From contig NZ_KB913032.1 of assembly GCF_000384215.1 (NCBI RefSeq), positions 6,719,605 through 6,783,604 of the forward strand: a stretch of DNA of 64,000 nt, read 5' to 3'. Source of the DNA: Amycolatopsis alba DSM 44262. GTDB lineage: Bacteria > Actinomycetota > Actinomycetes > Mycobacteriales > Pseudonocardiaceae. The notes below the pieces were generated by a model that was given only the letters and a program-made list of their open reading frames with translations, was not told the DNA's origin and made no database searches. This document shows, one piece after another, positions 1 through 64,000 of the stretch (positions within the stretch are counted from its first letter, which is position 1; each line of letters begins with the position of its first letter). The translations under genes and the position numbers were made by a program.

Positions 1-1151
1 TCGATCCTCAGCGCGATCGCGAGCGCGAAACGGCCGGCCGGATCGTCGATGGTGCCGCCGAAGAGCGTCCGCAGCTGCCGGATCCGGTAGCGGACGGTCT
101 GGACATGGACGTGCAGTTCGTCGCCGATCGCCTGGGGCTGGTCGGGCCGTGCGAGCCATGCCGTGAGGGTCGCGGTGAGCCGTTGCCTCGCCGGTTCCGG
201 CAGTCCGGCCAGCGGTGCGAGGACCTCTTCCGCGAACTCGGTGGCGAGTTCGGGATCGGCGGTCAGGAGCAGGTCGATGCCGTGCTCGGTGGTGTGGACG
301 AGGGCGCTGTCGCCGAGCGCGCCGGTGCGGGTCAGCCGCCACAACGCGCTCGCCCGGCGGGCGCTGAGCACGGCAGACCGAAGCGGCACCACCGGGCCCA
401 CCCCTGCCTGCTCGTCGCAGAGCAGGTCCCGCAACCGGCCGAGGTACCACTCGAGCCGGTCGGCGGGCATGACCACGGCGGTGAGGTCGTGATGACGGCC
501 GACCAGCACCCGTCCCGGCATCCGGTCCAGCAGCCGAGGTGCGGCATCGGCGCCGGTGACGGCGATCGCGAGCCGTCCGGGCAGCACCCACGCGGCCTGG
601 TTCGCGGCGTCGTCGAGGATGTCCGGGGCAGCCGCGGGTTCGGTCAGCAGGAGACCGAGCAGCCGGTCCCGTCGCGCTTGCCCGGCCCGCGCCGCCTGTG
701 ACCTGGCTTCGGCGTATCCGTCGGCGGCCGCGGCCGAGAGTTCCGCGATGAAGGCGAACAGGGCCTCACCGAGTTCGACGATGGCCTGGGTCGGCAGATC
801 CACGGCCGGTGCCGCCGAGGTGAGCTGCCGCCAGACCCCCAGCGCCGCCGACTGGTAGAAGCCGAGCATCTCCTCCAGGCTGCGGCCCGCGGTGTGCTGG
901 GCCCGGCCCTGTGCCCGGTAGACCTCGCAGTCGGTGGTGATGTCGGGATGACCGATCTCGGTGAAGAAGGCGTCGAGGGCGACGTCGAGGGTGGTTTGGA
1001 CGTTCGCGACGGTCCGGTCGTCCAGCGGCGCCCGCAGCCCGGCGCGGACCTGGTCCATCGCGGCGGACGCGATCGCGGCGGTGTCGGGCTCCAGCCGGGT
1101 CAGCACGGAGGCGTCCAGCCGGCGCCACGGCTGTGCCGACGCCTTCGTCAT
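1..1151 (-). CDS. PucR-family transcriptional regulator, 3' end outside window
   Basis: The reverse strand reads open from an ATG at 1151 (MTKASAQPWRRLDASVL) to the left edge with no stop, so the C-terminus is missing. The last visible part reads IGDELHVHVQTVRYRIRQL followed by RTLFGGTIDDPAGRFALAIA, which is the characteristic PucR C-terminal helix-turn-helix. The N-terminal ~250 residues look like the GGDEF-like/putative sensing region of cytosolic PucR regulators. Family members are DNA-binding regulators, often of purine, proline or amino-acid catabolism; the target here cannot be told. It is divergent from the lipase gene at 1262, leaving about 110 bp for both promoters. Confidence 0.85.
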   Translation of the reverse strand, partial: MTKASAQPWRRLDASVLTRLEPDTAAIASAAMDQVRAGLRAPLDDRTVANVQTTLDVALDAFFTEIGHPDITTDCEVYRAQGRAQHTAGRSLEEMLGFYQSAALGVWRQLTSAAPAVDLPTQAIVELGEALFAFIAELSAAAADGYAEARSQAARAGQARRDRLLGLLLTEPAAAPDILDDAANQAAWVLPGRLAIAVTGADAAPRLLDRMPGRVLVGRHHDLTAVVMPADRLEWYLGRLRDLLCDEQAGVGPVVPLRSAVLSARRASALWRLTRTGALGDSALVHTTEHGIDLLLTADPELATEFAEEVLAPLAGLPEPARQRLTATLTAWLARPDQPQAIGDELHVHVQTVRYRIRQLRTLFGGTIDDPAGRFALAIALRI

Positions 1152-1261
1152 AGAGGCAACCTACAAAACTCCGATCAGGAACGCGCGCCTCCGTTCTAGT
1201 GGTTCACCCGCTCCCGGCGGACCCTGACCGCAGCATTCGACGACGCATGCCGGAGGTGGCT

Positions 1262-2134
1262 GTGACACGTTCTCAGTGGAGAAAACTCGCTCGGATCGCC
1301 GCGGTGGCGGGCACCGCACTGACCCTCGTCGGCATCGGGACACCGGCTCTCGCCTCGGCCGAGAGACAGGTGTACGTCGCGATGGGTGACTCGTTCTCGG
1401 CGGGCTCGGTGGTCCTGCCGCAGTCCGATCTGTTCACCTGCGCCAGGTCCGCGATCAACTACGCGGGCCTGCTGGCCAGGGAGCTCAAGGTCGACGAACT
1501 GCGCGACGTCACCTGCGGCGGCGCGACCACGGCTCATTTCACCAACCCGCAGAAGGGCATCGTCTCCGGCACCAATCCGCCGCAGTTCGACGCGCTCTCG
1601 GCCGACACGACGCTGGTGACCGTCGGCATGGGCGGCAACGACATCGGGCTGGTCGGGCTCGCGTCGTCGTGTGTGAACCTGCTCCCCATCGGCACTTCGT
1701 GCAAGGCGGCCAACACCGCGGGCGGGGTGGACAAGTACGCCACCAGGATCGACGCGTTCGCCGCGACCTACGGCACGGTGATCGAGCAGATCCGCCAGCG
1801 CGCGCCGCGAGCGGAGATCGTCATGGTCGGCTACCCGACCGGGCTCAAACCGCGCGGCTGCTGGCCGCTCGTCCCCGTGCTGCCGCAGGACGCCGACTAC
1901 ATCCAGGCCAACATCGACCGGCTCAACGCGCGGATGGCCGAACAGTCCGCCGCACACGGTGCGAAGTACGTCGACATCCGCACGCCGAGCATCGGCCACG
2001 ACGCCTGTCAGCCGATCGGCGTCAAGTGGATCGAGGGGCTCATCCCTTCGGTGGTGAACAACAGCTTCGCGCCGTTGCATCCGAACGCCGCCGGACTCGC
2101 GGCCGTGGTGCCTGGCATCCGCAAGGTGCTGTAG
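1262..2134 (+). CDS. Secreted SGNH/GDSL-type lipase or esterase
   Basis: This is a 290-aa secreted hydrolase. I chose the GTG at 1262 because GGAGG lies 5 nt upstream; an in-frame ATG at 1247 is the alternative. The N-terminus has a basic start (MTRSQWRKLAR), a hydrophobic stretch and an ALASA cleavage site, i.e. a Sec signal peptide of about 30 residues. The mature protein starts with block I, VYVAMGDSFSAGS (catalytic Ser in GDSF), has block III GGND (oxyanion hole) and ends with block V, LHPNAAG (catalytic His, with Asp normally three residues before). Six or more cysteines suggest disulfides, as in the Streptomyces lipase/SGNH cholesterol-esterase-like group. It hydrolyses lipid esters outside the cell; the natural substrate is unknown. 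It converges on the subtilase gene with a shared terminator. Confidence 0.9.
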   Translation: MTRSQWRKLARIAAVAGTALTLVGIGTPALASAERQVYVAMGDSFSAGSVVLPQSDLFTCARSAINYAGLLARELKVDELRDVTCGGATTAHFTNPQKGIVSGTNPPQFDALSADTTLVTVGMGGNDIGLVGLASSCVNLLPIGTSCKAANTAGGVDKYATRIDAFAATYGTVIEQIRQRAPRAEIVMVGYPTGLKPRGCWPLVPVLPQDADYIQANIDRLNARMAEQSAAHGAKYVDIRTPSIGHDACQPIGVKWIEGLIPSVVNNSFAPLHPNAAGLAAVVPGIRKVL

Positions 2135-2148
2135 CGCCGAATGGTGAA

Positions 2149-2187
2149 AAGGGGCGGTCCTGACGGACTTCGTCAGGACCGCCCCTT
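2149..2187. terminator. Bidirectional intrinsic terminator hairpin
   Basis: A perfect 17-bp stem starts AAGGGGCGGTCC on the left and is mirrored at 2171-2187 around a 5-nt loop. It sits between the convergent lipase and subtilase genes, starting 15 nt after the lipase stop and ending 17 nt before the subtilase stop. With A-runs and T-runs at its base it can serve both directions. Confidence 0.85.
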
Positions 2188-2203
2188 CGTCACAGGTGCG
2201 GGA

Positions 2204-3385
2204 TCAGGCGGTCGGCGCCCAGTACAGGAGCCGGGTCGGGGAACCGGAGCCAGGGTTGGTCACCTTGCCGTTGGTGGCCGCGTTGATCAGCGCGGTGGCC
2301 ACCTGAGCGGGTGTGGCGGTCTTGTTGTTCTGCAGGAAGCGGGCCGCGACGCCGACCACATGCGGGGTCGCCATCGAGGTGCCGCTGATGGTGTTCGTCG
2401 CGGTGTCGTTGGTGTTCCACGACGAGGTGATGTTGGTGCCCGGCGCGAAGATATCGACCAGGTTGCCGTAGTTGGAGAAGCTGGACCGCGCGTCGGTGTT
2501 GGTGGTCGAGCCGACGGTGATCGCCTGGGTCACGCGGGCGGGGGAGAAGCCCGAGGCGTTCGCGTTGGAATTACCGGCGGCCACGCCGTAGGTGACGCCC
2601 GCGGCGATCGAGCGGCGGACGGCGTCGTCCAGCGTGGTCGAGGCGCCGCCGCCGAGGCTCATGTTGGCCGCGGCCGGCTTGACGTGGTTCTTGGTGACCC
2701 AGTCGATGCCCGCGATGACACCGGCGGTGGTGCCGCTGCCGGAGTTGTTGAGGACGCGGACGCCGTAGACGGTGGCGCCCTTGGCGATGCCGTACTGCGC
2801 ACCGGCGATGGTGCCGGCGACGTGGGTGCCGTGGCCGTTGCCGTCCTGGGCGACGGCGTCGTTGTCGACGAAGTCGTAGCCGTTGCGGGCCCGGCCGCCG
2901 AAGGTCTGGTGGCTGATCCGAACGCCGGTGTCGATCACGTAGACGTTCACGCCCGCGCCGGTGGAGGTGTAGCTGTACTTGTTGTCGAGCGGGAGGTTGC
3001 GCTGGTCGACGCGGTCGAGACCCCACGACGGCGGGTTGGTCTGGGTCGCGTCCGCGTGGAAGACCTGGTTCTGCTCGACCGACGCCACCGAGGGGTCGGC
3101 GGCGAGCCGCTTGGCCTGCCTTTCCGACAGCGTTGCGGAGAAGCCCTTGAGCGAGCTGCTGTAGACCTGCTCCACCTTCGCGCCGAAGCGGTTCGCCAGC
3201 GCGCCCACGACGCCGGAGTCCTTCAGCGTGACGATGTAGCTGTTCGGGATCGCTTCAGCGGCCCCGGCGGCGAGGATCTGCCCTTCGGCGGCTTGCGCGG
3301 GAGCGGCGGTCACGCTGATCGCCACCGCGACCGCGCTCGCCAGTCCGGCACGGGACAGCCAACGCGCTTGTCTCATCTCTCGCAT
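2204..3385 (-). CDS. Secreted subtilisin-like serine protease (S8, proteinase K type)
   Basis: This 393-aa pre-pro-protease degrades protein outside the cell. The start at 3385 ([12 protein letters not shown]) has AGGAC about 7 nt upstream and gives a good signal peptide ending AAPAQA; the open frame extends further upstream to 3637 but without a plausible leader. A propeptide inhibitor I9 domain follows ([11 protein letters not shown]). The catalytic domain then shows all three triad motifs: VYVIDTGVR (Asp), [14 protein letters not shown] (His) and [13 protein letters not shown] (Ser). The AGNSNANAS stretch contains the oxyanion Asn. Length and order match aqualysin/proteinase K-type actinomycete proteases. 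It converges on the lipase gene at 1262. Confidence 0.95.
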
Positions 3386-3655
3386 GTGTTCGTCCTGTCG
3401 TTCGCAGGGAACCGGCCGGTCAAGACCACAGCGGCGGAAAAGCGGCCCAGCTCGACCGCATGGGACGGCATCTGCCGATCCCATGGGGATCGAGGTTATG
3501 GAGCGTTCGGCATGTCCGATATCGACTGAATGGGGCAGGACCCGACCTTCGTCTGGCGGCCATTGGCGGCGGGTGCCCTGCACGGAAAGTGCACCCCGGC
3601 CCCTCCGTACCCTGTGCACGGAACACCTGCCGAGCAACCGGGAGCCCGAACCACC

Positions 3656-4459
3656 GTGCCAGCCCTTTCCAGCCTGCGAGCCGACTGCGAGAACTGCTTC
3701 GGCCTGTGCTGCGTCGTCCCCGCCTTCGCGGCGTCAGCCGATTTCGCGATCACCAAGCCGGCGGGCAAGGCGTGCCCGAACCTGCGTGAGGACTCCCGGT
3801 GCGGCATTCACGACAAGCTCCGCACGAAGGGCTTCACCGGCTGCACGGTCTATGACTGCTTCGGCGCGGGCCAGAAGGTTTCCCAGGTCACCTTCGACGG
3901 CGAAGACTGGCGGAAAGCGCCGAAGACGGCGAAAACGATGTTCGCGGTCTTCCCGGTCATGCGGGATCTGCAGGAGCTGCTCTACTACCTCACCGAGGCG
4001 GCTGCGCTGCCGACGTCCGCGACGATCCGTGAACACCTCGCCGAGATGATCGACCGGACCGAGCGGATGACGCTGGAAACGCCCGGCGTACTGCGGAAAA
4101 CGGACGTCCATACGCACCGGGGCGCGGTGAACGGCCTGCTGCTGCGCGCGAGCGAACTCGCCCGAGCCGTCGTGCCGGGCAAGAAGAAGGACCGGCGAGG
4201 TGCCGACCTCATCGGCGCGAAGCTCAAGGGGGCGAACCTGCGCGGTGCGCTTCTTCGCGGGGCGTACCTGATCGGCGCGGACCTGCGGGGGGCCGATCTC
4301 CGGCAGGCGGACGTCATCGGGGCGGATCTGCGGGACGCCGACATCCGCGGCGCGGACCTTCGTGACGCCCTGTTCCTCATCCAGTCGCAGCTGGACGCGG
4401 CCAAGGGGGACGCGACGACGACCCTGCCCGAGTCCCTGTCCGCTCCTGCCCACTGGTAG
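3656..4459 (+). CDS. Pentapeptide-repeat protein with Cys-rich N-terminal region
   Basis: This is a 267-aa protein. The GTG at 3656 ([19 protein letters not shown]) is preceded by GGGAG; the frame stays open upstream to 3530 but that part looks non-coding. Residues 10-80 hold a cluster of cysteines ([24 protein letters not shown]) resembling a metal- or Fe-S-binding motif. The C-terminal part from about residue 180 has roughly a dozen A(D/N)Lxx pentapeptide repeats ([16 protein letters not shown] and on), which form a right-handed quadrilateral beta-helix. Some family members mimic DNA and protect gyrase, but the function here is unknown. The stop is followed by the WYL regulator 50 nt later. 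Confidence 0.85.
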
Positions 4460-4512
4460 CCGCGTGCACAAAGTGCGCATGGGGTGAGCGGTTTGGCTGC
4501 GAGACTGGGCAC

Positions 4513-5466
4513 ATGCGTGCGGATCGCCTGGTGGCCACCCTTCTGCTGATGCAGGCCCGCGGCCGTGTCACGGCCGCCGAACTGGCGGACGAACTCGAGA
4601 TCTCGGTGGCCACGGCCCGGCGTGACCTCGAGGCGCTGTCTGCGGCGGGTGTTCCGGTGTATCCGCAGCCCGGCCGTGGCGGCGGATGGTCACTGATCGG
4701 CGGCGCCCGGACCGACCTCAGTGGACTGTCGGCCTCGGAGGCGCAGGCATTGTTCCTGCTCGCGGGCCCGGCGGCGTCGATCTCGCCCGAGGTCAAATCC
4801 GCGCTGCGGAAGCTGGTCCGGGCGCTGCCGGACACTTTCCGGGCCGATGCCCTGGCCGCCGCCGACGCGGTCGTCATCGATCCGTCGCGGTGGGGTGAGC
4901 GGGAGAAGGACCGGCCCGAACCGCTCACCGTGCTCCAGGCCGGGATCGTGCGACGCCGCAAAGTCCGCTTCGGCTATACGAAGAAGGACGCGGAACCGGT
5001 CGAGCGGGTCGTGGATCCGTGGGGGCTCGTGGACAAGGACGACGTCTGGTACCTCATCGCGGGAACCGAGAAGGGACAGCGCACCTTCAGGACCGATCGC
5101 ATGTCCGATGTCGAGGTGACCGACCTGCCCGCCGGGCGGCCGGGCGACTTCGAGCTGTCGAGGGCGTGGGAGCAGGTGGTCGATCAGGTCGAACGACGTC
5201 GTTCGGGGCTGGACGCGACCGTGCTCATCGCCGAACGGCAGCTGCCGATCCTCCAGGACCACTTCGGACGGCAGGCGCACGTCGAGGAGACACTCGACGA
5301 CGGGCGGGTGCGGGTGACGGTGTCGGCGCCGGTGGCGTGGATGATCGCCCGGCAGCTCGCGGGCTGGGGCTCGATGATCGAGGTGCTGGGGCCGCCGTCG
5401 GTGCAGGCGGAACTCGCGCGGATCGGCGCGGAACTGGTCGAGCGCTACGCGACGCCGGTGCGGTAA
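4513..5466 (+). CDS. HTH plus WYL-domain transcriptional regulator (YafY/DeoR-like)
   Basis: This is a 317-aa DNA-binding regulator. Residues 1-55 form a winged helix (MRADRLVATLLLMQ, then LEISVATARRDLEALSAAG), followed by GGGWSL, which is typical of this family. The middle and C-terminal part (FGYTKKDAEPVERVVDPWGLV) is a WYL ligand-sensing domain, and the WCX extension ends in LIGAELVERYATP. Family members respond to nucleic acids or small ligands and often repress neighbouring stress or defence genes. Its 3' end overlaps the convergent AraC gene by 22 nt, so its own target is not obvious from context. Confidence 0.9.
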   Translation: MRADRLVATLLLMQARGRVTAAELADELEISVATARRDLEALSAAGVPVYPQPGRGGGWSLIGGARTDLSGLSASEAQALFLLAGPAASISPEVKSALRKLVRALPDTFRADALAAADAVVIDPSRWGEREKDRPEPLTVLQAGIVRRRKVRFGYTKKDAEPVERVVDPWGLVDKDDVWYLIAGTEKGQRTFRTDRMSDVEVTDLPAGRPGDFELSRAWEQVVDQVERRRSGLDATVLIAERQLPILQDHFGRQAHVEETLDDGRVRVTVSAPVAWMIARQLAGWGSMIEVLGPPSVQAELARIGAELVERYATPVR

Positions 5467-6383
5467 CCCTGCGGGCTGACGCCGTGCTCGCGTTTGAACG
5501 CGGTGCTGAGCGCGAACGAACTGCCGTAGCCGACCTGCCTGGCGACCGCGCCGATCGTGACGTCGGGATGCTGGCGCAGGAGATCCGCGGCGAGCGCGAT
5601 CCGCCAGCTCGCGAGGTACGTCATCGGCGGTTCGCCCACCGCGGCGGTGAACCGGCGGGCGAACGCGGCGCGGGAGACCCCGGTGTCGGCCGCGAGACTT
5701 GCCACGGTCCATGGCTCGGAAGGCTTGTGCTGCAACAGTTTCAGTGCCCGTCCGACGACGGGGTCACGGTGCGCTCGATACCAGGCGGGTGCCTCGGCGC
5801 CGGGCCGGTCGAACCAGGTCCGCAGCGCGGCGACCAGGAGCAGATCGAGCACCCGGTCCAGCACGGCTTCCTGGCCCGGCGTGTCCTTGACGATCTCCCC
5901 GGCGAGCAGCGGCACGAGCGGGTTCTCCCACTCGTCGTTGCGCACGACCACCAGCGGCGGCAGCGCGTTCAACAGCCGTTTGCTGACCTCGCCTTCCAGC
6001 GGATAGGTGCCGGTGAGCAGCACGACGGGGCCGTCCGGGTCGCTGCCCCAGGTGCGGACGCCGAGATCGGACAGCTCGGTGAGGTGCTGTCCGTCCGGGG
6101 TCAGGCATTCCTGTCCGGGCAGGATCATCGCCTGCGGCGGGGTGGCCGGGTCGTCCGCGACGAGATACGGGTCCGGGCCGCGGGCGATGGCGATGTCGCC
6201 GGTGCCGAGGCGGACGGCGTCCCCGTGCTCGGGAACGACCCAGGAATCGCCGCGGACCTGCGCCATCACCGTCAGCGGCGCCTCGTCCTCGATGCGCAGC
6301 GACCACGGCGGGGTCATGACCGACTTCAGCAGGAACGCACTGCGGGCGCGGGGTCCGTCGAGCAGACCGGCGAGAGGATCCAT
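5445..6383 (-). CDS. AraC-family regulator with N-terminal cupin
   Basis: This 312-aa regulator starts at the ATG at 6383 (MDPLAGLLDGPRARSAFLLK). Residues 1-190 form the AraC-binding-like cupin domain of the RCS1/cupin_6 group. Residues 205-312 hold two helix-turn-helix motifs (VASLAADTGVSRAAFARRF and IGAVARQVGYGSSFALSTAF), ending in the family signature SPQGYR. It is divergent from the NmrA-like oxidoreductase at 6465, and the 81-bp gap contains an inverted repeat that could be its operator. This is the usual layout for an AraC activator controlling a neighbouring NAD(P)-dependent quinone/aldehyde-type oxidoreductase. The 3' end overlaps the WYL gene. Confidence 0.92.
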   Translation of the reverse strand: MDPLAGLLDGPRARSAFLLKSVMTPPWSLRIEDEAPLTVMAQVRGDSWVVPEHGDAVRLGTGDIAIARGPDPYLVADDPATPPQAMILPGQECLTPDGQHLTELSDLGVRTWGSDPDGPVVLLTGTYPLEGEVSKRLLNALPPLVVVRNDEWENPLVPLLAGEIVKDTPGQEAVLDRVLDLLLVAALRTWFDRPGAEAPAWYRAHRDPVVGRALKLLQHKPSEPWTVASLAADTGVSRAAFARRFTAAVGEPPMTYLASWRIALAADLLRQHPDVTIGAVARQVGYGSSFALSTAFKREHGVSPQGYRTGVA

Positions 6384-6400
6384 GCCGCAGAGTGTAGACG

Positions 6401-6437
6401 ATGAAACATGGAAAAGAGCCTCTGAACTATGTTTCGT
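6401..6437. promoter_or_regulatory. Candidate operator between AraC and NmrA-like genes
   Basis: ATGAAACAT at 6401-6409 is mirrored by ATGTTTCGT at 6429-6437, with 8 of 9 positions complementary. Centre-to-centre spacing is 28 bp, close to the 2-3 helical turns expected for a dimeric AraC-type regulator. It is the only clear dyad in the divergent gap. The link to the AraC protein is inference. Confidence 0.45.
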
Positions 6438-6464
6438 CTCATGCTGAGGCGCTTGACTAGAGGC

Positions 6465-7292
6465 ATGACAGAGACGAAGAACAACGAGACGGTCCTGGTC
6501 CTCGGCGCCACCGGCAAGACCGGGAGCCGGGTGGCGCAGCGGCTGAGCGAGCAGGGTATCGAGGTCCGGAAGGCGTCGCGGCCGGGGTTCGACTGGAACG
6601 ACCGCTCGACCTGGACCGCCGCGGTCACCGGGATCAGCGCGGCCTACGTGACCTACTACCCCGACCTGGCCTTCCCCGGCGCTGCCGAGGCGATCCGCGA
6701 CTTCTCGAAGCTGGCGGTGGACCACGGCGTCCGGCGGCTGGTCCTGCTGTCGGGCCGCGGCGAGGAGGAGGCCGTGGTCAGCGAACAGGGCGTGCGGGAC
6801 TCCGGTGCCGAATGGACGGTCGTGCGGGCCAGCTGGTTCGCGCAGAACTTCAGCGAGCACTTCCTGCTGGAACCCGTCCTCGCCGGCGAGATCGTGCTGC
6901 CCGCCGGGCAGGTGACCGAACCGTTCATCGATGTCGAGGACATCGTCGACGTCGTGGTGACCGCGCTGACCACCGACGGGCACAACGGCCGGGTCTACGA
7001 GCTGACGGGATCTCGGTTGCTGAGTTTCGCGGACGCGGCGGCCGAAATCGGCAAGGCTTCGGGGCGAGATGTCCAGTACATTCCGGTTTCCGCAGCGGAG
7101 TTCGCTGCGGGGGCGGCCGAACAGGGTGTGCCGGAAGAGGAGATCGAAGGACTGACCGACCTGTTCGCGCGAGTCCTCGACGGTCGGAACGAATCACTCA
7201 CCGATGACGTCGAGAAGGTGCTGGGCAGGCCCGCGAGGGACTTCTCCGACTACGCAGCGAAGGCTGCGGCCACTGGGGTCTGGAATCGATGA
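6465..7292 (+). CDS. NmrA-like NAD(P)-binding oxidoreductase (atypical SDR)
   Basis: This is a 275-aa Rossmann protein starting at ATG 6465 (MTETKNNETVLVLGATGKTG). The GATGKTGSRVA loop is the glycine-rich dinucleotide site, and FIDVEDIVDVVV plus LTGSRLLSFADAAAEI match the NmrA/quinone-oxidoreductase-2 group. The usual SDR Tyr-x3-Lys is not evident, as in atypical SDRs. There is no proper Shine-Dalgarno (AGAGG is 1 nt away), so the mRNA may be leaderless. The next gene follows immediately (ATGA overlap possible at 7289), so it is probably co-transcribed with the DUF1772 protein. Likely regulated by the divergent AraC protein. Confidence 0.85.
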   Translation: MTETKNNETVLVLGATGKTGSRVAQRLSEQGIEVRKASRPGFDWNDRSTWTAAVTGISAAYVTYYPDLAFPGAAEAIRDFSKLAVDHGVRRLVLLSGRGEEEAVVSEQGVRDSGAEWTVVRASWFAQNFSEHFLLEPVLAGEIVLPAGQVTEPFIDVEDIVDVVVTALTTDGHNGRVYELTGSRLLSFADAAAEIGKASGRDVQYIPVSAAEFAAGAAEQGVPEEEIEGLTDLFARVLDGRNESLTDDVEKVLGRPARDFSDYAAKAAATGVWNR

Positions 7293-7324
7293 AACAAGCT
7301 GTAACGAGAAGGGAGACGACCGGA

Positions 7325-7816
7325 ATGTCGACGCTGAGCGAGATCGTCCTGATCGCGGCCGTCATCGCGGCGGGATTGATCGCCGGCCTGTTCTATGCCT
7401 ACACGTGCTCGGTCATGCCGGGGCTGGCGCGGGCCGACGCCCGGACGTACGTGACGGGGATGCGGGAGATCAACATCGCGATCCTCAACGGCTGGTTCGC
7501 ACTCAGCTTCGGTGGCGCGCCGTTGCTCGCCGCGGCGGCTGCGGCGCTGCACTTCCGCTCGGAACTACGGTCCGCGCTGCCGTGGATCATCGTGGGATTC
7601 GTCCTGCTGCTGGTGATGCTGATCGTGACCATGGCGATCAACGTGCCGCTGAACAACGCGCTCGAGGCAGGCTTCAACGGCGACAGCACCGACTTCGAGG
7701 CGCTGCGGTCGAAGTTCGAGGGTGTCTGGGAGCGGTGGAACCTGGTCCGGACACTGGCGGCGATCGGCGGCTTCGGTGCTCTGGTCGGCGGGCTGATCGT
7801 GCACGCCCGCGCCTGA
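7325..7816 (+). CDS. DUF1772 (anthrone oxygenase-like) membrane protein
   Basis: This 163-aa integral membrane protein has four predicted helices (IVLIAAVIAAGLIAGLFYAY; a central helix near LNGWFALSFGG; WIIVGFVLLLVMLIVTMAI; and a C-terminal helix ending LVGGLIVHARA). The MREINxAILNGWF region and INVPLNNAL are family signatures. Start choice: ATG 7325 has GGGAG about 9 nt upstream; ATG 7289 would overlap the previous stop as ATGA. The family includes fungal anthrone oxygenases, but most bacterial members are uncharacterised. It probably works with the upstream NmrA-like oxidoreductase. Confidence 0.82.
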   Translation: MSTLSEIVLIAAVIAAGLIAGLFYAYTCSVMPGLARADARTYVTGMREINIAILNGWFALSFGGAPLLAAAAAALHFRSELRSALPWIIVGFVLLLVMLIVTMAINVPLNNALEAGFNGDSTDFEALRSKFEGVWERWNLVRTLAAIGGFGALVGGLIVHARA

Positions 7817-7822
7817 CCTGCC

Positions 7823-7866
7823 GTCAGGAAAGGGGCGTTCTTCGTCCTGAACGACCCTTTCCTGAC
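7823..7866. terminator. Bidirectional terminator hairpin
   Basis: GTCAGGAAAGGGGCGTTC at 7823-7840 pairs with 7849-7866 with one mismatch around an 8-nt loop. It lies between the convergent DUF1772 and hydrolase genes and resembles in sequence the terminator at 2149. Confidence 0.8.
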
Positions 7867-7874
7867 ATCCGGGG

Positions 7875-8648
7875 TCAGCCGTCGAGAGTCTTCCGGAGCA
7901 ACGGAGCGAACGCCGCGGCCTCCGAGGCGAAACCGCCGTGGTCACCGGGGAAATAGGCCGGCTCGACCCCCAGGCGACCGGCGGCGAGGACAGCGGCCTC
8001 GTGCGCGGGCTGCCCGGCCGAGGTCTCCCCGACACCGACGACGATCCGCGTCCCGGAGGCCTTCAGCGCCTCGTAGTCGGGCCGGAAGCCCCCGATGATC
8101 TTCATCAGATGCACGACGAAAAACTCCATGTTCTTCCGCATCTCCGGCGAGAGAGCACCTTCGCCCGCCTCGAAACCGGCCTCGGCCATGAACTTCGCCA
8201 CCGCCGCCTCGATGCCGTGCTCCCGGTGGATGTGCAGCAGCTCGTCGGGATCGATGTCGGGCTGCCCGTCCAGCAGATACGTCAGCGGCGGTTCGTGCGC
8301 GAAGAGCGTCCGCACCCGTCCCGGCCGGCGGGTGACGAGGTCGAACGCCTGCATGCACCCACCGCTGGACGCGAAGATCACCGCGGGTTCCTCGCTCACA
8401 CTGTCGAGCAGGCGCAGCGCGTCGTCAGCGTGGACCTCGACTCGTTGTTTCTCATCGGGATCGTCGAGGATGCTGCGGGAGATCCCGCGCGGGTCGTAGG
8501 TGATCACCGTGTAGTGCTCCGCGAGCGGCCCCGTGATCGGGGCGAACATGCCGGAGTCCGCGGCCCCGCCGGGAATGCACAGCAGGACCGGCCCGCTGCC
8601 GGTGACGGTGTGGTGGAGCCGGGCGCCGGGGACGTCGAGCATGGGCAT
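7875..8648 (-). CDS. Alpha/beta hydrolase
   Basis: This 257-aa enzyme starts at ATG 8648 (MPMLDVPGARLHHTVTGSG), which has AAAGGGG 6 nt upstream. The oxyanion/HG region reads LLCIPGGAADSGMF, the nucleophile elbow is FASSGGCMQAF (Ser in the ASSGG context), and a late acidic/His pair is in PAYFPGDHGGFASE. These place it in the alpha/beta-hydrolase fold; the substrate is unknown. The TetR/sigma genes upstream are on the same strand, with a 71-nt gap to the ECF sigma gene that ends at 8720, so read-through from the glycosyltransferase-sigma unit is possible. Confidence 0.88.
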   Translation of the reverse strand: MPMLDVPGARLHHTVTGSGPVLLCIPGGAADSGMFAPITGPLAEHYTVITYDPRGISRSILDDPDEKQRVEVHADDALRLLDSVSEEPAVIFASSGGCMQAFDLVTRRPGRVRTLFAHEPPLTYLLDGQPDIDPDELLHIHREHGIEAAVAKFMAEAGFEAGEGALSPEMRKNMEFFVVHLMKIIGGFRPDYEALKASGTRIVVGVGETSAGQPAHEAAVLAAGRLGVEPAYFPGDHGGFASEAAAFAPLLRKTLDG

Positions 8649-8719
8649 GAGAAGCCCCTTTCCTTTTCGGTACCTGTCGCCCACCGACGAACGGCGTCCC
8701 CGCGGACAGACAGCCGATG

Positions 8720-9952
8720 TCAGGAGATTTCGGCGAGCTTTCCCGACAGATAGGCGCGCTCGGCGTCGGTGCCTGCCAGCGTGAGCGCCTCGCGGTAGGC
8801 CTCGGCGGCCTCGCCGAACCGGTCGAGACGCCGGAGCAGGTCCGCGCGGGTCGCGGGAAGCAGGTGGTAGCCGGGGAGACTGCCGTCCGCGGTGAGCTTG
8901 TCGGCCAGTTCGAGTCCGGCCTCGGGCCCTTCGGCCATGGCGACGGCGACCGCCCGGTTCAACTCGACGACCGGCGAGGGCACGAAACGCAGCAGCTCCC
9001 CGTAGAGCGCGGCGATCTGTGCCCAGTCGGTGTCGGACGCGAGGGCCGCCGTCGCGTGACAGGCGGCGATGGCGGCCTGGATCTGATACTGCCCAGGGGC
9101 TCCGCGGTGGAGCGCGGTCTCCAGCAACTCGGTGCCCTCGGCGATCTCGGCGGTGTTCCAGCGGGCGCGGTCCTGGTCTTCGAGCGAGACCAGCGTGCCT
9201 TCGTCGTCGACCCGTGTGGCACGGCGGGCGTTGTGCAGGAGCAGCAGCGCCAGCAGACCGAGGACCTCCGGTTCACCGGGCATCAGCCCGGCGAGGATCC
9301 GGGCGAGCCGGATGGCCTCCGCGGAAAGGTCGGTGCGCAGCAGATCGGTGCCGGCGCTGGCCGAGTACCCCTCGTTGAACAGCAGGTACAGCATCCCCAG
9401 CACCGCGGCCGTGCGTTCGGGCAGCAGAGCCGACGGTGGCACCCGGTACGGGATTCCCGCGGTGCGGATCTTCCGTTTCACCCGGACCAGGCGCTGCGAC
9501 ATCGTCGCCTCGGAAACGAGGAAGGCGCGGGCGATCTCGGCGGTGGTGAGCCCGGCCAGGGTCCGCAGCGCGAGCGCGACCTGACCTTCCATCGGCAGTG
9601 CGGGATGGCAGCAGGTGAAGATCAGCCGGAGCCGGTCGTCGTGGACACCGCTCTCGTCCCACTCCGGTTCGGCGGCCGCGGTCAGCTCGGCGGCTTCCCG
9701 CAGTTTCTCCGCGCCGACGGCCTCTCGCCGGATCCGGTCGGTGGCGCGATTGCGCGCGGTCGTGGTCAGCCAGGCGCCGGGTTTCGCCGGGACACCGTCG
9801 CGGGGCCAGGTGTGCAGCGCGAGCGCGAACGCCTCCTGGGCGCACTCCTCGGCGAGGTCCCAGTCGCCGGTGACCCGGATCAGCGTGGCGATGACCTGAC
9901 CCGACTCTTCGCGGAACGCCTGTGTGATCGCCGCGTCGAGTTCGGTGGTCAC
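8720..9952 (-). CDS. ECF sigma factor with long C-terminal extension (SigJ/ECF42-like, DUF6596)
   Basis: This 410-aa protein has sigma-70 region 2 (DWDLAEECAQEAFALAL, then AWLTTTARNRATDRIRRE) and region 4 (LTTAEIARAFLVSEATMSQR). A ~200-aa extension starts LLPERTAAVLGMLYLLFNEG and contains a TPR-like tail (LRRLDRFGEAAEAYREAL). This is the ECF42/DUF6596 architecture, normally paired with a YCII/DGPF protein; no such partner is adjacent here. The GTG start at 9952 overlaps the stop of the glycosyltransferase by 4 nt (GTGA), so the two are translationally coupled. A truncated paralogue exists at 59789. Confidence 0.93.
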   Translation of the reverse strand: MTTELDAAITQAFREESGQVIATLIRVTGDWDLAEECAQEAFALALHTWPRDGVPAKPGAWLTTTARNRATDRIRREAVGAEKLREAAELTAAAEPEWDESGVHDDRLRLIFTCCHPALPMEGQVALALRTLAGLTTAEIARAFLVSEATMSQRLVRVKRKIRTAGIPYRVPPSALLPERTAAVLGMLYLLFNEGYSASAGTDLLRTDLSAEAIRLARILAGLMPGEPEVLGLLALLLLHNARRATRVDDEGTLVSLEDQDRARWNTAEIAEGTELLETALHRGAPGQYQIQAAIAACHATAALASDTDWAQIAALYGELLRFVPSPVVELNRAVAVAMAEGPEAGLELADKLTADGSLPGYHLLPATRADLLRRLDRFGEAAEAYREALTLAGTDAERAYLSGKLAEIS

Positions 9953-11082
9953 CGGAGGAGCCCTTCCAGGAGCGGAACGATCTTCTCCGGCGGCGGGTAC
10001 GCGGTGACCTCGTCGCGCAACCGCGCGGCCGCTTCCCGGTAGGACGGTTCCCCGAGCACCGAGGACACCGCGTCACGGATGTCCGCCGGGGTCGCGTGGA
10101 TGACGTCGAGGACGGTGCCGAGCCCGAGTTCCGTGACACGATCGCCGTTGTGGGGCTGGTCGGCGCCCATCGGCAGCAGCACCATCGGCAGTCCGTGGCT
10201 GATCGTGCCCAGCAGGCTGCCCGACCCGCCGTGGGTGACGGCCGCGTCGCAGTACGGGAGGACATCGTCCTGCGGCAGGTATTTCGCGAGGTGGATGTGG
10301 TCCGGCTGCCTGCCGAACTCCGCGGGGTCGATGAGGTTCCCGACGGTGACGACACAGGTCGCGTCGACGTCTCTCAGCCCGGCCAGCACACGGGCGAACA
10401 GGTCACCGGATTCGGTGTTGAAGATGGTGCCGAGGGTGAAGTAGAGCGCCGGGCGGCCTTCGACGTGCCAGTCCGGCGCCGTGCCGGGGCCGGGAACCGG
10501 GATGTGGAAGGACCGCGCGGTCGGCGGCAGCGGGAAGCGGGGATCGCGGAAGCTCGCGGGGAACGGGGAGAGCACGAGATGCCGGTAGGCCGACTCCAGG
10601 TTCCGCTGCGGGGCGAGCCCGTGGACGGCCCGGACCTCGTTGAGCGCGTCGTCGACGAGGTCGGGGCGGATGAGGGCACCGGCGGCGGTGACCAGGACCG
10701 TCGCGTGGGGGAGTCCGAGCTTCTCGGCGGCGATCATCGCCCCGAGGTCGGCCTCGTCGCAGACGAGCAGATCCGGTGCCCAGTCCGCGCAGAGCGCAAG
10801 GACGTCGGCCGCGCGCCGGGGTGCGGTGCGGCGGACGAAACCGTCACGGAGGTCGGCGTCCTCACGCTCACGGTCGACGGGCAGCAACGGGCGACGCTTG
10901 CCGTCACTGCCGAGGTCCGGTCCCGACGGGAACGCGGTGAAACCGGCCGCCTCGACGATCGGGACCATCATCGGCTCGCCGGTGAACGCGATCGTGTGAC
11001 CTGCGGCGGCGAGGGCGCGGGCGAGGGGGACGAGCGGCCGGAAGTGACCGTTGCCGCCGGCGAAGGTAAACAGGAGACGCAC
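9949..11082 (-). CDS. GT1-family glycosyltransferase (MGT/EryCIII-like)
   Basis: This 377-aa protein starts MRLLFTFAGGNGHFRPLVPL, the GT-B N-terminal fold with the acceptor-side His. The C-terminal donor-binding part has YFTLGTIFN and the signature AVTHGGSGSLLGTISHGLP followed by LPMGADQPHNGDRV, typical of UDP/TDP-sugar glycosyltransferases of macrolide and natural-product type. It probably transfers a sugar to a small lipophilic acceptor. It is followed by an overlapping ECF sigma gene, an odd partner; no biosynthetic cluster surrounds it, so a xenobiotic- or macrolide-inactivating role is as likely as a biosynthetic one. Confidence 0.92.
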   Translation of the reverse strand: MRLLFTFAGGNGHFRPLVPLARALAAAGHTIAFTGEPMMVPIVEAAGFTAFPSGPDLGSDGKRRPLLPVDREREDADLRDGFVRRTAPRRAADVLALCADWAPDLLVCDEADLGAMIAAEKLGLPHATVLVTAAGALIRPDLVDDALNEVRAVHGLAPQRNLESAYRHLVLSPFPASFRDPRFPLPPTARSFHIPVPGPGTAPDWHVEGRPALYFTLGTIFNTESGDLFARVLAGLRDVDATCVVTVGNLIDPAEFGRQPDHIHLAKYLPQDDVLPYCDAAVTHGGSGSLLGTISHGLPMVLLPMGADQPHNGDRVTELGLGTVLDVIHATPADIRDAVSSVLGEPSYREAAARLRDEVTAYPPPEKIVPLLEGLLR

Positions 11083-11123
11083 ACGATCGACCCTATCGGT
11101 GGGACCGGCGCTACCCTGCTGCG

Positions 11124-12065
11124 GTGATCGATACGGACGCCGACGAGGTCCGGCTGTGCGCGCTGGAAGGCTGCGACAATCCTCTGCCCCCGCCCGCGGT
11201 GGACGCCGAAGGGAAACGCAAAGGCGGTCGCCCCTCGGCCTACTGCGGCAAGGCGCATGCCGATGCGGCGTCGCGGGCCCGGCGGGCGGCCGCGGTGGCG
11301 AGCGTGGCGGATCCGCTCCTCGAAGTGCGCCGGATCGCCGACGAGTTCACCCCGACGGCGGCGTCGCTCGTGGAGTTGCTGGGCGCGATGCGGTCGCGGT
11401 TCGACGACGCCGACGAGGCGGCGCTGGGCCGGGTCACCGAAGCCGAGACCGAGGCGGCCACGGCCAGGCGCGAGGCGGAGGACGCTCAGCAGGCCGCGGC
11501 GAAGGCGGACACGGCGCGGGCGACCGCGCTCACCGCGTCACGGGACGACAAGACGGCCAAGGCCACGGCGGAACGCGCCGCCGAGCAGGCCCTGAAGGAC
11601 GCGGAGGAGACCCGCCGACGTTCGTGGGCCGAGATCGCCGCCCACGAACGCGCACGGGGCGCCGCGGAAGCCGCGACCGTGGCGGCCGAACGCGACCGCG
11701 ACGCCCTGACCTCCGACCTTCGGACACTGCGTGAGGATTTCGCGGCCGTCAAGGAGGAAAAGGCCCGTCTGGCGGCAGATCTGGGTGAGCGGGACACGGC
11801 TCTGGTGCGGGCGGCGGCCGAACGCGAAGCCCTGCTGGACCGGTTCGACGAGGCGAAGGCGCGGATGACGGTGTCCGAAAAGGACTGTGCCGGCCTGCAG
11901 GCCGATCTGGCGCGGGAGCGCGCCGCCCGCGTCCTGGCCGAAGCGCGGGCGACGGCGCTGGGCGAGGAACTGGAGCGTGCGCAGGCGCGGGCGGTCGCGG
12001 ATCAGGCGCGGTACGACGACGTCGTCCGGCAGCTGGCCGACCTCGCCCGCCCGCCGGCCTCCTGA
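11124..12065 (+). CDS. Zinc-finger plus long coiled-coil protein, function unknown
   Basis: This 313-aa protein begins with a short Cys/His module (CALEGCDNPLPPP ... YCGKAHADAASRARRAA) similar to the small zinc motif of several actinobacterial DNA-associated proteins. From about residue 75 to the end it is almost pure Ala/Glu/Arg heptad sequence (AEREALLDRFDEAKARM etc.), a predicted coiled coil. The GTG at 11124 has no Shine-Dalgarno but TACCCT ends 7 nt upstream, fitting a leaderless transcript. A similar CxxC...YCGxxC module occurs in the small protein at 32685. I infer a DNA-binding or scaffold role; I do not recognise a named family. Confidence 0.75.
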   Translation: MIDTDADEVRLCALEGCDNPLPPPAVDAEGKRKGGRPSAYCGKAHADAASRARRAAAVASVADPLLEVRRIADEFTPTAASLVELLGAMRSRFDDADEAALGRVTEAETEAATARREAEDAQQAAAKADTARATALTASRDDKTAKATAERAAEQALKDAEETRRRSWAEIAAHERARGAAEAATVAAERDRDALTSDLRTLREDFAAVKEEKARLAADLGERDTALVRAAAEREALLDRFDEAKARMTVSEKDCAGLQADLARERAARVLAEARATALGEELERAQARAVADQARYDDVVRQLADLARPPAS

Positions 12066-12313
12066 GCGGCAAGGACCGTTCCACTGAGGGGCAAGGCGAA
12101 GCTGTCGTGCTCGCTCATCGGCGTGCCGGCTTCGGGTGGTGCGAAAGCCACTTTCGCAACCTTCAACGTTGCGAAAGTGGCTTTCGCAACGTCGCCGGCC
12201 ACCAGCCCCCCGACCCGATGCGGGCTTTCACGACACCCGAAGCCGGCAGATACGCCAGCGGTCGAGCACGACACGTTTGCCTTACCTCTCAATAGAACCG
12301 TCCTTGCCGCTCA
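12063..12313. repeat. 251-bp nested inverted repeat spanning stop codon to stop codon
   Basis: Both flanking convergent genes end with TGAGCGGCAAGGAC, and from there two ~88-nt arms (about 12063-12150 and 12226-12313) are imperfect inverted copies of each other, sharing for example GTCGTGCTCG and GCCGGCTTCGGGTG. Inside lies a second, smaller palindromic pair (GCGAAAGCCACTTTCGC at about 12139-12155 and its mirror at about 12172-12188). The whole could fold as one giant hairpin and act as a two-way terminator. The inner unit belongs to a repeat family also seen at 39727. Confidence 0.8.
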
Positions 12314-13102
12314 CAAGGGCAGTTCGGCTCCGGAGGCGTCCGAGCCGCCGACCAGTTGCTCGACCCCGTCCAGGATCCGCGCCAGCCCGAACCGGAAGGT
12401 GTGCAACGGCGCGCTCGCCGCACCGTGCGCTTCCCCCGCTGCCTGTCCGATCCGCGCTGCCAGCGGGAACAGTCCCGCGTCGGCTTCAGGGATCTCCGCG
12501 AGCACCGGCGCGCTGGCCGTCCACCACTCCATGTCCGTCAGCCCGGACCGGCGCACGAGACTCGCCGACTCGACCGAACCCCGCGCGATGCCCTGGACGA
12601 AGCCGTTGACCATGGCCACGACGGCGTCCATCTCCAGATCGGTGAGCCCGATCGCGTCGACGGCGGCCAGTTCGCGCTCGTGTTTGGCGAAGGTGTGCGG
12701 GCCGAGGGGGAGACGGCCGGTGGTGAGCTGCAGCAGCCATGGATGCCGGTGGTACATCTCCCAGGCGTCCTCGGCGAGGATCGTCATCGTGACCCGCCAG
12801 TCGTGGCTCTCCGGCGGATCGGTCAGCTCGCCGTGGACCCGGTCCATCATCAGGTCGAGCAGTTCGGCGCGGCTGGGGATGTAGGTGTAGATCGTCATGG
12901 GGGAGACGCCGAGCTTCTCCGCGCCCCGGCGCACCGACAGCGCGGTGATGCCCTCGGTGTCGGCGATTTCGATCGCGGCGGTGACGATCTCCTCGACGGT
13001 GAGCTTGGGTTTGGGGCCGCGGCGGGGTTTCTCCCGCACACCCCAGAGCAGTTCGATGGTCCGCCGTGGATCGCCCGTTCCGGTGTGGTCCGCGTCCGTC
13101 AT
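12311..13102 (-). CDS. TetR-family transcriptional regulator
   Basis: This is a 263-aa repressor with N-terminal helix-turn-helix at about residues 36-85 (LTVEEIVTAAIEIADTEG, then LGVSPMTIYTYIPSRAELLD) and a C-terminal tetracycline-repressor-like ligand domain (TetR_C). The ATG at 13102 is preceded by an in-frame GTG at 13105. The preceding gap to the SNF2 gene carries two GTAC-centred palindromes that are good candidate operators, so it probably controls itself and the SNF2-SWIM operon. Its 3' end forms one arm of the long inverted repeat. Confidence 0.92.
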   Translation of the reverse strand: MTDADHTGTGDPRRTIELLWGVREKPRRGPKPKLTVEEIVTAAIEIADTEGITALSVRRGAEKLGVSPMTIYTYIPSRAELLDLMMDRVHGELTDPPESHDWRVTMTILAEDAWEMYHRHPWLLQLTTGRLPLGPHTFAKHERELAAVDAIGLTDLEMDAVVAMVNGFVQGIARGSVESASLVRRSGLTDMEWWTASAPVLAEIPEADAGLFPLAARIGQAAGEAHGAASAPLHTFRFGLARILDGVEQLVGGSDASGAELPL

Positions 13103-13110
13103 CACGTTCT

Positions 13111-13157
13111 CTCTACACTGTACAGAGTTGTGTTATCCTGAACTGTACACCGTACAG
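13111..13157. promoter_or_regulatory. Twin TetR-type operators in the tetR-SNF2 divergent promoter
   Basis: CTGTAC at 13143-13148 and GTACAG at 13152-13157 form a perfect dyad with a 3-nt centre. A related imperfect dyad, CTCTACACTGTACAGAG, covers 13111-13127. Between them lies TATCCT (13134-13139), a possible -10 for the SNF2 gene. Two copies of a TGTAC half-site motif astride a promoter are what a TetR autorepressor would use; the assignment to the adjacent TetR is inference. Confidence 0.6.
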
Positions 13158-13170
13158 AGATTGGGGCTGA

Positions 13171-15888
13171 GTGACGTCTCACGACGGTTTCGGCAGTGTC
13201 GTTTTCGAACCGAAGAACCCGCCTCGGACCAGCGGATTCGTCTTCTGGAACGCCGAGGGGGATACGCCGGGGACCGGGGAGGTGACAGTCGCCCTCCCCG
13301 AGCTCGCCACGGTGCCCTGCGTACGGCTCCCGATGGCCGAGGCGCTCCCCGCGCTGCTGCGGCTCCGTGAGAGCGATGATCCCTCCGCGCGTTTCTGGAG
13401 CACGGCGGCCACCGCGGCGTTGAAGCTCGCCGAGGCGGGCCGGTTGCTTCCAGGGCTCACGGAGTCCGATGTGGACGCCTGGCGCGCGGGCCCCTTGGAA
13501 CCCGCTGACGCGGCTTGGCTGCGCGAGCTGTCCGAGGCGATGCCGGCACGCGCACGGGCGATCCCCGGTGACGGGAATCTGCTTCCCGCGCGGTATCCGC
13601 TGCTGCGCGCGTTTCTCGACGCGGTGGCCGACACCCTGCCCCGCACACCCGCTGCCGCGCAGGCGACCAGAGTCAAGGCCTTCGCCGCTCCGCCCGCGCA
13701 CCGGGTCCCGCAGCTACGGGACTGGGCCGCCGAGGTCGCGGCCGGGCTGGACTCCGGGGTCCGGGTCTCGGTACGGATCGAGGCGCCCGGCGACGACTTC
13801 ACCATCGGCCGTTTCAGCGGGGTCGTCCAGGTGCACAGCCTCGCCGACCCCGGTGTCCTGATCGACGCCGCCGCGCTCTGGTCGGGTGACGACCGGTTCG
13901 GCCCGAGGGCCCGGATCGACGTGATGCTGGCCCTGCGCCGTGCCGCCCAGCTGTGGCCACCGCTGGAACCTCTGCTCGGCGCCGCGGTCCCCGACGAGGT
14001 CGGGCTCGGCGACACCGACATCGTCGAGCTGCTCACCACCGCCGCGCCCCTGCTGGCCACGGCGGGCATCGACGTCCACTGGCCCGCCGATCTCGTCCGC
14101 GACCTGAGCGCGAAAGCCGTCGTCGGCGGGGGTGACGCGCCCCCGGACGACCTCCCCTCCTTCTTCGCAGGCGGCTCGCTGCTGCAGTTCGACTGGCAGC
14201 TGGCTCTGGGCGGCGCACCGCTCACGGCCTCGGAGATGGACGCGCTGGCCGAGGCGCACCGTCCCGTCGTGCGGCTGCGTGATCAGTGGGTGCTGGTCGA
14301 TCCGGCGCTGGCGGCAAAGGCACGGGATCGCGCCCTGAAACCGCTGACGCCGATCGACGCGCTCGGCGCCGCCCTGAGCGGGACGGCGGAGGTCGACGGC
14401 GAACGCGTCGACGTCCTCACCGACGGCTGGCTCGCCGCGCTACGGGAGCGGCTGCTCGCGCCTCCCGAACCACAGGCCCCGCCACGCGCTCTCGCCGCGA
14501 CGCTGCGCGACTATCAGCTGCGCGGTCTGCAGTGGCTCACCGCGATGACGTCGATCGGGCTCGGCGGCTGCCTCGCCGACGACATGGGCCTCGGCAAGAC
14601 GATCACGCTGATCTCGCTCCATCTGCATCGCGCGGACGGCCCGACCCTGGTCGTCTGCCCGGCCTCGCTGCTGGGCAACTGGGAACGCGAGATCACCCGG
14701 TTCGCCCCCGGCGTCCCGGTGCGGCGGTTCCACGGCACCGAGCGTTCACTGGACGAACTCGGCGACGGCTTCGTGCTCACGACCTACGGCACGCTGCGCG
14801 TCGACCCGGAGCCGCTGGGAGGAGTCCACTGGGGACTGCTGGTCGCGGACGAGGCCCAGCACGTCAAGAACCATCGCTCCGGCACGGCGAAGGCGTTGCG
14901 GACGCTGACGTCGTCGGCGCGGGTGGCGTTGACGGGCACCCCGGTGGAGAACAATCTCTCCGAGCTGTGGGCGATCCTGGACTGGACGACACCCGGCTTG
15001 CTCGGCAGCATGGCGGACTTCCGCCGGGTGTGGGCGAAACCGGTCGAGTCCGGAAAGGACCCCGACGCGGCGGAGCGGCTGTCCCGGCTGGTCCGCCCGT
15101 TCCTGTTGCGCCGCCGCAAATCGGATCCGGGGATCGCGCCGGAGCTGCCTGCCAAGACCGAGACGGACCGCCCGGTGACGCTCACCGCCGAGCAGGCCGC
15201 CCTGTACGAGGCGACGGTGCGCGAGCTGATGGCGGAGATCGCCGGCAGCGAGGGCATCGCGCGCCGGGGCCGGATCGTCAAGCTGCTCACCGGGCTCAAG
15301 CAGATCTGCAACCATCCGGCGCAGTACCTCAAGGAACCGGCGGACGCGGTGCTGGACGGCCGGTCCGGCAAGCTCGAACTGCTCGACGAACTCCTGGGCA
15401 CGATCCTCGCCGAGGACGGCGCGGTGCTGGTGTTCACCCAGTACGTCGCCATGGCGCGGCTGCTGGAACGGCATCTCGCGCAGCGCGGGATCGGCACGCA
15501 GCTGCTGCACGGCGGCACGCCGGTGCCCAAGCGCGAGGATCTCGTGCGCCGGTTCCAGGCCGGTGAGGTGCCGGTGTTCCTGCTGTCGCTCAAGGCGGCG
15601 GGGACCGGGCTGAACCTGACCCGCGCCGATCACGTCGTGCACTACGACCGCTGGTGGAACCCGGCGGTGGAGGATCAGGCCACCGACCGCGCGTACCGGA
15701 TCGGGCAGACCAGGCCGGTGCAGGTGCACCGGCTCATCGCCGAGGGCACGGTCGAGGACCGGATCGCGGCGATGCTGCGGGAGAAACGCGCGCTCGCCGA
15801 CGCGGTGCTCGCCGGCGGCGAGGCCGCCTTGACCGAATTGACCGACGCGGAGCTGGCCGATCTGGTCGAGCTGAGGAGCCGCCGATGA
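13171..15888 (+). CDS. SNF2/Swi2-family helicase-like ATPase
   Basis: This 905-aa protein is a double-RecA ATPase that would translocate on double-stranded DNA. Motif I LADDMGLGKT is near residue 468, motif II VADEAQH near 558, motif III LTGTPVENN near 588, and motif VI DRAYRIGQ near 839. The N-terminal ~430 residues include the SNF2-associated bacterial domain (DUF3670-like). The GTG at 13171 follows GGGG 4-7 nt upstream. It overlaps the SWIM-domain gene by 4 nt (ATGA), an arrangement conserved in many actinomycetes and suggesting a complex. Expression is probably repressed by the divergent TetR. Confidence 0.95.
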   Translation: MTSHDGFGSVVFEPKNPPRTSGFVFWNAEGDTPGTGEVTVALPELATVPCVRLPMAEALPALLRLRESDDPSARFWSTAATAALKLAEAGRLLPGLTESDVDAWRAGPLEPADAAWLRELSEAMPARARAIPGDGNLLPARYPLLRAFLDAVADTLPRTPAAAQATRVKAFAAPPAHRVPQLRDWAAEVAAGLDSGVRVSVRIEAPGDDFTIGRFSGVVQVHSLADPGVLIDAAALWSGDDRFGPRARIDVMLALRRAAQLWPPLEPLLGAAVPDEVGLGDTDIVELLTTAAPLLATAGIDVHWPADLVRDLSAKAVVGGGDAPPDDLPSFFAGGSLLQFDWQLALGGAPLTASEMDALAEAHRPVVRLRDQWVLVDPALAAKARDRALKPLTPIDALGAALSGTAEVDGERVDVLTDGWLAALRERLLAPPEPQAPPRALAATLRDYQLRGLQWLTAMTSIGLGGCLADDMGLGKTITLISLHLHRADGPTLVVCPASLLGNWEREITRFAPGVPVRRFHGTERSLDELGDGFVLTTYGTLRVDPEPLGGVHWGLLVADEAQHVKNHRSGTAKALRTLTSSARVALTGTPVENNLSELWAILDWTTPGLLGSMADFRRVWAKPVESGKDPDAAERLSRLVRPFLLRRRKSDPGIAPELPAKTETDRPVTLTAEQAALYEATVRELMAEIAGSEGIARRGRIVKLLTGLKQICNHPAQYLKEPADAVLDGRSGKLELLDELLGTILAEDGAVLVFTQYVAMARLLERHLAQRGIGTQLLHGGTPVPKREDLVRRFQAGEVPVFLLSLKAAGTGLNLTRADHVVHYDRWWNPAVEDQATDRAYRIGQTRPVQVHRLIAEGTVEDRIAAMLREKRALADAVLAGGEAALTELTDAELADLVELRSRR

Positions 15889-17045
15889 GTACGCCTGACG
15901 ATCGCGTCCGTGGCTTCCCCGCTTTCGGGCGCCAGGGCGGGCACGGCCAGTTCGCCCGCTCCTGGTGGGGCCGGGCGTGGATCAGCGCGATGGAGGACAC
16001 CGCGCTGGACTTGCGGCAGCTCAAACAGGGCCGCAAGTACGCCGCGGCGGGCCGGGTCGGTCCGATCACGGTCAGCCCTGGGCGGATCGCCGCCGTGGTC
16101 GACGACGAGGAGGGCCAGTACCGGACCGAGGTCCGTCTCGCGGAACTGACCGGTGACGAATGGGACCGGTTCCTGGACCGGGTCGCCTCCCGCGCGGGGC
16201 ATCTCGCCGCGCTACTGGACCGGGACATGCCGCACGACCTCGTCGAGGCCGCCGACGACGCCGGGGTGTATCTGCTGCCCGTGATCGGTGACCTCGATCC
16301 GGACTGCGACTGTCCCGGCTGGGAGCTGCCGTGCCGTCACGCCGCGGCGTTGTCGTTCCAGGCCTCGTGGCTGCTCGACGCGGATCCCTTCGTGTTGCTG
16401 CTGATGCGCGGCAAGGGGGAACGGGAACTCCTCGACGAGTTGCAGCACCGCAACGCGCCTCGGTTCGTGCGCACCGGGGACGACGACATCCCGGCGGAGC
16501 GGGCCTACGCCGACGAGCCGGGCCCTTTGCCGGACCTCGCCGCGTTCGTGCCCGCGGGTGGCCCGACGGTGCCGGAAGCGCCCGGCATCCCGGCGGAGAC
16601 CTTCGCGCTGCTGGCCGCCAACGCGAGTCAGGCGGCCACCGCGCTGCTGGCGTCGCAACCGAAGCTCACCCGCAAGCAGGACGCCGTCCGCCTCGCCGCC
16701 ACCTGTCCGGAGACCTCCGACCGGCTGCGACCGGACGAGAACGGCGCGGACTTCGACCGCGCGGTACTCGCCTGGCGGCATGGTGGCCGGGCCGGTCTCG
16801 ACGTGCTGGAGACCGCGTGGACACCGCCGCCGCAGGCGATGGGCCGGGCGCGGGCCGCTTTCACCGAGGTGGTGGACGATCCCGGCGAGGGCCTGGACGT
16901 CGAGCGCAACCGGTGCACCGTCCATGGCACAGGCGTGCAGGTGCGGCTGGGCAAGGACGGGCTCTGGTACCCGTACCGGGATCAGTGGCCAGCCGGCCCG
17001 CCCGAAGCCGACCCCGGAGTGCTGTTCGCCGCGCTGATCGGCTGA
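15885..17045 (+). CDS. SWIM zinc-finger protein, partner of SNF2 ATPase
   Basis: This 386-aa protein starts at ATG 15885, overlapping the SNF2 stop. It begins MSTPDDRVRGFPAFG and has SWWGRAWISAMED, typical of this family. The SWIM zinc motif CDCPGWELPCRH (CxCxnCxH) is near residue 130 and probably binds nucleic acid or protein. The C-terminal half is uncharacterised. Coupling to the SNF2 ATPase suggests a joint role in chromatin or DNA remodelling or repair. The 3' end overlaps the convergent DUF4865 gene by 64 nt. Confidence 0.93.
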   Translation: MSTPDDRVRGFPAFGRQGGHGQFARSWWGRAWISAMEDTALDLRQLKQGRKYAAAGRVGPITVSPGRIAAVVDDEEGQYRTEVRLAELTGDEWDRFLDRVASRAGHLAALLDRDMPHDLVEAADDAGVYLLPVIGDLDPDCDCPGWELPCRHAAALSFQASWLLDADPFVLLLMRGKGERELLDELQHRNAPRFVRTGDDDIPAERAYADEPGPLPDLAAFVPAGGPTVPEAPGIPAETFALLAANASQAATALLASQPKLTRKQDAVRLAATCPETSDRLRPDENGADFDRAVLAWRHGGRAGLDVLETAWTPPPQAMGRARAAFTEVVDDPGEGLDVERNRCTVHGTGVQVRLGKDGLWYPYRDQWPAGPPEADPGVLFAALIG

Positions 17046-17638
17046 TCCCACTGCTGTCCTCGCCGCAGCTCGTCCAGGTGCGGCGAGGACAGGTGGAGGA
17101 TCCGGTACCGGACCTCGTCGGATTCCGGTGCCTCACCGGCCCACAGGCTGTAGCGCACCACCTGCCAGGTCCGCGGGTCGACGGCCAACGCGCCCGAATG
17201 CGCGCCGTCCTGCCGCAAATGCTCGCGGAGCCCGTCGAGGGTCTCGCCCAGGAAGGCGACCGGGTCGGTCTCGGCGGGGATCGAGACGACGTGTTTTCCC
17301 GCCGTGACAGGGGGAGTGCCGAACGCGGGTCCTTCCTCGAACCCGAGCACGGTCCAGTGCTGCACGACGGGACGTCCGAACGAGTCGACGATGCCGCTGA
17401 ACGGGCCGCCGAACAGGAAGGCGTTCATCCCGGCCTCGTCGTGCCACAGGTAGAAGGGCGAGTACTGGTTCAGCGTCGAGCCGTCGACGCCGCGCTCACG
17501 GATCCCGTACACCTTCAGCCCCAGACCGCCGAAATCGTCGAGCAGATGTCCGCGGGTGGCGACGCGTTCGCGGATGATGCCCATGTCGTAGTCGGCGGGG
17601 AGGGTGATCTCGTACTGCATCGCATGCATGTCGTACAT
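16982..17638 (-). CDS. DUF4865 family protein
   Basis: This is a 218-aa soluble protein. MQYEITLPADYDMGIIRERV and LNQYSPFYLWHDEAGMNAFL are hallmark sequences of DUF4865. The most upstream start, ATG 17638, lies 1 nt after the stop of the AraC gene (TAGTATG), so it is probably translationally coupled; ATGs at 17629 and 17620 are alternatives and the last gives the usual family start MQYE. The family is often encoded with AraC or LysR regulators; the biochemical function is unknown. The last ~20 residues are an extension that overlaps the SWIM gene. Confidence 0.85.
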   Translation of the reverse strand: MYDMHAMQYEITLPADYDMGIIRERVATRGHLLDDFGGLGLKVYGIRERGVDGSTLNQYSPFYLWHDEAGMNAFLFGGPFSGIVDSFGRPVVQHWTVLGFEEGPAFGTPPVTAGKHVVSIPAETDPVAFLGETLDGLREHLRQDGAHSGALAVDPRTWQVVRYSLWAGEAPESDEVRYRILHLSSPHLDELRRGQQWDQPISAANSTPGSASGGPAGH

Positions 17639-17639
17639 A

Positions 17640-18404
17640 CTAGTAGGTACAGCGTCGGAGTCCGGCCTGATAGCGGCCGGGAGTCTCTCCGACGACGGCG
17701 ACGAAGGCCTCGATGAAGCTGGTGGGATTCGCCCAGCCCAGCCTGGATGACACCGTGGTCACCGCGTGCCCGTCCCCAAGGAGGACGAGGGCGTGCTGGA
17801 CGCGGAGCATGCTCCGCCACTGCCGGAAGCTCACGCCGAGCTCGTCGTGGAACAGCCTGCTGAGCACGCGTTCGCTGGCGCCGGCGCTCCGCCCGAGTTC
17901 GCGCAACGTCGCGGAGCTCGACGGGTCGGCGTGCAGCAGCGAGGTCACCGTCCGCAGCCTGTCGTCGGCAGGCTCGGGCAGGTACAGCTCCTGCTGCGGG
18001 GCGTCGACGAGTTCGTCGATGATCAGGCCGCGGAGCCGGTGGCGGGATCCTGATTCGCGAGTCCGCCCGTCGCTGAGCGCCAGGAGTGCCTCGCGCAGCA
18101 GCGGTGTCACCGCGAAGACCGACGGCAGCGCGGGCAGGAAGCGGCAGAACCGGATGGGCAGATCGATCCGCCTGACGTCGGTCTCGCCGTACGCCCGATG
18201 GGAATGCTCGAAGCCGGGCGGCGTCCAGGTGATCCGGTTCGCCGGCGCGACCCAGGTCCCCCGCTCGGTGGTGGTCGCGAGCGCGCCGGTGGACGGGTAG
18301 AGCAGCTGACCTCGGACATGGGTGTGCGGCCCGACCATCTGCCCGTGGACCAGTGATCCCCGGCCGGTGTCACCCGGCTGCAGGCCTCGGCGGAATTCCA
18401 GCAT
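17640..18404 (-). CDS. AraC-family transcriptional regulator
   Basis: This 254-aa regulator has an N-terminal cupin (GQMVGPHTHVRGQLLY, then WTPPGFEHSHRAYG) and a C-terminal pair of HTH motifs (LRELGRSAGASERVLSRLF and VTTVSSRLGWANPTSFIEAF), ending TPGRYQAG. The ATG at 18404 has TATTCT ending 8 nt upstream on its strand, so it may be leaderless. It is followed by DUF4865 with 1 nt spacing and is divergent from pobA (54-bp gap). Several pobA genes are controlled by AraC-type PobR proteins, so it is a candidate pobA activator; an association with DUF4865 alone is the alternative. Confidence 0.9.
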   Translation of the reverse strand: MLEFRRGLQPGDTGRGSLVHGQMVGPHTHVRGQLLYPSTGALATTTERGTWVAPANRITWTPPGFEHSHRAYGETDVRRIDLPIRFCRFLPALPSVFAVTPLLREALLALSDGRTRESGSRHRLRGLIIDELVDAPQQELYLPEPADDRLRTVTSLLHADPSSSATLRELGRSAGASERVLSRLFHDELGVSFRQWRSMLRVQHALVLLGDGHAVTTVSSRLGWANPTSFIEAFVAVVGETPGRYQAGLRRCTY

Positions 18405-18457
18405 GGTTAGTCAGAATACCGGTAGTAGGACACCTCGAACTCGGTGAAACTCGAACC

Positions 18458-19618
18458 ATGTCCACCGTGAAAGAGACCAAACCCGTGCTGATCATCGGAG
18501 CAGGTGTCTCCGGCCTCGCGCTCGGCAACTTCCTGCTGCGCGAGGGAATCGGCTGTGTCGTCTTCGAACGACGCAGCCGCGAGTACGTCGAGCACCGGCA
18601 ACGCGCCGGGGTCATCGACACCAGAGCGACCCGCGCATTCCGGAAACGGGGCCTCGAAGACCGCGTCGGCGACGGGGTACCCACGGAGCCGAACCTCGGC
18701 TTCCGCGTCGACGGACAGCCCCGGCCCTTGGGACTCTCCGTCGAGGAACACCGGGAAGGCCGGTTCTGCCCGCAGCAGGTTCTGGTCCGGAACCTCATCA
18801 GCGGGTTCCGGCAGGAGGGAGGCGACCTGCGGTTCGACACCGAAGTGACCGTGGAGGACCACGAAAACCCCCGCGTCCGGCTCGGCGACGGGTCGATCAT
18901 CGAAGGCGACTTCATCGCCGGATGCGACGGCAGCCACGGCGTGACCCGCGCCGCCGTCCCCGAGGACCGGATCACCCGCCACACCCACGAGTACGGCTAC
19001 GCGTGGCTGGTCATCCTCGCCGAGGTGCCCGCCCACCAGCAGACCTTGATGGCGATCCACCGGCGTGGATTCGCGGCCCAGTTCGGCCGCGGGCCACAAG
19101 CGAGCCGGTTCTACCTCCAGTGCCCGCTCAACGACACCACCGAAGACTGGCCGGACGAACGGATCTGGAGCGAACTCGGTACGAGGTTCGGCGAACCGAT
19201 CACCACGAAGGGCGCGATCGTCGAGAAACAGCTGGTACCACTGAGGAGCGAGGTCCTCAGCCCGATGAGTCACGGCAGGCTCCACCTGCTCGGCGACGCC
19301 GCCCACATCGTCCCGCCGATGAGCGCGAAAGGCATGAATCTCGCCCTGTACGACGCCGACGCGTTCGCCGACGCCCTCGTCCACTACTACAAGAACGACG
19401 ATCCGGGCCTGCTCGACGCCTACTCCGACACCCGCCTGAACGACGTGTGGAACTACCAGGCCTTCGCGACGTGGTTCACCAACACCGTCCACGACGCCGG
19501 GGATCCGGGCGATCGAGGAGAATTCCACCATCGGGTCGCCCGCGCGGACTTCGAGCGCCTCTACACCTCCGGCACGGCGAACCGGCTGCTCAGCGAGTTC
19601 GTCGCCGGCCTGGCCTGA
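18458..19618 (+). CDS. pobA: 4-hydroxybenzoate 3-monooxygenase
   Basis: This 386-aa FAD-dependent hydroxylase converts 4-hydroxybenzoate to protocatechuate with NAD(P)H and oxygen, feeding the beta-ketoadipate pathway. It has the FAD motif IIGAGVSGLALGNFL, the family signature EHRQRAG, FIAGCDGSHGVTR (DG fingerprint), LQCPLNDTTEDWPDERIW and HLLGDAAHIVPPMSAKGMN (GD motif). Length is typical (390-395 aa). The start is ATG 18458. No protocatechuate genes lie nearby. The divergent AraC gene is a possible regulator. Confidence 0.95.
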   Translation: MSTVKETKPVLIIGAGVSGLALGNFLLREGIGCVVFERRSREYVEHRQRAGVIDTRATRAFRKRGLEDRVGDGVPTEPNLGFRVDGQPRPLGLSVEEHREGRFCPQQVLVRNLISGFRQEGGDLRFDTEVTVEDHENPRVRLGDGSIIEGDFIAGCDGSHGVTRAAVPEDRITRHTHEYGYAWLVILAEVPAHQQTLMAIHRRGFAAQFGRGPQASRFYLQCPLNDTTEDWPDERIWSELGTRFGEPITTKGAIVEKQLVPLRSEVLSPMSHGRLHLLGDAAHIVPPMSAKGMNLALYDADAFADALVHYYKNDDPGLLDAYSDTRLNDVWNYQAFATWFTNTVHDAGDPGDRGEFHHRVARADFERLYTSGTANRLLSEFVAGLA

Positions 19619-19622
19619 TCCG

Positions 19623-20048
19623 CTATTTCTTGCTGAGCCGGATGATGCCTTCGCCGCCCTGAACCGCGACGACGACGATCACCTGCCGGTTGATCTGATG
19701 GACCATCCCTGGTGGACCGGACACCGCCCCGCCCATCCCGCCGGAAGCGGGCGCGAGACCCACCTTCCCGGCCTGGACCGTCACCGCGAGCGGCCCGGCT
19801 CCGCCGTCGTTGGGGATCTGGTCTCCGGTTCGCACCAGCACCTCGCACTCCCCGTCGGCGCAGGCCCTCAGGTCCCGTCCGTCCACCGCGACGAACGGTG
19901 AGCCGGACGGGACCGCCGCGTCCATCATCGGGGCGCTCTCCGTGGACGGACTTGCCGCGGCGAAGATCGGCGCTGGAGTGGCCGACGCGCAACCGGAGGC
20001 GAGCAGCGCAAGAGGAACCAGGACCAGGCATCTTCGGCGATCGACCAT
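19623..20048 (-). CDS. Small putative lipoprotein
   Basis: This 141-aa protein has a short basic N-terminus (MVDRRRCLV), a hydrophobic stretch and a lipobox LLASGC around residue 20, so it should be diacylated and membrane-anchored. The mature part is Pro/Ala/Gly-rich with a CADGEC pair and the motif PGMVHQINRQVIVVVAVQGG. I do not recognise a family. It converges on pobA with a 4-nt gap. Confidence 0.75.
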   Translation of the reverse strand: MVDRRRCLVLVPLALLASGCASATPAPIFAAASPSTESAPMMDAAVPSGSPFVAVDGRDLRACADGECEVLVRTGDQIPNDGGAGPLAVTVQAGKVGLAPASGGMGGAVSGPPGMVHQINRQVIVVVAVQGGEGIIRLSKK

Positions 20049-20186
20049 GACCGAGGAACGTAGCCGACACGCGAGCCCTTGGATGCCCCCGAATTCCGCA
20101 ATCCTGCGGCTGTTCGCCGTGCACCGCGCCTGCCCGGCGCTGCACGTGGTCAGGCAGGTACTGAGCGTGGGAAGAAGGTGTCCCGC

Positions 20187-21806
20187 TCAGACTTCGGCGC
20201 GGGCGATGATCGCCCTGGTGTCCACACCGGACGGAAGCGTCCCGAACGCGACGCCCCAGTCTCCGCCCAGCCGCGACGCGCAGAACGCGTCGGCCACCGC
20301 CGGTGTCCCGTGCCGCACCAGCAACGAACCCTGCAGCACCAGCGCCATCGATTCGACCAGCCGCCGCGCGCGGTACTCGATGTCCGACAGATCGGACAGC
20401 TCCTTGCGCAGCCTCGCCGCCGCGTCGTCCAGCCGGGCGTCGGCACCCGCCGCCTGCTCGACCTCGGCGAAGTACGCCGCCACCGACTCCGGCTGCTTGG
20501 CCATCGCCCGCAACGCGTCCAGCGCCGCCACGTTGCCGGAACCCTCCCAGATCGACATCAGCGGAGCCTCGCGGTAGAGCCGAGGCATCCCCGACTCCTC
20601 GACGTACCCGTTGCCGCCCAGGCACTCCAGCGCTTCCACCGCATGCGACGGACCACGCTTGCACACCCAGTACTTCGTCACCGCCAGCCCCAGCCGCCGG
20701 AACGCCTGCTCCTGCTCGTCACCCGGCCGGTCGGTGGCCGCCGCCAGCCGCATCCCGACCGTCGTCGCCGCCTCGGACTCCACGACGAGGTCCGCCAGCA
20801 CATTGCCCATCAGCGGCTGATCCGCCAGGGCCGCGCCGAACGCGCGACGATGCCGCGCGTGGTGGATGGCCCGCACGGCGCCGTACCGCATCCCCGACGC
20901 GCTCCCGACCGCGCAGTCCAGCCGGGTGTTGTTCACCATCTCGATGATGGTGCGCACCCCGCGGCCCTCCTCGCCGACCAGCCAGCCGATCGCGTCGTCG
21001 TACTCGATCTCCGACGACGCGTTGGACCGGTTGCCCAGTTTGTCCTTCAGCCGCTGCAACCGGATCCCGTTGCGCGAGCCGTCCGGCAGGACACGGGGGA
21101 GCAGGAAGCACGACAGGCCACCCGGCGCCTGGGCCAGGGTCAGGAACATGTCCGACATCGGCGCCGAGGTGAACCACTTGTGCCCGACGATCACGTAGCT
21201 GCCGTCACCGAGCGGCCGTGCCGTGGTCGTGTTCGCCCGGACGTCGGAACCGCCCTGCTTCTCCGTCATCGACATCCCGGCGATCAGCCCGCGCTTCGTG
21301 CTCGGCTCACGCAGCCCGAAGTCGTACTCCGTCGCCGCCAGCAACGGCTCGTACCGCTCGGACAGCTCGGGATTGAACCGCAACGCCGGAACCGCCGCGT
21401 ACGTCATCGAAATCGGGCACGTGTGCCCGGCGTCGACCTGACTCCACACGTACATCTTCGCCGCCCGCGCCGCGTGCGCACCCGGCCGGGAATCCCGCCA
21501 CGGCGTCGCGTGCAGCCCGTAGGACACCGCGACGTCCATCAGCTCGTGCCAGTACGGATGGAACTCGACCTCGTCGATCCGGTTCCCGACCCGGTCGTGC
21601 GTCTGCAGCACCGGCTCGTTCTCGTTGGCCAGCCTGCCCCATTCCTGGGCCTGCTCGCTCCCGGCCAGCCTGCCGAGCGCGTGCACCTCCGCCACCGCCC
21701 AGCCGGCGCCCGCCCGCTCCAGACCCTCCAGCAGGGCCGGATCGGCGGCGACGTCGTACTCCGCCAGCGGCGGCACCTGGTTGGTGACCTCATGAGTGAC
21801 CGGCAT
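20187..21806 (-). CDS. AidB-like acyl-CoA dehydrogenase family flavoprotein
   Basis: This 539-aa protein starts at ATG 21806 (MPVTHEVTNQVPPL) with GGGAGG upstream. It carries the AidB pattern: EFHPYWHELMDVAVSYGLHATPW split over the N-terminus, AGMSMTEKQGGSDVRANTT in the FAD-binding beta domain, ECLGGNGYVEESGMPRLYRE and PLMSIWEGSGNV in the C-terminal helical domain. E. coli AidB is a FAD- and DNA-binding member of the alkylation response; many actinobacterial homologues may be ordinary acyl-CoA dehydrogenases. It overlaps the upstream TetR gene by 17 nt, forming a two-gene operon that TetR probably represses. Confidence 0.9.
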   Translation of the reverse strand: MPVTHEVTNQVPPLAEYDVAADPALLEGLERAGAGWAVAEVHALGRLAGSEQAQEWGRLANENEPVLQTHDRVGNRIDEVEFHPYWHELMDVAVSYGLHATPWRDSRPGAHAARAAKMYVWSQVDAGHTCPISMTYAAVPALRFNPELSERYEPLLAATEYDFGLREPSTKRGLIAGMSMTEKQGGSDVRANTTTARPLGDGSYVIVGHKWFTSAPMSDMFLTLAQAPGGLSCFLLPRVLPDGSRNGIRLQRLKDKLGNRSNASSEIEYDDAIGWLVGEEGRGVRTIIEMVNNTRLDCAVGSASGMRYGAVRAIHHARHRRAFGAALADQPLMGNVLADLVVESEAATTVGMRLAAATDRPGDEQEQAFRRLGLAVTKYWVCKRGPSHAVEALECLGGNGYVEESGMPRLYREAPLMSIWEGSGNVAALDALRAMAKQPESVAAYFAEVEQAAGADARLDDAAARLRKELSDLSDIEYRARRLVESMALVLQGSLLVRHGTPAVADAFCASRLGGDWGVAFGTLPSGVDTRAIIARAEV

Positions 21807-22395
21807 CGGAACCTCCCAAAGAACGCAGGACGAAAGTGCGCAGCCCGGACACCTCGTCCGCACTGCCGGTGGTCAACGGGCCGATCAGCACCTCGGCAGC
21901 CGCGCCGACAAGCGCCGCCGCGGTGACCTCGGCGTCCTGGGCGGGGAACACCCCGGACCGGACACCGTCGGCCACGTGCTGGGCCACGACGTCACGGAAC
22001 GCGCGCCGGAACACCAGCCGCTCGGCCTCGATCGGCGCGTCGACAGGCTCCGCGAGCAGCGCGTACGCCATCCGCGGGGTCTTCAACGCACGGTTCGCGA
22101 AGGTGTCGAAGACCGCCACGACCCGCTCGGCCGGTGTCCCCGGCCGCTCCGACACCGTGCGCACCGCCTCGACCTCACGGGTGACGACCTTCCGGAACAA
22201 CTCCACGACCAGCGCGGCCTTGGTGGGGAAGTGGCGGTACACGCTTCCCACGGCCACCCCGGCCCGCTCCGCCACCGCCGACACCGAGCAACCCGCGTAC
22301 CCGCGCTCGGCGAGCTGCTCGATGGCGGCGGCGAGAAGGGCGTCACGCTGGGCGTCGAGGCGCTCCTGGACCTTCGGTGTACGTCGGTACGGCAC
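21790..22395 (-). CDS. TetR-family regulator of the AidB-like gene
   Basis: This ~201-aa protein has HTH residues AIEQLAERGYAGCSVSAVAE and GVAVGSVYRHFPTKAALV. I place the start at GTG 22395 (MPYRRTPKVQERLDAQ), the usual N-terminus for this group; the frame is open up to 22431, but that would include the candidate operator. The C-terminal half is a TetR_C domain. It overlaps the AidB-like gene, so repressor and target are one transcript. Confidence 0.9.
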   Translation of the reverse strand: MPYRRTPKVQERLDAQRDALLAAAIEQLAERGYAGCSVSAVAERAGVAVGSVYRHFPTKAALVVELFRKVVTREVEAVRTVSERPGTPAERVVAVFDTFANRALKTPRMAYALLAEPVDAPIEAERLVFRRAFRDVVAQHVADGVRSGVFPAQDAEVTAAALVGAAAEVLIGPLTTGSADEVSGLRTFVLRSLGGSDAGHS

Positions 22396-22402
22396 CCAAG
22401 AA

Positions 22403-22419
22403 GTGAAGCACTGATTCAC
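22403..22419. promoter_or_regulatory. Candidate TetR autoregulatory operator
   Basis: The 17-nt sequence GTGAAGCACTGATTCAC has 5-bp perfect arms (GTGAA/TTCAC) and lies 8 nt upstream of the chosen TetR start, covering the expected promoter of the tetR-aidB-like unit. Binding by that TetR is inferred. Confidence 0.5.
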
Positions 22420-22427
22420 ACCTTCAG

Positions 22428-22880
22428 TCAACGCACCCGAGCAAGCCCCGCGACCGCCTCGGCGATGCCTTTCTTGTCATAGGCGCCGGTCGGCATGGTC
22501 GCCGCATGCGCGTGGCGGACCACTCCCTCGCGGTCGATCAGCACGCTCCCTGACTGCTGCAACATCTTCTTCGCCAGCCCGAAAGCCTCATGCGGGGTGC
22601 CACCACGGCCGGTGACCACCTGAAGCGACAACCCGCGCTTCGCCCGCCACGCGGCGGCTTCGGCCCGGCCCTCGGGGACGGCGATCAGCACCCGCACATC
22701 GGCGGCCGCCAGCTCCCCGGCCCGCCGCGCGAGATCCTTCACATGCCCGGTGCAGACAGGACACGTGGTCGAACGCATGAAGTAGACCAGCACATTGCCG
22801 CGGAAGTCCGAAAGCCGGACGGCCTTCCCGGCGGTGTCCTCCAGGACCAGGTCAGGGACGGTGGATCCGATTTCGAGCAT
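22428..22880 (-). CDS. Peroxiredoxin (AhpC/TSA, redoxin family)
   Basis: This 150-aa thiol peroxidase starts at ATG 22880 (MLEIGSTVPDLVLEDTAGK) with GAGGAG 7 nt upstream. The active site is STTCPVCTGHVKDL, a Cys-x2-Cys thioredoxin-like centre as in AhpE/Bcp-related redoxins. It would reduce peroxides or act as a disulfide reductase in the cytoplasm. It begins 11 nt downstream of the ECF sigma stop, so the two form an operon, suggesting the sigma factor responds to redox stress. Confidence 0.9.
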   Translation of the reverse strand: MLEIGSTVPDLVLEDTAGKAVRLSDFRGNVLVYFMRSTTCPVCTGHVKDLARRAGELAAADVRVLIAVPEGRAEAAAWRAKRGLSLQVVTGRGGTPHEAFGLAKKMLQQSGSVLIDREGVVRHAHAATMPTGAYDKKGIAEAVAGLARVR

Positions 22881-22891
22881 GAACGAACTCC

Positions 22892-23428
22892 TCAACAGAC
22901 ATCGGGATCGGTGAGAAAGGCCCGGACCGTCGCCCGCGCCCGGTGCAGCCGGGACTTCATCGCGGCCGGGCTCAGCCCGAGCGCGTCCGCGACCGCCCGG
23001 CCCGGATACCCCTGGATGTCACGCATGATCAAGACGCGACGCTGATCGGCGGGCAACCCGGCGATCGCCGCCGCCACCCGCCGCGCCTCCAGCCGCTCCA
23101 AGGCGTCGTCCTCCGCCGAGACCATCGCACCGGAAGCCGCCAGATCGTCCCCGCGCAACGCCCGCTTCGCACGGCGGAGACACTCGTTGCGCACGATCCG
23201 GAACATCCACGACGCGAGCGCGCCGGTCGCCCGCAAAGTGCCGATCTTGCGGTACAGGATGATCAACGCCTCCTGCGCCGAATCCTCCGCGTCCTCCGGC
23301 GAAGCACACAACGAGCGAGCGAACCGCTGCACATGCGGATGGGAACCCGAGACCAAGGCGGCGATGGCGTCCGCGTCCCCACCCTGCGCCGCCGCGACCA
23401 AAGACTCCCTCGGCCACTCGGACTCCAC
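22892..23428 (-). CDS. ECF-type RNA polymerase sigma factor
   Basis: This 178-aa protein starts at GTG 23428 (MESEWPRESLVAA) with a strong AAGGAGG. Region 2 is SPEDAEDSAQEALIILYRK and SWMFRIVRNECLRRAKR; region 4 is LPADQRRVLIMRDIQG and ALGLSPAAMKSRLHRAR. No anti-sigma gene is adjacent. The co-transcribed peroxiredoxin points to an oxidative-stress regulon. Confidence 0.93.
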   Translation of the reverse strand: MESEWPRESLVAAAQGGDADAIAALVSGSHPHVQRFARSLCASPEDAEDSAQEALIILYRKIGTLRATGALASWMFRIVRNECLRRAKRALRGDDLAASGAMVSAEDDALERLEARRVAAAIAGLPADQRRVLIMRDIQGYPGRAVADALGLSPAAMKSRLHRARATVRAFLTDPDVC

Positions 23429-23569
23429 GACGACCTCCTTCTCACGCCGGGCTTGTCCCGGCCCTTACAAGAGCCACGACCCACACGAAAGGATTCAACC
23501 CACGCTCGGTGACCCCGCTCACGTCCCGTCCACCACAAGCCCACTTCACCCGATGGCATGATCGCCGTC

Positions 23570-24085
23570 ATGACATGGACCGCCCCCGAGGTGACACGTC
23601 CGTCCGGCGACACCGCCGCCGACGAACGCGTTCTCCTGCCCTCCCTGCTGGACTGGCACCGCAGCACCTTCCTCCACAAACTCGCCGGCCTCACCGGAGA
23701 ACAGCTCGCCACGGCATCGGTCCCGCCCTCGAACCTCACCCTCCTCGGCCTCATCCGGCACCTGGCCAAGGTCGAACGCATCTGGTTCCGGCTGCACTAC
23801 GCCGCACAGGACATCGGGCCCCTCTACGACCCGGCCCTCGGCAAAGACCACGACTTCGAAGCCCTTGACGCCGATCAGGCCGAAGAGGCCTACGACACCC
23901 TCCTCGAAGAGATCCGTCTCGCCGACGAAGCCGCCGCCGGAGGCTCCCTCGACGACACCTTCGACCTCGGCGGCGACCCGTTCTCGCTCCGCATGCTCTA
24001 CGTCCACATGATCGGCGAATACGCCCGCCACAACGGCCACGCCGACCTCATCCGCGAACGCGTCGACGGCCACACCGGAGCCTAG
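23570..24085 (+). CDS. DinB/DUF664 family protein
   Basis: This 171-aa four-helix protein (start MTWTAPEVTRPSGDT; the frame is open from 23558) has the DUF664 pattern LLPSLLDWHRSTFLHKLAG, LIRHLAKVERIWFRL and MIGEYARHNGHADLIRE. The conserved histidines (LIRHLAKVE, GEYARHNGHAD) form the expected metal site of DinB-fold proteins, some of which are thiol (mycothiol/bacillithiol) transferases. It leads a tight + strand run with the ProC-like and methyltransferase genes. Confidence 0.88.
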   Translation: MTWTAPEVTRPSGDTAADERVLLPSLLDWHRSTFLHKLAGLTGEQLATASVPPSNLTLLGLIRHLAKVERIWFRLHYAAQDIGPLYDPALGKDHDFEALDADQAEEAYDTLLEEIRLADEAAAGGSLDDTFDLGGDPFSLRMLYVHMIGEYARHNGHADLIRERVDGHTGA

Positions 24086-24095
24086 GAGAGTGACC

Positions 24096-24863
24096 ATGGA
24101 ATACGGATTCATCGGCGCCGGGGAGATCACCGCCGCCATCGTCGAAGGCCTCAGCAAGGACATCGCCGACCCGCCCTCGATCTACCTCTCACCCCGCAGC
24201 CGCAGCGTCGGGCAAGAACTCTCCGCCCGCTTCGCCAACGTCGAAGTCCGCGACAGCAACCAAGCCGTCGTCGACAGCGCCACGACGATCGTCCTCGCCG
24301 TCCGCACGCCGATCGCCCAGGAAGTCCTCCAGGCACTCACCTTCCGGCCCGACCACGTCCTGATCAGCGCCCTCGCCGGCGTCTCCCTAGACCAGCTGCG
24401 CGACTGGGCCGCCCCCGCCCGCGAAGTCGTCCGGAGCATCCCGCTGCCCCCGGCCGCCCGACGCCAGAGCCTCACCGCCATGTACCCCGACAACCCCGAA
24501 GCCCGCACCCTCTTCGACAGCATCGGCGGCAGCGTCGTCCCCGCCGCCGAGAAAGACCTCGACATCTTCAGCGGCGCCACGGCCACCTTCGCCGCCCACC
24601 TCGACTACCTCGGCACCATCGCCGCCTGGATGACCGACCAAGGCATCGAGGACACCACGGCGACCGCCTTCACCAGCCACATCTTCGGACAGCTCGGCCA
24701 ATCCCTGCTCCAGCAGAGCGGCTCCCTCGAAACCCTCACCGGCAAGCACATGACCCCCGGCGGGCTCAACGAACACTTCCTCACCGACCTGCGCACCAAC
24801 GGCGTCCCCGACACCGTCCGCCAGGCCCTCGACGAGATCCTCGCCAGGCTGCGCGACCAGTGA
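24096..24863 (+). CDS. Pyrroline-5-carboxylate reductase-like NAD(P) oxidoreductase
   Basis: This 255-aa protein starts at ATG 24096 (MEYGFIGAGEITAAIVEGL) with GGAGAG upstream. GFIGAGEITAAI is a Rossmann NADPH site of the ProC/F420-oxidoreductase type, and VRSIPLPPAARR matches the ProC catalytic region in position. The C-terminal helical dimerisation domain diverges from bona fide ProC (GLNEHFLTDLRTNGV instead of the GGTT motif), so a substrate other than P5C is likely. It overlaps the next gene by 4 nt (GTGA). Confidence 0.85.
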   Translation: MEYGFIGAGEITAAIVEGLSKDIADPPSIYLSPRSRSVGQELSARFANVEVRDSNQAVVDSATTIVLAVRTPIAQEVLQALTFRPDHVLISALAGVSLDQLRDWAAPAREVVRSIPLPPAARRQSLTAMYPDNPEARTLFDSIGGSVVPAAEKDLDIFSGATATFAAHLDYLGTIAAWMTDQGIEDTTATAFTSHIFGQLGQSLLQQSGSLETLTGKHMTPGGLNEHFLTDLRTNGVPDTVRQALDEILARLRDQ

Positions 24864-25618
24864 CCGTCGTCGCCAGGCTCCGGGCGGCCGGGTGCGTCTT
24901 CGCCGAAGACGAAGCCCGGCTGCTCAGCGCCGAAGCCCGCACACCCGCCGAACTCGACACCATGATCCGGCGCCGCGTCGACGGCGAACCACTCGAAGTC
25001 ATCCTCGGCTGGGCCGAATTCCACGGACTCCGCATCACCGTCGAACCCGGCGTCTTCGTGCCACGCCAACGCTCCGAACTCCTCGTCCGGCACGCCGTCG
25101 CCCTCGCCGGACCAGGAGCGGTCGTCCTCGACCTCTGTTGCGGCACCGGCGCGCTCGGCGCCGCCATCGCCACCGAGCTCCCCGGAATACAGCTCTACGC
25201 GGCCGACATCGAACCCGCCGCCGTCCGCTGCGCCCGGATCAACGTCGCCAACGCCGGGGGAGAGGTCTTCGAAGGCGACCTCTACGCACCCCTTCCCGCC
25301 TCACTGCGGGGCCGCGTCGACCTCCTCGTCGTCAACGCCCCCTACGTCCCCACCGACGCCATCGCGATGATGCCGCCCGAAGCACGCGACCACGAACCCC
25401 GCGTCGCACTCGACGGTGGCCATGACGGCGTCGACGTCCACCGCCGCGTCGCCGCCGAAGCTCTCCAGTGGCTCGCTCCCGGCGGTCACCTGCTGATCGA
25501 AACCGGCGAAACCCAATCCGCGAACACCGCGGAAGCCATGGCGCACAACGATTTGAAGCCCGAAGTGAGCACCGATGACGACCTGTACGCGACGATTGTT
25601 GTCGGAGCCCGCCACTAA
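24860..25618 (+). CDS. HemK/PrmC-like protein-(glutamine-N5) methyltransferase, putative
   Basis: This 252-aa SAM enzyme (GTG 24860) has an N-terminal helical domain, PLEVILGWAEFHGLRITVEP and VPRQRSELLV (the PrmC start of the catalytic domain), then VLDLCCGTGALGAAIA (motif I), AADIEP (motif II) and VNAPYVPTDAI. PrmC has NPPY at the last site; here it is NAPYVP, which is common in the actinobacterial paralogue group annotated as putative N5-glutamine methyltransferases. It is likely not the main release-factor methylase, which normally lies next to prfA. Confidence 0.88.
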   Translation: MTVVARLRAAGCVFAEDEARLLSAEARTPAELDTMIRRRVDGEPLEVILGWAEFHGLRITVEPGVFVPRQRSELLVRHAVALAGPGAVVLDLCCGTGALGAAIATELPGIQLYAADIEPAAVRCARINVANAGGEVFEGDLYAPLPASLRGRVDLLVVNAPYVPTDAIAMMPPEARDHEPRVALDGGHDGVDVHRRVAAEALQWLAPGGHLLIETGETQSANTAEAMAHNDLKPEVSTDDDLYATIVVGARH

Positions 25619-25628
25619 GGTGCCCGCC

Positions 25629-26270
25629 GTGACCGACTACCTCGACATCACCCGCACCGCTTACAACACCGTCGCGGCCGACTACGCCGAACTCCTCCGC
25701 GACCACCTCGCCGGATCCACCTGGGACCGCGCCATGCTCGGCGCGTACGCCGAACTGGTCCAGGCCGCCGGCGGCGGACGCGTCGCCGAAATCGGCTGCG
25801 GCCCCGGCCGTATCACCGACTACCTCCACGGCCTCGGGCTCGACATCCGCGGCATCGACCTCTCGCCGGAGATGGTCGCCGTCGCGCGGAAGTGGTACCC
25901 GCACCTGGACTTCCAGATCGGGGAGATGCCCGGTTTGTCCTTTGAGGACGGTGCGCTGGCCGGCGTCGTCGCGTGGTACTCGATCATCCACACCCCACGC
26001 GAACGCCTGCCGGAGATCTTCGCCGACTTCCACCGCGTCCTCGCCACAGGCGGCCACCTGATGGTCGCGTTCCAGGTCGGCGACGAAGTACGCCACATCG
26101 AGCACGCGTACGGGCACGACATCACCTGCGACGCGTACCGGCTCTCACCGGAGAAGATCGCCGAACAGCTGGGGGAGGCCGGGTTCAGTGTGCTCTCCAA
26201 GCTTGTCCGTGAGCCGTCCGGAGAGTTCGAGTCCAGCCCGCAGGCCTACCTGATCGCCCGCAAGCCGTAG
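25629..26270 (+). CDS. Class I SAM-dependent methyltransferase
   Basis: This 213-aa enzyme starts at GTG 25629 (MTDYLDITRTAYNTVAADY) with AAGG 8 nt upstream. Motif I is VAEIGCGPGRITDYL, motif II IRGIDLSPEM and the post-motif region VVAWYSIIHTPRERLPEIF, as in ubiquinone/menaquinone-type small-molecule methyltransferases. It follows the HemK-like gene by 10 nt, probably in the same operon. Substrate unknown. Confidence 0.88.
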   Translation: MTDYLDITRTAYNTVAADYAELLRDHLAGSTWDRAMLGAYAELVQAAGGGRVAEIGCGPGRITDYLHGLGLDIRGIDLSPEMVAVARKWYPHLDFQIGEMPGLSFEDGALAGVVAWYSIIHTPRERLPEIFADFHRVLATGGHLMVAFQVGDEVRHIEHAYGHDITCDAYRLSPEKIAEQLGEAGFSVLSKLVREPSGEFESSPQAYLIARKP

Positions 26271-26271
26271 G

Positions 26272-27111
26272 TCAAGGACGCCGGGCCTCGACGAGCCAGG
26301 CCGCCGAGCCGTAGAAAACGCCTCGGTCGGTCTGGTGCTCGGCAAGATCGGCGCGCAACGTTTCGACGGCCTTCGCGCGGGTGGCGTCGTCCAGGTCGCT
26401 CAACCGCCCGCCGTGCTGCTCGACGATGAAATCGGCCGCGTCCTCGACGTCCTGACCGAAGTACATCGGCTTGTTCACCGCGGTGCACCGGACATCGGCG
26501 TACCCGGCGGACGTCAGCAGCCCCTCGGTTTCCGCAGGATCGCTGAGCGCGAGATTCACCGACGGAACCTCACGACCGGCCGCGAAGATCGTCCGGAACG
26601 TCGTGATCCACTCGTTGAGCCGCAACGGCTGCCACGTCAACAGCACCAGACGGCCCCCTGGTCGCGTCGCCCGAGCGAGGTTGGAGAACGCGGCCAGGGG
26701 ACTACCGAAGAACATCGATCCATGCCTGCTGATCACCACGTCGAGGCCCGCTTCGGGAAACGCGTGAACCTGAGCGTCCACCTGCTCGAACGAGACGTTG
26801 GGAACACGTTCCTCATCAGCGAGCCGCCGGGCGAGGCCGAGCATCTCCCCGGAAAGGTCCACACCCAGCGCGGACCCCTCGGTGGCGAACTGCGCCGCGT
26901 CCCGCGTCGTCTGACCGGCCCCGCAACCGACATCAAGGACACGATCGCCCGCCTGGATGTCGGCCGCGGAGAAGAAGACGTCACGGTACGCGGCGACACC
27001 GTCGTTGAACCGCTGCGCGCGCTTCGCCCACAGCGCGCCTTCGTCGCCGTTCCACGCCTTCAACATCCGTTCGTTGGACGGATCGACGCGCACAGCGGTG
27101 GTCTCGGACAT
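26272..27111 (-). CDS. Class I SAM-dependent methyltransferase
   Basis: This 279-aa enzyme (ATG 27111, MSETTAVRVDPSNERMLK) has VLDVGCGAGQTTRDAA (motif I), LGVDLSGEMLGLAR (motif II) and ISRHGSMFFGSPLAAFSNLA (post II). Its stop is 1 nt from the stop of the convergent methyltransferase at 26270. It resembles small-molecule O/C-methyltransferases; the substrate is not predictable. Confidence 0.9.
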   Translation of the reverse strand: MSETTAVRVDPSNERMLKAWNGDEGALWAKRAQRFNDGVAAYRDVFFSAADIQAGDRVLDVGCGAGQTTRDAAQFATEGSALGVDLSGEMLGLARRLADEERVPNVSFEQVDAQVHAFPEAGLDVVISRHGSMFFGSPLAAFSNLARATRPGGRLVLLTWQPLRLNEWITTFRTIFAAGREVPSVNLALSDPAETEGLLTSAGYADVRCTAVNKPMYFGQDVEDAADFIVEQHGGRLSDLDDATRAKAVETLRADLAEHQTDRGVFYGSAAWLVEARRP

Positions 27112-27160
27112 CTCGGTGACCCCCCGGCTCGATTTCCAGGGACGACCCTAGCGTGCCTCG

Positions 27161-28000
27161 TCAGCGGAAGGCAGCGACATTCCTGGCAGCCCACTCGGCG
27201 AACGACCGCGGCGCACGACCGAGCACCCGCTCCACGTCCGAACTCACCCGCAGCTCGGCCGGAGTCGGCGAGCTGATGATGTCCAAGGTGTCGTCCGCAA
27301 GCTCCGCCGGCATGCTCTGGACCATCCCCGCCTTGGCCTCGGCACGGGTGAGCTCCTGGAAACGCACCGGAGAACCCAGCACGTCAGCGAGAGCCGCTGC
27401 CTGCTCGCGCGGCGTGATCACCGTCGGACCGGTCAGTTCGTACACCTCACCGCGATGCCGATCGTCCACCAGGCAAGCCGCCGCGACCTCCCCGATGTCC
27501 GCCGGATCGATGATCGGAACCCCGGTGTCACCGAACGGCGCGGCGACCACCTGCCGCGAGCGCACGGACTCCGCCCACCACAAAGCGTTGGAGGCGAACC
27601 CGCCCGGCCGCAGAATCGCCCAGTCCAAACCGGACTCCTTCACCACGTCCTCCAGTTCGCGCATCGCGATCCGCGTCGTGCCGAACGGCCTCGTCGCCAC
27701 ACCCAGCGTGGATAGCAGGACGACCCGGCGAACCCCGCTCGCCGCCGCCCGGTCGATGATGTCGGCCGGATTGGCGCCGGTGGCGTGCAGATCACCGGAA
27801 AGCAGCAGGAACAACGCCTTCGCCCCGTCCAAAGCGGGCTCGAGGCCGGCAGGTTCCGCCAGATCCGCCACTACATGCCGACCGCCCTCCGGTGCCGCCG
27901 CCGCGTGCCGCGACACCGTCGTCACCTGCTCGCCCGCCTCGACGAGCGCCTCGGTCAACGGCCGGCCGATGTTCCCGGTAGCCCCGGTCACCACGATCAT
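27161..28000 (-). CDS. NmrA-like NAD(P)H-binding protein
   Basis: This 279-aa atypical SDR starts at ATG 28000 (MIVVTGATGNIGRPLTEAL), which has AGGAG 6 nt upstream; ATG 28015 (MKELF) is the alternative. GATGNIG is the dinucleotide loop, and IDPADIGEVAAACLV plus YELTGPTVITPREQA are family signatures. It is divergent from the HxlR regulator, with two palindromes in the 94-bp gap, a classic HxlR-oxidoreductase pair responding to quinones or aldehydes. Confidence 0.9.
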   Translation of the reverse strand: MIVVTGATGNIGRPLTEALVEAGEQVTTVSRHAAAAPEGGRHVVADLAEPAGLEPALDGAKALFLLLSGDLHATGANPADIIDRAAASGVRRVVLLSTLGVATRPFGTTRIAMRELEDVVKESGLDWAILRPGGFASNALWWAESVRSRQVVAAPFGDTGVPIIDPADIGEVAAACLVDDRHRGEVYELTGPTVITPREQAAALADVLGSPVRFQELTRAEAKAGMVQSMPAELADDTLDIISSPTPAELRVSSDVERVLGRAPRSFAEWAARNVAAFR

Positions 28001-28051
28001 GAACAGCTCCTTCATCCGATGTCCTCTGTGGGTCACGACGCTAGAAGCCGG

Positions 28052-28083
28052 GCTTACTTTTCGTAAGCACATACCTTGAGGTA
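28052..28083. promoter_or_regulatory. Two palindromic operators in the HxlR divergent promoter
   Basis: GCTTAC at 28052-28057 and GTAAGC at 28063-28068 form a perfect dyad around 5 nt. TACCTTGAGGTA at 28072-28083 is a second dyad with a 2-nt centre. Both contain the TAC/GTA half-site that HxlR/MarR-like dimers favour. They cover the promoter region of the HxlR gene and lie upstream of the NmrA-like gene. Confidence 0.6.
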
Positions 28084-28093
28084 AGCTCCCGAC

Positions 28094-28465
28094 GTGGCAG
28101 AAGGCGCGCAGTTCACCCAAGCCGGCACCGAGACGCGGTATGAGGTGTTTCACACCGACTGCCCCGCCCGTGACGTCGTCGATCACGTCACCAGCCGCTG
28201 GGGAATCTGGGTACTGATCTCCTTGCAGGGCAACGATCTCCGGTTCTACGAGCTACGCGAGAGCATCCGGGGCATCAGCGAGAAGATGCTCGCCCAATCC
28301 CTGCGCGCACTGGTCCAGGACGGCCTGATCTGGCGGCGCGTCGAACCGACCACACCACCCCAGGTCACCTACGGGCTGACCGAATTCGGCAAGGACGTCG
28401 GCGAGCCGCTGGGGGAGCTGTTCGACCGGATCACCCAACGGCTCGGATCACGCGACGAGGAATGA
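28094..28465 (+). CDS. HxlR-family transcriptional regulator
   Basis: This 123-aa winged-helix regulator (GTG 28094) has CPARDVVDHVTSRWGIWVL at the N-terminus (with the sensing Cys common in HxlR proteins) and LRESIRGISEKMLAQSLRAL as recognition helix, then TYGLTEFGKDV. HxlR proteins sense aldehydes, quinones or other electrophiles. It is divergent from the NmrA-like gene and lies 9 nt upstream of a methyltransferase gene that it may co-regulate. Confidence 0.92.
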   Translation: MAEGAQFTQAGTETRYEVFHTDCPARDVVDHVTSRWGIWVLISLQGNDLRFYELRESIRGISEKMLAQSLRALVQDGLIWRRVEPTTPPQVTYGLTEFGKDVGEPLGELFDRITQRLGSRDEE

Positions 28466-28474
28466 CGGGGGATC

Positions 28475-29311
28475 GTGACCACAACGGCTCAAGAGGCTTT
28501 CCTGCGCGAATTCCACGCCCGGCATCCGGCAGCGACGTCGAGGATGATGAGCCACGGCCGCGCACCCGACGGGCGGTCGAGCTACGAAATCCTCAGAGAT
28601 CACGTCTCAGGACACGTCCGGGTACTCGACCTTGGCTGTGGTGACGGCTTCCTTCTCGACCTGCTCGTCAAGAGCGGCCACCAGGCCGCCGGAGTCGACC
28701 TCTCAAGCGCCGACCTTGCTCTCGCGCGTCAGCGCCCCTCACTCCGCGGCGTGCCGCTGACGACAGGACGAGCACAGGAACTGCCTTTTGCCGACGACAG
28801 CTTCGACGCGTGCGTCTCCCACATGGCCTTCATGCTGATGCCCGACATCGACCAGGTCGCCGCCGAACTGGCCAGGGTCCTGGCTCCCGGTGGACACCTG
28901 GCGCTGATCGTCAGCAGCGGCCAAGCAGGCGGAAGCGGAAGCTACGAGCTGTTCCAGAAACTGATCCGCCCGGCGTTCGACGGCGCCCCGCCGGAACAGC
29001 AGATTCCCCCACTGGGCGACAAGCGCACCCTGCACCGGGATGGCATCGACGAGATTCTCGTCCCCGCCGGCTTCTCACCCATCGCCTGGGACACCGAACC
29101 CATCGACCTCGGCGGCACCGCGGAACAGGTGTGGTCACGCCTCTCGATGATCTACAACTTCATGCCACTCGACCCTGCGGTCGTACGCTCGCTCGAAGCG
29201 GAATTCCTGACACAGGCAGCGAAGCTGGCCGACGCCGACGGCAGGGTTCCCTGCACGATGAACGTCCACATTGCCGACACAAGCCTGTCTCAACTGGGGT
29301 TCTCGCGCTGA
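28475..29311 (+). CDS. Class I SAM-dependent methyltransferase
   Basis: This 278-aa enzyme (GTG 28475, GGGGG upstream) has VLDLGCGDGFLLDLL (motif I), AAGVDLSSADLALAR (motif II) and SFDACVSHMAFMLMPDIDQV (post II). It begins 9 nt after the HxlR gene. It is the fourth methyltransferase within 4.5 kb. The 3' end overlaps the convergent CGNR gene by 22 nt. Confidence 0.9.
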   Translation: MTTTAQEAFLREFHARHPAATSRMMSHGRAPDGRSSYEILRDHVSGHVRVLDLGCGDGFLLDLLVKSGHQAAGVDLSSADLALARQRPSLRGVPLTTGRAQELPFADDSFDACVSHMAFMLMPDIDQVAAELARVLAPGGHLALIVSSGQAGGSGSYELFQKLIRPAFDGAPPEQQIPPLGDKRTLHRDGIDEILVPAGFSPIAWDTEPIDLGGTAEQVWSRLSMIYNFMPLDPAVVRSLEAEFLTQAAKLADADGRVPCTMNVHIADTSLSQLGFSR

Positions 29312-29856
29312 TTGGCGTTGAAGCGCGCCTTCTTCTGACGATTCCCGCAAGTACCCATATCGCACCATTTACGCGTGCGGCTCTGACTGGTGTCGAAAAA
29401 CGCGGCCTGGCACGTCGGCGAGGCGCACAAGGCCAGCTTTCCGTCTCGCTCGCCGGAGATCACGCTGATCGCGTCGGCGGCGATCACACCAAGGGCGTCT
29501 TCCACGCAGGACGCCGAACTCAGACGCCACTCACGAGTGCCCTCGGGTGTCAGTACAGCCGCGGCCCGACCCTGGATGCTGCGGTCATTGATGATCCGGA
29601 CAGCGGACGCCGGGGGAGCGTCGTGGATCGCCGCCGCGGTCGCGGCCGCGTGAATCGATTCCCTCAGCTCCCGAGCCAGTTCGAGCTGAGCCGTGGTGCA
29701 GGAGTCCACGGCGAGACCGCTCACCGCCAGCCAGTCGACGAGCCTCTGCGGCGTGGGTATGCGCTCGAGGGCCTCGCCGCAGCGCTCCGTCAACGTCGCC
29801 GTGAAGCTGGTCGCCAGCACGCTACCGAGGCGGAAATCAGGAAACCCAGCAGCCAT
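29290..29856 (-). CDS. CGNR zinc-finger/ABATE-domain regulator
   Basis: This 188-aa protein (ATG 29856) has an N-terminal ABATE (putative stress-induced regulator) domain and a C-terminal CGNR zinc finger: LCASPTCQAAFFD, then RKWCDMGTCGNRQKKARF. Such proteins are predicted DNA-binding regulators of neighbouring enzymes. It is divergent from an epoxide hydrolase, and two copies of a 17-bp motif fill the gap, one starting only 3 nt before its own start codon. Autoregulation and control of the hydrolase are likely. Confidence 0.9.
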   Translation of the reverse strand: MAAGFPDFRLGSVLATSFTATLTERCGEALERIPTPQRLVDWLAVSGLAVDSCTTAQLELARELRESIHAAATAAAIHDAPPASAVRIINDRSIQGRAAAVLTPEGTREWRLSSASCVEDALGVIAADAISVISGERDGKLALCASPTCQAAFFDTSQSRTRKWCDMGTCGNRQKKARFNANQRENPS

Positions 29857-29858
29857 GG

Positions 29859-29917
29859 AACCACCTTAGCCGGTTGCACCCTGACCTCGCGACGTGTTAG
29901 AACCGTCTTAGCCGGTT
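29859..29917. promoter_or_regulatory. Direct-repeat operators between CGNR regulator and epoxide hydrolase
   Basis: AACCACCTTAGCCGGTT at 29859-29875 and AACCGTCTTAGCCGGTT at 29901-29917 are 15/17 identical direct repeats, centre to centre 42 bp (four helical turns). Each is itself a dyad (AACCG/CGGTT around 7 nt; the first copy has one mismatch). The spacing suggests cooperative binding on one DNA face. The likely binder is the CGNR protein. Confidence 0.65.
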
Positions 29918-29938
29918 CCGCAATGGTCAGGAGGTCAC

Positions 29939-31153
29939 ATGCCCCGTTCAACCAGCGACGTGCAAGCATTCGAAGCCCGCGCGACCGACGCCGAACTCGA
30001 CGATCTGCGCGCACGATTGGCCGCGGCGCGACTGCCGGAAGCCGAGACGGTCCACCGCCCCGCACCCGACCCACGCCGATGGGACCAGGGCGTCCCGCTC
30101 GCCGACCTCGTCGATGTCGTGAACTACTGGCGCACCGAGTACGACTGGCGGCCGTTCGAAGAGCGCCTCAACGACATCGGACAGTTCCGCACGACCATCG
30201 ACGGTCTGGGAATCCACTTCCTGCACCGCCGGTCCACGCGCGCCGATGCCACTCCGCTGATCCTCACCCACGGCTGGCCAGGCAGCGTCGCCGAATTCAT
30301 CGACATAGCGGACGAACTGGCCGATCCCCAAGACTCGGACACACCGGCGTTCCACGTCGTGATTCCGTCACTGCCAGGATTCGGCTACAGCGACAAACCC
30401 GCCACCACCGGGTGGGGGACCGAAAAGATCGCGGCCGCATGGGTGGACCTGATGGGAAGGCTCGGCTACGACAAGTTCGTGGCACACGGGGGAGACTGGG
30501 GAGGCAACATCACCACGGTTCTCGCCGGCCGGTTCCCGGAACACGTCCTCGGCATCCACACGACCTTCGCGGAGGGACTACGCGGACTGACGACGGATGG
30601 GCTGACCGCAGTCGAACGCAGGTGGACCGAGGAAACGCACGACTTCTGGCACCACCGCGCGGCGTACGCGAAGCAGCAGGCGACTCGGCCTCAGACCATC
30701 GGCTACTCACTCGTCGACTCACCGGTCGGGCTTCTCGCCTGGATCCTCGACAAGTTTGCCGAGTGGACGGACACCGAAGACAGCCCGTTCGAAACCATGT
30801 CCAGGGACAGGATTCTCGACGACGTCACTCTGTACTGGCTGACGCGAACCGGTGCGTCGTCGGCCCGCATCTACTACGAAAGCCACAACTCGCTGGACCC
30901 CGAACTTCGAGTCGACGTCCCGTCGGCGATCACCATGTACCCCCGCGACATCGAGAAGTATCCGCGTCCCTGGGCGCAGCAGCGCTACCGGCAGATCGTT
31001 CGCTGGAGGACGCCCGAAGCCGGGGGACACTTCCCGTCGCTGGAGATGCCCGAGTACTTCGTCAAGGACCTGCAAGAAGGCCTCGCGGCCGTTCTGTCTG
31101 CGTCCACCACACGTTTTGAAGCGCCGGGGAGCGCTGACATCTCGACTACTTGA
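29939..31153 (+). CDS. Epoxide hydrolase (EHN alpha/beta hydrolase)
   Basis: This 404-aa enzyme starts at ATG 29939 with GGAGG upstream. The N-terminal EHN domain is FEARATDAELDDLRARLA ... PDPRRWDQGVPLADL. The catalytic core has HGWPGS (oxyanion), VAHGGDWGGNI with the nucleophile Asp in GGDWG, ring-opening Tyr candidates near YWLTRTGASSARIYYES, and EAGGHFPSLEMPEYF with the catalytic His. It hydrolyses epoxides to diols; homologues act on juvenile-hormone-like or xenobiotic epoxides. Its TGA stop (31151-31153) lies inside the dif site. Confidence 0.94.
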   Translation: MPRSTSDVQAFEARATDAELDDLRARLAAARLPEAETVHRPAPDPRRWDQGVPLADLVDVVNYWRTEYDWRPFEERLNDIGQFRTTIDGLGIHFLHRRSTRADATPLILTHGWPGSVAEFIDIADELADPQDSDTPAFHVVIPSLPGFGYSDKPATTGWGTEKIAAAWVDLMGRLGYDKFVAHGGDWGGNITTVLAGRFPEHVLGIHTTFAEGLRGLTTDGLTAVERRWTEETHDFWHHRAAYAKQQATRPQTIGYSLVDSPVGLLAWILDKFAEWTDTEDSPFETMSRDRILDDVTLYWLTRTGASSARIYYESHNSLDPELRVDVPSAITMYPRDIEKYPRPWAQQRYRQIVRWRTPEAGGHFPSLEMPEYFVKDLQEGLAAVLSASTTRFEAPGSADISTT

Positions 31154-31175
31154 CATAATGTACATTATCGGCACT
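31148..31175 (-). other. dif: Chromosome dimer resolution site (dif)
   Basis: Read on the minus strand, the 28-bp site has XerC-side arm AGTGCCGATAA, 6-nt centre TGTACA and XerD-side arm TTATGTCAAGT. It agrees with the actinobacterial dif consensus as I know it (CCGATAAT core, ACATTATGTCAAGT XerD half) at essentially all conserved positions, differing only at the outermost XerC-side bases. XerC/XerD act here to resolve chromosome dimers at division. It marks the replication terminus region. The site overlaps the last codons and stop of the epoxide hydrolase gene. Confidence 0.88.
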
Positions 31176-31225
31176 TTGGCTGACCTGGATATCGAGGGTC
31201 GAGAGGGGTCCTCAGGAGCGTCTGG

Positions 31226-31264
31226 AGGGAGCTTTCGCCGCATGTCACGCGGGGAAAGCTCCCT
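31226..31264. terminator. Hairpin downstream of the epoxide hydrolase and dif
   Basis: AGGGAGCTTTC at 31226-31236 pairs with GAAAGCTCCCT at 31254-31264, and the stem continues with one mismatch to a 7-nt loop. It follows the hydrolase stop by about 70 nt and may be its terminator, or a member of the dispersed intergenic hairpins. No T-run follows. Confidence 0.5.
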
Positions 31265-31523
31265 GCGCCACGCCGGACGCGGACGCGGCTCCCTTCAGTT
31301 CTCCCTGAGCCCGGCTGCCCGCTGGCCCTCAAGATGACCGCGGACGCCCCCGAGGACGCAGATCGGGCGTCCGATCACCCAGCCTCAATACGTCACTGTG
31401 ACGAATCAATATGGACATCTCGGCCGTCGAAGATCAACGAGGACGTCAGCCTTGGCTCACTTCGCCGACTCGGCCAGCCCTGCCGGTCACCTTGCGACCT
31501 GACGTCGCCAGGCTGGACCCAGT

Positions 31524-31578
31524 TGTCGCGAATGGGTCGTTCAGGACGAAAAGTGTCAGGAGTGACCCATTCGCGACA
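31524..31578. repeat. Intergenic inverted repeat, 15-bp arms
   Basis: TGTCGCGAATGGGTC (31524-31538) is perfectly mirrored at 31564-31578 around 25 nt that include TCAGGACGAAAAGTGTCAGG. I see no promoter element in it. It looks like a dispersed intergenic hairpin of the kind common in this genus. Together with the hairpin at 31226 it lies in the 510-bp non-coding space between dif and the recombinase gene; the rest of that space shows no coding pattern. Confidence 0.7.
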
Positions 31579-31636
31579 CTTCGGAAGACGGCGAGCGGGC
31601 CGAGATCCCCCGCGAGGGGTTTCCGGACCCATCACT

Positions 31637-31672
31637 CCGTTTCATGCATAATCACTATTATGCATGAAACGG
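31637..31672. other. Perfectly symmetric dif/lox-like recombination site candidate
   Basis: The right arm TTATGCATGAAACGG is mirrored exactly on the left around a 6-nt asymmetric spacer, TCACTA (16 bp paired if the flexible centre is taken as 4 nt). The inner part CATAA-spacer-TTATG matches the inner part of dif sites, and arm plus 6-nt spacer is the geometry used by Xer recombinases. It begins 461 bp from dif and overlaps the most upstream ATG (31664) of the tyrosine recombinase gene. It also contains TATTAT (31656-31661), a possible -10 box, so a bound recombinase could shut off its own promoter. Confidence 0.6.
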
Positions 31673-31702
31673 AATATAACCCAGTGTAAGACTGTCGGTG
31701 CC

Positions 31703-32683
31703 ATGCGGTACAAGATTCCCATGAGGGTTTCCGAGGCACAGCAAGCCTTTTTCGCCGCACGTCGTCCCCGTAAGGATTCTCCTCACACCACCGACGCGTA
31801 CCGTCGCGACCTCGCGGGCATCACCACTCTTCTACTCCGCGAGCAGGGCCGCTCCCCTGACGAACTCACTGTCGAGATGCTCACCGCTCAGGCCCTTCGC
31901 AACGCCTTCGGCGCCTTCGCGGACACCCACGCCAAGAGTTCGGTCTTGCGCGCTTGGTCGACCTGGAACCAGTTCCTCACCTTCTGCGTGTCCGACGGGT
32001 TGCTCGCGGGCAATCCGATGGGCGCGGTCGCCCGGCCGAAAGCCCCACCGTTGACGCCGAAACCGTTGCGGGGCGAGGAAACCCCGGAGCAGCTGCTCGC
32101 GGCCGCCGCGGACGGTTCGCGCCGGACGCGGGATCCCTGGCCGGAGCGGGACGTCTTGGTGATCGCGCTCGGGCTCGTCGCCGGACTGCGCGCCGCGGAG
32201 ATGCGAGCGCTGACGACGCGGTCGCTGGTCGGCCGCCAGGGTGAGATGCGCCTGCACGTCCACGGCAAGGGAAGTCGCGATCGGTCCATTCCGGTGCAGC
32301 CGATCATGGAGAAGATCATCGAGGAGTATCTGGCCTCTTGCCGCCGTCGCTTCGCGCAGCAGCGGTTCGGGCCCTCCACTCCCCTCCTCCGGGATCGTGC
32401 CGGCGAGCCGATCGGCCGCGGCGCGCTGGAGTACCTGGTCAAGTCCTGCTACCGGTGGGCGGGCCTGCACGACCGCGTGCCGGTCGGGGCGAACCTTCAC
32501 GCGTTGCGGCACACGTTCGCGACACGGCTGGCCGAGGATGGGGCGACGGCGTCGGAGATCATGGCGCTGCTGGGGCACGCGAGCCTGGCGACCAGTCAGA
32601 ACTACATCGAGGCGACGGGGCGTGAGCAGCGGGCGGCGGCCGCGAGCAACCGGACGTATCGGGCGCTGGACGGGATCGTGTAG
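31703..32683 (+). CDS. Tyrosine recombinase (Xer/integrase family)
   Basis: This is a complete site-specific recombinase of about 326 aa. Starts at 31664, 31703 or 31721 are possible, none with a Shine-Dalgarno; I chose 31703 because 31664 lies in the palindrome. The SAM-like core-binding domain is at the N-terminus (SPHTTDAYRRDL ... WSTWNQFLTFC). Numbered from 31664, the catalytic set is complete: Arg176 (GLRAAEM), Lys202 (GKGSRDRSIPV), His279 and Arg282 (LHALRHTFATRL), His305 (LLGHASL) and Tyr314 (SQNYIEA). No phage or plasmid genes, att repeats or tRNA lie beside it, so it is an orphan recombinase next to chromosomal dif. GC content is normal for the host. Confidence 0.93.
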   Translation: MRYKIPMRVSEAQQAFFAARRPRKDSPHTTDAYRRDLAGITTLLLREQGRSPDELTVEMLTAQALRNAFGAFADTHAKSSVLRAWSTWNQFLTFCVSDGLLAGNPMGAVARPKAPPLTPKPLRGEETPEQLLAAAADGSRRTRDPWPERDVLVIALGLVAGLRAAEMRALTTRSLVGRQGEMRLHVHGKGSRDRSIPVQPIMEKIIEEYLASCRRRFAQQRFGPSTPLLRDRAGEPIGRGALEYLVKSCYRWAGLHDRVPVGANLHALRHTFATRLAEDGATASEIMALLGHASLATSQNYIEATGREQRAAAASNRTYRALDGIV

Positions 32684-32684
32684 G

Positions 32685-33059
32685 TCAGCGGAGCTGTTCG
32701 AGGTCCTTGGCCGCCTGGGCGATCTCGCCGGCGAGGTTGCGGAGCTCTGCGATGGAGGCGCCGTCGTCGGCCGCGGTGACGACGTCTTCGGCGGCGCAGC
32801 GGAGCTGGAAGAGCCTGTCCTGCAGGGTGGCGATCTCGGTGTCGGAGAGGACGACGGCGTCTTCGGGGAGGCCGCTGCGCTGCAGGGCGGTGCGGCGTTC
32901 GTAGGCCCGCTGGCGACAGGATTGCCCGCAGTAGCGGCGGCGTCTGCCGACGTTGCCGCCTTGTTCGAGCCGACGGCCACACCATCCGCAGTGCTTGGGT
33001 GCCCCCGCGCGGCGGAGCTCGGACACCTCTTCGGCGGACGTTTTCGGGTGTTCGGCCAC
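32685..33059 (-). CDS. Small zinc-ribbon plus coiled-coil protein
   Basis: This 124-aa protein begins at GTG 33059 (MAEHPKTSAEEVSELRRAG) with GAGGG upstream. It has a treble-clef-like module, CGWCGRRL ... YCGQSCRQRAYERR, and a C-terminal helix (LAGEIAQAAKDLEQLR). The module resembles the one in the protein at 11124. Its stop is 1 nt from that of the recombinase gene, convergent. Function unknown; DNA or RNA binding is plausible. Confidence 0.8.
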   Translation of the reverse strand: MAEHPKTSAEEVSELRRAGAPKHCGWCGRRLEQGGNVGRRRRYCGQSCRQRAYERRTALQRSGLPEDAVVLSDTEIATLQDRLFQLRCAAEDVVTAADDGASIAELRNLAGEIAQAAKDLEQLR

Positions 33060-33134
33060 TTCCCTCACGAAGCAGACCCTAGCTGGCCATCGGACGCTCA
33101 CGCCGGGGCCACGACCGAAGTGCACACTAGTGGG

Positions 33135-33914
33135 GTGCCGACACTGTTTCCGTACCTCGCCGACCCGCTTCCCCGTGCCTTCGCTCATCGGGGTTGGCAC
33201 CTCGGTGAGCTGGAAGGACTGGAGAACTCGTTGCCGGCCTTCCAGCAGGCGGTGACTGAGGGTTACCGCTATCTCGAGACGGATGTGCACGCGACGTCGG
33301 ACGGTGTGGTGGTCGTGCATCATGACGCGTCGCTGGACCGGACGACCGATGGCGCGGGGTTGATCTCCCGGCAGACGTGGGCGCAGCTGCGGACGGTCAA
33401 GATCGGCGGCCGTGCGCCGCTGTCCCGGCTGGAGGACGTCCTTGAGGAGTTGCCGGAGGCGCGGTTCAACGTCGACGTGAAGTCGAATCACGCGGTGGTG
33501 CCTTTCGTGCGGGCGGTCGAGCGGGCCGGGGCCCATGACCGGGTCGCGGCGGCGTCGTTCTCCGATGCGCGGTTGGCGCGGATCCGGAAGCTGGCCGGTC
33601 CGAAGCTGGTGACGGCGATGGGGCCGCGTTCGGTGGCGGTGATGTGGGCGAACGGGTTTCTGCCGTTGGTGTCGTTGAGGGCGTTGTCTCGGGGCGCGAT
33701 GGCGCAGGTGCCGGTGCGGCAGGGCCGGTTGAAAGTGGTGGACCGGGCGTTCCTGCGGCAGGCGGCGCGTGGGGGTTTCGAGGTGCACACGTGGACGGTG
33801 GACGATCCGGCGGAGATGCGGTCGTTGCTGGATCTGGGGGTGCACGGGATCGTGACGGACCGGCCTGATCTGCTGCGTGAGGTGCTTCGTGAGCGGGGCG
33901 CCTGGCTGTCCTGA
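33135..33914 (+). CDS. Glycerophosphodiester phosphodiesterase
   Basis: This 259-aa enzyme hydrolyses glycerophosphodiesters to glycerol-3-phosphate and an alcohol. It starts at GTG 33135 (MPTLFPYLADPLPRAFAHRG). Active-site features: FAHRGWHLGELENSLPAF-like start with HRG and EN, ETDVHATSDGVVVVHHD (E-x-D and the second His), NVDVKS (metal Glu/Lys region) and VHTWTVDDPAEM near the end. No signal peptide, so cytoplasmic (UgpQ-like). A strong nested hairpin follows. Confidence 0.93.
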   Translation: MPTLFPYLADPLPRAFAHRGWHLGELEGLENSLPAFQQAVTEGYRYLETDVHATSDGVVVVHHDASLDRTTDGAGLISRQTWAQLRTVKIGGRAPLSRLEDVLEELPEARFNVDVKSNHAVVPFVRAVERAGAHDRVAAASFSDARLARIRKLAGPKLVTAMGPRSVAVMWANGFLPLVSLRALSRGAMAQVPVRQGRLKVVDRAFLRQAARGGFEVHTWTVDDPAEMRSLLDLGVHGIVTDRPDLLREVLRERGAWLS

Positions 33915-33943
33915 CTCGGTTGCCGCTCCCCTCGGGTGCGCTG

Positions 33944-34005
33944 GCAGCGTCCCGAGCGCCCGCCCGAGACGCTCATCGTCTCGAACGTGGCGCTCGGGAC
34001 GCTGC
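33944..34005. terminator. Nested hairpin between GDPD and Rpf genes
   Basis: GCAGCGTCCCGAGCG (33944-33958) is perfectly mirrored at 33991-34005; inside, GAGACG/CGTCTC (33966-33982) makes a second stem with a 5-nt loop. It lies between convergent genes and probably terminates both. Confidence 0.75.
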
Positions 34006-34025
34006 TCCCGCAGCCGCGCGGGTGG

Positions 34026-34736
34026 TCACCGGGGTGGTTTGCCGTTCCAGGCGGCGTCCCAGGTCTTGGGGCCGAGGCGGCCTGAGTCGTTGATGCCGTT
34101 GGCGCGCTGGAGGGCGAGGACGGCTTCGCGGGTTTTGTCGTAGTAGCAGCCTGTGCCGGTGAAGCCGTAGCCATAGGCGTTCATCCGCAGTTGGAACTGC
34201 TTGAGGGGTGCCGCGCAGTCTCCGTAGGCGTAGACGACGCCTGGCCAGTCGGGTTTGGGTCCGCCGGGAGGGGCGGGCGGGGTGGGTTTCGGCTTGGGCG
34301 GAGGCGGCGGGGCGGGTTGTCCTCCCCCGCCGATGTAGGCGGAGTCGTCGTAGGACGGGACGCGTTTGCTGCGGGCGTCGTCGTCGTTGCGGAAGCCGAG
34401 TTTGCCTGCGCATTCCCAGGGTTGCCAGCCGCGCATGCGGTAGAGGTAGAGAGCCCGGTAGTCCTGTTCGCGGGGGCTGGCCTGGTCGGGTCGCCCTTGG
34501 CCGCCGACGCTGCGCCAGGTGGGCAGGTCGAACTGGTAGGCGCCGTAGTAGCCGTTGCCGGTGTTGATGTTGTAGCGCCCGCTCGATTCACACATGCGGA
34601 GCTTGGCCCAGTAGGAGCCGTGGGGATCCGCGGCGGCGGATCCGGTGGTGGCGATCTGCAGGCCCGTCACGGCGAGGGCGAGCAGGAGCGTTCTCGCCAC
34701 TACGCGGTGTGCTGTGCGAAGGCGATGGGTCCTCAT
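34026..34736 (-). CDS. Secreted resuscitation-promoting factor-like protein
   Basis: This 236-aa secreted peptidoglycan-active enzyme has a signal peptide (basic MRTHRLRTAHRVVAR, hydrophobic core, AAADP site). The Rpf lysozyme-like domain follows: WAKLRMCESSGRYNINTGNG with the catalytic Glu, then YYGAYQFDLPTWRSVGG. A Pro/Lys/Gly linker leads to a C-terminal peptidoglycan-binding-like domain (FQLRMNAYGYGFTGTGCYYD ... LGPKTWDAAW). Rpf proteins cleave peptidoglycan and promote growth from dormancy or spores. The 234-bp gap to the divergent transporter is enough for a long leader; I looked for a ydaO-type riboswitch and could not support one. Confidence 0.93.
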   Translation of the reverse strand: MRTHRLRTAHRVVARTLLLALAVTGLQIATTGSAAADPHGSYWAKLRMCESSGRYNINTGNGYYGAYQFDLPTWRSVGGQGRPDQASPREQDYRALYLYRMRGWQPWECAGKLGFRNDDDARSKRVPSYDDSAYIGGGGQPAPPPPPKPKPTPPAPPGGPKPDWPGVVYAYGDCAAPLKQFQLRMNAYGYGFTGTGCYYDKTREAVLALQRANGINDSGRLGPKTWDAAWNGKPPR

Positions 34737-34970
34737 GAGCGGAACAGTAAATAACGGACACTTGCTTCACAAGAGTCACAGCTTGACCACCAGCCTCACA
34801 TGAAACACACGTGGTTCGTGGCAGCGACACGCCGACGAAGGTCGGGCAAGTGGCCGGGAAGGGTTCGTCAAACGTCGAAACGAACACGGTCCGGACTCGT
34901 GCCGGACAGGCGGGTGTGATCACCAGTAGTCTCCCGCTGACCTCGACGTTTACGACCTCAGGAGCAGTGC

Positions 34971-36371
34971 ATGACGGTGGCCGTGACCCGTGACCGCAAG
35001 CGGGTGTGGCGGGCTTGGTACCTCTACGACTGGGCCAATTCGCCGTTCTATTCGTCGGTCATCACGGTGTTCGGTGCGCTCTATTTGAGCGATATCGCGT
35101 CCGCGGATGCCAAGACGAATTTCACCCTTAACGGGGACAAGGCGTGCACCGATTCGAGTGGAGCTTCGAGCACCCTGCAGAACTGTGACGTCTCGTTGTT
35201 CGGGCTGCATTTCCCGGCCGGGTCGTTGTGGGGGTATCTGCTGTCGGTCGCGACGGTGACGCAGGTCCTGGTGTTGCCGATCGCCGGCGCGATCGCGGAC
35301 CGGAGCAGGCACAAGCGGCGGATTCTCGGCGGGTTCGCGTTCCTGGGCGCGGTGGCGTCGGCGGCGATGTTCTTCATCGCGGGGACGGACTGGCAGGTCG
35401 GTGTCTGGACGTTCATCCTGGCCAATATCGGTTATGGCGGTGCGCTGGTCGTCTATTACTCGTTCCTGGTGGACATCGCGGAGCCGGATGAGCGGGACGC
35501 GGTGTCGTCGAAGGGTTGGGCGTTCGGGTATCTCGGCGGTGGTCTGGCGCTGGCGCTGCAGCTGGGGTTCTTCATGGGGCATGGCTTCTTCGGGGTAAGC
35601 GAGCATCTGGCGATCCAGATCTGCTTCCTGACGTCGGGGATCTGGTGGGCGGTGTTCACCGTCCCGGCGGTGCGCTCACTCCCCCAGACTCATGTGCCGA
35701 CGTCGGCCGAGCGGGGTCTGTCGGTGCTGACGGCGGGGTTCAAGGAGCTGAAGCAGACGATCAGGGAGGCGAAGGCCTATCCCCTGACGCTGGCGTTCCT
35801 CGGGAGCTACCTGATCTTCACCGACGGCATCACGACGGTGGTGTCGGTGTCGGCGCAGTACGGGAAGGACGAGCTGAAGTACAGCACTCAGGTGTTGATC
35901 GTCACGATCCTGGTGATCCAGTTCCTGGCGTATGCCGGGGCGATGATCCATGGGGCGATCGCGGCCCGTGTCGGGGCGAAGAAGACGATCTTGGGCAGCC
36001 TGGTGGCCTGGGTGGTCGTGTTGTGCTTCGCGTTCTTCATCGAGGCCGGTCAGCCGCTGCAGTTCTACGCGGTGGCGGTCGGGATCGGGCTGGTGCTCGG
36101 CGGGACGAACGCGTTGTCGCGGTCGTTGTTCGGGCAGATGATCCCGGAGGGGAAGGACGCGCAGTACTTCTCGTTGTACGTGGTCGGTGAGCGGGGCACG
36201 TCGTGGCTGGGTCCCCTGTTGTTCGCGGCGGTCGGGCAGATCACCGGTTCGTTCCGCTGGGCGATCATCGCGCTGGTGATCTTCTTCGTGCTCGGTTTCG
36301 TGTTCGTGTGGCTGGTGCCGGTGCGCCGGGCGATCGAGGCGGCGGGTAACCGACCACCGGCGGTGCTGTGA
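34971..36371 (+). CDS. MFS transporter of the UMF1/Atg22 family
   Basis: This 466-aa membrane protein starts at ATG 34971 with AGGAG upstream. The N-terminal signature RAWYLYDWANSPFYSSVI defines the UMF1/Atg22-like group. About 12 hydrophobic helices are visible (e.g. LWGYLLSVATVTQVLVLPIA, TILGSLVAWVVVLCFAFFI), with the MFS loop ADRSRHKRRIL between helices 2 and 3. An extracytoplasmic Cys pair lies in the first large loop. It is thought to export amino acids or similar small solutes. The tdk gene follows 30 nt later. Confidence 0.92.
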   Translation: MTVAVTRDRKRVWRAWYLYDWANSPFYSSVITVFGALYLSDIASADAKTNFTLNGDKACTDSSGASSTLQNCDVSLFGLHFPAGSLWGYLLSVATVTQVLVLPIAGAIADRSRHKRRILGGFAFLGAVASAAMFFIAGTDWQVGVWTFILANIGYGGALVVYYSFLVDIAEPDERDAVSSKGWAFGYLGGGLALALQLGFFMGHGFFGVSEHLAIQICFLTSGIWWAVFTVPAVRSLPQTHVPTSAERGLSVLTAGFKELKQTIREAKAYPLTLAFLGSYLIFTDGITTVVSVSAQYGKDELKYSTQVLIVTILVIQFLAYAGAMIHGAIAARVGAKKTILGSLVAWVVVLCFAFFIEAGQPLQFYAVAVGIGLVLGGTNALSRSLFGQMIPEGKDAQYFSLYVVGERGTSWLGPLLFAAVGQITGSFRWAIIALVIFFVLGFVFVWLVPVRRAIEAAGNRPPAVL

Positions 36372-36401
36372 GGACGGAGCGTGCCGATAGGGTCGACCGT
36401 C

Positions 36402-37160
36402 GTGACCGTACTGAAGGAGAGTGGCCCGGACCCCACGGACGCGTTGTCGTCGGTGCCGGTGGCGGGTTCACGGCGGGGTGTGCCGGTCGTCGGGAAGTTG
36501 AAGTTCTGTTACGGGCCGATGGACTGCGGGAAGTCGACGCTGGCGTTGCAGATCGACCACAACCACGCGCGGCAGGGTCGTCGCGGGATGGTGCTGGTGC
36601 GGCATGACCGCTCCGGTGAGCCGCAGATCACCAGCCGGATCGGGTTGACGCGCAAGGCGATCGAGGTGGGGAACGAGACCGATCTGCGGTTGCTGGTGCG
36701 TGAGCAGTGGGCGGCGGGGCGGCACGTGGACTACCTGATCGTCGACGAGGCCCAGTTTTTGTCACCTGTTCAGGTGGATCAGCTGGCTGAACTGGCCGAT
36801 GACGTCCAGATAGACGTGTACTGCTTCGGGATCGCGACGGATTTCCGGAGTGTGTTGTTTCCGGGGGCGGCGCGGTTGTTCGAACTGGCGGACGAGTTGC
36901 AGCCGGTGCAGGTCGAGGTGTTGTGCTGGTGCGGGCAGACGGGACGGTTCAACGCGAGGGTGTCCGACGGTGAGGTGTTGCGGGCCGGGGACACCGTGGT
37001 GGTGGCGGATACCGAGCAAGCGCTAGTTGAAAGTTCATCGGTATCACGTTCCGAGGGTGAACTGAACACTGTCCGTTATCAGGTATTGTGCCGTCGGCAC
37101 TTTCGACTGGGCGACCTGGGGCCTACCTCGGCCCAACACGGTCAGTTACGGTTGACGTGA
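36402..37160 (+). CDS. tdk: Thymidine kinase (type II)
   Basis: This ~252-aa kinase phosphorylates thymidine with ATP (salvage). P-loop GPMDCGKST is at about residues 38-46, Walker B-like VDEAQFLSPVQVDQL near 110, and the zinc site is LCWCGQTGRFNARV plus CRRHF at the C-terminal end. GTG 36402 has TAGGGT ending 8 nt upstream, so it may be leaderless; the frame is open from 36381 and a shorter start at GTG 36480 would match typical bacterial Tk length. The extra ~26 N-terminal residues are common in actinomycete annotations. It probably has its own promoter within the 3' end of the transporter unit. Confidence 0.93.
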   Translation: MTVLKESGPDPTDALSSVPVAGSRRGVPVVGKLKFCYGPMDCGKSTLALQIDHNHARQGRRGMVLVRHDRSGEPQITSRIGLTRKAIEVGNETDLRLLVREQWAAGRHVDYLIVDEAQFLSPVQVDQLAELADDVQIDVYCFGIATDFRSVLFPGAARLFELADELQPVQVEVLCWCGQTGRFNARVSDGEVLRAGDTVVVADTEQALVESSSVSRSEGELNTVRYQVLCRRHFRLGDLGPTSAQHGQLRLT

Positions 37161-37304
37161 CAGGCGTACTACTAGCCCATCTGGGGGATATCCGCACCAA
37201 GATGGCCGTATTGACGTCACGCCAGAGCGCGAAACCACTCCTACTAGGAGAAGCTGTTGCCACCGGGTGACACAGCTCATCGTGAGCAAGGACATGGTGT
37301 CCAG

Positions 37305-37330
37305 GGAATCCTCTGGCCCACTCCGTCGTT
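37305..37330 (+). promoter_or_regulatory. SigR/SigH-type promoter for rbpA
   Basis: GGAAT at 37305-37309 and GTT at 37328-37330 are separated by exactly 18 nt, the signature of the thiol-oxidative-stress sigma factors SigR (Streptomyces) and SigH (mycobacteria). It lies 57 nt upstream of the rbpA start codon. In Streptomyces coelicolor rbpA is a known SigR target, so the match in both motif and gene is strong. Confidence 0.85.
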
Positions 37331-37386
37331 GCATAGGGTGAGCATCACCCTGGCTCCACCCGGAGCTGACTGAAAGGACCCCCATC

Positions 37387-37734
37387 ATGGCCGACCGTGT
37401 TCTCCGTGGAAGCCGGCTGGGAGCGGTCAGCTACGAGACCGACCGCAACCACGACCTCGCCCCTCGGCGCACCGTGCGCTACGCCTGCCCCAAGAACCAC
37501 GAGTTCGAGGTGCCCTTCTCCGACGACGCCGAGATCCCCTCGGTGTGGGAGTGCAGGCTGCACGGCAGCGAGTCCGAGATCGTGGACGGCGGGCAGCCGG
37601 AGCAGAAAAAGGTCAAGCCCCCGAGGACGCACTGGGACATGCTCCTGGAGCGCCGCTCGATTCCGGAGCTCGAAGATCTGCTCAACGAACGTCTCGCCGA
37701 GCTGAAGGGACGAAGGACCACCCGGTCCGCCTGA
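37387..37734 (+). CDS. rbpA: RNA polymerase-binding protein RbpA
   Basis: This 115-aa actinobacterial transcription factor binds RNA polymerase and principal sigma factors and stabilises the open complex. ATG 37387 has AAAGGA upstream. It begins MADRVLRGSRLGAVSYETD, has the zinc-core-like RYACPKNHEFEVPFSDDAE and WECRLHGSES, and the C-terminal sigma-interacting domain KPPRTHWDMLLERRSIPELE, LLNERLAEL. Length is typical. It is preceded by a SigR-type promoter and followed by a strong terminator. Confidence 0.98.
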   Translation: MADRVLRGSRLGAVSYETDRNHDLAPRRTVRYACPKNHEFEVPFSDDAEIPSVWECRLHGSESEIVDGGQPEQKKVKPPRTHWDMLLERRSIPELEDLLNERLAELKGRRTTRSA

Positions 37735-37771
37735 CGCACGGCACAAGTAGCTAGCCCCACCACGAACACGG

Positions 37772-37806
37772 CGAAGCCCCCGCGACCTCCCTCCGCGGGG
37801 GTTTCG
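37772..37806 (+). terminator. Intrinsic terminator after rbpA
   Basis: CGAAGCCCCCGCG (37772-37784) pairs with CGCGGGGGTTTCG (37794-37806) around 9 nt; T residues are included in the 3' arm. It separates rbpA from the convergent dapA gene and can work both ways. Confidence 0.85.
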
Positions 37807-37818
37807 TCATGTCCGGGG

Positions 37819-38709
37819 TCAGGCGACCGCGACGAGCGGTGCCAGCGCCTCTCGCAGTCGCCGCAGGTGCTCCGGCGGTGATTCGAGCAGCGGAAGCCGG
37901 ACCGTCGCGTGCGGGATGACGCCGAGTTCGGCGAGTGCCGCCTTGGTAATGATCGCCCCCTGCGAAGTCCGCATGATCGCGTCCGCCAGCGGGTGCAGTG
38001 CGGCGTTGAGCGCCCGTGCGGTGTCGAGGTCTCCCCCGCGTACGGCGCGGATGAGCTCGGCGTTGCGGTCGGCGAAGGCGTTGCCCACGACGCTCACGAG
38101 CCCTGTGGCGCCGGCGGCGAGGTAGGGCAGGTTGAGTTCGTCGATGCCGCAGTAGTAGGCCAGCGGGGTGCGTGTCATGACGGACATCGCTTCGAACAGG
38201 TCGCCCTTGGCGTCCTTGACGGCCCGGATCTTGGGGTGGCGGGCGAGTTCGACGAGGGTGGCCGCTTCCATGGTCGTCCCGGTGCGGGCGGGGACGTCGT
38301 AGAGCATCACCGGGAGTTCGGTGGCGTCGGCCACCGCCAGGCAGTGCGCCACAATTCCGGCCTGTGTCGGCTTGGAGTAGTAGGGGCAGACGAGCAGGAG
38401 CGCGTCGGCCCCGGCCGCCTCGGCGTCCCGCGCGCGGCGGATGCTGGTGGCGGTGTCGTAGGTTCCGACGCCGGCGATCACGCGTGCCCGGTTCCCGGCT
38501 TGGTTCGCCACGGCGCGGACGAGCAGGGCGGCTTCGGTGTCGGTCAGGGTGGGTGACTCGCCGGTGGTCCCGCCGACGACGATGCCGTCGCAGCCGGTGG
38601 CGAGCAGGTGGTCGACCAGGCGGGCGAGGCCGGGTTCGCTGAGTGTGCCGCCGGGTTCCATCGGGGTGACCATGGCGACGAGGTTGGAGCCGAAGAGCGA
38701 TTCGGTCAT
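37819..38709 (-). CDS. dapA: 4-hydroxy-tetrahydrodipicolinate synthase (DapA family)
   Basis: This 296-aa TIM-barrel lyase condenses pyruvate with aspartate semialdehyde for lysine and diaminopimelate. The start at ATG 38709 gives MTESLFGSNLVAMVTPM. GIVVGGTTGESPTLTD (pyruvate-binding Thr-Thr), VMLYDVPARTGTTM (catalytic Tyr) and IRAVKDAKGD (Schiff-base Lys) are all present. It is a stand-alone gene; actinomycetes often have several DapA paralogues, so this may not be the housekeeping copy. Divergent from a LysR gene 73 bp away that may regulate it. Confidence 0.9.
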   Translation of the reverse strand: MTESLFGSNLVAMVTPMEPGGTLSEPGLARLVDHLLATGCDGIVVGGTTGESPTLTDTEAALLVRAVANQAGNRARVIAGVGTYDTATSIRRARDAEAAGADALLLVCPYYSKPTQAGIVAHCLAVADATELPVMLYDVPARTGTTMEAATLVELARHPKIRAVKDAKGDLFEAMSVMTRTPLAYYCGIDELNLPYLAAGATGLVSVVGNAFADRNAELIRAVRGGDLDTARALNAALHPLADAIMRTSQGAIITKAALAELGVIPHATVRLPLLESPPEHLRRLREALAPLVAVA

Positions 38710-38782
38710 GCTGCCGATCCTGTCGGCGCCGATACCTGCGGTCCAGCGATGCTTTTTGGCCAATAGTGCGTAGCCTGGCTTC

Positions 38783-39676
38783 ATGATCGAGGTCGGAGCC
38801 TTACGGGCACTGCGGTCGGTGGCCGCGCTGGGAACGCTGGCACGAGCCGCGGACGAGCTGGGCTTCACTTCCTCGGCGGTGTCGCAGCAGATCAAACGGC
38901 TGGAACGCCAGATCGGGACGCCGGTGCTCGCTCCGGCGGGGCGCGGCGTCGTGCTGACTCCGGCCGGGCAAGCCGTCGTCGACTCCTCTCTGGAGGTGTT
39001 CCAGGCGCTCGAGCGTTGCACCGAGGCCGCTCAGTCGGTCGCGGAGGGCGCGCCTCGTGGCGTCCTGCGGGTGGCCGCGTTCTCCACCGCGATCCGCGGA
39101 CTGCTCGCTCCCGTCCATCCACGGCTGCTGAAGCGCCACCCCGACCTCCGCCTGCGGATCACCGAGCAGGATCCCGGCCAGGCGCTGCACAGTGTCGACG
39201 CCGGAACCGCCGATCTCGCACTCCTGCACGACGCCGACGGTCTGCCGGTCCCGCTGTCGCCCGCCTTGTCCCGGCACCTGGTGCACACCGACCTCGGTGA
39301 TGTCGTCATGGCCGAGACGCACCCGCTGGCCGGAGCCGGGTCACCGCTGGAGGGTGCGGACCTCGCCGGGCACGCGTGGGTGACCAGTCCGCCCGGCACG
39401 GTGTGTCATCAGTGGTTCCGGCGGCTGTTCGCCGGTTCGCCCGAGGAACCCGACGTGCGGCATCTGGTGGACGACTTCTCCACGCAGCTGTCGCTGGTCG
39501 CCTCGGGCGAGGTCCTCGCGCTGATCCCGCGTTTGGCGCGCCCACCGTTGAGTGACGGACTCGTCGCCCGGCCACTGCGGCGCCCGCCGACGCGCGAGGT
39601 GCACGCGGCGTGGCGTCGCAGCGCCGAGGCCAGCCCGGCGATCAAGGCCGTGCTGGCGGAACTTCAGGCGGCTTGA
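38783..39676 (+). CDS. LysR-family transcriptional regulator
   Basis: This 297-aa regulator has the N-terminal winged helix LRALRSVAALGTLARAADEL and TSSAVSQQIKRLERQIG, followed by LTPAGQAVV, and a C-terminal periplasmic-binding-like effector domain (GVLRVAAFSTAIRGLLAP). The ATG at 38783 faces dapA across a 73-bp gap containing AT-rich TTTTTGGCCAATAGTG, where LysR-type sites would be expected. Effector unknown. Confidence 0.92.
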   Translation: MIEVGALRALRSVAALGTLARAADELGFTSSAVSQQIKRLERQIGTPVLAPAGRGVVLTPAGQAVVDSSLEVFQALERCTEAAQSVAEGAPRGVLRVAAFSTAIRGLLAPVHPRLLKRHPDLRLRITEQDPGQALHSVDAGTADLALLHDADGLPVPLSPALSRHLVHTDLGDVVMAETHPLAGAGSPLEGADLAGHAWVTSPPGTVCHQWFRRLFAGSPEEPDVRHLVDDFSTQLSLVASGEVLALIPRLARPPLSDGLVARPLRRPPTREVHAAWRRSAEASPAIKAVLAELQAA

Positions 39677-39726
39677 TCGAGGGGTGTGCGCGGCGATTCG
39701 ACAGAAAGGGCAGGCCGGTCTCGCCG

Positions 39727-39761
39727 GCTGGTGTTGCGAAAGTGGCTTTCACAACACCAGC
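39727..39761. repeat. Dispersed intergenic hairpin (GCGAAAGTGGCTTTC type)
   Basis: GCTGGTGTTG (39727-39736) is mirrored at 39752-39761, with GAAAG/CTTTC continuing the stem around a 3-nt loop. The core GCGAAAGTGGCTTTC is the same as in the inner hairpin of the repeat at 12063-12313. It follows the LysR gene. Confidence 0.8.
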
Positions 39762-39792
39762 GTCCGCTCTAGCGCAGTGCGGCGTCGGTCCA

Positions 39793-39846
39793 GGTGATCG
39801 TGAGTGGCGATTCGGGTTCTAACCCGAATCGCCACTCACGATCACC
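39793..39846. repeat. Perfect 26-bp palindrome
   Basis: The left arm, GGTGATCGTGAGTGGCGATT and six more nt, is mirrored exactly at 39821-39846 with only 2 nt at the centre, giving an almost loop-free 54-nt cruciform between the LysR and DUF4406 genes. The GTGAxTGGC start resembles the palindrome inside the gene at 57031. Confidence 0.9.
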
Positions 39847-39907
39847 CCTGCCCAGCGCGGCCCGGCGGCACCGCGCGTCGCGAAAGCATCCTTTATGGAC
39901 GGTCGAG

Positions 39908-39947
39908 GAGGGTCGGCCAGGAACTAGGAGGGTCGGCCAGGAACTAG
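39908..39947. repeat. Exact 20-bp tandem duplication at a gene end
   Basis: The unit GAGGGTCGGCCAGGAACTAG occurs twice head to tail (39908-39927, 39928-39947). The second copy contains the stop codon (CTA on the + strand, 39944-39946) of the DUF4406 gene. It looks like a recent slippage or duplication event and leaves the protein unchanged. Confidence 0.9.
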
Positions 39948-40318
39948 GCGGCTTGATATCCGGGGATGTCCTCCGCCCGGTGGTAGACGTCGAGGCCGCG
40001 GGACAGCGCGATGGCGACGTCCTGGTCGGCGCCGGTGGATTCACCGGGCAGGCGCAGGACGGCGTCGCAGTGGTGCAGCAGCCTGTCGGCCGTCGGGTAC
40101 ATGACCTCCTTGGCGACCGGGTCGGCCACGGTCTTCCCGCCCGCGCCGCGCAGCACCGGGAGCGCGACCCACTCGCCGATCATCGGCACGTGTCCGCTGC
40201 GGAAGATCGGCCAGGCGGCCTCTTCGAGCCGGGCGAGGTTGCGGGCGAGGAGTTCGGGGTCGTCGCCGGTGCCGGAGCGGAACGGGCCGGCGATGAGGAT
40301 CATCAGAGGTTTGCTCAT
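39944..40318 (-). CDS. DUF4406 / nucleoside 2-deoxyribosyltransferase-like protein
   Basis: This 124-aa protein (ATG 40318, MSKPLMILIAGPFRSGTGDD) starts with the IAGPFRSGT loop and ends GADQDVAIALSRGLDVYH, the nucleoside 2-deoxyribosyltransferase-like fold pattern. Other conserved parts are WPIFRSGHVPMIGEWVALP and LHHCDAVLRLPGES. It may cleave N-glycosidic bonds of deoxyribonucleosides or be a DUF4406 hydrolase. It is divergent from a DeoR regulator 52 bp away, which fits nucleoside metabolism. Confidence 0.8.
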   Translation of the reverse strand: MSKPLMILIAGPFRSGTGDDPELLARNLARLEEAAWPIFRSGHVPMIGEWVALPVLRGAGGKTVADPVAKEVMYPTADRLLHHCDAVLRLPGESTGADQDVAIALSRGLDVYHRAEDIPGYQAA

Positions 40319-40369
40319 GCGGCGGAGCATAATGTGCAACAATCGGCAAGAACAAGGAGGAACGTGCAA

Positions 40370-41134
40370 ATGCTGGCTGCGCAACGACGAGACCTGCTGA
40401 TCGAACGCCTGAAGACCGAAGGCCGGATCGTGGCCAAGGACCTCGCCGCCGAACTCGGCGTATCAGAAGACAGTATCCGCCGTGACCTGCGAGAACTCGC
40501 CGATGCCGGACTCTGTCAGCGGGTCTACGGCGGAGCTCTGCCCGTCTCCCCCGCCACCGCCGACTACGCGACGCGGATGGCGGTCAGCGTCGCGGGCAAG
40601 GAACGGATCGCGAAACGTGCAGCAGCGTTGATCCGGCTCGGATCGACCGTCATCCTCGACGGCGGCACCACCGCGCTCGCGCTGGCGAAGGCTCTCCCCA
40701 TCGACCTCGAAGCGACGATCGTCACGCACAGTCCCACGGTCGCGGCCGCGCTCGTCACGCATCCGAAGGTCGAGGTGTTCCTCATCGGCGGACGGCTCTT
40801 CAAACATTCCGCCGTCACCTGCGGAGCGGCCGCGGCGGAGGCGGCGGACGGGATCAACGCCGACCTGTTCTTCCTCGGCGTCACCGGCGTGCACCCCGAG
40901 ACGGGACTCACGACCGGCGACTCGGACGAGGCCGCGATGAAACGCACGCTCGCCAAACGTGCCGCCGACACCTACGTGCTGGCCAGTTCGGAGAAGATCG
41001 GCGCGGCCTCGCCGTTCACCGTGCTCCCCCTGTCCGACGTCGCGGGCGTGATCACCGACGCGGCGCCGGACGAACCGACGGTGCAGGCGCTGGGGAAGCT
41101 CGGCGTGAGCGTGCTGGGCGTCAGCCCTTCTTGA
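40370..41134 (+). CDS. DeoR-family transcriptional regulator
   Basis: This 254-aa repressor starts at ATG 40370, 9 nt after AAGGAGG (GTG 40364 is too close). [35 protein letters not shown] and the VYGGAL wing. The sensor domain has [15 protein letters not shown] and [21 protein letters not shown], with the phosphosugar-binding DGGTT and SSEK. The effector is probably a phosphorylated sugar. The divergent DUF4406 gene is a likely target. The 3' end overlaps the convergent ppm1 by 14 nt. Confidence 0.92.
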
Positions 41135-41888
41135 CCAGCCCGCGAAGCTGCTGCCAGCGACGCTTGATCCCCCACACGCCGACCAGGACGATCGCCTCGC
41201 GCACGACCGAACCGCTCATCTTCGACTGACCGACCTCACGTTCGGTGAAGGTGATCGGCACCTCGACCACTTCGAAGCCGGCGAGCGCCGTGCGGAACGC
41301 GAGGTCGATCTGGAAGCAGTAGCCACGCGAGGCGATCTCGTCGAGCGGCAGCTTCTCCAGCACCGTGCGGCGGTACGCGCGGAAGCCGGCGGTGATGTCG
41401 TTGATCTTGGTGCCGAGCGCGATCCTTGCGTAGAAGTTCGCCACCCAGGACAGCGCCTTGCGCTGGAATGGCCAGTTCACCGTGCTGCCGCCGGGAACGT
41501 AGCGGGAGCCGATGGACAGGTCCGCGTCCTCGAGTGCGGCCAGCACCCGTGGCAGATCCTCCGGCGCGTGCGAGCCGTCGGCGTCCATCTCGACGATGGT
41601 GGCGTAGTCACGGGAGAGACCCCAGCGGAATCCGGCGACATACGCGGCGCCCAGACCGGCCTTCTCGGTCCGGTGCATGACCTGGATCCGCTCGTCGGCC
41701 TTCGCGAGTTCGTCGGCGATGTCGCCCGTCCCGTCGGGGCTGCCGTCGTCGACGACGAGGGCGTTCACGTCCGGGAGTGCCTTGAGCAGACGTTCCAGGA
41801 TCGGGCCGATGTTCTCCCGCTCGTTGTACGTCGGGACCACCACCAGCACCGGGTCGATTCCCTGGGCCCCCCGTGGCGCCTGCGCCAT
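41121..41888 (-). CDS. ppm1: Polyprenol-monophosphomannose synthase
   Basis: This 255-aa GT2 enzyme transfers mannose from GDP-mannose to polyprenol phosphate at the membrane, supplying lipid-linked mannose for protein and lipoglycan mannosylation. ATG 41888 has GGAGG upstream. It shows [27 protein letters not shown] (DxD-like), [28 protein letters not shown] and [11 protein letters not shown]. There is no C-terminal membrane domain, as usual when lnt is a separate gene; here lnt is directly upstream in the same operon (26-nt gap). Confidence 0.95.
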
Positions 41889-41914
41889 CCGCTTTTCCTC
41901 CGTGTTCCGGCGGG

Positions 41915-43507
41915 TCAGCCCGCCGCTTCCCTCGTTGCCTTGGCGGCGCTCGCGCGCCGGGTGCGGAAACGGAGCACGTACCCGCCGGTAACCCCGGCGA
42001 TCGCCAGGGCCAGCAGCCCGTACTCCGTCGTTACACCGAGTAGATCCGACAGCGTAGTCTGCTGCCTCAGCGGTACGCGCCCCACCAGGGAGTCTGCGGT
42101 GAACAGGCTGGTGGAGGCCGTGATGGAACCGTCCGGGGCGACGATCGCGCTGACTCCGCTGGTCGCGGAAACGATCACAGCCCGACCGTGTTCGACCGCC
42201 CGCAGCCGCGACATCGCCAGCTGCTGGTAGCTCATCTCCCCCGGTCCGTACCAAGCGTTGTTGGTCGGCACGACGAGCAGTTCCGCGCCGTCGGCGACCG
42301 ATTCGCGCGCCGGGTAGTCGAACGCGGTCTCGTAACAGATGAAGACGCCGACCTTGGTCCCCGCGACCGACAGCGCGGCGTTGGCGCCGTTGCCCGGCTT
42401 CATGTTCGCGACGCTGTCGACGAACGGGGTCACCAGCTTCGCGACTTCACGGGCCGGGACGTACTCGCCGAACGGGACGAGCTGCTGCTTGGCGTAGCGC
42501 TGGCCAGGGCCGGTGACCGGATCCCACACGAGCGCGGAGTTCTGCGCCGAACCGTCCGGCAGCCGGACCAGCGCGCCGATGATCGCCTGCGTGCCGTAGT
42601 CGCGGACCATTTGGTCGACGCCGGCGTCGCCGGTGCGCATGGCCATCGCGGTCTCGGGCCAGACCAGCAGATCGACCTTGGTGTTGCTCGCCTTGAGCTG
42701 TTCGAGCAGCCGGGCGCTCTCGTCGAGGTGATTGTTCCGGAGTTCGTCGCGGCGCCCTTCCAGCGCCAGCCCGATGTCGGGGGCGTTGCCCTGGACCGTG
42801 GCCACGGTGAGTTCGCCGTCCTGGGCCTCGGTGCCGACCGTCGGCCACACCGCTAGCCCGGCCACCACCGGCACGAGCGTCAGTGCCGACGTGGCCACGA
42901 GCGACCGGGCGGGATCGGCACCTTTCAGCCGCAGGCACAGGGCCGCGAGACCGAACCCCGTCAGCACGACGGCGAGACCGACCAGCGGAGCGCCGCCGAT
43001 CGAGGCCAGCGAGACGAACGCGCCTTCGGGCTGGCTGAACGCGACGCGGCCCCACGGGAAGCCACCGAAGGGGAACCAGGCGCGGGGCGTCTCCAGGGCG
43101 ACGATCACCAGCGCCGCCCACAGCGGTCCCAGCGGCAGCCTCCACACGACGGTGGCGAAAGCGCCGCCGAAGCCGAGATACACCGACAGCGCCATCGCCA
43201 GCCCGAGCCACGGCCACGGCCCGAAGTCCGGACCGAGGAAGTCCAGCAGCCAGGTCAGCAGGGGCAGGAAGAACCCCATCCCGAAAACGAACGCGTAGCC
43301 GAACGCGCCACGGAACCGGCGTCCGTGGACCACCAGCGCGAAGCCGGTGAACGCCAGCGGTGCGAGCCACCACAGCGGACGCGGCGCGAAACTCAGGTAC
43401 AGCGTGAAGCCCGACGCTGCGGCGACGAGGAAACGCAGGAGCCAGGCGCGAGAGAACCGCTTCCGGGACGCTGCTTCGGGGGCCACGTTCGTGACGGTCT
43501 CAGACAC
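41915..43507 (-). CDS. lnt: Apolipoprotein N-acyltransferase
   Basis: This 530-aa integral membrane enzyme adds the third acyl chain to lipoproteins. The N-terminal half has about 6-7 helices (LAFGTGFALVV-like stretches such as [20 protein letters not shown]). The C-terminal nitrilase-like domain contains the triad: Glu in LVWPETAM, Lys in [13 protein letters not shown] and Cys in [12 protein letters not shown] last helix near [14 protein letters not shown] precedes a basic tail. The adjacent ppm1 matches the Lnt-Ppm1 fusion or pair of mycobacteria. Confidence 0.95.
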
Positions 43508-43516
43508 GCCTGAACC

Positions 43517-45127
43517 CTAGGCCGTGCGGGTGAACACGTCGTGGATGACCTGCCCGTCGCGGACCGTGCGCAGACAGCGGGGCAGCGTCGCCCCCTCCTC
43601 CAGGTTCGGCAGCGGCGGCACGCCCGCCCGCGGGTCGGTCGACCAGCGCTGCACCCGCGAGTCCGGTGTCGCGACGACGAGGTCCGTGGCGTCCCAGATC
43701 GCGTAGTGCGCGGGAGCGCCGGGGACCAGGCTGCCGGTGACGCCGTCGTTGACTCCGGCGGCGCGGTGTCCCGCGCGGGTGTGGGCGGTGAAGGACGCGC
43801 GAGCGGACAGTCCCGATCCGGGGGTGCGGTGGTAGGTCCCGGCGCGGACGGTGGCCCAGGGGTCGACAGGCGTGACAGGGGCGTCGGAGCCGAAAGCCAG
43901 CAGGAGCCCTTCGGCGGCCATGGCGGCGAAGGGATTGAGTTTCGGGGCCCGCTCGGTACCGAGGCGATCGACGTACATGCCGTGCGGGCCGCCCCATTCC
44001 GCGTCGAACTGCGGCTGGACCGAGGCGACCACACCCCAGCCTGCGAGCTCCCGCGCCTGGGCGACGTCGATCATCTCGACGTGTTCGAGCCGGTGGTGGC
44101 GGGCGGCCAGTGCCCGGCGGCCGACGGTCTTCTCCGCGAGCCGGAATCCTTCGACGACCTCGGCGACGGCGGCGTCGCCGATGACGTGGAAGCCGGCCTG
44201 CAGTTCCGCCTCGGTGCAGGCGCTGATGTGCTCGGCGATCGCGGGGGCGTCGAGGTAGAGCGTCCCGGAGGTGCCGTGGACGTCGGTGTACGGCTCGTGC
44301 AACGCGGCGGTGCGGGAGCCGAGGGCGCCGTCGACGAACAAGTCGCCGGCCACTCCCCTGGCACCCAGTGCGCGGGCGGCGTCGACACCGCCGCGTTCAC
44401 CCCAGTAGCCGACGACTTCCGGCAGTCCCGGTTCCGCGGCGAGCGCGAGCAGGTCGGTGAGGTCGTCGGCGCCGGAGATGTCCGGGCCCGCGCATTCGTG
44501 GACGCTGGCGACCCCGCGTGCGGCGGCCTCGGCGAGGAAGGCGCGCTGGGCTTCACGTCGTTGCCGAGGGGTGATCGCCTCGCGCATCGCGGCGCGGACG
44601 AGGTGGTGCGCGTCGCGGGTCAGCGGTCCGTCGGGCGACCAACCCGGCGCGTCGTGCACGCCGGTCGTGAGTGCGACCAGAGCGCTGGAGACGAGCGCGG
44701 AGTGGACGTCGACCCGGCTCAGATAGACCGGGGTCCCGTTCGAGGCCTCGTCGATCTCCGCGCGGCTGGGCAGCCTGCCGTCAGCCCAGCGGGACTCGTC
44801 CCAGCCGTGCGCGACCAGCACCTGACCGGGGCGGACGGCGTCGCGGACCGCGGCGAGCAGGTCAGCGGCGCCGAGGACGCCGGCGAGGTTCAACCCGGTG
44901 AGATGCAGGCCGGTCGCGGTGGCGTGGACGTGCGCGTCGACGAAGGCGGGTGCCACGAAAGCGCCGTGGAGGTCGACCACCTCGGCGTCGGGATGCAGTG
45001 CCTTGGCCGGGCCGTCCTGCCCCACCCAGACGACGGTGCCGTCCGTGATCGCCATGGCGGTGGCGTCGGGGGCGGAGGGGCTGTAGATGCGCCCGCCGAG
45101 CAGGAGCGTGGTTCGCGCTTTGGTCAC
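43517..45127 (-). CDS. YtcJ-like amidohydrolase
   Basis: This 536-aa metal-dependent hydrolase of the amidohydrolase_3 group has the metal motif AFVDAHVHATATGLHL near the N-terminus, AHGWDESRW (family signature), HLSG-like SRVDVHSALVSS, FHVIGDAAVAEVVEGF (metal His), HRLEHVEMID and LLAFGSDAPVTPVDPW (metal Asp). No signal peptide. Substrate unknown; N-acyl or formamide-type compounds are typical. It ends 9 nt from the start of lnt and may head the lnt-ppm1 transcript. Confidence 0.92.
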   Translation of the reverse strand: MTKARTTLLLGGRIYSPSAPDATAMAITDGTVVWVGQDGPAKALHPDAEVVDLHGAFVAPAFVDAHVHATATGLHLTGLNLAGVLGAADLLAAVRDAVRPGQVLVAHGWDESRWADGRLPSRAEIDEASNGTPVYLSRVDVHSALVSSALVALTTGVHDAPGWSPDGPLTRDAHHLVRAAMREAITPRQRREAQRAFLAEAAARGVASVHECAGPDISGADDLTDLLALAAEPGLPEVVGYWGERGGVDAARALGARGVAGDLFVDGALGSRTAALHEPYTDVHGTSGTLYLDAPAIAEHISACTEAELQAGFHVIGDAAVAEVVEGFRLAEKTVGRRALAARHHRLEHVEMIDVAQARELAGWGVVASVQPQFDAEWGGPHGMYVDRLGTERAPKLNPFAAMAAEGLLLAFGSDAPVTPVDPWATVRAGTYHRTPGSGLSARASFTAHTRAGHRAAGVNDGVTGSLVPGAPAHYAIWDATDLVVATPDSRVQRWSTDPRAGVPPLPNLEEGATLPRCLRTVRDGQVIHDVFTRTA

Positions 45128-45179
45128 CCTTCCGAGTTTGCAGCGTGCGGATGATCACGCCGTGGTTAGGGTCGATGAA

Positions 45180-46562
45180 ATGAGCTGGGGAGCTGAAAAA
45201 ACGAAGTCGGCCGTCGTCGGGACCACTTTGTCGGCGGCGTTGGGGCTCGGGGCGGTGGTCGTTTTCACCGCTGTCCGGGGCACCTCGATCCTGCGGCCAC
45301 TCATCGCGCTGGCGGCACCGCAGGGCTGGCCGTCCGATCTGGTGGCGGTCTCACTGGTGCCGCTGGTCGCGGTGCTCGCCGCCGTGTTCCTGACCAGATG
45401 GTGGCCGTGGCTGCTGGTGGCGGGAGTCGTGCTGTCCCTCCCGACGGCTCTCGTCCATCTCTTCCCGGACCTGGGCGGGCATCCATCCCTGGCGATCATC
45501 GCGCCGGCAGGGCCGCCGGTGGTGCTGCTGGCGGTGCTCGCCGCGGCGCAGGATCTTCATCGGCGGGGCGCCCGCACGGCCGGGCTCGTGCTGATCGGGC
45601 TCACGGTGGGGACGCAGTTGTTCGCCGCGAGCCTGGCGGGTGCGTCGTGGCTGATGCTCGCGACCGGTGGCCTGGTCTGGCATCTGATCCTCACCGCGAT
45701 GAGCGTGGCCGGAGCGGTGCTGGCCGTTCTCACGCGCGGTGCCCGTGCGCTGGATCCGGAGTGGCCCGAGCCGCGTCCGCTGTCGGCGAGGTTCGCCGTC
45801 GCCGCGATCCTGGCGGTGCTGCTGCCGATGGCCGCGCAGGCTGTCGACGTGCTGAAGGTCAGTGAACTCCTCGATCTGCCGGTCGAATCGATCGGCAGGC
45901 ATCCGGAGGTCGTCGTGGCCATCGGCGGGCTGATCGTGCTCGTCGGCGGGATCATCGCGTGCGCGATCGCCGGATCGCGGGCGTTCTTCGCCGCCGCGAC
46001 CTCGGCGAGTGTGCAGGTCGGGGCGATGGCTCCCCTGCTGCTGGCGGTGTACTCCGTGGCGTTCCAGCCGGTGCTGGGCTGGCTGGCGGCCGCGGTGGGT
46101 GTCGCCGCCGGATGCCTGGTGGGGGCGTCGCGGTGGAGGGTGCAGTTCGCCGTCGGCGGGGCCGTGTTGTCCGCGCTCGTGCTGTTCATCCTGGATCTGG
46201 GGACCGGCGGGGTGCCGGAGAAACTGATCGACCACGACGCGGCGATCCCTGGCGCGCTCCTGCTGGCGCTGCTGTGCGCCACCGTCGTCGCGGTGGTCGT
46301 CACGACCGGTCCTCGTCTCGCCGAGAACGGTGTCGTCGTACCCGTGCTCGGGCCGCTGGTCTCGGTGCTGGTGTTCGGCGGCGCCGGTGTGATGACCGCG
46401 GTCGGCGTCCGCGAGCAGAACGCGCCATCGACGCGGCTTGAAGCGGTTCATCACCTCGACTATTCGGCCGGTCTGCTGTTCCTCGCCGCTGCCTTGATCG
46501 CCGGAATCGCTGCCGTCGAACATCTTCGCGACCGTTCGAAGCAGGAGGCAGTGTCTGCCTGA
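45180..46562 (+). CDS. Polytopic membrane protein, function unknown
   Basis: This 460-aa protein has about 12 hydrophobic segments spread over its length (e.g. VGTTLSAALGLGAVVVFTAV, LVPLVAVLAAVFLTRWWPWL, LLFLAAALIAGIAAVEHL). ATG 45180 has TAGGGT ending 7 nt upstream, fitting a leaderless mRNA. I see no transporter or enzyme signature. It is divergent from the amidohydrolase and stands alone. Confidence 0.8.
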   Translation: MSWGAEKTKSAVVGTTLSAALGLGAVVVFTAVRGTSILRPLIALAAPQGWPSDLVAVSLVPLVAVLAAVFLTRWWPWLLVAGVVLSLPTALVHLFPDLGGHPSLAIIAPAGPPVVLLAVLAAAQDLHRRGARTAGLVLIGLTVGTQLFAASLAGASWLMLATGGLVWHLILTAMSVAGAVLAVLTRGARALDPEWPEPRPLSARFAVAAILAVLLPMAAQAVDVLKVSELLDLPVESIGRHPEVVVAIGGLIVLVGGIIACAIAGSRAFFAAATSASVQVGAMAPLLLAVYSVAFQPVLGWLAAAVGVAAGCLVGASRWRVQFAVGGAVLSALVLFILDLGTGGVPEKLIDHDAAIPGALLLALLCATVVAVVVTTGPRLAENGVVVPVLGPLVSVLVFGGAGVMTAVGVREQNAPSTRLEAVHHLDYSAGLLFLAAALIAGIAAVEHLRDRSKQEAVSA

Positions 46563-46575
46563 CACGCCCAGCAAG

Positions 46576-46621
46576 ACAGGAATATTTACGTCGTTCGAAC
46601 GATGTGACAGGATATTTTCAC
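46576..46621. promoter_or_regulatory. Palindrome flanked by direct repeats upstream of kamA-like gene
   Basis: TCGTTCGAACGA (46591-46602) is a perfect 12-bp palindrome. It is flanked by two similar blocks, ACAGGAATATTTACGTCG (from 46576) and ACAGGATATTTTCACGCG (from 46606), spaced 30 bp apart. The AT-rich tracts could be the promoter and the palindrome an operator. Binder unknown. Confidence 0.5.
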
Positions 46622-46646
46622 GCGTTTCCGACGACGAGGAGTACAA

Positions 46647-48035
46647 GTGACTGCGATCCAGGAACCGACCTCGCCGGTGGCCGCCTACGATCAGCCCTAC
46701 GACTACACCCGAGTCGAACTGATCGAACCCGACTGGCGCCGCTTCCCCGGCTGGCACGACGTGACCGAGGCGGAGTGGCGCGACGCGCAGTGGCAACGAG
46801 TGCACTGCATCCGCAACGCCAAGCAGCTGCGCGCCCTGATGGGCGACCAGCTCGAGGAGCGCTTCTACGAGGACATGCTCGCCGACCAGCGCGAGATGGC
46901 CACGATGTCGATGCTGCTGCCGCCGCAGATGATCAACACGATGGCGCCCAACGCGGGCACCGACCCGGCGAAGGTGACCGAGGCCTGGTACGCCGACCCG
47001 ATCCGCCGCTACATGCTCCCCGTGCGCAGCGACCGCGACACCGAATGGCCGAGCCACCCGCACTCCGAGCGGGACTCGCTGCACGAGGCCGAGATGTGGG
47101 TCGTGGAGGGGCTGACCCATCGCTACCCCACCAAGGTCCTCGCCGAGATGATCTCCACCTGCCCCCAGTACTGCGGGCACTGCACCCGGATGGACCTGGT
47201 CGGCAACTCCACCGAGCAGGTCGAGAAGCACAAGCTCTCGCTCAAGCCGGTCGACCGCCAGGACGCGATGATCGAGTACCTGAAGAAGACCCCCGGCGTG
47301 CGTGACGTGGTGGTCTCCGGCGGCGACGTCGCCAACGTGCCGTGGCCGCAGCTGGAGTCGTTCCTGATGCGGCTCATGGACATCGACACCGTCCGCGACA
47401 TCCGGCTCGCCACCAAGGCGCTCGCCGCCCTGCCGCAGCACTGGATCCAGCCGAAGGTCGTCGAAGGCCTCGAGCGCGTCGCCGGCACCGCCCAGCGCCG
47501 CGGCGTCAACCTCGCGATCCACACCCACGTCAACCACGCGCAGTCGGTCACCCCGCTGGTCGCCGAAGCCGCCCGGACCGCACTCGACGTCGGCGTTCGC
47601 GACGTGCGCAACCAGGGCGTGCTCATGAAGGGCGTCAACGCGACCCCGGCCGAGCTGCTGGACCTGTGCTTCGCGCTGCAGGGCGAAGCGAGCATCCTGC
47701 CGTACTACTTCTACATGTGTGACAGCATCCCCAATGCCGAACACTGGCGCGTGGCCGTCTGGGAAGCCCAAGAATTGCAGCACGCGATCATGGGATATCT
47801 GCCCGGCTACGCCACGCCGCGCATCGTCTGCGACGTCCCGTACGTCGGGAAACGCTGGGTCCACCAGCTCACCGAATATGACCGTGAGCTGGGGATTTCC
47901 TACTGGACCAAGAACTACCGCACCGGGATCGAGCACGAGGACCCCGAAGCCTTGCAGCGTCACTACCCGTACTACGACCCGATCGCCACGCTGCCCGAAA
48001 CCGGCCAGAAATGGTGGGCCAGCCAGCACGGCTGA
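46647..48035 (+). CDS. KamA-family radical SAM aminomutase (lysine 2,3-aminomutase-like)
   Basis: This 462-aa enzyme starts at GTG 46647 with GAGGAG upstream. The radical SAM cluster motif TCPQYCGHCTR gives Cys172, Cys176 and Cys179 (CxxxCxxC). Also present are VVVSGGDVANVPWPQLE (SAM-binding GGD) and HTHVNHAQSVTPLV (substrate-binding region). KamA-type enzymes use SAM, a [4Fe-4S] cluster and PLP to move an alpha-amino group to the beta carbon of lysine or glutamate; the substrate cannot be fixed from sequence by eye. No beta-amino-acid cluster is adjacent. A strong hairpin follows the stop. Confidence 0.93.
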   Translation: MTAIQEPTSPVAAYDQPYDYTRVELIEPDWRRFPGWHDVTEAEWRDAQWQRVHCIRNAKQLRALMGDQLEERFYEDMLADQREMATMSMLLPPQMINTMAPNAGTDPAKVTEAWYADPIRRYMLPVRSDRDTEWPSHPHSERDSLHEAEMWVVEGLTHRYPTKVLAEMISTCPQYCGHCTRMDLVGNSTEQVEKHKLSLKPVDRQDAMIEYLKKTPGVRDVVVSGGDVANVPWPQLESFLMRLMDIDTVRDIRLATKALAALPQHWIQPKVVEGLERVAGTAQRRGVNLAIHTHVNHAQSVTPLVAEAARTALDVGVRDVRNQGVLMKGVNATPAELLDLCFALQGEASILPYYFYMCDSIPNAEHWRVAVWEAQELQHAIMGYLPGYATPRIVCDVPYVGKRWVHQLTEYDRELGISYWTKNYRTGIEHEDPEALQRHYPYYDPIATLPETGQKWWASQHG

Positions 48036-48058
48036 CTTCTATATGTGGCTAGATGAAA

Positions 48059-48091
48059 CCGGTGGCCCCGAACGACGTTCGGGGCCACCGG
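48059..48091 (+). terminator. Hairpin terminator after kamA-like gene
   Basis: CCGGTGGCCCCGAACG (48059-48074) is perfectly mirrored at 48076-48091 around a single A. Very stable; no T-run. Confidence 0.75.
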
Positions 48092-48640
48092 CAACGGCAA
48101 GCCGCAGACGAATCGGGCAGTGCCTCACCTGGTGAACACCGACCGGGCTTTTAACCGGAGACGCCCAGTCTGCAGGGTTGGCCGGGTAGGACTTGAGACG
48201 CATCTCAGACTAGTCCAAGAACCATCTGACCAGCGCAGACGTCGCCAGTCTGGTCGACATTGACCTCCATTCTGCCCCAGAGATCCGGCCTGGCCATGCG
48301 CCGGTAGAGCCACCGAGAGACAACGGGCACCTGCGCCCAACTCAGAGCATCCAGCGGGTCGGATCTTCAGTGGTGACCACCCGGGGGCGGACAGGTGCAA
48401 GTGCTACCGATCGTGAAACGGCCCAGGAACGAACGAGAAGATCCAGAGTGGACACTCCAAGCCGAACGACGGAAAATTGGGTTGCAGCGCGAATCGACAC
48501 TCTGAAAGCCGTCCAACATTCAAGGTTTTCCACCGCTTAAACGACACATCCTAAACAAATTCGTGCGCGCAGAAGTATTCAGTCTTTGTGGATCTTTTCC
48601 CAGTGACTTCATGCTTCGCATACTCCGTGCTTCAAAAGCA
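48092..48640. other. No gene recognised; start of the accessory island
   Basis: GC drops to a mix of AT-rich patches (e.g. 48470-48580). The short open frames here lack sensible codon bias and ribosome sites. This is where the core chromosome gives way to the decayed, accessory region. Confidence 0.6.
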
Positions 48641-48675
48641 GGCAGTACCCTGCTTCTGATGACTGAGAGTAGTTG
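48641..48675. repeat. Copy 1 of an island repeat (GGCAGTACCC ... GACTGAGAGTAGTT)
   Basis: GGCAGTACCC, GCT and TGACTGAGAGTAGTT occur in the same order here and at 56916-56952. This copy is 40 nt upstream of the MarR remnant, where an operator or promoter would sit. Both copies could be former MarR-type control regions or one small mobile repeat. Confidence 0.6.
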
Positions 48676-48713
48676 CATCCAAGTAGGACTCTGCTCGGCC
48701 ACGCTGCGTCCTC

Positions 48714-49026
48714 ATGTCGTCCGCTTTGCGAGAGGTGGCCACCTTGATCATCGACGCCATCGCCGATGCCGCGCTGTCCGGCAGGTCGACTTGGCCAAGC
48801 ATCTCGGCGTGACGTGCTCTACGGCCAGTCCCATGGTCGACCGACAGCACAGCACCGGCACCCGACGAGAGATCGTGGTCGCCCTCACCCGTGAGGGAGA
48901 TCGCGTCGTACGCCAGGTCACCAACCGGCGGTGCAAGGAGATCGCTAACTCTTGGCGAAAATGCCGGACGAAGCCCGGCAGGGTCCCATCGACGTGCTCA
49001 CTGCTTTCGCCCAGGCCGGAGGCTAG
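48714..49026 (+). pseudogene. Degenerate MarR-family regulator
   Basis: Three reading frames together give a MarR protein. ATG 48714 starts MSSALREVATLIIDAIADAA. A different frame then carries the winged helix (VDLAKHLGVTCSTASPMVDR) and REIVVALTREGDRVVRQV, and a third frame ends MPDEARQGPIDVLTAFAQAG with a stop at 49024. At least two frameshifts separate the parts, so no functional protein is made. The order and spacing of the pieces fit a ~105-aa MarR-like repressor. Confidence 0.7.
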
Positions 49027-49543
49027 CCACCCACCGACAACGGCCTCGAAGGCATCTGGACGTAAGTTCACGACATGCCTTCCGAGGCCGCAGTAATTCA
49101 CATCCGGATCACTCGTCCATTGGAAGAGGTCAGGGCCACCAGTGCGGCTGGTGAGTGATCCAGCCGACAAGCTGGCGGTCGTCTGCCAAATATCGGCAGC
49201 CTGGCTACTTGGCTACTCGCCAGCGCTTTGAGCGCCTCGACCAGCCCTGTCTCCACGACCATCAGCGGCGGCAGATCGGCGGCTTGTAACAGTGGTGATC
49301 ATGATCGCGGTCAGCGTCGGCAAGATGATGGCGACTTCCGTCGTCGAGGTGGCGTTCACAGGGCTGGCCTTTGCCGAACGAGATCACACCGCACTGATCA
49401 CTGCACCCCACTCAGCCGGGACGCCGACATCCGGCTGGACCCGTCGTCCCAGTCTCGACAGGAAGGTTCGAGTCGCCCTCGACTCGCCGCTGGAAGACCT
49501 ACGTGGGCTGCTGTTGCTGGGGCGGCTGTGCGGATCAAGCTGT
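49027..49543. other. No gene recognised between MarR remnant and STAND-like gene
   Basis: Frames such as the + strand one starting at 49292 (MVIMIAVSVGKMMATSVVEV) stay open but show no family and no ribosome site. The stretch may hold further remnants. Nothing functional can be supported. Confidence 0.5.
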
Positions 49544-52327
49544 CTACCACGGCTGGGCCGTGCTGCCGTCCGCCTCGAGACCCCACTTCAGCACAGCATC
49601 GTCTCCGCGCGCCGCGGCCAGCGCTTTTCCTGGTGACGCATCAGACCATTCCGTGTCCGCTGAGTTCACAGCGCACAGCGCGAGCCGCTCGGCGCTTCGC
49701 TGATCGCCCCGATCCAGCAACTGCTCGCTGACCGCCACCAGCCCCGCCGTTTCTCCCAGAACGGAGGCCGCCATGGCCAGAGACTCGGCTTGGGTGAAAT
49801 CACCCCGCCGGGCGTGGAAGCCAGCAAGGGTCACGTACGCCTGGACGACGTCGTCTTCCGTCTGCGCGGTGTCCGCCGTCGACCAGGTGTCCGCGCCCGT
49901 CGAGAGCTCACGCGGCTGACCGGTTTCGAGCCGATCGAGCAGCCGCCGGACGACTTTGTGCTCACCGAGTGCTTCCAGGACGTCACGGAGCACTCGGATA
50001 AGGTGCGGCGACGCTTCGGCGATGACCGCGGCCTGGTCGTCGACCTCACGCGCACCGGACACTCTCGCCAGCAGCCTCCTCGCCCGCTCATAGTCGCCGG
50101 CACGCGCACCGATCAACGCAACGCGCAACGCGTCCTCGGGCGCGTCGGGATCAGGGACTCGTGCCAGTAACCGGCGAGCCGCGGTCTTGTCGCCTCTGTC
50201 TTGCCGTTCGTCCGCGAGCGTCCACACCACGCCGGGGTGGCCCTCGGCTGCTGCTTCCAAGGCGAGCCGCTCCGCGCCCTCGGCGTCCTCGAGCCCGTCC
50301 CGTCTCGTCGCGAATTCCGCCAGCGCCGCCCATCGCAGATCTTCGGGCAGGCCTTGGACCAATTTCTCCGCTTCACGGGGGAAGTCGCCGTCCCGCCATT
50401 CGGCGACAGACACGGTCGCTACCCATGACCCGAACGCGACGGCCCGCCGTGCGACGGCTTCCGCACCTTCCTTGTCCCCAGTGCTTTCCAGTTTGAAGGC
50501 TAGGTGGTCAAGGGCCTTGGGATCACCAAGTTCCCCGGCCTGCCGCAGCAACGACATCCCATCACCGCGACCACGGCCACTACCGTGCAAAGCCACCAAG
50601 GTCAAAGCCTCCGGCACACCAGCTGCGGCAGCCAGTCGTGCGAAGCGCTCGGCGGCGTCCGGTGCTGCCTCGAACAGGCGATGCGATGCGAGCGCACTCA
50701 GCTGTTTACCGGCGTCGATCGTACCGGTAAGTTCGTACAGAGCAGCGGCGATCCGCCACCGGAGCCGTGCCGCGGCACCGGCCGCCATCCGCAGCCGACT
50801 GTCCGAAGTCATCTCACTCTCGGCAACAGCCGTCCAGAACTCCGCGAGCGGAAACTCGAACCGGCGGTGCACCCGGCCGCGCTCGTCCAGGTAATCGTCG
50901 AGCCGATAGCCGGGAAGATCACGGCGGAGCAACGGACCGCTTGCCGCCCCCGGCTCCAGCAGGCCAGCGATCGCCGCATCGAACCAGGACGGATCCTCGT
51001 CGGCACCGCGCCGGGCGTCGCCGTGCAGATAGCAGCGCGTCGCGGCGTGCAAGAACGACGTCGAGAACCATTCGCCGTGCCCGAGCCTGCGTGCGTCCAT
51101 CAGAGCGTGCACGACGGCCTGCGACGCTGCGCCAGCCGTCTCGTACCGACGCAAGAGGTCTGTCGCCCCGGCCAGTTCCTGCGTCACCGAGGTCCCCGCC
51201 AACCGGTTCGCCGCGGCCACCAGTAACGGATCACCTGACTGCCGCGCCACGGTGACCTCGGCGTTCGTGAACCGGTCCGGCACGCGAAGGTGGTTGCCCT
51301 CGAGGAGCTGCCGGGCCGAGGCAAAGGGGTCGACCTCGGCCTTTTCGGGCTCGTGGGTGAGTTCCTGCCAGCGGTCAGGCCACAACGTGCCCAGTACGAG
51401 GACAGGTCCGCGAGACTCGTCGCCGAGCAGCGCCAGTAGCTCGGCCGCGATCCCGGCTCGAACGTCCTCCGCCGGGTCGGCCAGGTAGCGCTGCGCCTCA
51501 TTGAGCCAGACGACCGTCCGCGACCCGACCAGCTTGAGCTCCTCGAGAAATCGCCGGGGCGGCAGAGGATTCATTTCGGGCCACACGCGCCAGCCCGCAT
51601 CGGCCAGGCTGGTCGCGCCCGGCCCGCTCCCGCGCCGGTGCAACGCCTCGTACAGAGCTCTGGTCTTGCCCGTGCAGGAATCCCCGATGAGGATCGCGCA
51701 GCCCGACCGGGCCGCTGGGCTCGTCACGCCAGCGACCAGCTCGTCCAGAGCGCGGTCATGGGCGCGGACCACGTACGCGGGAAGCACGCCGTCGCCCTGC
51801 ACCGCGCTGTGCACCTCGAGATCCGACGCGGAGAACGAACCGATCGGCCCGCCGAGCGGTTGGCGGCTTTGTCCGGCACTGCTCTCGGCGGCCTCCCTCA
51901 ACGGCCAGACGGCGGAGCTGTCCAGGACGTGCGCCTCCGGCACGAACAGCTTCCACTGTTTCGAACCCGACTTCTCGACTGTCGCATCGGTGACCAGCTG
52001 CCAGTGGCACAGTCCGGTGTCCAGGTCGACCAGCACCACGATCACCGGGACCGAGAACCGGAGCCAATACTTGAAGTGAGCGGCCTGGTCGCGGAACCAC
52101 CAGCCGCCATCAGCCGGGGAACCGAAGTAGCTTCGACCGCTCTTGATCTGCAGCGCGATCAGCCTGCCGAGCATCTCTTCGCCGTCGACCAGTTCGACAT
52201 GGGCATCGATCCCGTAGTCCTCGAGCGGCTGCTCACGGAACACCCATTGCAGGCCGGACTCGACCGCGTGCCTAGTCTGGGTCACCCCGGCGCTCGCGGT
52301 CCTCGCGGAGGCAGGTCGACGGACCAT
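49544..52327 (-). CDS. DUF4365 nuclease-like / P-loop NTPase / helical-repeat protein (STAND-like, candidate antiviral)
   Basis: This 927-aa three-part protein begins with DUF4365 at residues ~15-150: EDYGIDAHVEL with Asp41 and ALQIKSG with Gln60 and Lys62, followed by a WWFRDQ...YWLRFSVPVIVVLVD core. This is a PD-(D/E)xK-type nuclease pattern. The NTPase has Walker A GDSCTGKT (215-222) and a Walker B-like VVWLNEAQRYL (WLNE at 274-277). From about residue 520 to the end it is built of Ala/Leu-rich helical repeats of Sel1/TPR type (e.g. EAEKLVQGLPEDLRWAALAE). Effector-NTPase-repeat is the layout of STAND immune proteins such as Avs, in which repeats sense a phage protein and the N-terminal effector is triggered. 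The specific family is not one I can name. It follows the DUF4238 gene by 111 nt on the same strand. Confidence 0.85.
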   Translation of the reverse strand: MVRRPASARTASAGVTQTRHAVESGLQWVFREQPLEDYGIDAHVELVDGEEMLGRLIALQIKSGRSYFGSPADGGWWFRDQAAHFKYWLRFSVPVIVVLVDLDTGLCHWQLVTDATVEKSGSKQWKLFVPEAHVLDSSAVWPLREAAESSAGQSRQPLGGPIGSFSASDLEVHSAVQGDGVLPAYVVRAHDRALDELVAGVTSPAARSGCAILIGDSCTGKTRALYEALHRRGSGPGATSLADAGWRVWPEMNPLPPRRFLEELKLVGSRTVVWLNEAQRYLADPAEDVRAGIAAELLALLGDESRGPVLVLGTLWPDRWQELTHEPEKAEVDPFASARQLLEGNHLRVPDRFTNAEVTVARQSGDPLLVAAANRLAGTSVTQELAGATDLLRRYETAGAASQAVVHALMDARRLGHGEWFSTSFLHAATRCYLHGDARRGADEDPSWFDAAIAGLLEPGAASGPLLRRDLPGYRLDDYLDERGRVHRRFEFPLAEFWTAVAESEMTSDSRLRMAAGAAARLRWRIAAALYELTGTIDAGKQLSALASHRLFEAAPDAAERFARLAAAAGVPEALTLVALHGSGRGRGDGMSLLRQAGELGDPKALDHLAFKLESTGDKEGAEAVARRAVAFGSWVATVSVAEWRDGDFPREAEKLVQGLPEDLRWAALAEFATRRDGLEDAEGAERLALEAAAEGHPGVVWTLADERQDRGDKTAARRLLARVPDPDAPEDALRVALIGARAGDYERARRLLARVSGAREVDDQAAVIAEASPHLIRVLRDVLEALGEHKVVRRLLDRLETGQPRELSTGADTWSTADTAQTEDDVVQAYVTLAGFHARRGDFTQAESLAMAASVLGETAGLVAVSEQLLDRGDQRSAERLALCAVNSADTEWSDASPGKALAAARGDDAVLKWGLEADGSTAQPW

Positions 52328-52438
52328 TCACCCATCTTCTCCCACGACCCGGTGCCCCGGCCACTCGCGGTCCGGAGCACCTTTAGCCACCCGCGTTGCG
52401 GTTCACCACGGGCACAAGAACGGAGACCTGCACACGGC

Positions 52439-53446
52439 CTACCGGTCCCGCCTGAGCTGAGTCCGGAACGATTCGCCCATCGCGACGAAGTCAACGGACG
52501 ACATCCCGATCTCGACATCGCGCGCCGTCGGCAAGCTCGTGCCTATCAGTGCGTGATCATCGGGATGATGGAACAGCCATCTACGAGCGTTTCTCATGGT
52601 GACACCGTTGAACAGCGCAGCGAGGCGCGTTGAAGGTGGCCCTTCAGTGTCGAAGCGCCCTGCCACGATGACCTCGAAAGCCGTGTGTTCGGCGATCGGC
52701 AACGAGTCGGCCATGAGCAGCCCGACCTCGCGCGACAGCGGCAGCGCGAGCCCCCACGCTGTCGCCAAGGCTGGCGCGACCCCTGACTGATCGTCAGGGC
52801 GTCTGAGAAGCGCGAGCGGCGTGTCCGAGGTGAACAACCTCCGGCGGCTGAACCTCGTCAAGACCCATGGACGGCAGATGAGGTAACGAAACACATCCGG
52901 AACGACACGCAGCAGCTGCTCGATGTGACCTCGAGCGGACAACTCGATTGGCGGGCCGCTCTCCCTGATTACATCAGCCCAGAGCAGGTCCGCCTCCTCC
53001 TCGGTGATCTCTCTCCCCAGTCGCTCTTTGGCATGGTCGAAGATGCTGGCTTTGCCGGCCAGGCTCAGTTCCAGTTTCGTTGTCAGCGCGATGATCTGTT
53101 CCATGAGGCGCCGCTGATCTGGGCCACGCAGATACTGGACTGCGGCGAACTCGGCTACAGATCGCCGCGCCTCTTCACAGAGTGGCCACGTGCCCTTATC
53201 GAGTACTTCCCGAAAGACGGACGCTGCTTTAGCCTCCAGCTTGCTTAGCTCACGCTCGAAAAGGTCTGCGTCCTCGGCCTTCACTGTGTCGAGCGTGTAG
53301 AAGTTGTTTCTCGTCGCAGCGTCTCCGATCCGCTGCACGAACCGTTTTTCACCTGGAAGCTCGACTGTTCCCACGCGGCCGTCACGCGCGAACCGCTCCA
53401 GGTAGAAGCGAGGCACGGTGTGATGATGCCGAGCGACCTTGGCCAT
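52439..53446 (-). CDS. DUF4238 family protein
   Basis: This 335-aa protein (ATG 53446) starts MAKVARHHHTVPRFYLERFA; the HHHTVPRFYLxxF opening is the DUF4238 hallmark, and LFTSDTPLAL is the second conserved block. The fold is unknown; an HNH-like role for the His-rich N-terminus has been considered only by analogy. DUF4238 genes are common in accessory islands and near defence genes. It lies just upstream of the STAND-like gene and could share a transcript. Confidence 0.88.
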   Translation of the reverse strand: MAKVARHHHTVPRFYLERFARDGRVGTVELPGEKRFVQRIGDAATRNNFYTLDTVKAEDADLFERELSKLEAKAASVFREVLDKGTWPLCEEARRSVAEFAAVQYLRGPDQRRLMEQIIALTTKLELSLAGKASIFDHAKERLGREITEEEADLLWADVIRESGPPIELSARGHIEQLLRVVPDVFRYLICRPWVLTRFSRRRLFTSDTPLALLRRPDDQSGVAPALATAWGLALPLSREVGLLMADSLPIAEHTAFEVIVAGRFDTEGPPSTRLAALFNGVTMRNARRWLFHHPDDHALIGTSLPTARDVEIGMSSVDFVAMGESFRTQLRRDR

Positions 53447-53696
53447 GTGAACCAGTCTAGGCGCGCGAACACGCTCAATGACTCACGCGAAGGACGAAAC
53501 GTTACTCGTAGACTTCCTGTCGGGAGGCAGCCCTTCGCAGCCACCGTCAGACCAGGGCCGTTCGGCCCTAGTGGACCCGGGCATTTCGACCTGTCTCTAC
53601 CGACAGGCGCTAACGACCCAGTCGGCCTGCGCGACGTTCGAGGTAGCGTGCGCCCATGAGGGTGCACCCACGTCGTGCACGGAGTGTCTCCCCCTT

Positions 53697-54443
53697 ATGA
53701 ATGAACCCAGTACGTCAACGCCAACACATCACAGCCCGAAGACGCACCGGATTCAATCGTGCTTGATCGCCGCACTTACTGTCGTGGCAGCGGTTTCCGC
53801 AGCCTGTTCCGCGACCAGCGGCGCCGGCAATCCCTGCCAGACGAGCAGTCAGGCCCCGCCGTGCTTCGACGGCTCAGGCCACTGGGTCCGAGCTGACGGA
53901 AGCATCGACACGTCATCCTCTCGAGGTAGCACTCGCTCGGCGCCATCGAACTCGTCAACATCAGTAAGCCCATCGAAACCTGTCGAACCGTCACAACTGC
54001 CTGCGACACTCACTCAGGGCGGAGCCCAGATAACAGTCAAGTCCACGCGGCTTGAAAGCTTCATTCAGCTGAACAAAACCAGCTATCGTCAGGGAAGCCC
54101 CAACGCGAAGTACACGGCAGAGCCCGCAGGCACCGGCTACAAATTCTTCGTTGTCACAACACATGTGCGCAATAACGGAGCCCGCTCCATGGACCTTACC
54201 TGCGCTCTTCCTGTCGCCACCAGGTTCGTCGACAAAAAAGGACGCGAGTTCGACACGATCGACAGCCTCTACAAGATCAAGGGAAACCCTGAATGTAACA
54301 CAGGAGCGATCCAACCCGAGGAATCGGCGGAAATGACGTGGGCTTACCGCATCCCCGATAGCGCGGCCCCTGACAAATGGGGGTTCGTCGACGTCGAAAA
54401 CGGCGGCTATGGCCAGACCGCCTACACGGGGATTCAACTCTGA
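53697..54443 (+). CDS. Lipoprotein with DUF4352-like domain
   Basis: This 248-aa protein (ATG 53697) has a basic/His-rich start, a hydrophobic stretch and lipobox VSAACSA near residue 37, then a Ser/Pro-rich linker. The C-terminal ~120 residues (ITVKSTRLESFIQLNKTSY ... FFVVTTHVRNNGARSMDL) match the DUF4352/telomeric-repeat-binding-factor-2-like immunoglobulin fold of secreted actinobacterial lipoproteins. Codon use is less GC-biased than core genes, suggesting transfer. Function unknown. Confidence 0.78.
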   Translation: MNEPSTSTPTHHSPKTHRIQSCLIAALTVVAAVSAACSATSGAGNPCQTSSQAPPCFDGSGHWVRADGSIDTSSSRGSTRSAPSNSSTSVSPSKPVEPSQLPATLTQGGAQITVKSTRLESFIQLNKTSYRQGSPNAKYTAEPAGTGYKFFVVTTHVRNNGARSMDLTCALPVATRFVDKKGREFDTIDSLYKIKGNPECNTGAIQPEESAEMTWAYRIPDSAAPDKWGFVDVENGGYGQTAYTGIQL

Positions 54444-54932
54444 CGAGACCGCGGAGCGACACCTACCTACCCAGACTGTCCAGCCAGCTGTTCAGTGCTC
54501 GATACACGGGTCCGCTAGCCCGCCGGCAGCAGCACCTGGCCTCTTCCCAGGTTAACGGCTCAACAACGTCCGATCGTCAGGACCACAGCCAGCCTATAGG
54601 GCCTGAGATCCCGCCGTCGGGGAGCGACAGTCATCGCCGGGCCGAGTTCGGCAGCGAAGTCCTCCGGCACGAGCACGTCTTCACGAGTCAGGTGCACGCT
54701 TCGCTTCCCGAGCGCGGGCACTGTCGCGTTGCGCGTTACACAAACTGATCATCAAGGCTCAAAACGCCTCTACAGCTAGCTATTCTAGGCTCTCGCACCC
54801 ATCGATGTAGTGACCCAGACTCATTTATTTCCTAGTAATGTAATATTAGTTATTTTCGGATTACTTGTGCCTCATCCTCGCTATTCCAGTGCTGCCGCCA
54901 CAGCAACGTCCAGGTGTGGTGGGTTCATGAAT
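54444..54932. other. Non-coding stretch with a possible gene remnant
   Basis: No complete gene is visible. On the minus strand around 54590-54730 a frame reads HLTREDVLVPEDFAAEL, which looks like coding sequence, but it lacks a start and a family. The part 54770-54900 is strikingly AT-rich for this genome. Confidence 0.45.
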
Positions 54933-55460
54933 CTACTGCCCCTCCTGTGCGGGAGGCTCGTAGGGAAGCGCCGCAGGAATACGCCTGTGCCCAAGCACGG
55001 CGCGCATGGTCGCCACGCAATGATCCCGAGCGTGGTCCACGCGCTTGCGATCGTAGTGCTCCTCGAGATTCATCGCCGCATCGTCGACGCGAACAGGTTT
55101 CTGCCATGCTGTCTTCATCTGTCCGCCGACCTGGACCTTCGCTTCGTTCACGAGCTGCCGGTAAGCGGCCGCGACCTTGGGCGTCTCAATGTCGAGCAGC
55201 GCCTGGTGGAACGCCAGCCGCGAATAGATCCTGCTCACCTCCTCGGTAAGCTGCTGACGCCCCTCCAAAGTTCCCGGGCGTCGCCGGATGCGGTATGGCA
55301 TCTCCGCGTAGTCCTCGATGACGCTGAGCGCCTCGCTGAACGCAAGGGCGCGACGCTCACGGCGCGCGGCGCGCCGGTTCAACCCGTAGCTCAGCAGGGC
55401 GGTAAGCGCGGCGCCTAAGATCGCGAGCACCGCTGTCGTCTGCGCCGCCATCCAAGTCAT
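54933..55460 (-). CDS. Single-span membrane protein, candidate CBASS-like effector
   Basis: This 175-aa protein has one N-terminal transmembrane helix (TAVLAILGAALTALLSYGL), a basic stop-transfer (NRRAARRERR) and a long, mostly helical cytoplasmic part (FSEALSVIEDYAEMPYRIRR; LAFHQALLDIETPKVAAAYR). The ATG at 55460 overlaps the CD-NTase stop by 4 nt (ATGA), so the two are made together. In type I CBASS a small membrane protein is often the killing effector gated by a cyclic nucleotide; that role is inferred from neighbourhood, as I see no known effector domain. Confidence 0.75.
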   Translation of the reverse strand: MTWMAAQTTAVLAILGAALTALLSYGLNRRAARRERRALAFSEALSVIEDYAEMPYRIRRRPGTLEGRQQLTEEVSRIYSRLAFHQALLDIETPKVAAAYRQLVNEAKVQVGGQMKTAWQKPVRVDDAAMNLEEHYDRKRVDHARDHCVATMRAVLGHRRIPAALPYEPPAQEGQ

Positions 55461-56440
55461 GCTGCGACTACCGGCCTGGGACTTCTGATCTCGTGAAGGA
55501 CATCGACGATCCCTCCAGCCTCACAGGCCTCCCACTGATCAGGGCTTTCGCCGAAGAGCCGATTGATGCCGTTCTGGCATGGCAACTCGGCGAAAAACAT
55601 CGGATCCTCGCGGTGACTCCGGCGCAGCCACTCAAGGGCGCCGCGGTAGGCATCCCCGGGCGAGGACGTCCGATAGACAATGTCAGGAACGTTGTACAGG
55701 AGGCACTCAAGCAGGTATGACGGCGCCGCGCCTTCAGCGATCATCCGCTCTCGCTCGGCCAGCCTCCGGGCGCGTTTGGCCGTCCGGACAGCCTCTTTGA
55801 AACGGCCACCGGTACATAGGTCCTTCTGGTCGCCATTGCGCCTGTGCTGCTTGGGGAAGTTGACGATCCGTCGACCTTCGCGGTCGCGGAAGAAGACGCC
55901 CTGCTCGTAGACCTCGACGCCCGGCGACGGGAACGCCGAGTACAAGCGGTATTCCGTCGCGACGAGGATGTCGACCATCGCACCGAAGATCGAGTTCGGG
56001 GCATCGACGTTGACGCATCGGCGACCCATGCGCACGAGGTAAGACTCACCCAGGGCGGCCATGACGTCCTCGCGGAACTCCTCCCAGCTGTAGGGGCCGA
56101 CCTGGTAGCTTTCCCTGAAGTTGTCCATGCTGGGCTCGTCGAGGGCATCAACGTTCGATTCGAACGGCATCTTGACCATGAGGACGAGATCGATGTCGCT
56201 CGCCTGCTCGATATAAGTGTTGTTCACCCGCGAGCCCTGGCCGAAGATCTCGTACGATCGTGCGTCGAGCAGGGGCGACCGGCGCAGCGCGTCGCGCAGT
56301 ACGCCCTCAGCCCAGGCCAGCAGGAACGTGTCGGGTTGGCTGGTCCAGGCCGCGTTCTTCTCGGCGACCGTGCGGCGTGCATGCCACGACTCAGCTGCAG
56401 GCCCGAGCGTTAATGACCGCCGGACCACTGCGGCAGCCAC
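55457..56440 (-). CDS. CD-NTase-like nucleotidyltransferase (candidate CBASS synthase)
   Basis: This 327-aa protein of the DNA polymerase beta superfamily starts at GTG 56440. The active site reads IFGQGSRVNNTYIEQASD and then IDLVLMV: Gly69-Ser70, Asp82 and Asp84, followed by the third acidic residue Asp157 in AMVDILVATEYR. The GS-x-x-N-x-T-x-I-x3-SDxD pattern is that of cGAS/DncV-like enzymes which make cyclic oligonucleotide alarms on phage infection. No ubiquitin-like or HORMA/TRIP13 partner genes are present, so it would be a minimal type I system. The promoter gap has AT-rich DNA and a 9-bp inverted repeat. Confidence 0.8.
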   Translation of the reverse strand: MAAAVVRRSLTLGPAAESWHARRTVAEKNAAWTSQPDTFLLAWAEGVLRDALRRSPLLDARSYEIFGQGSRVNNTYIEQASDIDLVLMVKMPFESNVDALDEPSMDNFRESYQVGPYSWEEFREDVMAALGESYLVRMGRRCVNVDAPNSIFGAMVDILVATEYRLYSAFPSPGVEVYEQGVFFRDREGRRIVNFPKQHRRNGDQKDLCTGGRFKEAVRTAKRARRLAERERMIAEGAAPSYLLECLLYNVPDIVYRTSSPGDAYRGALEWLRRSHREDPMFFAELPCQNGINRLFGESPDQWEACEAGGIVDVLHEIRSPRPVVAA

Positions 56441-56519
56441 TAGACGTCACATCTGGGCTGGACAAGGCTGCGGCCCCTCAATACCTGTCCGCGAAACGTC
56501 ATGGTCATGACGCCGATTA

Positions 56520-56546
56520 TGCATCGCCAGCGTTATAGGCGATGCA
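56520..56546. promoter_or_regulatory. Inverted repeat upstream of the CD-NTase gene
   Basis: TGCATCGCC (56520-56528) is perfectly mirrored at 56538-56546 around AGCGTTATA. It sits 80 nt upstream of the CD-NTase start. It could be an operator; no regulator gene is nearby. Confidence 0.45.
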
Positions 56547-56831
56547 TGACACGCCTCGATCAAGCAGCGGCGTTGGCCGTCGTTGGGCGCGGTCGAACTT
56601 ACGCCAGTCCTGCCGCGCACTGCCGACGCAGGTCTACAAGCCGTCCGTAACGGGACTGGTCATAACGCCTGACCCCACCCAGGCCTTCGCCGCCAGCGAC
56701 CCGATCTTGGTCCATCCCTGGCTTACACGGTTGGCATGACACGGCCCACCTCTCGAGGGTCAGACATGACCGGCGTAACACACAGAACACCACACACGAC
56801 TACAAATCACCTCGCGCCAAGGAGCATCCTC

Positions 56832-56912
56832 ATGATCAAGGGCGTCGCCCTCTTCACCGCGGCGGCCGCGGCGGTCACCCTCACCGCCTGTTCCGGTCTC
56901 CCTGTCTTATGA
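56832..56912 (+). pseudogene. Truncated lipoprotein signal peptide (26 codons)
   Basis: ATG 56832 has a good AAGGAG. It encodes MIKGVALFTAAAAAVTL, then TACSG (lipobox) and GLPVL, and stops at 56912. It is a complete lipoprotein leader with no mature protein, directly followed by copy 2 of the island repeat. The original gene was probably cut by the event that brought in the downstream DNA. Confidence 0.65.
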
Positions 56913-56915
56913 TCA

Positions 56916-56952
56916 GGGCAGTACCCCCACTGCTGGTGACTGAGAGTAGTTT
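56916..56952. repeat. Copy 2 of the island repeat
   Basis: GGGCAGTACCC, ACTGCTGG and TGACTGAGAGTAGTT repeat the sequence at 48641-48675 with small differences. It lies right behind the truncated lipoprotein and about 80 nt upstream of the gene at 57031. Confidence 0.6.
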
Positions 56953-57030
56953 ACTGTCTGCAGAAGCGGACCCCCGACGGTCACCAGACCTGCCTGTAAC
57001 GACTTCGATCTTGTACCCGTCTGTCACGAC

Positions 57031-58107
57031 ATGACTGTGAGCGACGCGACACCGATGAAGTACTCGGTGATCAACCGTGGTCTGCGACCCGCCCGGGTGG
57101 CGATCGTTTTCGACGGGGGCGACAACTGGTCCTACTGGGCCCGTCGCGCCCTCTTCCTCGCCGGACAGATCTGGGGCGGAGCTGGTTTCGCCCTTGTTCC
57201 GCATCGAGCCGGTGTTGTCGACCCGATCTTGCTGCGAGCGTGCCGCGCCTACGACCCGGACTACATCGTCGCATTCAGTCACACCGTCGGCGAATATTGT
57301 CACTTCGCGTCAGGAAGCTTCATTGTCAACGACGACTCCGGAAACCCACTAACCGGCGAAGCGCGCGCCGCGAAGATCGCCGAACACTTCGACGAAGAAC
57401 TTGAGCCCGGTCCCGGCGCCATGGAAGCGCGGGAGGCCGTCGCACGAGCTTGCTCGCCGTACCGGTTGACGGGTGGGGATGAGTCACCAAAAGTGAGCTA
57501 TTTCCTGGAAGCCTCATCGGCGGAGTTCCCGGCGGCCGAGTCGATACCAGGCGCGTATGCCGGTCACGTGCTGCATTGTCCTCCCTCGTGGGGTGGTCTG
57601 GCGGGAGCGGCGGTCGCCTCACACGCGGGTGTCGCATCACCACCCGACTTGACGTCCGCCGAACCAGAGCTTGACACGGCCACGCTGTGGCAGCTGCTCT
57701 GCGCATCGAGGGCTGGTGACTGGACGGCCACGACCACCGGGCTCGTGGCCGTCCAGTCACCAGCCCTCGATGCTTGGCCCGCCGTCGCCGTCTTGGGCGA
57801 TTCCGCCGAGGACTTCGCGCTCGCGAGGCTGATACGCCTCACCTACGGTCGGTGCGTGTGGCTGCCCACCGTGTTCGGGATCGACGAGGAGAAACTCAGC
57901 TATCCGCTGAGCAGCGGGCTGTTCGATCTCGCCACGAAGACCGCCGCAGGCCGACCTCGATCTCTGCTCCTGACGTCGGTGTCCCGGCCAGCGGACAACG
58001 TTCTCGACTTCGAACGCCGACTGCGCGACAACGAGAACATCAGGACCAGTGGCAGGCTCCTCACCAACGACGCCCCATGGACCAAAGCACCACTCGACAT
58101 CGAGTGA
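57031..58107 (+). CDS. Unknown protein, first gene of a two-gene island unit
   Basis: This 358-aa protein starts at ATG 57031 and has no family I recognise. Notable blocks are VAIVFDGGDNWSYWARRALF, AGQIWGGAGFALVPHRAGVV and RAYDPDYIVAFSHTVGEYC, then a Trp/Leu-rich C-terminal half. A 69-bp perfect palindrome is inserted in frame in its middle (codons ~225-247). Its stop overlaps the GTG start of the next gene (GTGA), so the two form a coupled operon. I infer a nucleic-acid or defence-related role only from location and from the nuclease-like partner. Confidence 0.65.
   Translation: MTVSDATPMKYSVINRGLRPARVAIVFDGGDNWSYWARRALFLAGQIWGGAGFALVPHRAGVVDPILLRACRAYDPDYIVAFSHTVGEYCHFASGSFIVNDDSGNPLTGEARAAKIAEHFDEELEPGPGAMEAREAVARACSPYRLTGGDESPKVSYFLEASSAEFPAAESIPGAYAGHVLHCPPSWGGLAGAAVASHAGVASPPDLTSAEPELDTATLWQLLCASRAGDWTATTTGLVAVQSPALDAWPAVAVLGDSAEDFALARLIRLTYGRCVWLPTVFGIDEEKLSYPLSSGLFDLATKTAAGRPRSLLLTSVSRPADNVLDFERRLRDNENIRTSGRLLTNDAPWTKAPLDIE
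57704..57772. repeat. In-frame palindromic element with 30-bp perfect arms
   Basis: The left arm, CATCGAGGGCTGGTGACTGG and ten more nt (57704-57733), is mirrored exactly at 57743-57772 around a 9-nt loop. It is 69 nt (23 codons) and keeps the host gene open, adding roughly SRAGDWTATTTGLVAVQSP. It resembles the intergenic palindromes of this genome (compare 39793). Confidence 0.9.
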
Positions 58108-59460
58108 CACGCACAGGTACCGGGCACTTCGCAATCCATGAACAGTTCGACGACATCCTGTCCATACCGACAACCCTCGACGAGGCGGGCGCACGCGAAA
58201 TGGTCGCGGCGCTACCAGCACCAGCCATCGACGACCAGACCCTGGCTACCCATCCCGGCCTCGCCTGGCAAATCGACATCGCCTGGCCACAGGAACATCA
58301 TGTCCGGGGTCGAGGGGTACACAGCCAGCACCTTTTCGCGTCAGGAACGAGTCCCCAGCCCACCCTCGCCGCAACAGCCGTACCGGCACCTCGTATCGCG
58401 CCGACCGGTTCGACTTCGTCGTCGCCGGCATCCAAAGCATCAACCGGCTGGCCAGACCCGCCCTACGCCACCTGAGCCTGCGTGCCTTCATCGACGCCAA
58501 GGCAGGGGAACATGGCATGACGGTCCGTACCAGCGACGCCGGCCAACGCACCGCACAGCTGGCCCGCATGCTCGGCGGACGCGCACAGTTCGCAGAGATG
58601 TTCGGCGGCCCACTCCTCCCCGCACTCAAAAAGATGGGACATCTCGGAAACGACATCGACAAAGCCTTCCCAGACGGGGACGGCGTCGCCCTCCGAGACG
58701 GAGGTGTCCTGAGCTTCCCTGGCATTTGCAGCCGCGCCGAGTGCGACGACACCAAAGACGTGCGGGCACGAGTCGACGCGGCCCTCCGCGGTGGGGTTCT
58801 CCGCCGCGGTCTGGTCCTGCGCTGCCAAACCTGCCAAACCAGGCAACTGCAGACGATCGACGCGCTCGGCCAGCGGTGGAACTGTGAACGCTGTAACGAC
58901 ACCAACGACCTCGATCACACCACCTGGCACCACTCGACCGACGAACCGACCTGGTTCTACGGCCTCCACCCCGTCGCACAGCAACTGCTCGCCGACCACG
59001 GAGACGTGCCGGCGCTGCTCGCCAGACACCTGGCAAACACCCCCTCCCGACGTCCGGTCCAATATCAAGACGTCATGGAAATCGAGCTGCTCGACGGCAC
59101 TAGCCCCAAGGTGGAAACCGATCTGGTCGCCTACGAGACGACACACTCATCGTCGCCGAATGCAAAAGCTCAGCAAGCCTCAGCGGAACGAAGAGAACGG
59201 CGCAAGGCGCCGAAGTCCACAAGAAATGCCAGGTCGCGGCCTGGCTACAAGCAGACATCCTCATGTTCGCAACTACCGCCAACGAGTGGCAACCAGGCGT
59301 CGCAAACGTCATCAAAGGCTACTTCCAGACCTACGACGGCTGGCCAAAACACGGCACCCCTCAGCTACACCTCGTAACCGGCCTCGGAACAGCAACACAG
59401 AACGTCGGCGTCATCGAAACGCCTGAAAAGCCGCCAACGCCTCCCGATGAGGGTGCCTAA
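58104..59460 (+). pseudogene. Frameshifted zinc-ribbon / PD-(D/E)xK-like protein, second gene of the unit
   Basis: GTG 58104 starts VTRTGTGHFAIHEQFDDILS. The coding signal then moves through two other frames (around 58300 and 58400-58430) to RADRFDFVVAGIQSINRLA, continues past LRCQTCQTRQLQ and WNCERCNDTND (a zinc ribbon), and shifts again near 59140, where VETDLVAYE in one frame continues as TLIVAECKSSASLSG in the next. Asp followed by E-C-K is a PD-(D/E)xK nuclease signature. Rejoined it is about 450 aa. As it stands it is broken by about three shifts; the C-terminal piece ends at 59460. Confidence 0.7.
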
Positions 59461-59648
59461 CCCATACCAGCTGACAGAGCCCGGCCTCGTACGCCGTCGG
59501 CACTAGTCAGCGCGAGCCCGCGTCACGAAAGTCTGCGAGGCCGGCCGGTCGCGTCCTGTCGAGTTACCGTCGAGCTGTTCATCATCCTCTTCGACGGATC
59601 GATACAGGTGAGTGGAGGACACGTACGGCCCGTTCCCCGAAACCCACG

Positions 59649-59792
59649 AGCATCTCCGTGCTCGACTGTCCCGGTCTCGATGTGGCACTGGAGCTGGCGG
59701 CGCTGTGCCCGATGGCCGAAGACGGCATGATCGAGGTGCGCCCGATCGCCGGGGTGCCCGCTCTCGACCACCGGGCGGCGACCGGCGTATGA
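59649..59792 (+). pseudogene. C-terminal remnant of a YCII/DGPF-domain protein
   Basis: The frame ending at the TGA at 59790 reads [34 protein letters not shown] and [19 protein letters not shown] close to the C-terminus is typical of YCII-related (DGPF) proteins, the usual partner of ECF42 sigma factors. The 5' part is missing. The stop overlaps the sigma gene start (ATGA). Confidence 0.7.
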
Positions 59793-60404
59793 CGTCGGCG
59801 CCGGTCTTGTCGGAGACGTATCGCGAGCATCGATCCCGGATGCTCGCCGCGCTGGTCCGGGTGCTCGGCGACTTCGAACTCGCCGAGGACGCCCTGCAGG
59901 ACGCGTGCGCGCTCGCCCTGCGCAAATGGGGTGATGCGGCTCCGGACGATCCGGTGGCCTGGTTGCTGACCGCGGCACGCAACAGCGCGATCGACCGGCT
60001 GCGCCGAGCGCGCCGCGGTCAGGAAAAGCTCGCCGAGCTGGGGTTTCCGCCGGAGGTGACGCAAATGGACATCGGAGAGGAAAGCCTGCTCGGCGTCGGG
60101 GACGAGCGGCTCAGTCTCCTTTTCACCTGCTGCCATCCCGCGCTAGCGGAGGAAGCGCGGGTCGCGCTGACCTTGCAGGCCGTGGCAGGAATGACCGCGG
60201 GGCAGATCGCGCGCACGTTCCTGGTCAGGGAAGCGACGTTGGCACAACGACTCGTGCGGGCGAAACGCAAGATCCGCGACGCCGGGATCAGCCTCGACGT
60301 CCCCGCCGACCATCTCCTGCCGGAGCGGCTCTCCGGAGTCCTCGCCGTGGTCTACGTGATCTTCACCCAGGGCTACACCGCCCATACCTGCGATGTGACA
60401 TCGA
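59789..60404 (+). pseudogene. ECF sigma factor (ECF42-like) truncated by an IS
   Basis: ATG 59789 starts [19 protein letters not shown]. Region 2 ([35 protein letters not shown]) and region 4 ([20 protein letters not shown]) are intact, and the extension begins ([23 protein letters not shown]). About 196 of the expected ~410 residues remain; the IS starts at 60408 and the frame runs into it. It is a paralogue of the complete gene at 8720. Confidence 0.85.
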
Positions 60405-60407
60405 CTA

Positions 60408-61340
60408 GGGCGTGTCCTGTAAGTGATCTAGCTGGGGTTCGGTTGGATTGCGGTCGTGGTTGGTCGTGGTGAGTTGACGGATAAGGCATGGGCGGTGATC
60501 GAGCCGTTGCTGCCGCCTCAGCAAGGTGGTGGGCGGCGGTGGCGGGATCATCGCCAGGTCATCAACGCGATCCTGTGGAAGTTGCGCACTGGAGCGCCCT
60601 GGCGTGACCTGCCTGATCGTTACGGGCCTTGGAAGACGGCGCATGAACGGCTGCGGTTGTGGACCAAGGACGGCACCTGGGACCGGATTCTCGACCGGGT
60701 GATCGTCAAGGACGACGCCGTCGGCGACCTCGAGTGGATCGTTTCCGTCGACTCGAGCGTGGTTCGGGCGCATCAGCATTCCGCCGGCGCCCGGAAAAAG
60801 GGGGACGCAGCGACGGAATCGAAGCCCTCGCCCTCGATGGGGAAGGACTCGGGCGGTCCCGTGGCGGGCTGAGCACCAAGATCCATCTCGCCGTCGACGG
60901 ACGAGGCCTGCCGATGCGGTTCCTGCTCACCCCCGGCCAAGCCGGAGACAACCCGGAGCTGGTTCCGCTGCTGGACGGCATCACCGTCGCCCGGATCGGT
61001 CCCGGCCGGCCACGCTGCCGACCGGAGACGGTGATCGCGGACAAGGCGTATTCGCATCCGTCAACCCGCCGGGCGATGCGAGACCGGCGGATCAGGTTCG
61101 TCAGTCCGGAACGGGACGACCAGGTCGCCCGCCGCGCAGCCAAAGGCCGCAGCGGCGGGCGACCACCAGCGTTCGACGCCGAGGTCTATAAGCAGCGCAA
61201 CGTGGTCGAACGGTGCTTCAACCGGCTCAAACAGTTCCGCGACCTGGCCACCCGCTACGCCAAACGCGCCGCCTACTACCAGGCCGAACTCACCATCGCC
61301 GCGATCATGCTCTGGCTCCAATGACTTACAGGACACGCCC
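60408..61340 (+). mobile_element. IS5-type insertion sequence, 933 bp
   Basis: The ends are perfect 17-bp inverted repeats, GGGCGTGTCCTGTAAGT (60408-60424) and its mirror (61324-61340), flanked by TA on both sides (TSD TA, or CTA/TAG palindromic context). One transposase gene in two frames fills it. Size, TIR and frameshift signal fit the IS427-like subgroup of IS5. The element looks intact. Confidence 0.92.
60456..61324 (+). CDS. IS5-family transposase made by -1 frameshifting
   Basis: The first frame (60456-60872) encodes the DUF4096-type N-terminal part, [16 protein letters not shown] ... [15 protein letters not shown], and the first catalytic Asp in [13 protein letters not shown]. The second frame, -1 relative to it, encodes [18 protein letters not shown], the second Asp in [10 protein letters not shown] and Glu in [20 protein letters not shown], completing the DDE triad, and ends at 61324 inside the right TIR. 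The run AAAAAGGGGG at 60795-60804 is the probable slippage site. Confidence 0.92.
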
Positions 61341-61343
61341 TAG

Positions 61344-62084
61344 AGACACAGCGGTAACACTCGCTCTCGAATACTCGTGACGCAGCGTTGGGCAGCGACC
61401 CGGCAATCCGCAACCGGACTTCGGCCTCCCCGGTGTCTATGCCGATCTCGAGCGGCACGGCCGGTTCAACGGCGGCGAAGGCGGCCACCGCCTCACGCAC
61501 TACGGTCATCGCTTCGTCAGCCACCCCGGCGGGAAGGTCGCGGGAGAGTTCCCCGTCCAGCCTCAGCTCGAGCCTCACTCCCAACGCCGACTCCAGTTCG
61601 TCGGCGAGCGTCGCCAACCGGGCGCACAGGGAGTCCTCCCCTGCCAGGGGCTGCCGACCGTACAGGGCCGCTCTGACCTCGTCGAGCGCGTCATCGATTT
61701 CCACTGTCACCTCGTCCGTCACCGTACGCAAGGACGGCTGGTGACTCGCGACCGATTGGACCGCCAGACTGGCTCCGAACAGCACCTTGGTCACTTTGGT
61801 GCCGAGCTCGGTGGCGATCCGGTCGGTTTCTTCGAAGCGGGCAAGGCGATCGGCGGCTCGTGCTGCCGCGGTGACCTCGCTCCGGGCACGGAGCCGCATC
61901 GCTCCACGGCGCCGCCGATGGTGCCGACCTCCGACCGGCCGTCCGTGTCGACCCGCTGATCGATGTCGCCCTGCGCCACCCGCCGGACCTGTCCGACGAG
62001 CCGGCGCACCAGCATGCCCAGGTTTCCGGACGAGCAGGATTGCCATCGCGCCGAAACCCGGTTGATCGCCCGATTCGGCAGCAC
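61344..62084 (-). pseudogene. Remnant of a HAMP/HisKA_3-type sensor histidine kinase
   Basis: On the minus strand, a HAMP segment (RRLVGQVRRVAQGDIDQRVD, GRSEVGTIGGAVE) is in one frame and, after a shift near 61900, a dimerisation region (FEETDRIATELGTKVTKVLF, GASLAVQSV) in another, followed by an ATPase-like part (VVREAVAAFAAVEPA). In active HisKA_3 kinases the second block has RELHD with the phospho-His; here the His position is Gly (TELGTKV). The 3' end runs into the IS. Membrane and sensor parts are absent upstream. Confidence 0.7.
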
Positions 62085-62181
62085 TGGGTACAGATCCGCC
62101 CGCCGTGATTCGCGTCAGGCGGCTTGCTCGAACATGACGACCAAAGCCGCAATCACGAAACTCAGAAGGCCAACAGAGCAC

Positions 62182-62623
62182 AATTACCTGCGAGTGGCCA
62201 GACGTCTAAACACCCACTCGGGCGTCGTGCAGGCAAAGGCCCTTTTCGCATACTGAACCCCTAGATCAAGGAATCGACTCTCAAGGTCGACGCGTTCGAA
62301 CTCGCTGACGCCGGAAAGAGCGTCGACCAGGAGAGAGCTGGCTCGCCGGCGAAAGATTCTGAATCTGTTGGCATCCGGACTCTCCGCGGCACTGAACGGC
62401 AAGATTATGTTGTAATAACAACAAGCTAGACGGAAAGATAACCCTATGCTACCTAGCCCTTGGGTCGTTCGACCCTATCAAGCCATCTCCGTGATAGTCG
62501 CGCGGGCCACATCGTTGGCACCCGACTACGGGTCGATCGCCCATTCGGACCATCCTTTCCCTCGCGCAGTATGGCAACGTGGCAGGAGAGGCAGGCTGGC
62601 ACCGATCAGCCGGGGAGGGTGAC
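62182..62623. other. AT-rich non-coding stretch upstream of the KAP-like gene
   Basis: No convincing gene. Much of 62100-62470 is far less GC-rich than the core. Its right end must hold the promoter of the NTPase gene; a purine-rich GGGGAGGG at 62612-62619 is the ribosome site. Confidence 0.55.
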
Positions 62624-62626
62624 GTG

Positions 62627-64000
62627 GTGAATGAAGACGACGAGCTCCGCTATGTTCGCCTTAACCTAAAATGGGAGATCAAGGATATTATGAATAAGGT
62701 GATTCAGCAACCGGAGTTCGCCGATGAGATAACCAGTGAGCGACTCGATGAGAGTCAACTTGTTGACGAGGTTTCATCTAATTCAACCCTCATGGAAAGA
62801 TCGCTTCTAGTGTACAAGCCTGTCCTCCATGCGGATAGAGCGCTTACCTCATTGGAAGAACAGCGGCCGATCCCGTGGGAGCATGGATGGCGGCCGGACC
62901 GCCGTAATCTCGTTGCATGGATAATTGGACTGGCGATCCCCTCAGTTTCTGCATGGATCATCAGCACATTCTCGCTATCCAGAGGAACGATCACTGCCTC
63001 GATACCGCTACTGCTTATCGGAGCGTCACTGGGGGCGGTAAACGTCCTCATCAGACACGGATTGCCCGCAAGTGTCTGGATCCGCCTAACCTGGGAGCTC
63101 GGCGTTCTGCGCGCCTGGTTCCAGCGACGCGGAGAGCATAACGACTGGCGGCGAGCCGTCCGGGACGACCTCGTCAAACCATTCGTGCGGGAGTGGATCA
63201 ACGGAGCGAAAGAGCCAACACGCGAACCCTATCTGACCTTGCGTGACGGTTCAGGCTTACTGACTCATTCACGGGATAGCCCTCTGGTTCACACGAGCTC
63301 GATCGATGCCTTCCGGCGTGAACTGTCACGTCCGGACCCGGGCGCCATCGGGATCGCCGGGCCTCGCGGAGCAGGAAAGACGACCTTGATTGAGCATGCG
63401 CTCGACAACGCCTTCACTCCCGCAGACGAGCCACCGTTTCTCACTATTACAGCTAGCGCCCCCGCCCGATACGATGCTCGCGAATTTATCCTCCACCTCT
63501 ACGCCATCACCTGCCGCGCAGTCCTGCGCACCGCAGGACCCACAGCCGAAGTCCATGCGGAGTCAGAAGACGAGCGACTATGGAGACGTCTGCGACGCCG
63601 AAAAGCAGCAAGGGCACGGGCACTCGAAGGCATCCGCATCCTTGGCATCAGCGTAACGGCGTTTGTGGCAGCGGCAGCAATGGTCACCCTCGACAACGTT
63701 GGTCTCACTACGGATGCAGCCCAGGCACGAGTAACGGCGATGATTTCTGGGCTACTGACCGAACCATTGACGTACCTGAATCCTTGGCGATGGGGCTTCT
63801 TGCTGCAGATCAGCGGAATGCTCCTATTAGGATATTCGATCATTCGGCCAACTGGCCTGATCGCCAAATACCTGACCGAAGGCTTATACCAGATATTCTT
63901 CGGGTCGTGGCGGCGACGCATCCGCCGCTACTACAGCCTCGATCATCAAGCCCTGTGCACACTAGCTCTACACGATCTTCGCCAAGTACGGTTCTTGCAA
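62627..64000 (+). CDS. Membrane-anchored KAP-like P-loop NTPase, 3' end outside window
   Basis: At least 458 codons are open to the right edge. GTG 62624 or 62627 follows GGGGAGGG. Order: a soluble N-terminal ~100 residues; two transmembrane helices (LVAWIIGLAIPSVSAWII; IPLLLIGASLGAVNVLI); Walker A AIGIAGPRGAGKTTLI at about residue 240; then two more helices (ITAFVAAAAMVTL-like ILGISVTAFVAAAAMVTL; LLQISGMLLLGYSII) inserted within the NTPase domain. Helices inserted into a P-loop domain are the mark of KAP NTPases, several of which act in phage defence. Codon use is AT-tolerant and includes at least three TTA codons, unlike the neighbours, so it is probably recently acquired. Confidence 0.8.
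   Translation, partial: MNEDDELRYVRLNLKWEIKDIMNKVIQQPEFADEITSERLDESQLVDEVSSNSTLMERSLLVYKPVLHADRALTSLEEQRPIPWEHGWRPDRRNLVAWIIGLAIPSVSAWIISTFSLSRGTITASIPLLLIGASLGAVNVLIRHGLPASVWIRLTWELGVLRAWFQRRGEHNDWRRAVRDDLVKPFVREWINGAKEPTREPYLTLRDGSGLLTHSRDSPLVHTSSIDAFRRELSRPDPGAIGIAGPRGAGKTTLIEHALDNAFTPADEPPFLTITASAPARYDAREFILHLYAITCRAVLRTAGPTAEVHAESEDERLWRRLRRRKAARARALEGIRILGISVTAFVAAAAMVTLDNVGLTTDAAQARVTAMISGLLTEPLTYLNPWRWGFLLQISGMLLLGYSIIRPTGLIAKYLTEGLYQIFFGSWRRRIRRYYSLDHQALCTLALHDLRQVRFLQ

Follow-up and report, generated by a model that had tools for sequence, protein, structure and literature searches.

Cre/loxP of phage P1, in which one recombinase acts on long perfect inverted repeats around a short asymmetric spacer (8 nt in loxP), serves plasmid multimer resolution. 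According to excerpts of PMC11724359, Cre/loxP can also replace dif in an FtsK-dependent manner, and plasmid R27 of Enterobacteriaceae combines two redundant dimer-resolution systems, one built on a tyrosine recombinase that it encodes itself and the other on a Xer site. Among chromosomal systems, XerL/dif of the Legionellales is described in parts of PMC9765430 as one recombinase with uninterrupted inverted repeats near the terminus; its gene may lie >400 kb off, and a relative is found with its site on a Coxiella plasmid. XerS/difSL and XerH/difH likewise combine one recombinase with a site at the terminus that is often near the gene; in the same source and excerpts of PMC5357621, these systems replace XerCD, and their sites are only partly symmetric.

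The locus analyzed here lies in an Amycolatopsis genome, in a stretch of 64,000 nucleotides that was examined as a whole (the window), and consists of a perfect dyad and a tyrosine recombinase gene beside chromosomal dif. A dedicated terminus site is paired with one recombinase, as in the XerS, XerH, and XerL kind, but the pair does not take the place of XerCD/dif. As far as XerL is described in the excerpts, both systems have one recombinase, uninterrupted inverted repeats at the terminus, an unlinked gene, and a plasmid relative; however, XerL fills in for missing XerCD, whereas the genomes studied here retain XerC/XerD-type genes together with a normal dif, within a few hundred bp of which the second site lies, and the two systems are likened by description, not by protein relationship. 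The single recombinase and the long perfect inverted repeats around a short asymmetric spacer are shared with Cre/loxP, from which the present locus differs in sequence and spacer length and in being chromosomal and beside dif. R27, a plasmid of Enterobacteriaceae, was likened by the description of its two systems. Overall, the locus looks most like a Cre/lox- or XerL-like resolution system alongside XerCD-dif, presumably recombining at the dyad. No description of such a system was found in the open-licence PMC full-text literature. Thus, as far as could be seen, a third system kept beside dif is new, while one recombinase with one terminus site is a known kind.

Features of the window around dif

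The features are summarized in Table 1. A search allowing up to 3 mismatches found a single dif in the genome of the window, and its reverse complement agrees with the Frankia alni dif quoted in an excerpt of PMC3025954. The GC skew of the window flips from negative to positive at ~32 kb, where dif sits, and the terminus position was judged from dif and this turn. The XerC arm of actinobacterial dif was presumed from its likeness to E. coli dif. The core CATAAT-N4-ATTATG was found three times in the window at up to 2 mismatches (31154, 31647, and 56506, the last with 2 mismatches), compared with 0.02 expected in shuffles.

Table 1. Positions of dif, the dyad, the recombinase gene, and a small palindrome in the window.
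Feature	Position	Strand	Details
Chromosomal dif, 28 bp	31148-31175	+	Arms ACTTGACATAA (31148-31158) and TTATCGGCACT (31165-31175), spacer TGTACA
Small palindrome ACGTCACTGTGACG (ACGTCAC-N-GTGACG)	31390-31403		Between dif and dyad
Dyad, candidate recombination site, 38 bp	31636-31673		Left arm 31636-31651, spacer TCACTA 31652-31657, right arm 31658-31673
Tyrosine recombinase	31703-32683	+	326 aa from 31703; start may be 31721; longest ORF 31664-32683

The initial annotation had drawn attention to a perfect palindrome with dif-like inner bases and a 6-nt spacer about 460 bp from dif. The palindrome is real, the 36-bp form noted then being the inner part of the 38-bp dyad (TCCGTTTCATGCATAA-TCACTA-TTATGCATGAAACGGA) with its perfect 16-bp arms, and the distance from the end of dif to the start of the dyad was measured as 460 bp. 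The dyad and dif share the inner bases CATAA-N6-TTAT and differ in the outer arm bases, and the dyad is symmetric where dif is not. Therefore, one recombinase can occupy all four places of a synapse. As a plain perfect inverted repeat, the dyad has 17-nt arms (31636-31652 and 31657-31673) with 4 nt between them, compared with a longest perfect arm of 9–11 nt in eight simulated 64-kb sequences (first-order Markov). It is not singled out by length alone, because the window has two longer hairpins and one equal. The dyad is single-copy in the genome of the window, in which no second copy flanking the recombinase gene was found.

The perfect hairpins of the window, at 39793-39846 (26-nt arms), 12140-12188 (21-nt), and 2149-2187 (17-nt), are perhaps terminators. 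An imperfect 24-nt inverted repeat (TGTCGCGAATGGGTC...GACCCATTCGCGACA) was also seen at 31524-31578, and no further copy of its core was found in the window at up to 1 mismatch. Protelomerases, which act at linear ends, have symmetric targets; a protelomerase site was considered and rejected as the spacer of the dyad is not symmetric.

The symmetry of the arms was examined across relatives using 98 sites, of which 80 were picked by a consensus built from the window and its nearest relatives and 18 by complementarity, so that the picking favours symmetry to some degree. In the 70 distinct arm pairs, arm positions 1–4 and 7 were invariant. Position 5 was complementary in 57 pairs compared with 35.3 in shuffles, with both sides changed in 23; position 9 was complementary in 44 (32.8 in shuffles) and position 6 in all 70 (64.3), while complementarity at positions 11, 12, 14, and 15 was not clearly over the shuffles. 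The arm bases of the dyad thus change symmetrically across relatives. Self-complementary spacers numbered 0 among 80 sites, which had 17 distinct spacers and are too weak a sample to weigh as evidence of asymmetry. One relative (G008, locus L004) has the spacer TAGTGA, the exact reverse complement of the TCACTA of near relatives such as L001, between identical arms; one reading of this is a one-step inversion, through the recombinase or through template switching at the palindrome.

Symmetric arm changes would also suit a hairpin, and another terminus function, such as an RNA hairpin or a landmark for terminus organisation, was considered. This is very unlikely, since the dyad occurs in step with the recombinase gene whether or not the two are linked, and the Rfam search of the window was empty. 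A perfectly symmetric dyad could also be a binding site at which strands are not exchanged.

The recombinase open reading frame is complete and matches Pfam Phage_integrase. Its catalytic residues are R163, K189, H266, R269, H292, and Y301 (326-aa numbering), and this R-K-H-R-H-Y set was invariant in 21 aligned homologues. The gene had been proposed to be complete, which it is, and to start at or just after the palindrome, which was revised: the first ATG, at 31664, falls within the palindrome, but homology begins later, so 31703 or 31721 is a likelier start, and the palindrome therefore ends ~30–50 bp ahead of the gene. The structure model was middling (pLDDT 77.9, pTM 0.54), and its best fold matches were XerA, XerH, and XerD, with Cre ranking behind these. 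The protein is a simple tyrosine recombinase of Xer-type fold with two domains and no arm-binding domain.

Against the NCBIfam models, the recombinase scored below the cut-offs for XerC (149.8 against 335.15), XerD (123.1 against 329.6), and XerS (55 bits against 267). Elsewhere in the same genome, one protein scored 342.6 bits with the XerD model, above its cut-off, and a second XerC/XerD-type protein reached 310.7 for XerC, itself under the strict XerC cut-off of 335.15; the window recombinase is neither of them. In a tree that held one XerC row and was midpoint-rooted for drawing only, the 42 rows of the recombinase family were split from the XerC/XerD rows by a 98/96 branch, so the suspicion that this is a recombinase apart from XerC and XerD was borne out by phylogeny. 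Compared with XerC/XerD-dif, the system therefore shares the fold class, the inner core, and the terminus location, but differs in this separate branch, in scores below the cut-offs, in the symmetric arms, and in the use of one recombinase. Moreover, XerC and XerD of the window's genome end in a common tail, AHPRA, that the recombinase family lacks; thus, its contact with FtsK, if any, need not match that of XerC/XerD. The dN/dS ratio was 0.011–0.138 in the 12 closest pairs, and the gene is under purifying selection. These pairs exclude L095, a frame with a stop, which is included in the all-pairs median of 0.154 (up to 3.894).

Position and distribution of the dyad in Pseudonocardiaceae

Named genomes were scanned, and of 221 loci the best 80 were retained, belonging to Amycolatopsis, Kutzneria, Lentzea, Saccharothrix, Umezawaea, Goodfellowiella, Solihabitans, Actinosynnema, Kribbella, and one record labelled Streptomyces. 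The top match to the dyad consensus was 20–26 of 26 in all 80, and the second-best match shown was at most 17 and often dif. One locus was cut by a contig end; in each of the other 79, dif lay upstream on the strand of the gene with the dyad between. The gap between dif and the dyad had a median of 449 bp (230–613 bp in 76 loci; 834, 1167, and 4191 bp in three). The gap between the dyad and the gene was 21–4584 bp (median 38 bp), and in seven of the 80 loci the gene lay 1.2–4.6 kb from the dyad, with the dyad still 253–520 bp from dif. Similarly, in 39 genomes of other genera with both coordinates, the dyad was always on the TTATCGG-arm side of dif, at a median of 514 bp (257–1100 bp in 38, ~3.3 kb in one). 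The longest gaps were those of G075 (3.3 kb) and L065 (4.2 kb). In nine of the 39, the gene was 143–1077 kb away on the same contig, and the dyad was 319–607 bp from dif. The linkage to dif was covered by these 79 loci and by 39 family genomes of the 167 gene bearers.

The far-off gene was found in a second clade (~50% identity) and in G081. Distant genes of this clade retain part of the downstream neighbourhood of the window gene, which suggests that dif and the dyad left together in a rearrangement; no palindrome was found near these genes in the regions read. The central result is that the dyad belongs with dif rather than with the gene: it requires a genome that has the gene, at whatever position, and a dif nearby.

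As the dyad lies just upstream of the gene in the window and at many loci (the median gap of 38 bp), it could be regarded as the operator of an autoregulated recombinase gene. However, gaps of up to 4.6 kb with the dyad staying near dif, together with the nine genomes with a distant gene, contradict this as the main function. Thus, the dyad is not simply an operator of the gene, and that role is extremely improbable, while regulation in some species as a side effect is possible. The initial annotation had offered a self-regulating third Xer; a third recombinase with its own site was supported, and self-regulation does not fit a dyad that stays by dif with the gene hundreds of kb off.

Empty sites were found in the same genus. 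The zinc-finger-like (ZF) and RPF/LysM genes of the window also follow dif in G011 and G021, at a distance of ~285 bp. Next come MFS and TK in G011 and TK in G021, and neither dyad nor recombinase stands between dif and the ZF gene. In the case of G013, the dif-to-ZF distance is 4.1 kb, likewise with neither dyad nor recombinase. An element similar to the small palindrome in Table 1 lies between dif and the next gene in both empty-site genomes (L149, L151), and this palindrome belongs to the dif neighbourhood. At the eight loci checked in Kutzneria, Kribbella, Lentzea, and Saccharothrix, these downstream neighbours of the window are missing and dif, dyad, and gene are kept.

The co-occurrence of gene and dyad was determined in 297 Pseudonocardiaceae genomes, with the gene called at E up to 1e-35 and the dyad at up to 2 mismatches. 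Both were present in 166 genomes, the gene only in 1, the dyad only in 2, and neither in 128 (Fisher p 1.5e-81, which ignores shared ancestry). The gene was thus found in 167 genomes, from 23 of the 46 sampled genera, and the dyad in 168, while 130 genomes had no gene. In G126, the one genome scored as gene only, a dyad with 3 mismatches lies ~550 bp from dif; the dyad-only cases, G061 and G253, are stray 2-mismatch matches on contigs other than those of the best dif candidates. Loss of the palindrome in homologues keeping the recombinase would have spoken against a pairing of the two, but the dyad was present in 166 of 167 gene bearers at up to 2 mismatches and in the remaining one at 3. In the genomes compared, the association of recombinase, palindrome, and dif that had been suspected from the window was upheld, in that the dyad stays with dif and co-occurs with the recombinase, the gene being sometimes displaced.

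Within the genus of the window, the recombinase was found once each in 33 of 36 genomes (own included), the same 33 carry the dyad, and G011, G013, and G021 have neither (dyad at up to 2 mismatches). In genus g44, G145 has both, and G080 and G117 have neither. Within these genera, gene and dyad come or go together. All 60 relatives searched gave a XerD-family match, and 57 gave at least two. Genomes bearing the dyad and recombinase retain dif and XerC/XerD-type genes. The earlier statement that actinobacteria use XerC and XerD encoded elsewhere needs amending for these families, which have such genes elsewhere and an extra recombinase too.

Two side observations concern single records. L058, titled Streptomyces sp. 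SID13031, has a Kribbella-like gene and dif spacer and is possibly a misnamed genome. In Saccharothrix luteola, the dif-dyad-gene locus occurs twice with equal spacings (L105 on Scaffold11 and L106 on Scaffold22), which is either an assembly duplicate or a real terminus duplication.

Relatives outside the family and on plasmids

The gene was found in 4 of 396 genomes of a phylum sample, own included. For a Micromonospora orthologue with 57% identity (G049, placed there through named relatives among the matches listed), the dyad precedes the aligned start of the gene by 19 bp and dif lies ~475 bp upstream, the dyad being on the opposite side of dif compared with Pseudonocardiaceae; G043 of family f9 is similar. 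The gene of Kribbella, a genus of another order, was nested among those of Amycolatopsis and Kutzneria (forks 98/92 and 100/97), and its locus lies beside dif with spacers of its own. This gene arrived by horizontal transfer, ending beside dif.

Relatives with <60% identity were found on 59 plasmid records of Mycobacterium, Rhodococcus, Mycolicibacterium, Dietzia, and Prescottella, at 33–42% identity among the matches listed. Fourteen plasmid loci, with relatives at 33–41% identity, were examined. Nine of them have a dyad with the same inner core no more than 1.4 kb from the gene, that of L221 being weak; the other five have no dyad near the gene, a threshold-passing match in L225 being discounted, and L160 and L224 have an IS just upstream. 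The dyads of the Rhodococcus plasmids have different outer arms (ttgctaSataa) and are still symmetric. The plasmid relatives carry gene and dyad with no convincing dif. A dif-like site downstream of mycobacterial plasmid recombinases (L156, L157, and L160) was rejected, as it matched 12–13 of 16 arm positions against a background of 11–12 and the plasmids are related.

Some loci carry more than one dyad. The Rhodococcus aetherivorans plasmid pN2 (L223) has the dyads ttgctagataa and gtgatggataa 385 bp apart upstream of the recombinase. A 199-kb plasmid contig of G042 has two dyads 17 kb apart (L146 3709 and L147 4894), of which only the second adjoins a recombinase gene, and a chromosomal partial relative in the same genome (L148, G042:C1) is a 262-aa ORF that matches the first two thirds of the query and has its own dyad just upstream. 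In G210:C55 (L215), a plasmid-like contig that also has a dif, a perfect dyad at 8033-8060 and a 2-mismatch one at ~11395 are separated by 3.36 kb, and each dyad follows a different member of a pair of paralogous HTH genes.

Clean empty sites, the horizontal arrival in Kribbella (again beside dif), and relatives on 59 plasmid records would all suit a mobile element at dif, with dyad and recombinase as a selfish module, or what remains of an integrated plasmid, inserted beside dif and lost in one piece. Such a function is decidedly unlikely, because each genome has a single copy and a single site, the dyad stays at dif when the gene is not beside it, the protein is under purifying selection, and neither phage records (at E 1e-20) nor viral contigs yielded a relative. 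The same evidence disfavours, as a present function, a resident dif-targeting element reduced to its recombinase, which the initial annotation had listed, although the horizontal move into Kribbella and the plasmid relatives temper this; a mobile-element origin is possible. Two more specific candidates were rejected. A phage or integrative-element integrase does not agree with the searches of phage records (E 1e-20) and viral contigs that gave no relative, the single dyad in the window's genome, and an empty site that lacks only dyad and gene, and an IMEX does not agree with one dif in the window's genome and a recombinase that is not flanked by dif copies.

One contig of G210, 175,859 bases long, encodes a ParA-like domain, a coupling protein of the TraG type, and a conjugation protein that shares 91% identity with its counterpart on an Amycolatopsis plasmid. 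The contig has a full-armed dif whose spacer, TCTATG, differs from the TGTACA of the chromosome. A perfect dyad lies 1.3 kb from this dif, on the side that it also occupies in the chromosome, and its spacer differs as well (TGAGCA against TCGCTA in the chromosome). The recombinase gene is present just once in G210. This contig appears to be a plasmid-like replicon carrying both sites. Its closest likeness, the plasmid of Amycolatopsis AA4, was examined whole and has neither dif nor dyad. That plasmid (NZ_CP024895.1) encodes a 498-aa tyrosine recombinase of its own, and a dif-core site (ATAA-N6-TTAT) lies ~200 bp upstream of it, at 252187-252214; the two may be another pair of site and recombinase.

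The two sites together on the G210 contig, the near-constant distance between them (the medians of 449 bp in 79 loci and 514 bp in 39 genomes), and the constant side of dif in 39 of 39 family genomes could indicate a composite dif, at which the dyad-bound recombinase is an accessory or partner of XerCD (a topological filter, a synapsis aid, or an alternative activator) and strand exchange at the dyad is secondary or absent. The accessory sequences of the plasmid sites cer and psi adjoin the XerC arm, as described in excerpts of PMC11724359. However, the dyad is on the other side of dif in Micromonospora (G049) and family f9 (G043), the gaps of G075 and L065 depart from a set distance, an accessory role would not require conserved catalytic residues, and the plasmid relatives have gene and dyad with no convincing dif. 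This role was consequently judged unlikely. A related version, in which XerCD-dif and the dyad form a coupled locus at a set distance and the pair is copied onto large plasmids with different spacers, is doubtful but deserves somewhat more credence. In this version, the dyad system would synapse or license dif, or act in sequence with it and independently of FtsK, and the plasmids' own spacers would let each replicon recombine only with itself.

Proposed role and implications

With a probability of roughly 0.62, the dyad is the site of the neighbouring recombinase, and the pair is a single-recombinase resolution system at the terminus beside dif. In the proposed mechanism, four copies of one recombinase would occupy both symmetric arms of each of two sister dyads. 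Cleavage at the edges of the 6-nt spacer would be followed by strand exchange, to which the asymmetric spacer would give a direction. A chromosome dimer would thereby be converted into two monomers, alongside and in addition to XerCD at dif. Binding and recombination at the dyad, with dimer resolution as the product, are suggested by comparison with the known systems. A dyad near dif would lie where terminus DNA is last handled at division, and this closeness may allow the two sites to be delivered together, either through FtsK or through their place at the terminus. With XerCD and dif intact, the need for a second resolution system is not obvious, and 130 of the 297 family genomes do without the gene. 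Among the three readings first proposed from the window, a resolution system acting with dif is the best supported, although we infer recombination itself.

The locus explains a conserved "orphan integrase" that annotation has left nameless. As it is a new, apparently self-contained recombinase with a short symmetric site, it may be applicable to the genome engineering of antibiotic producers. Known one-recombinase systems had been taken to replace XerCD, whereas here a second system seems to be kept beside a working dif, with a range that covers 23 of the 46 Pseudonocardiaceae genera sampled as well as Micromonospora and, through transfer, Kribbella. If dimers are resolved at the dyad, the questions would be why multigenomic, branching actinomycetes need two systems and what fixes a resolution site beside dif.
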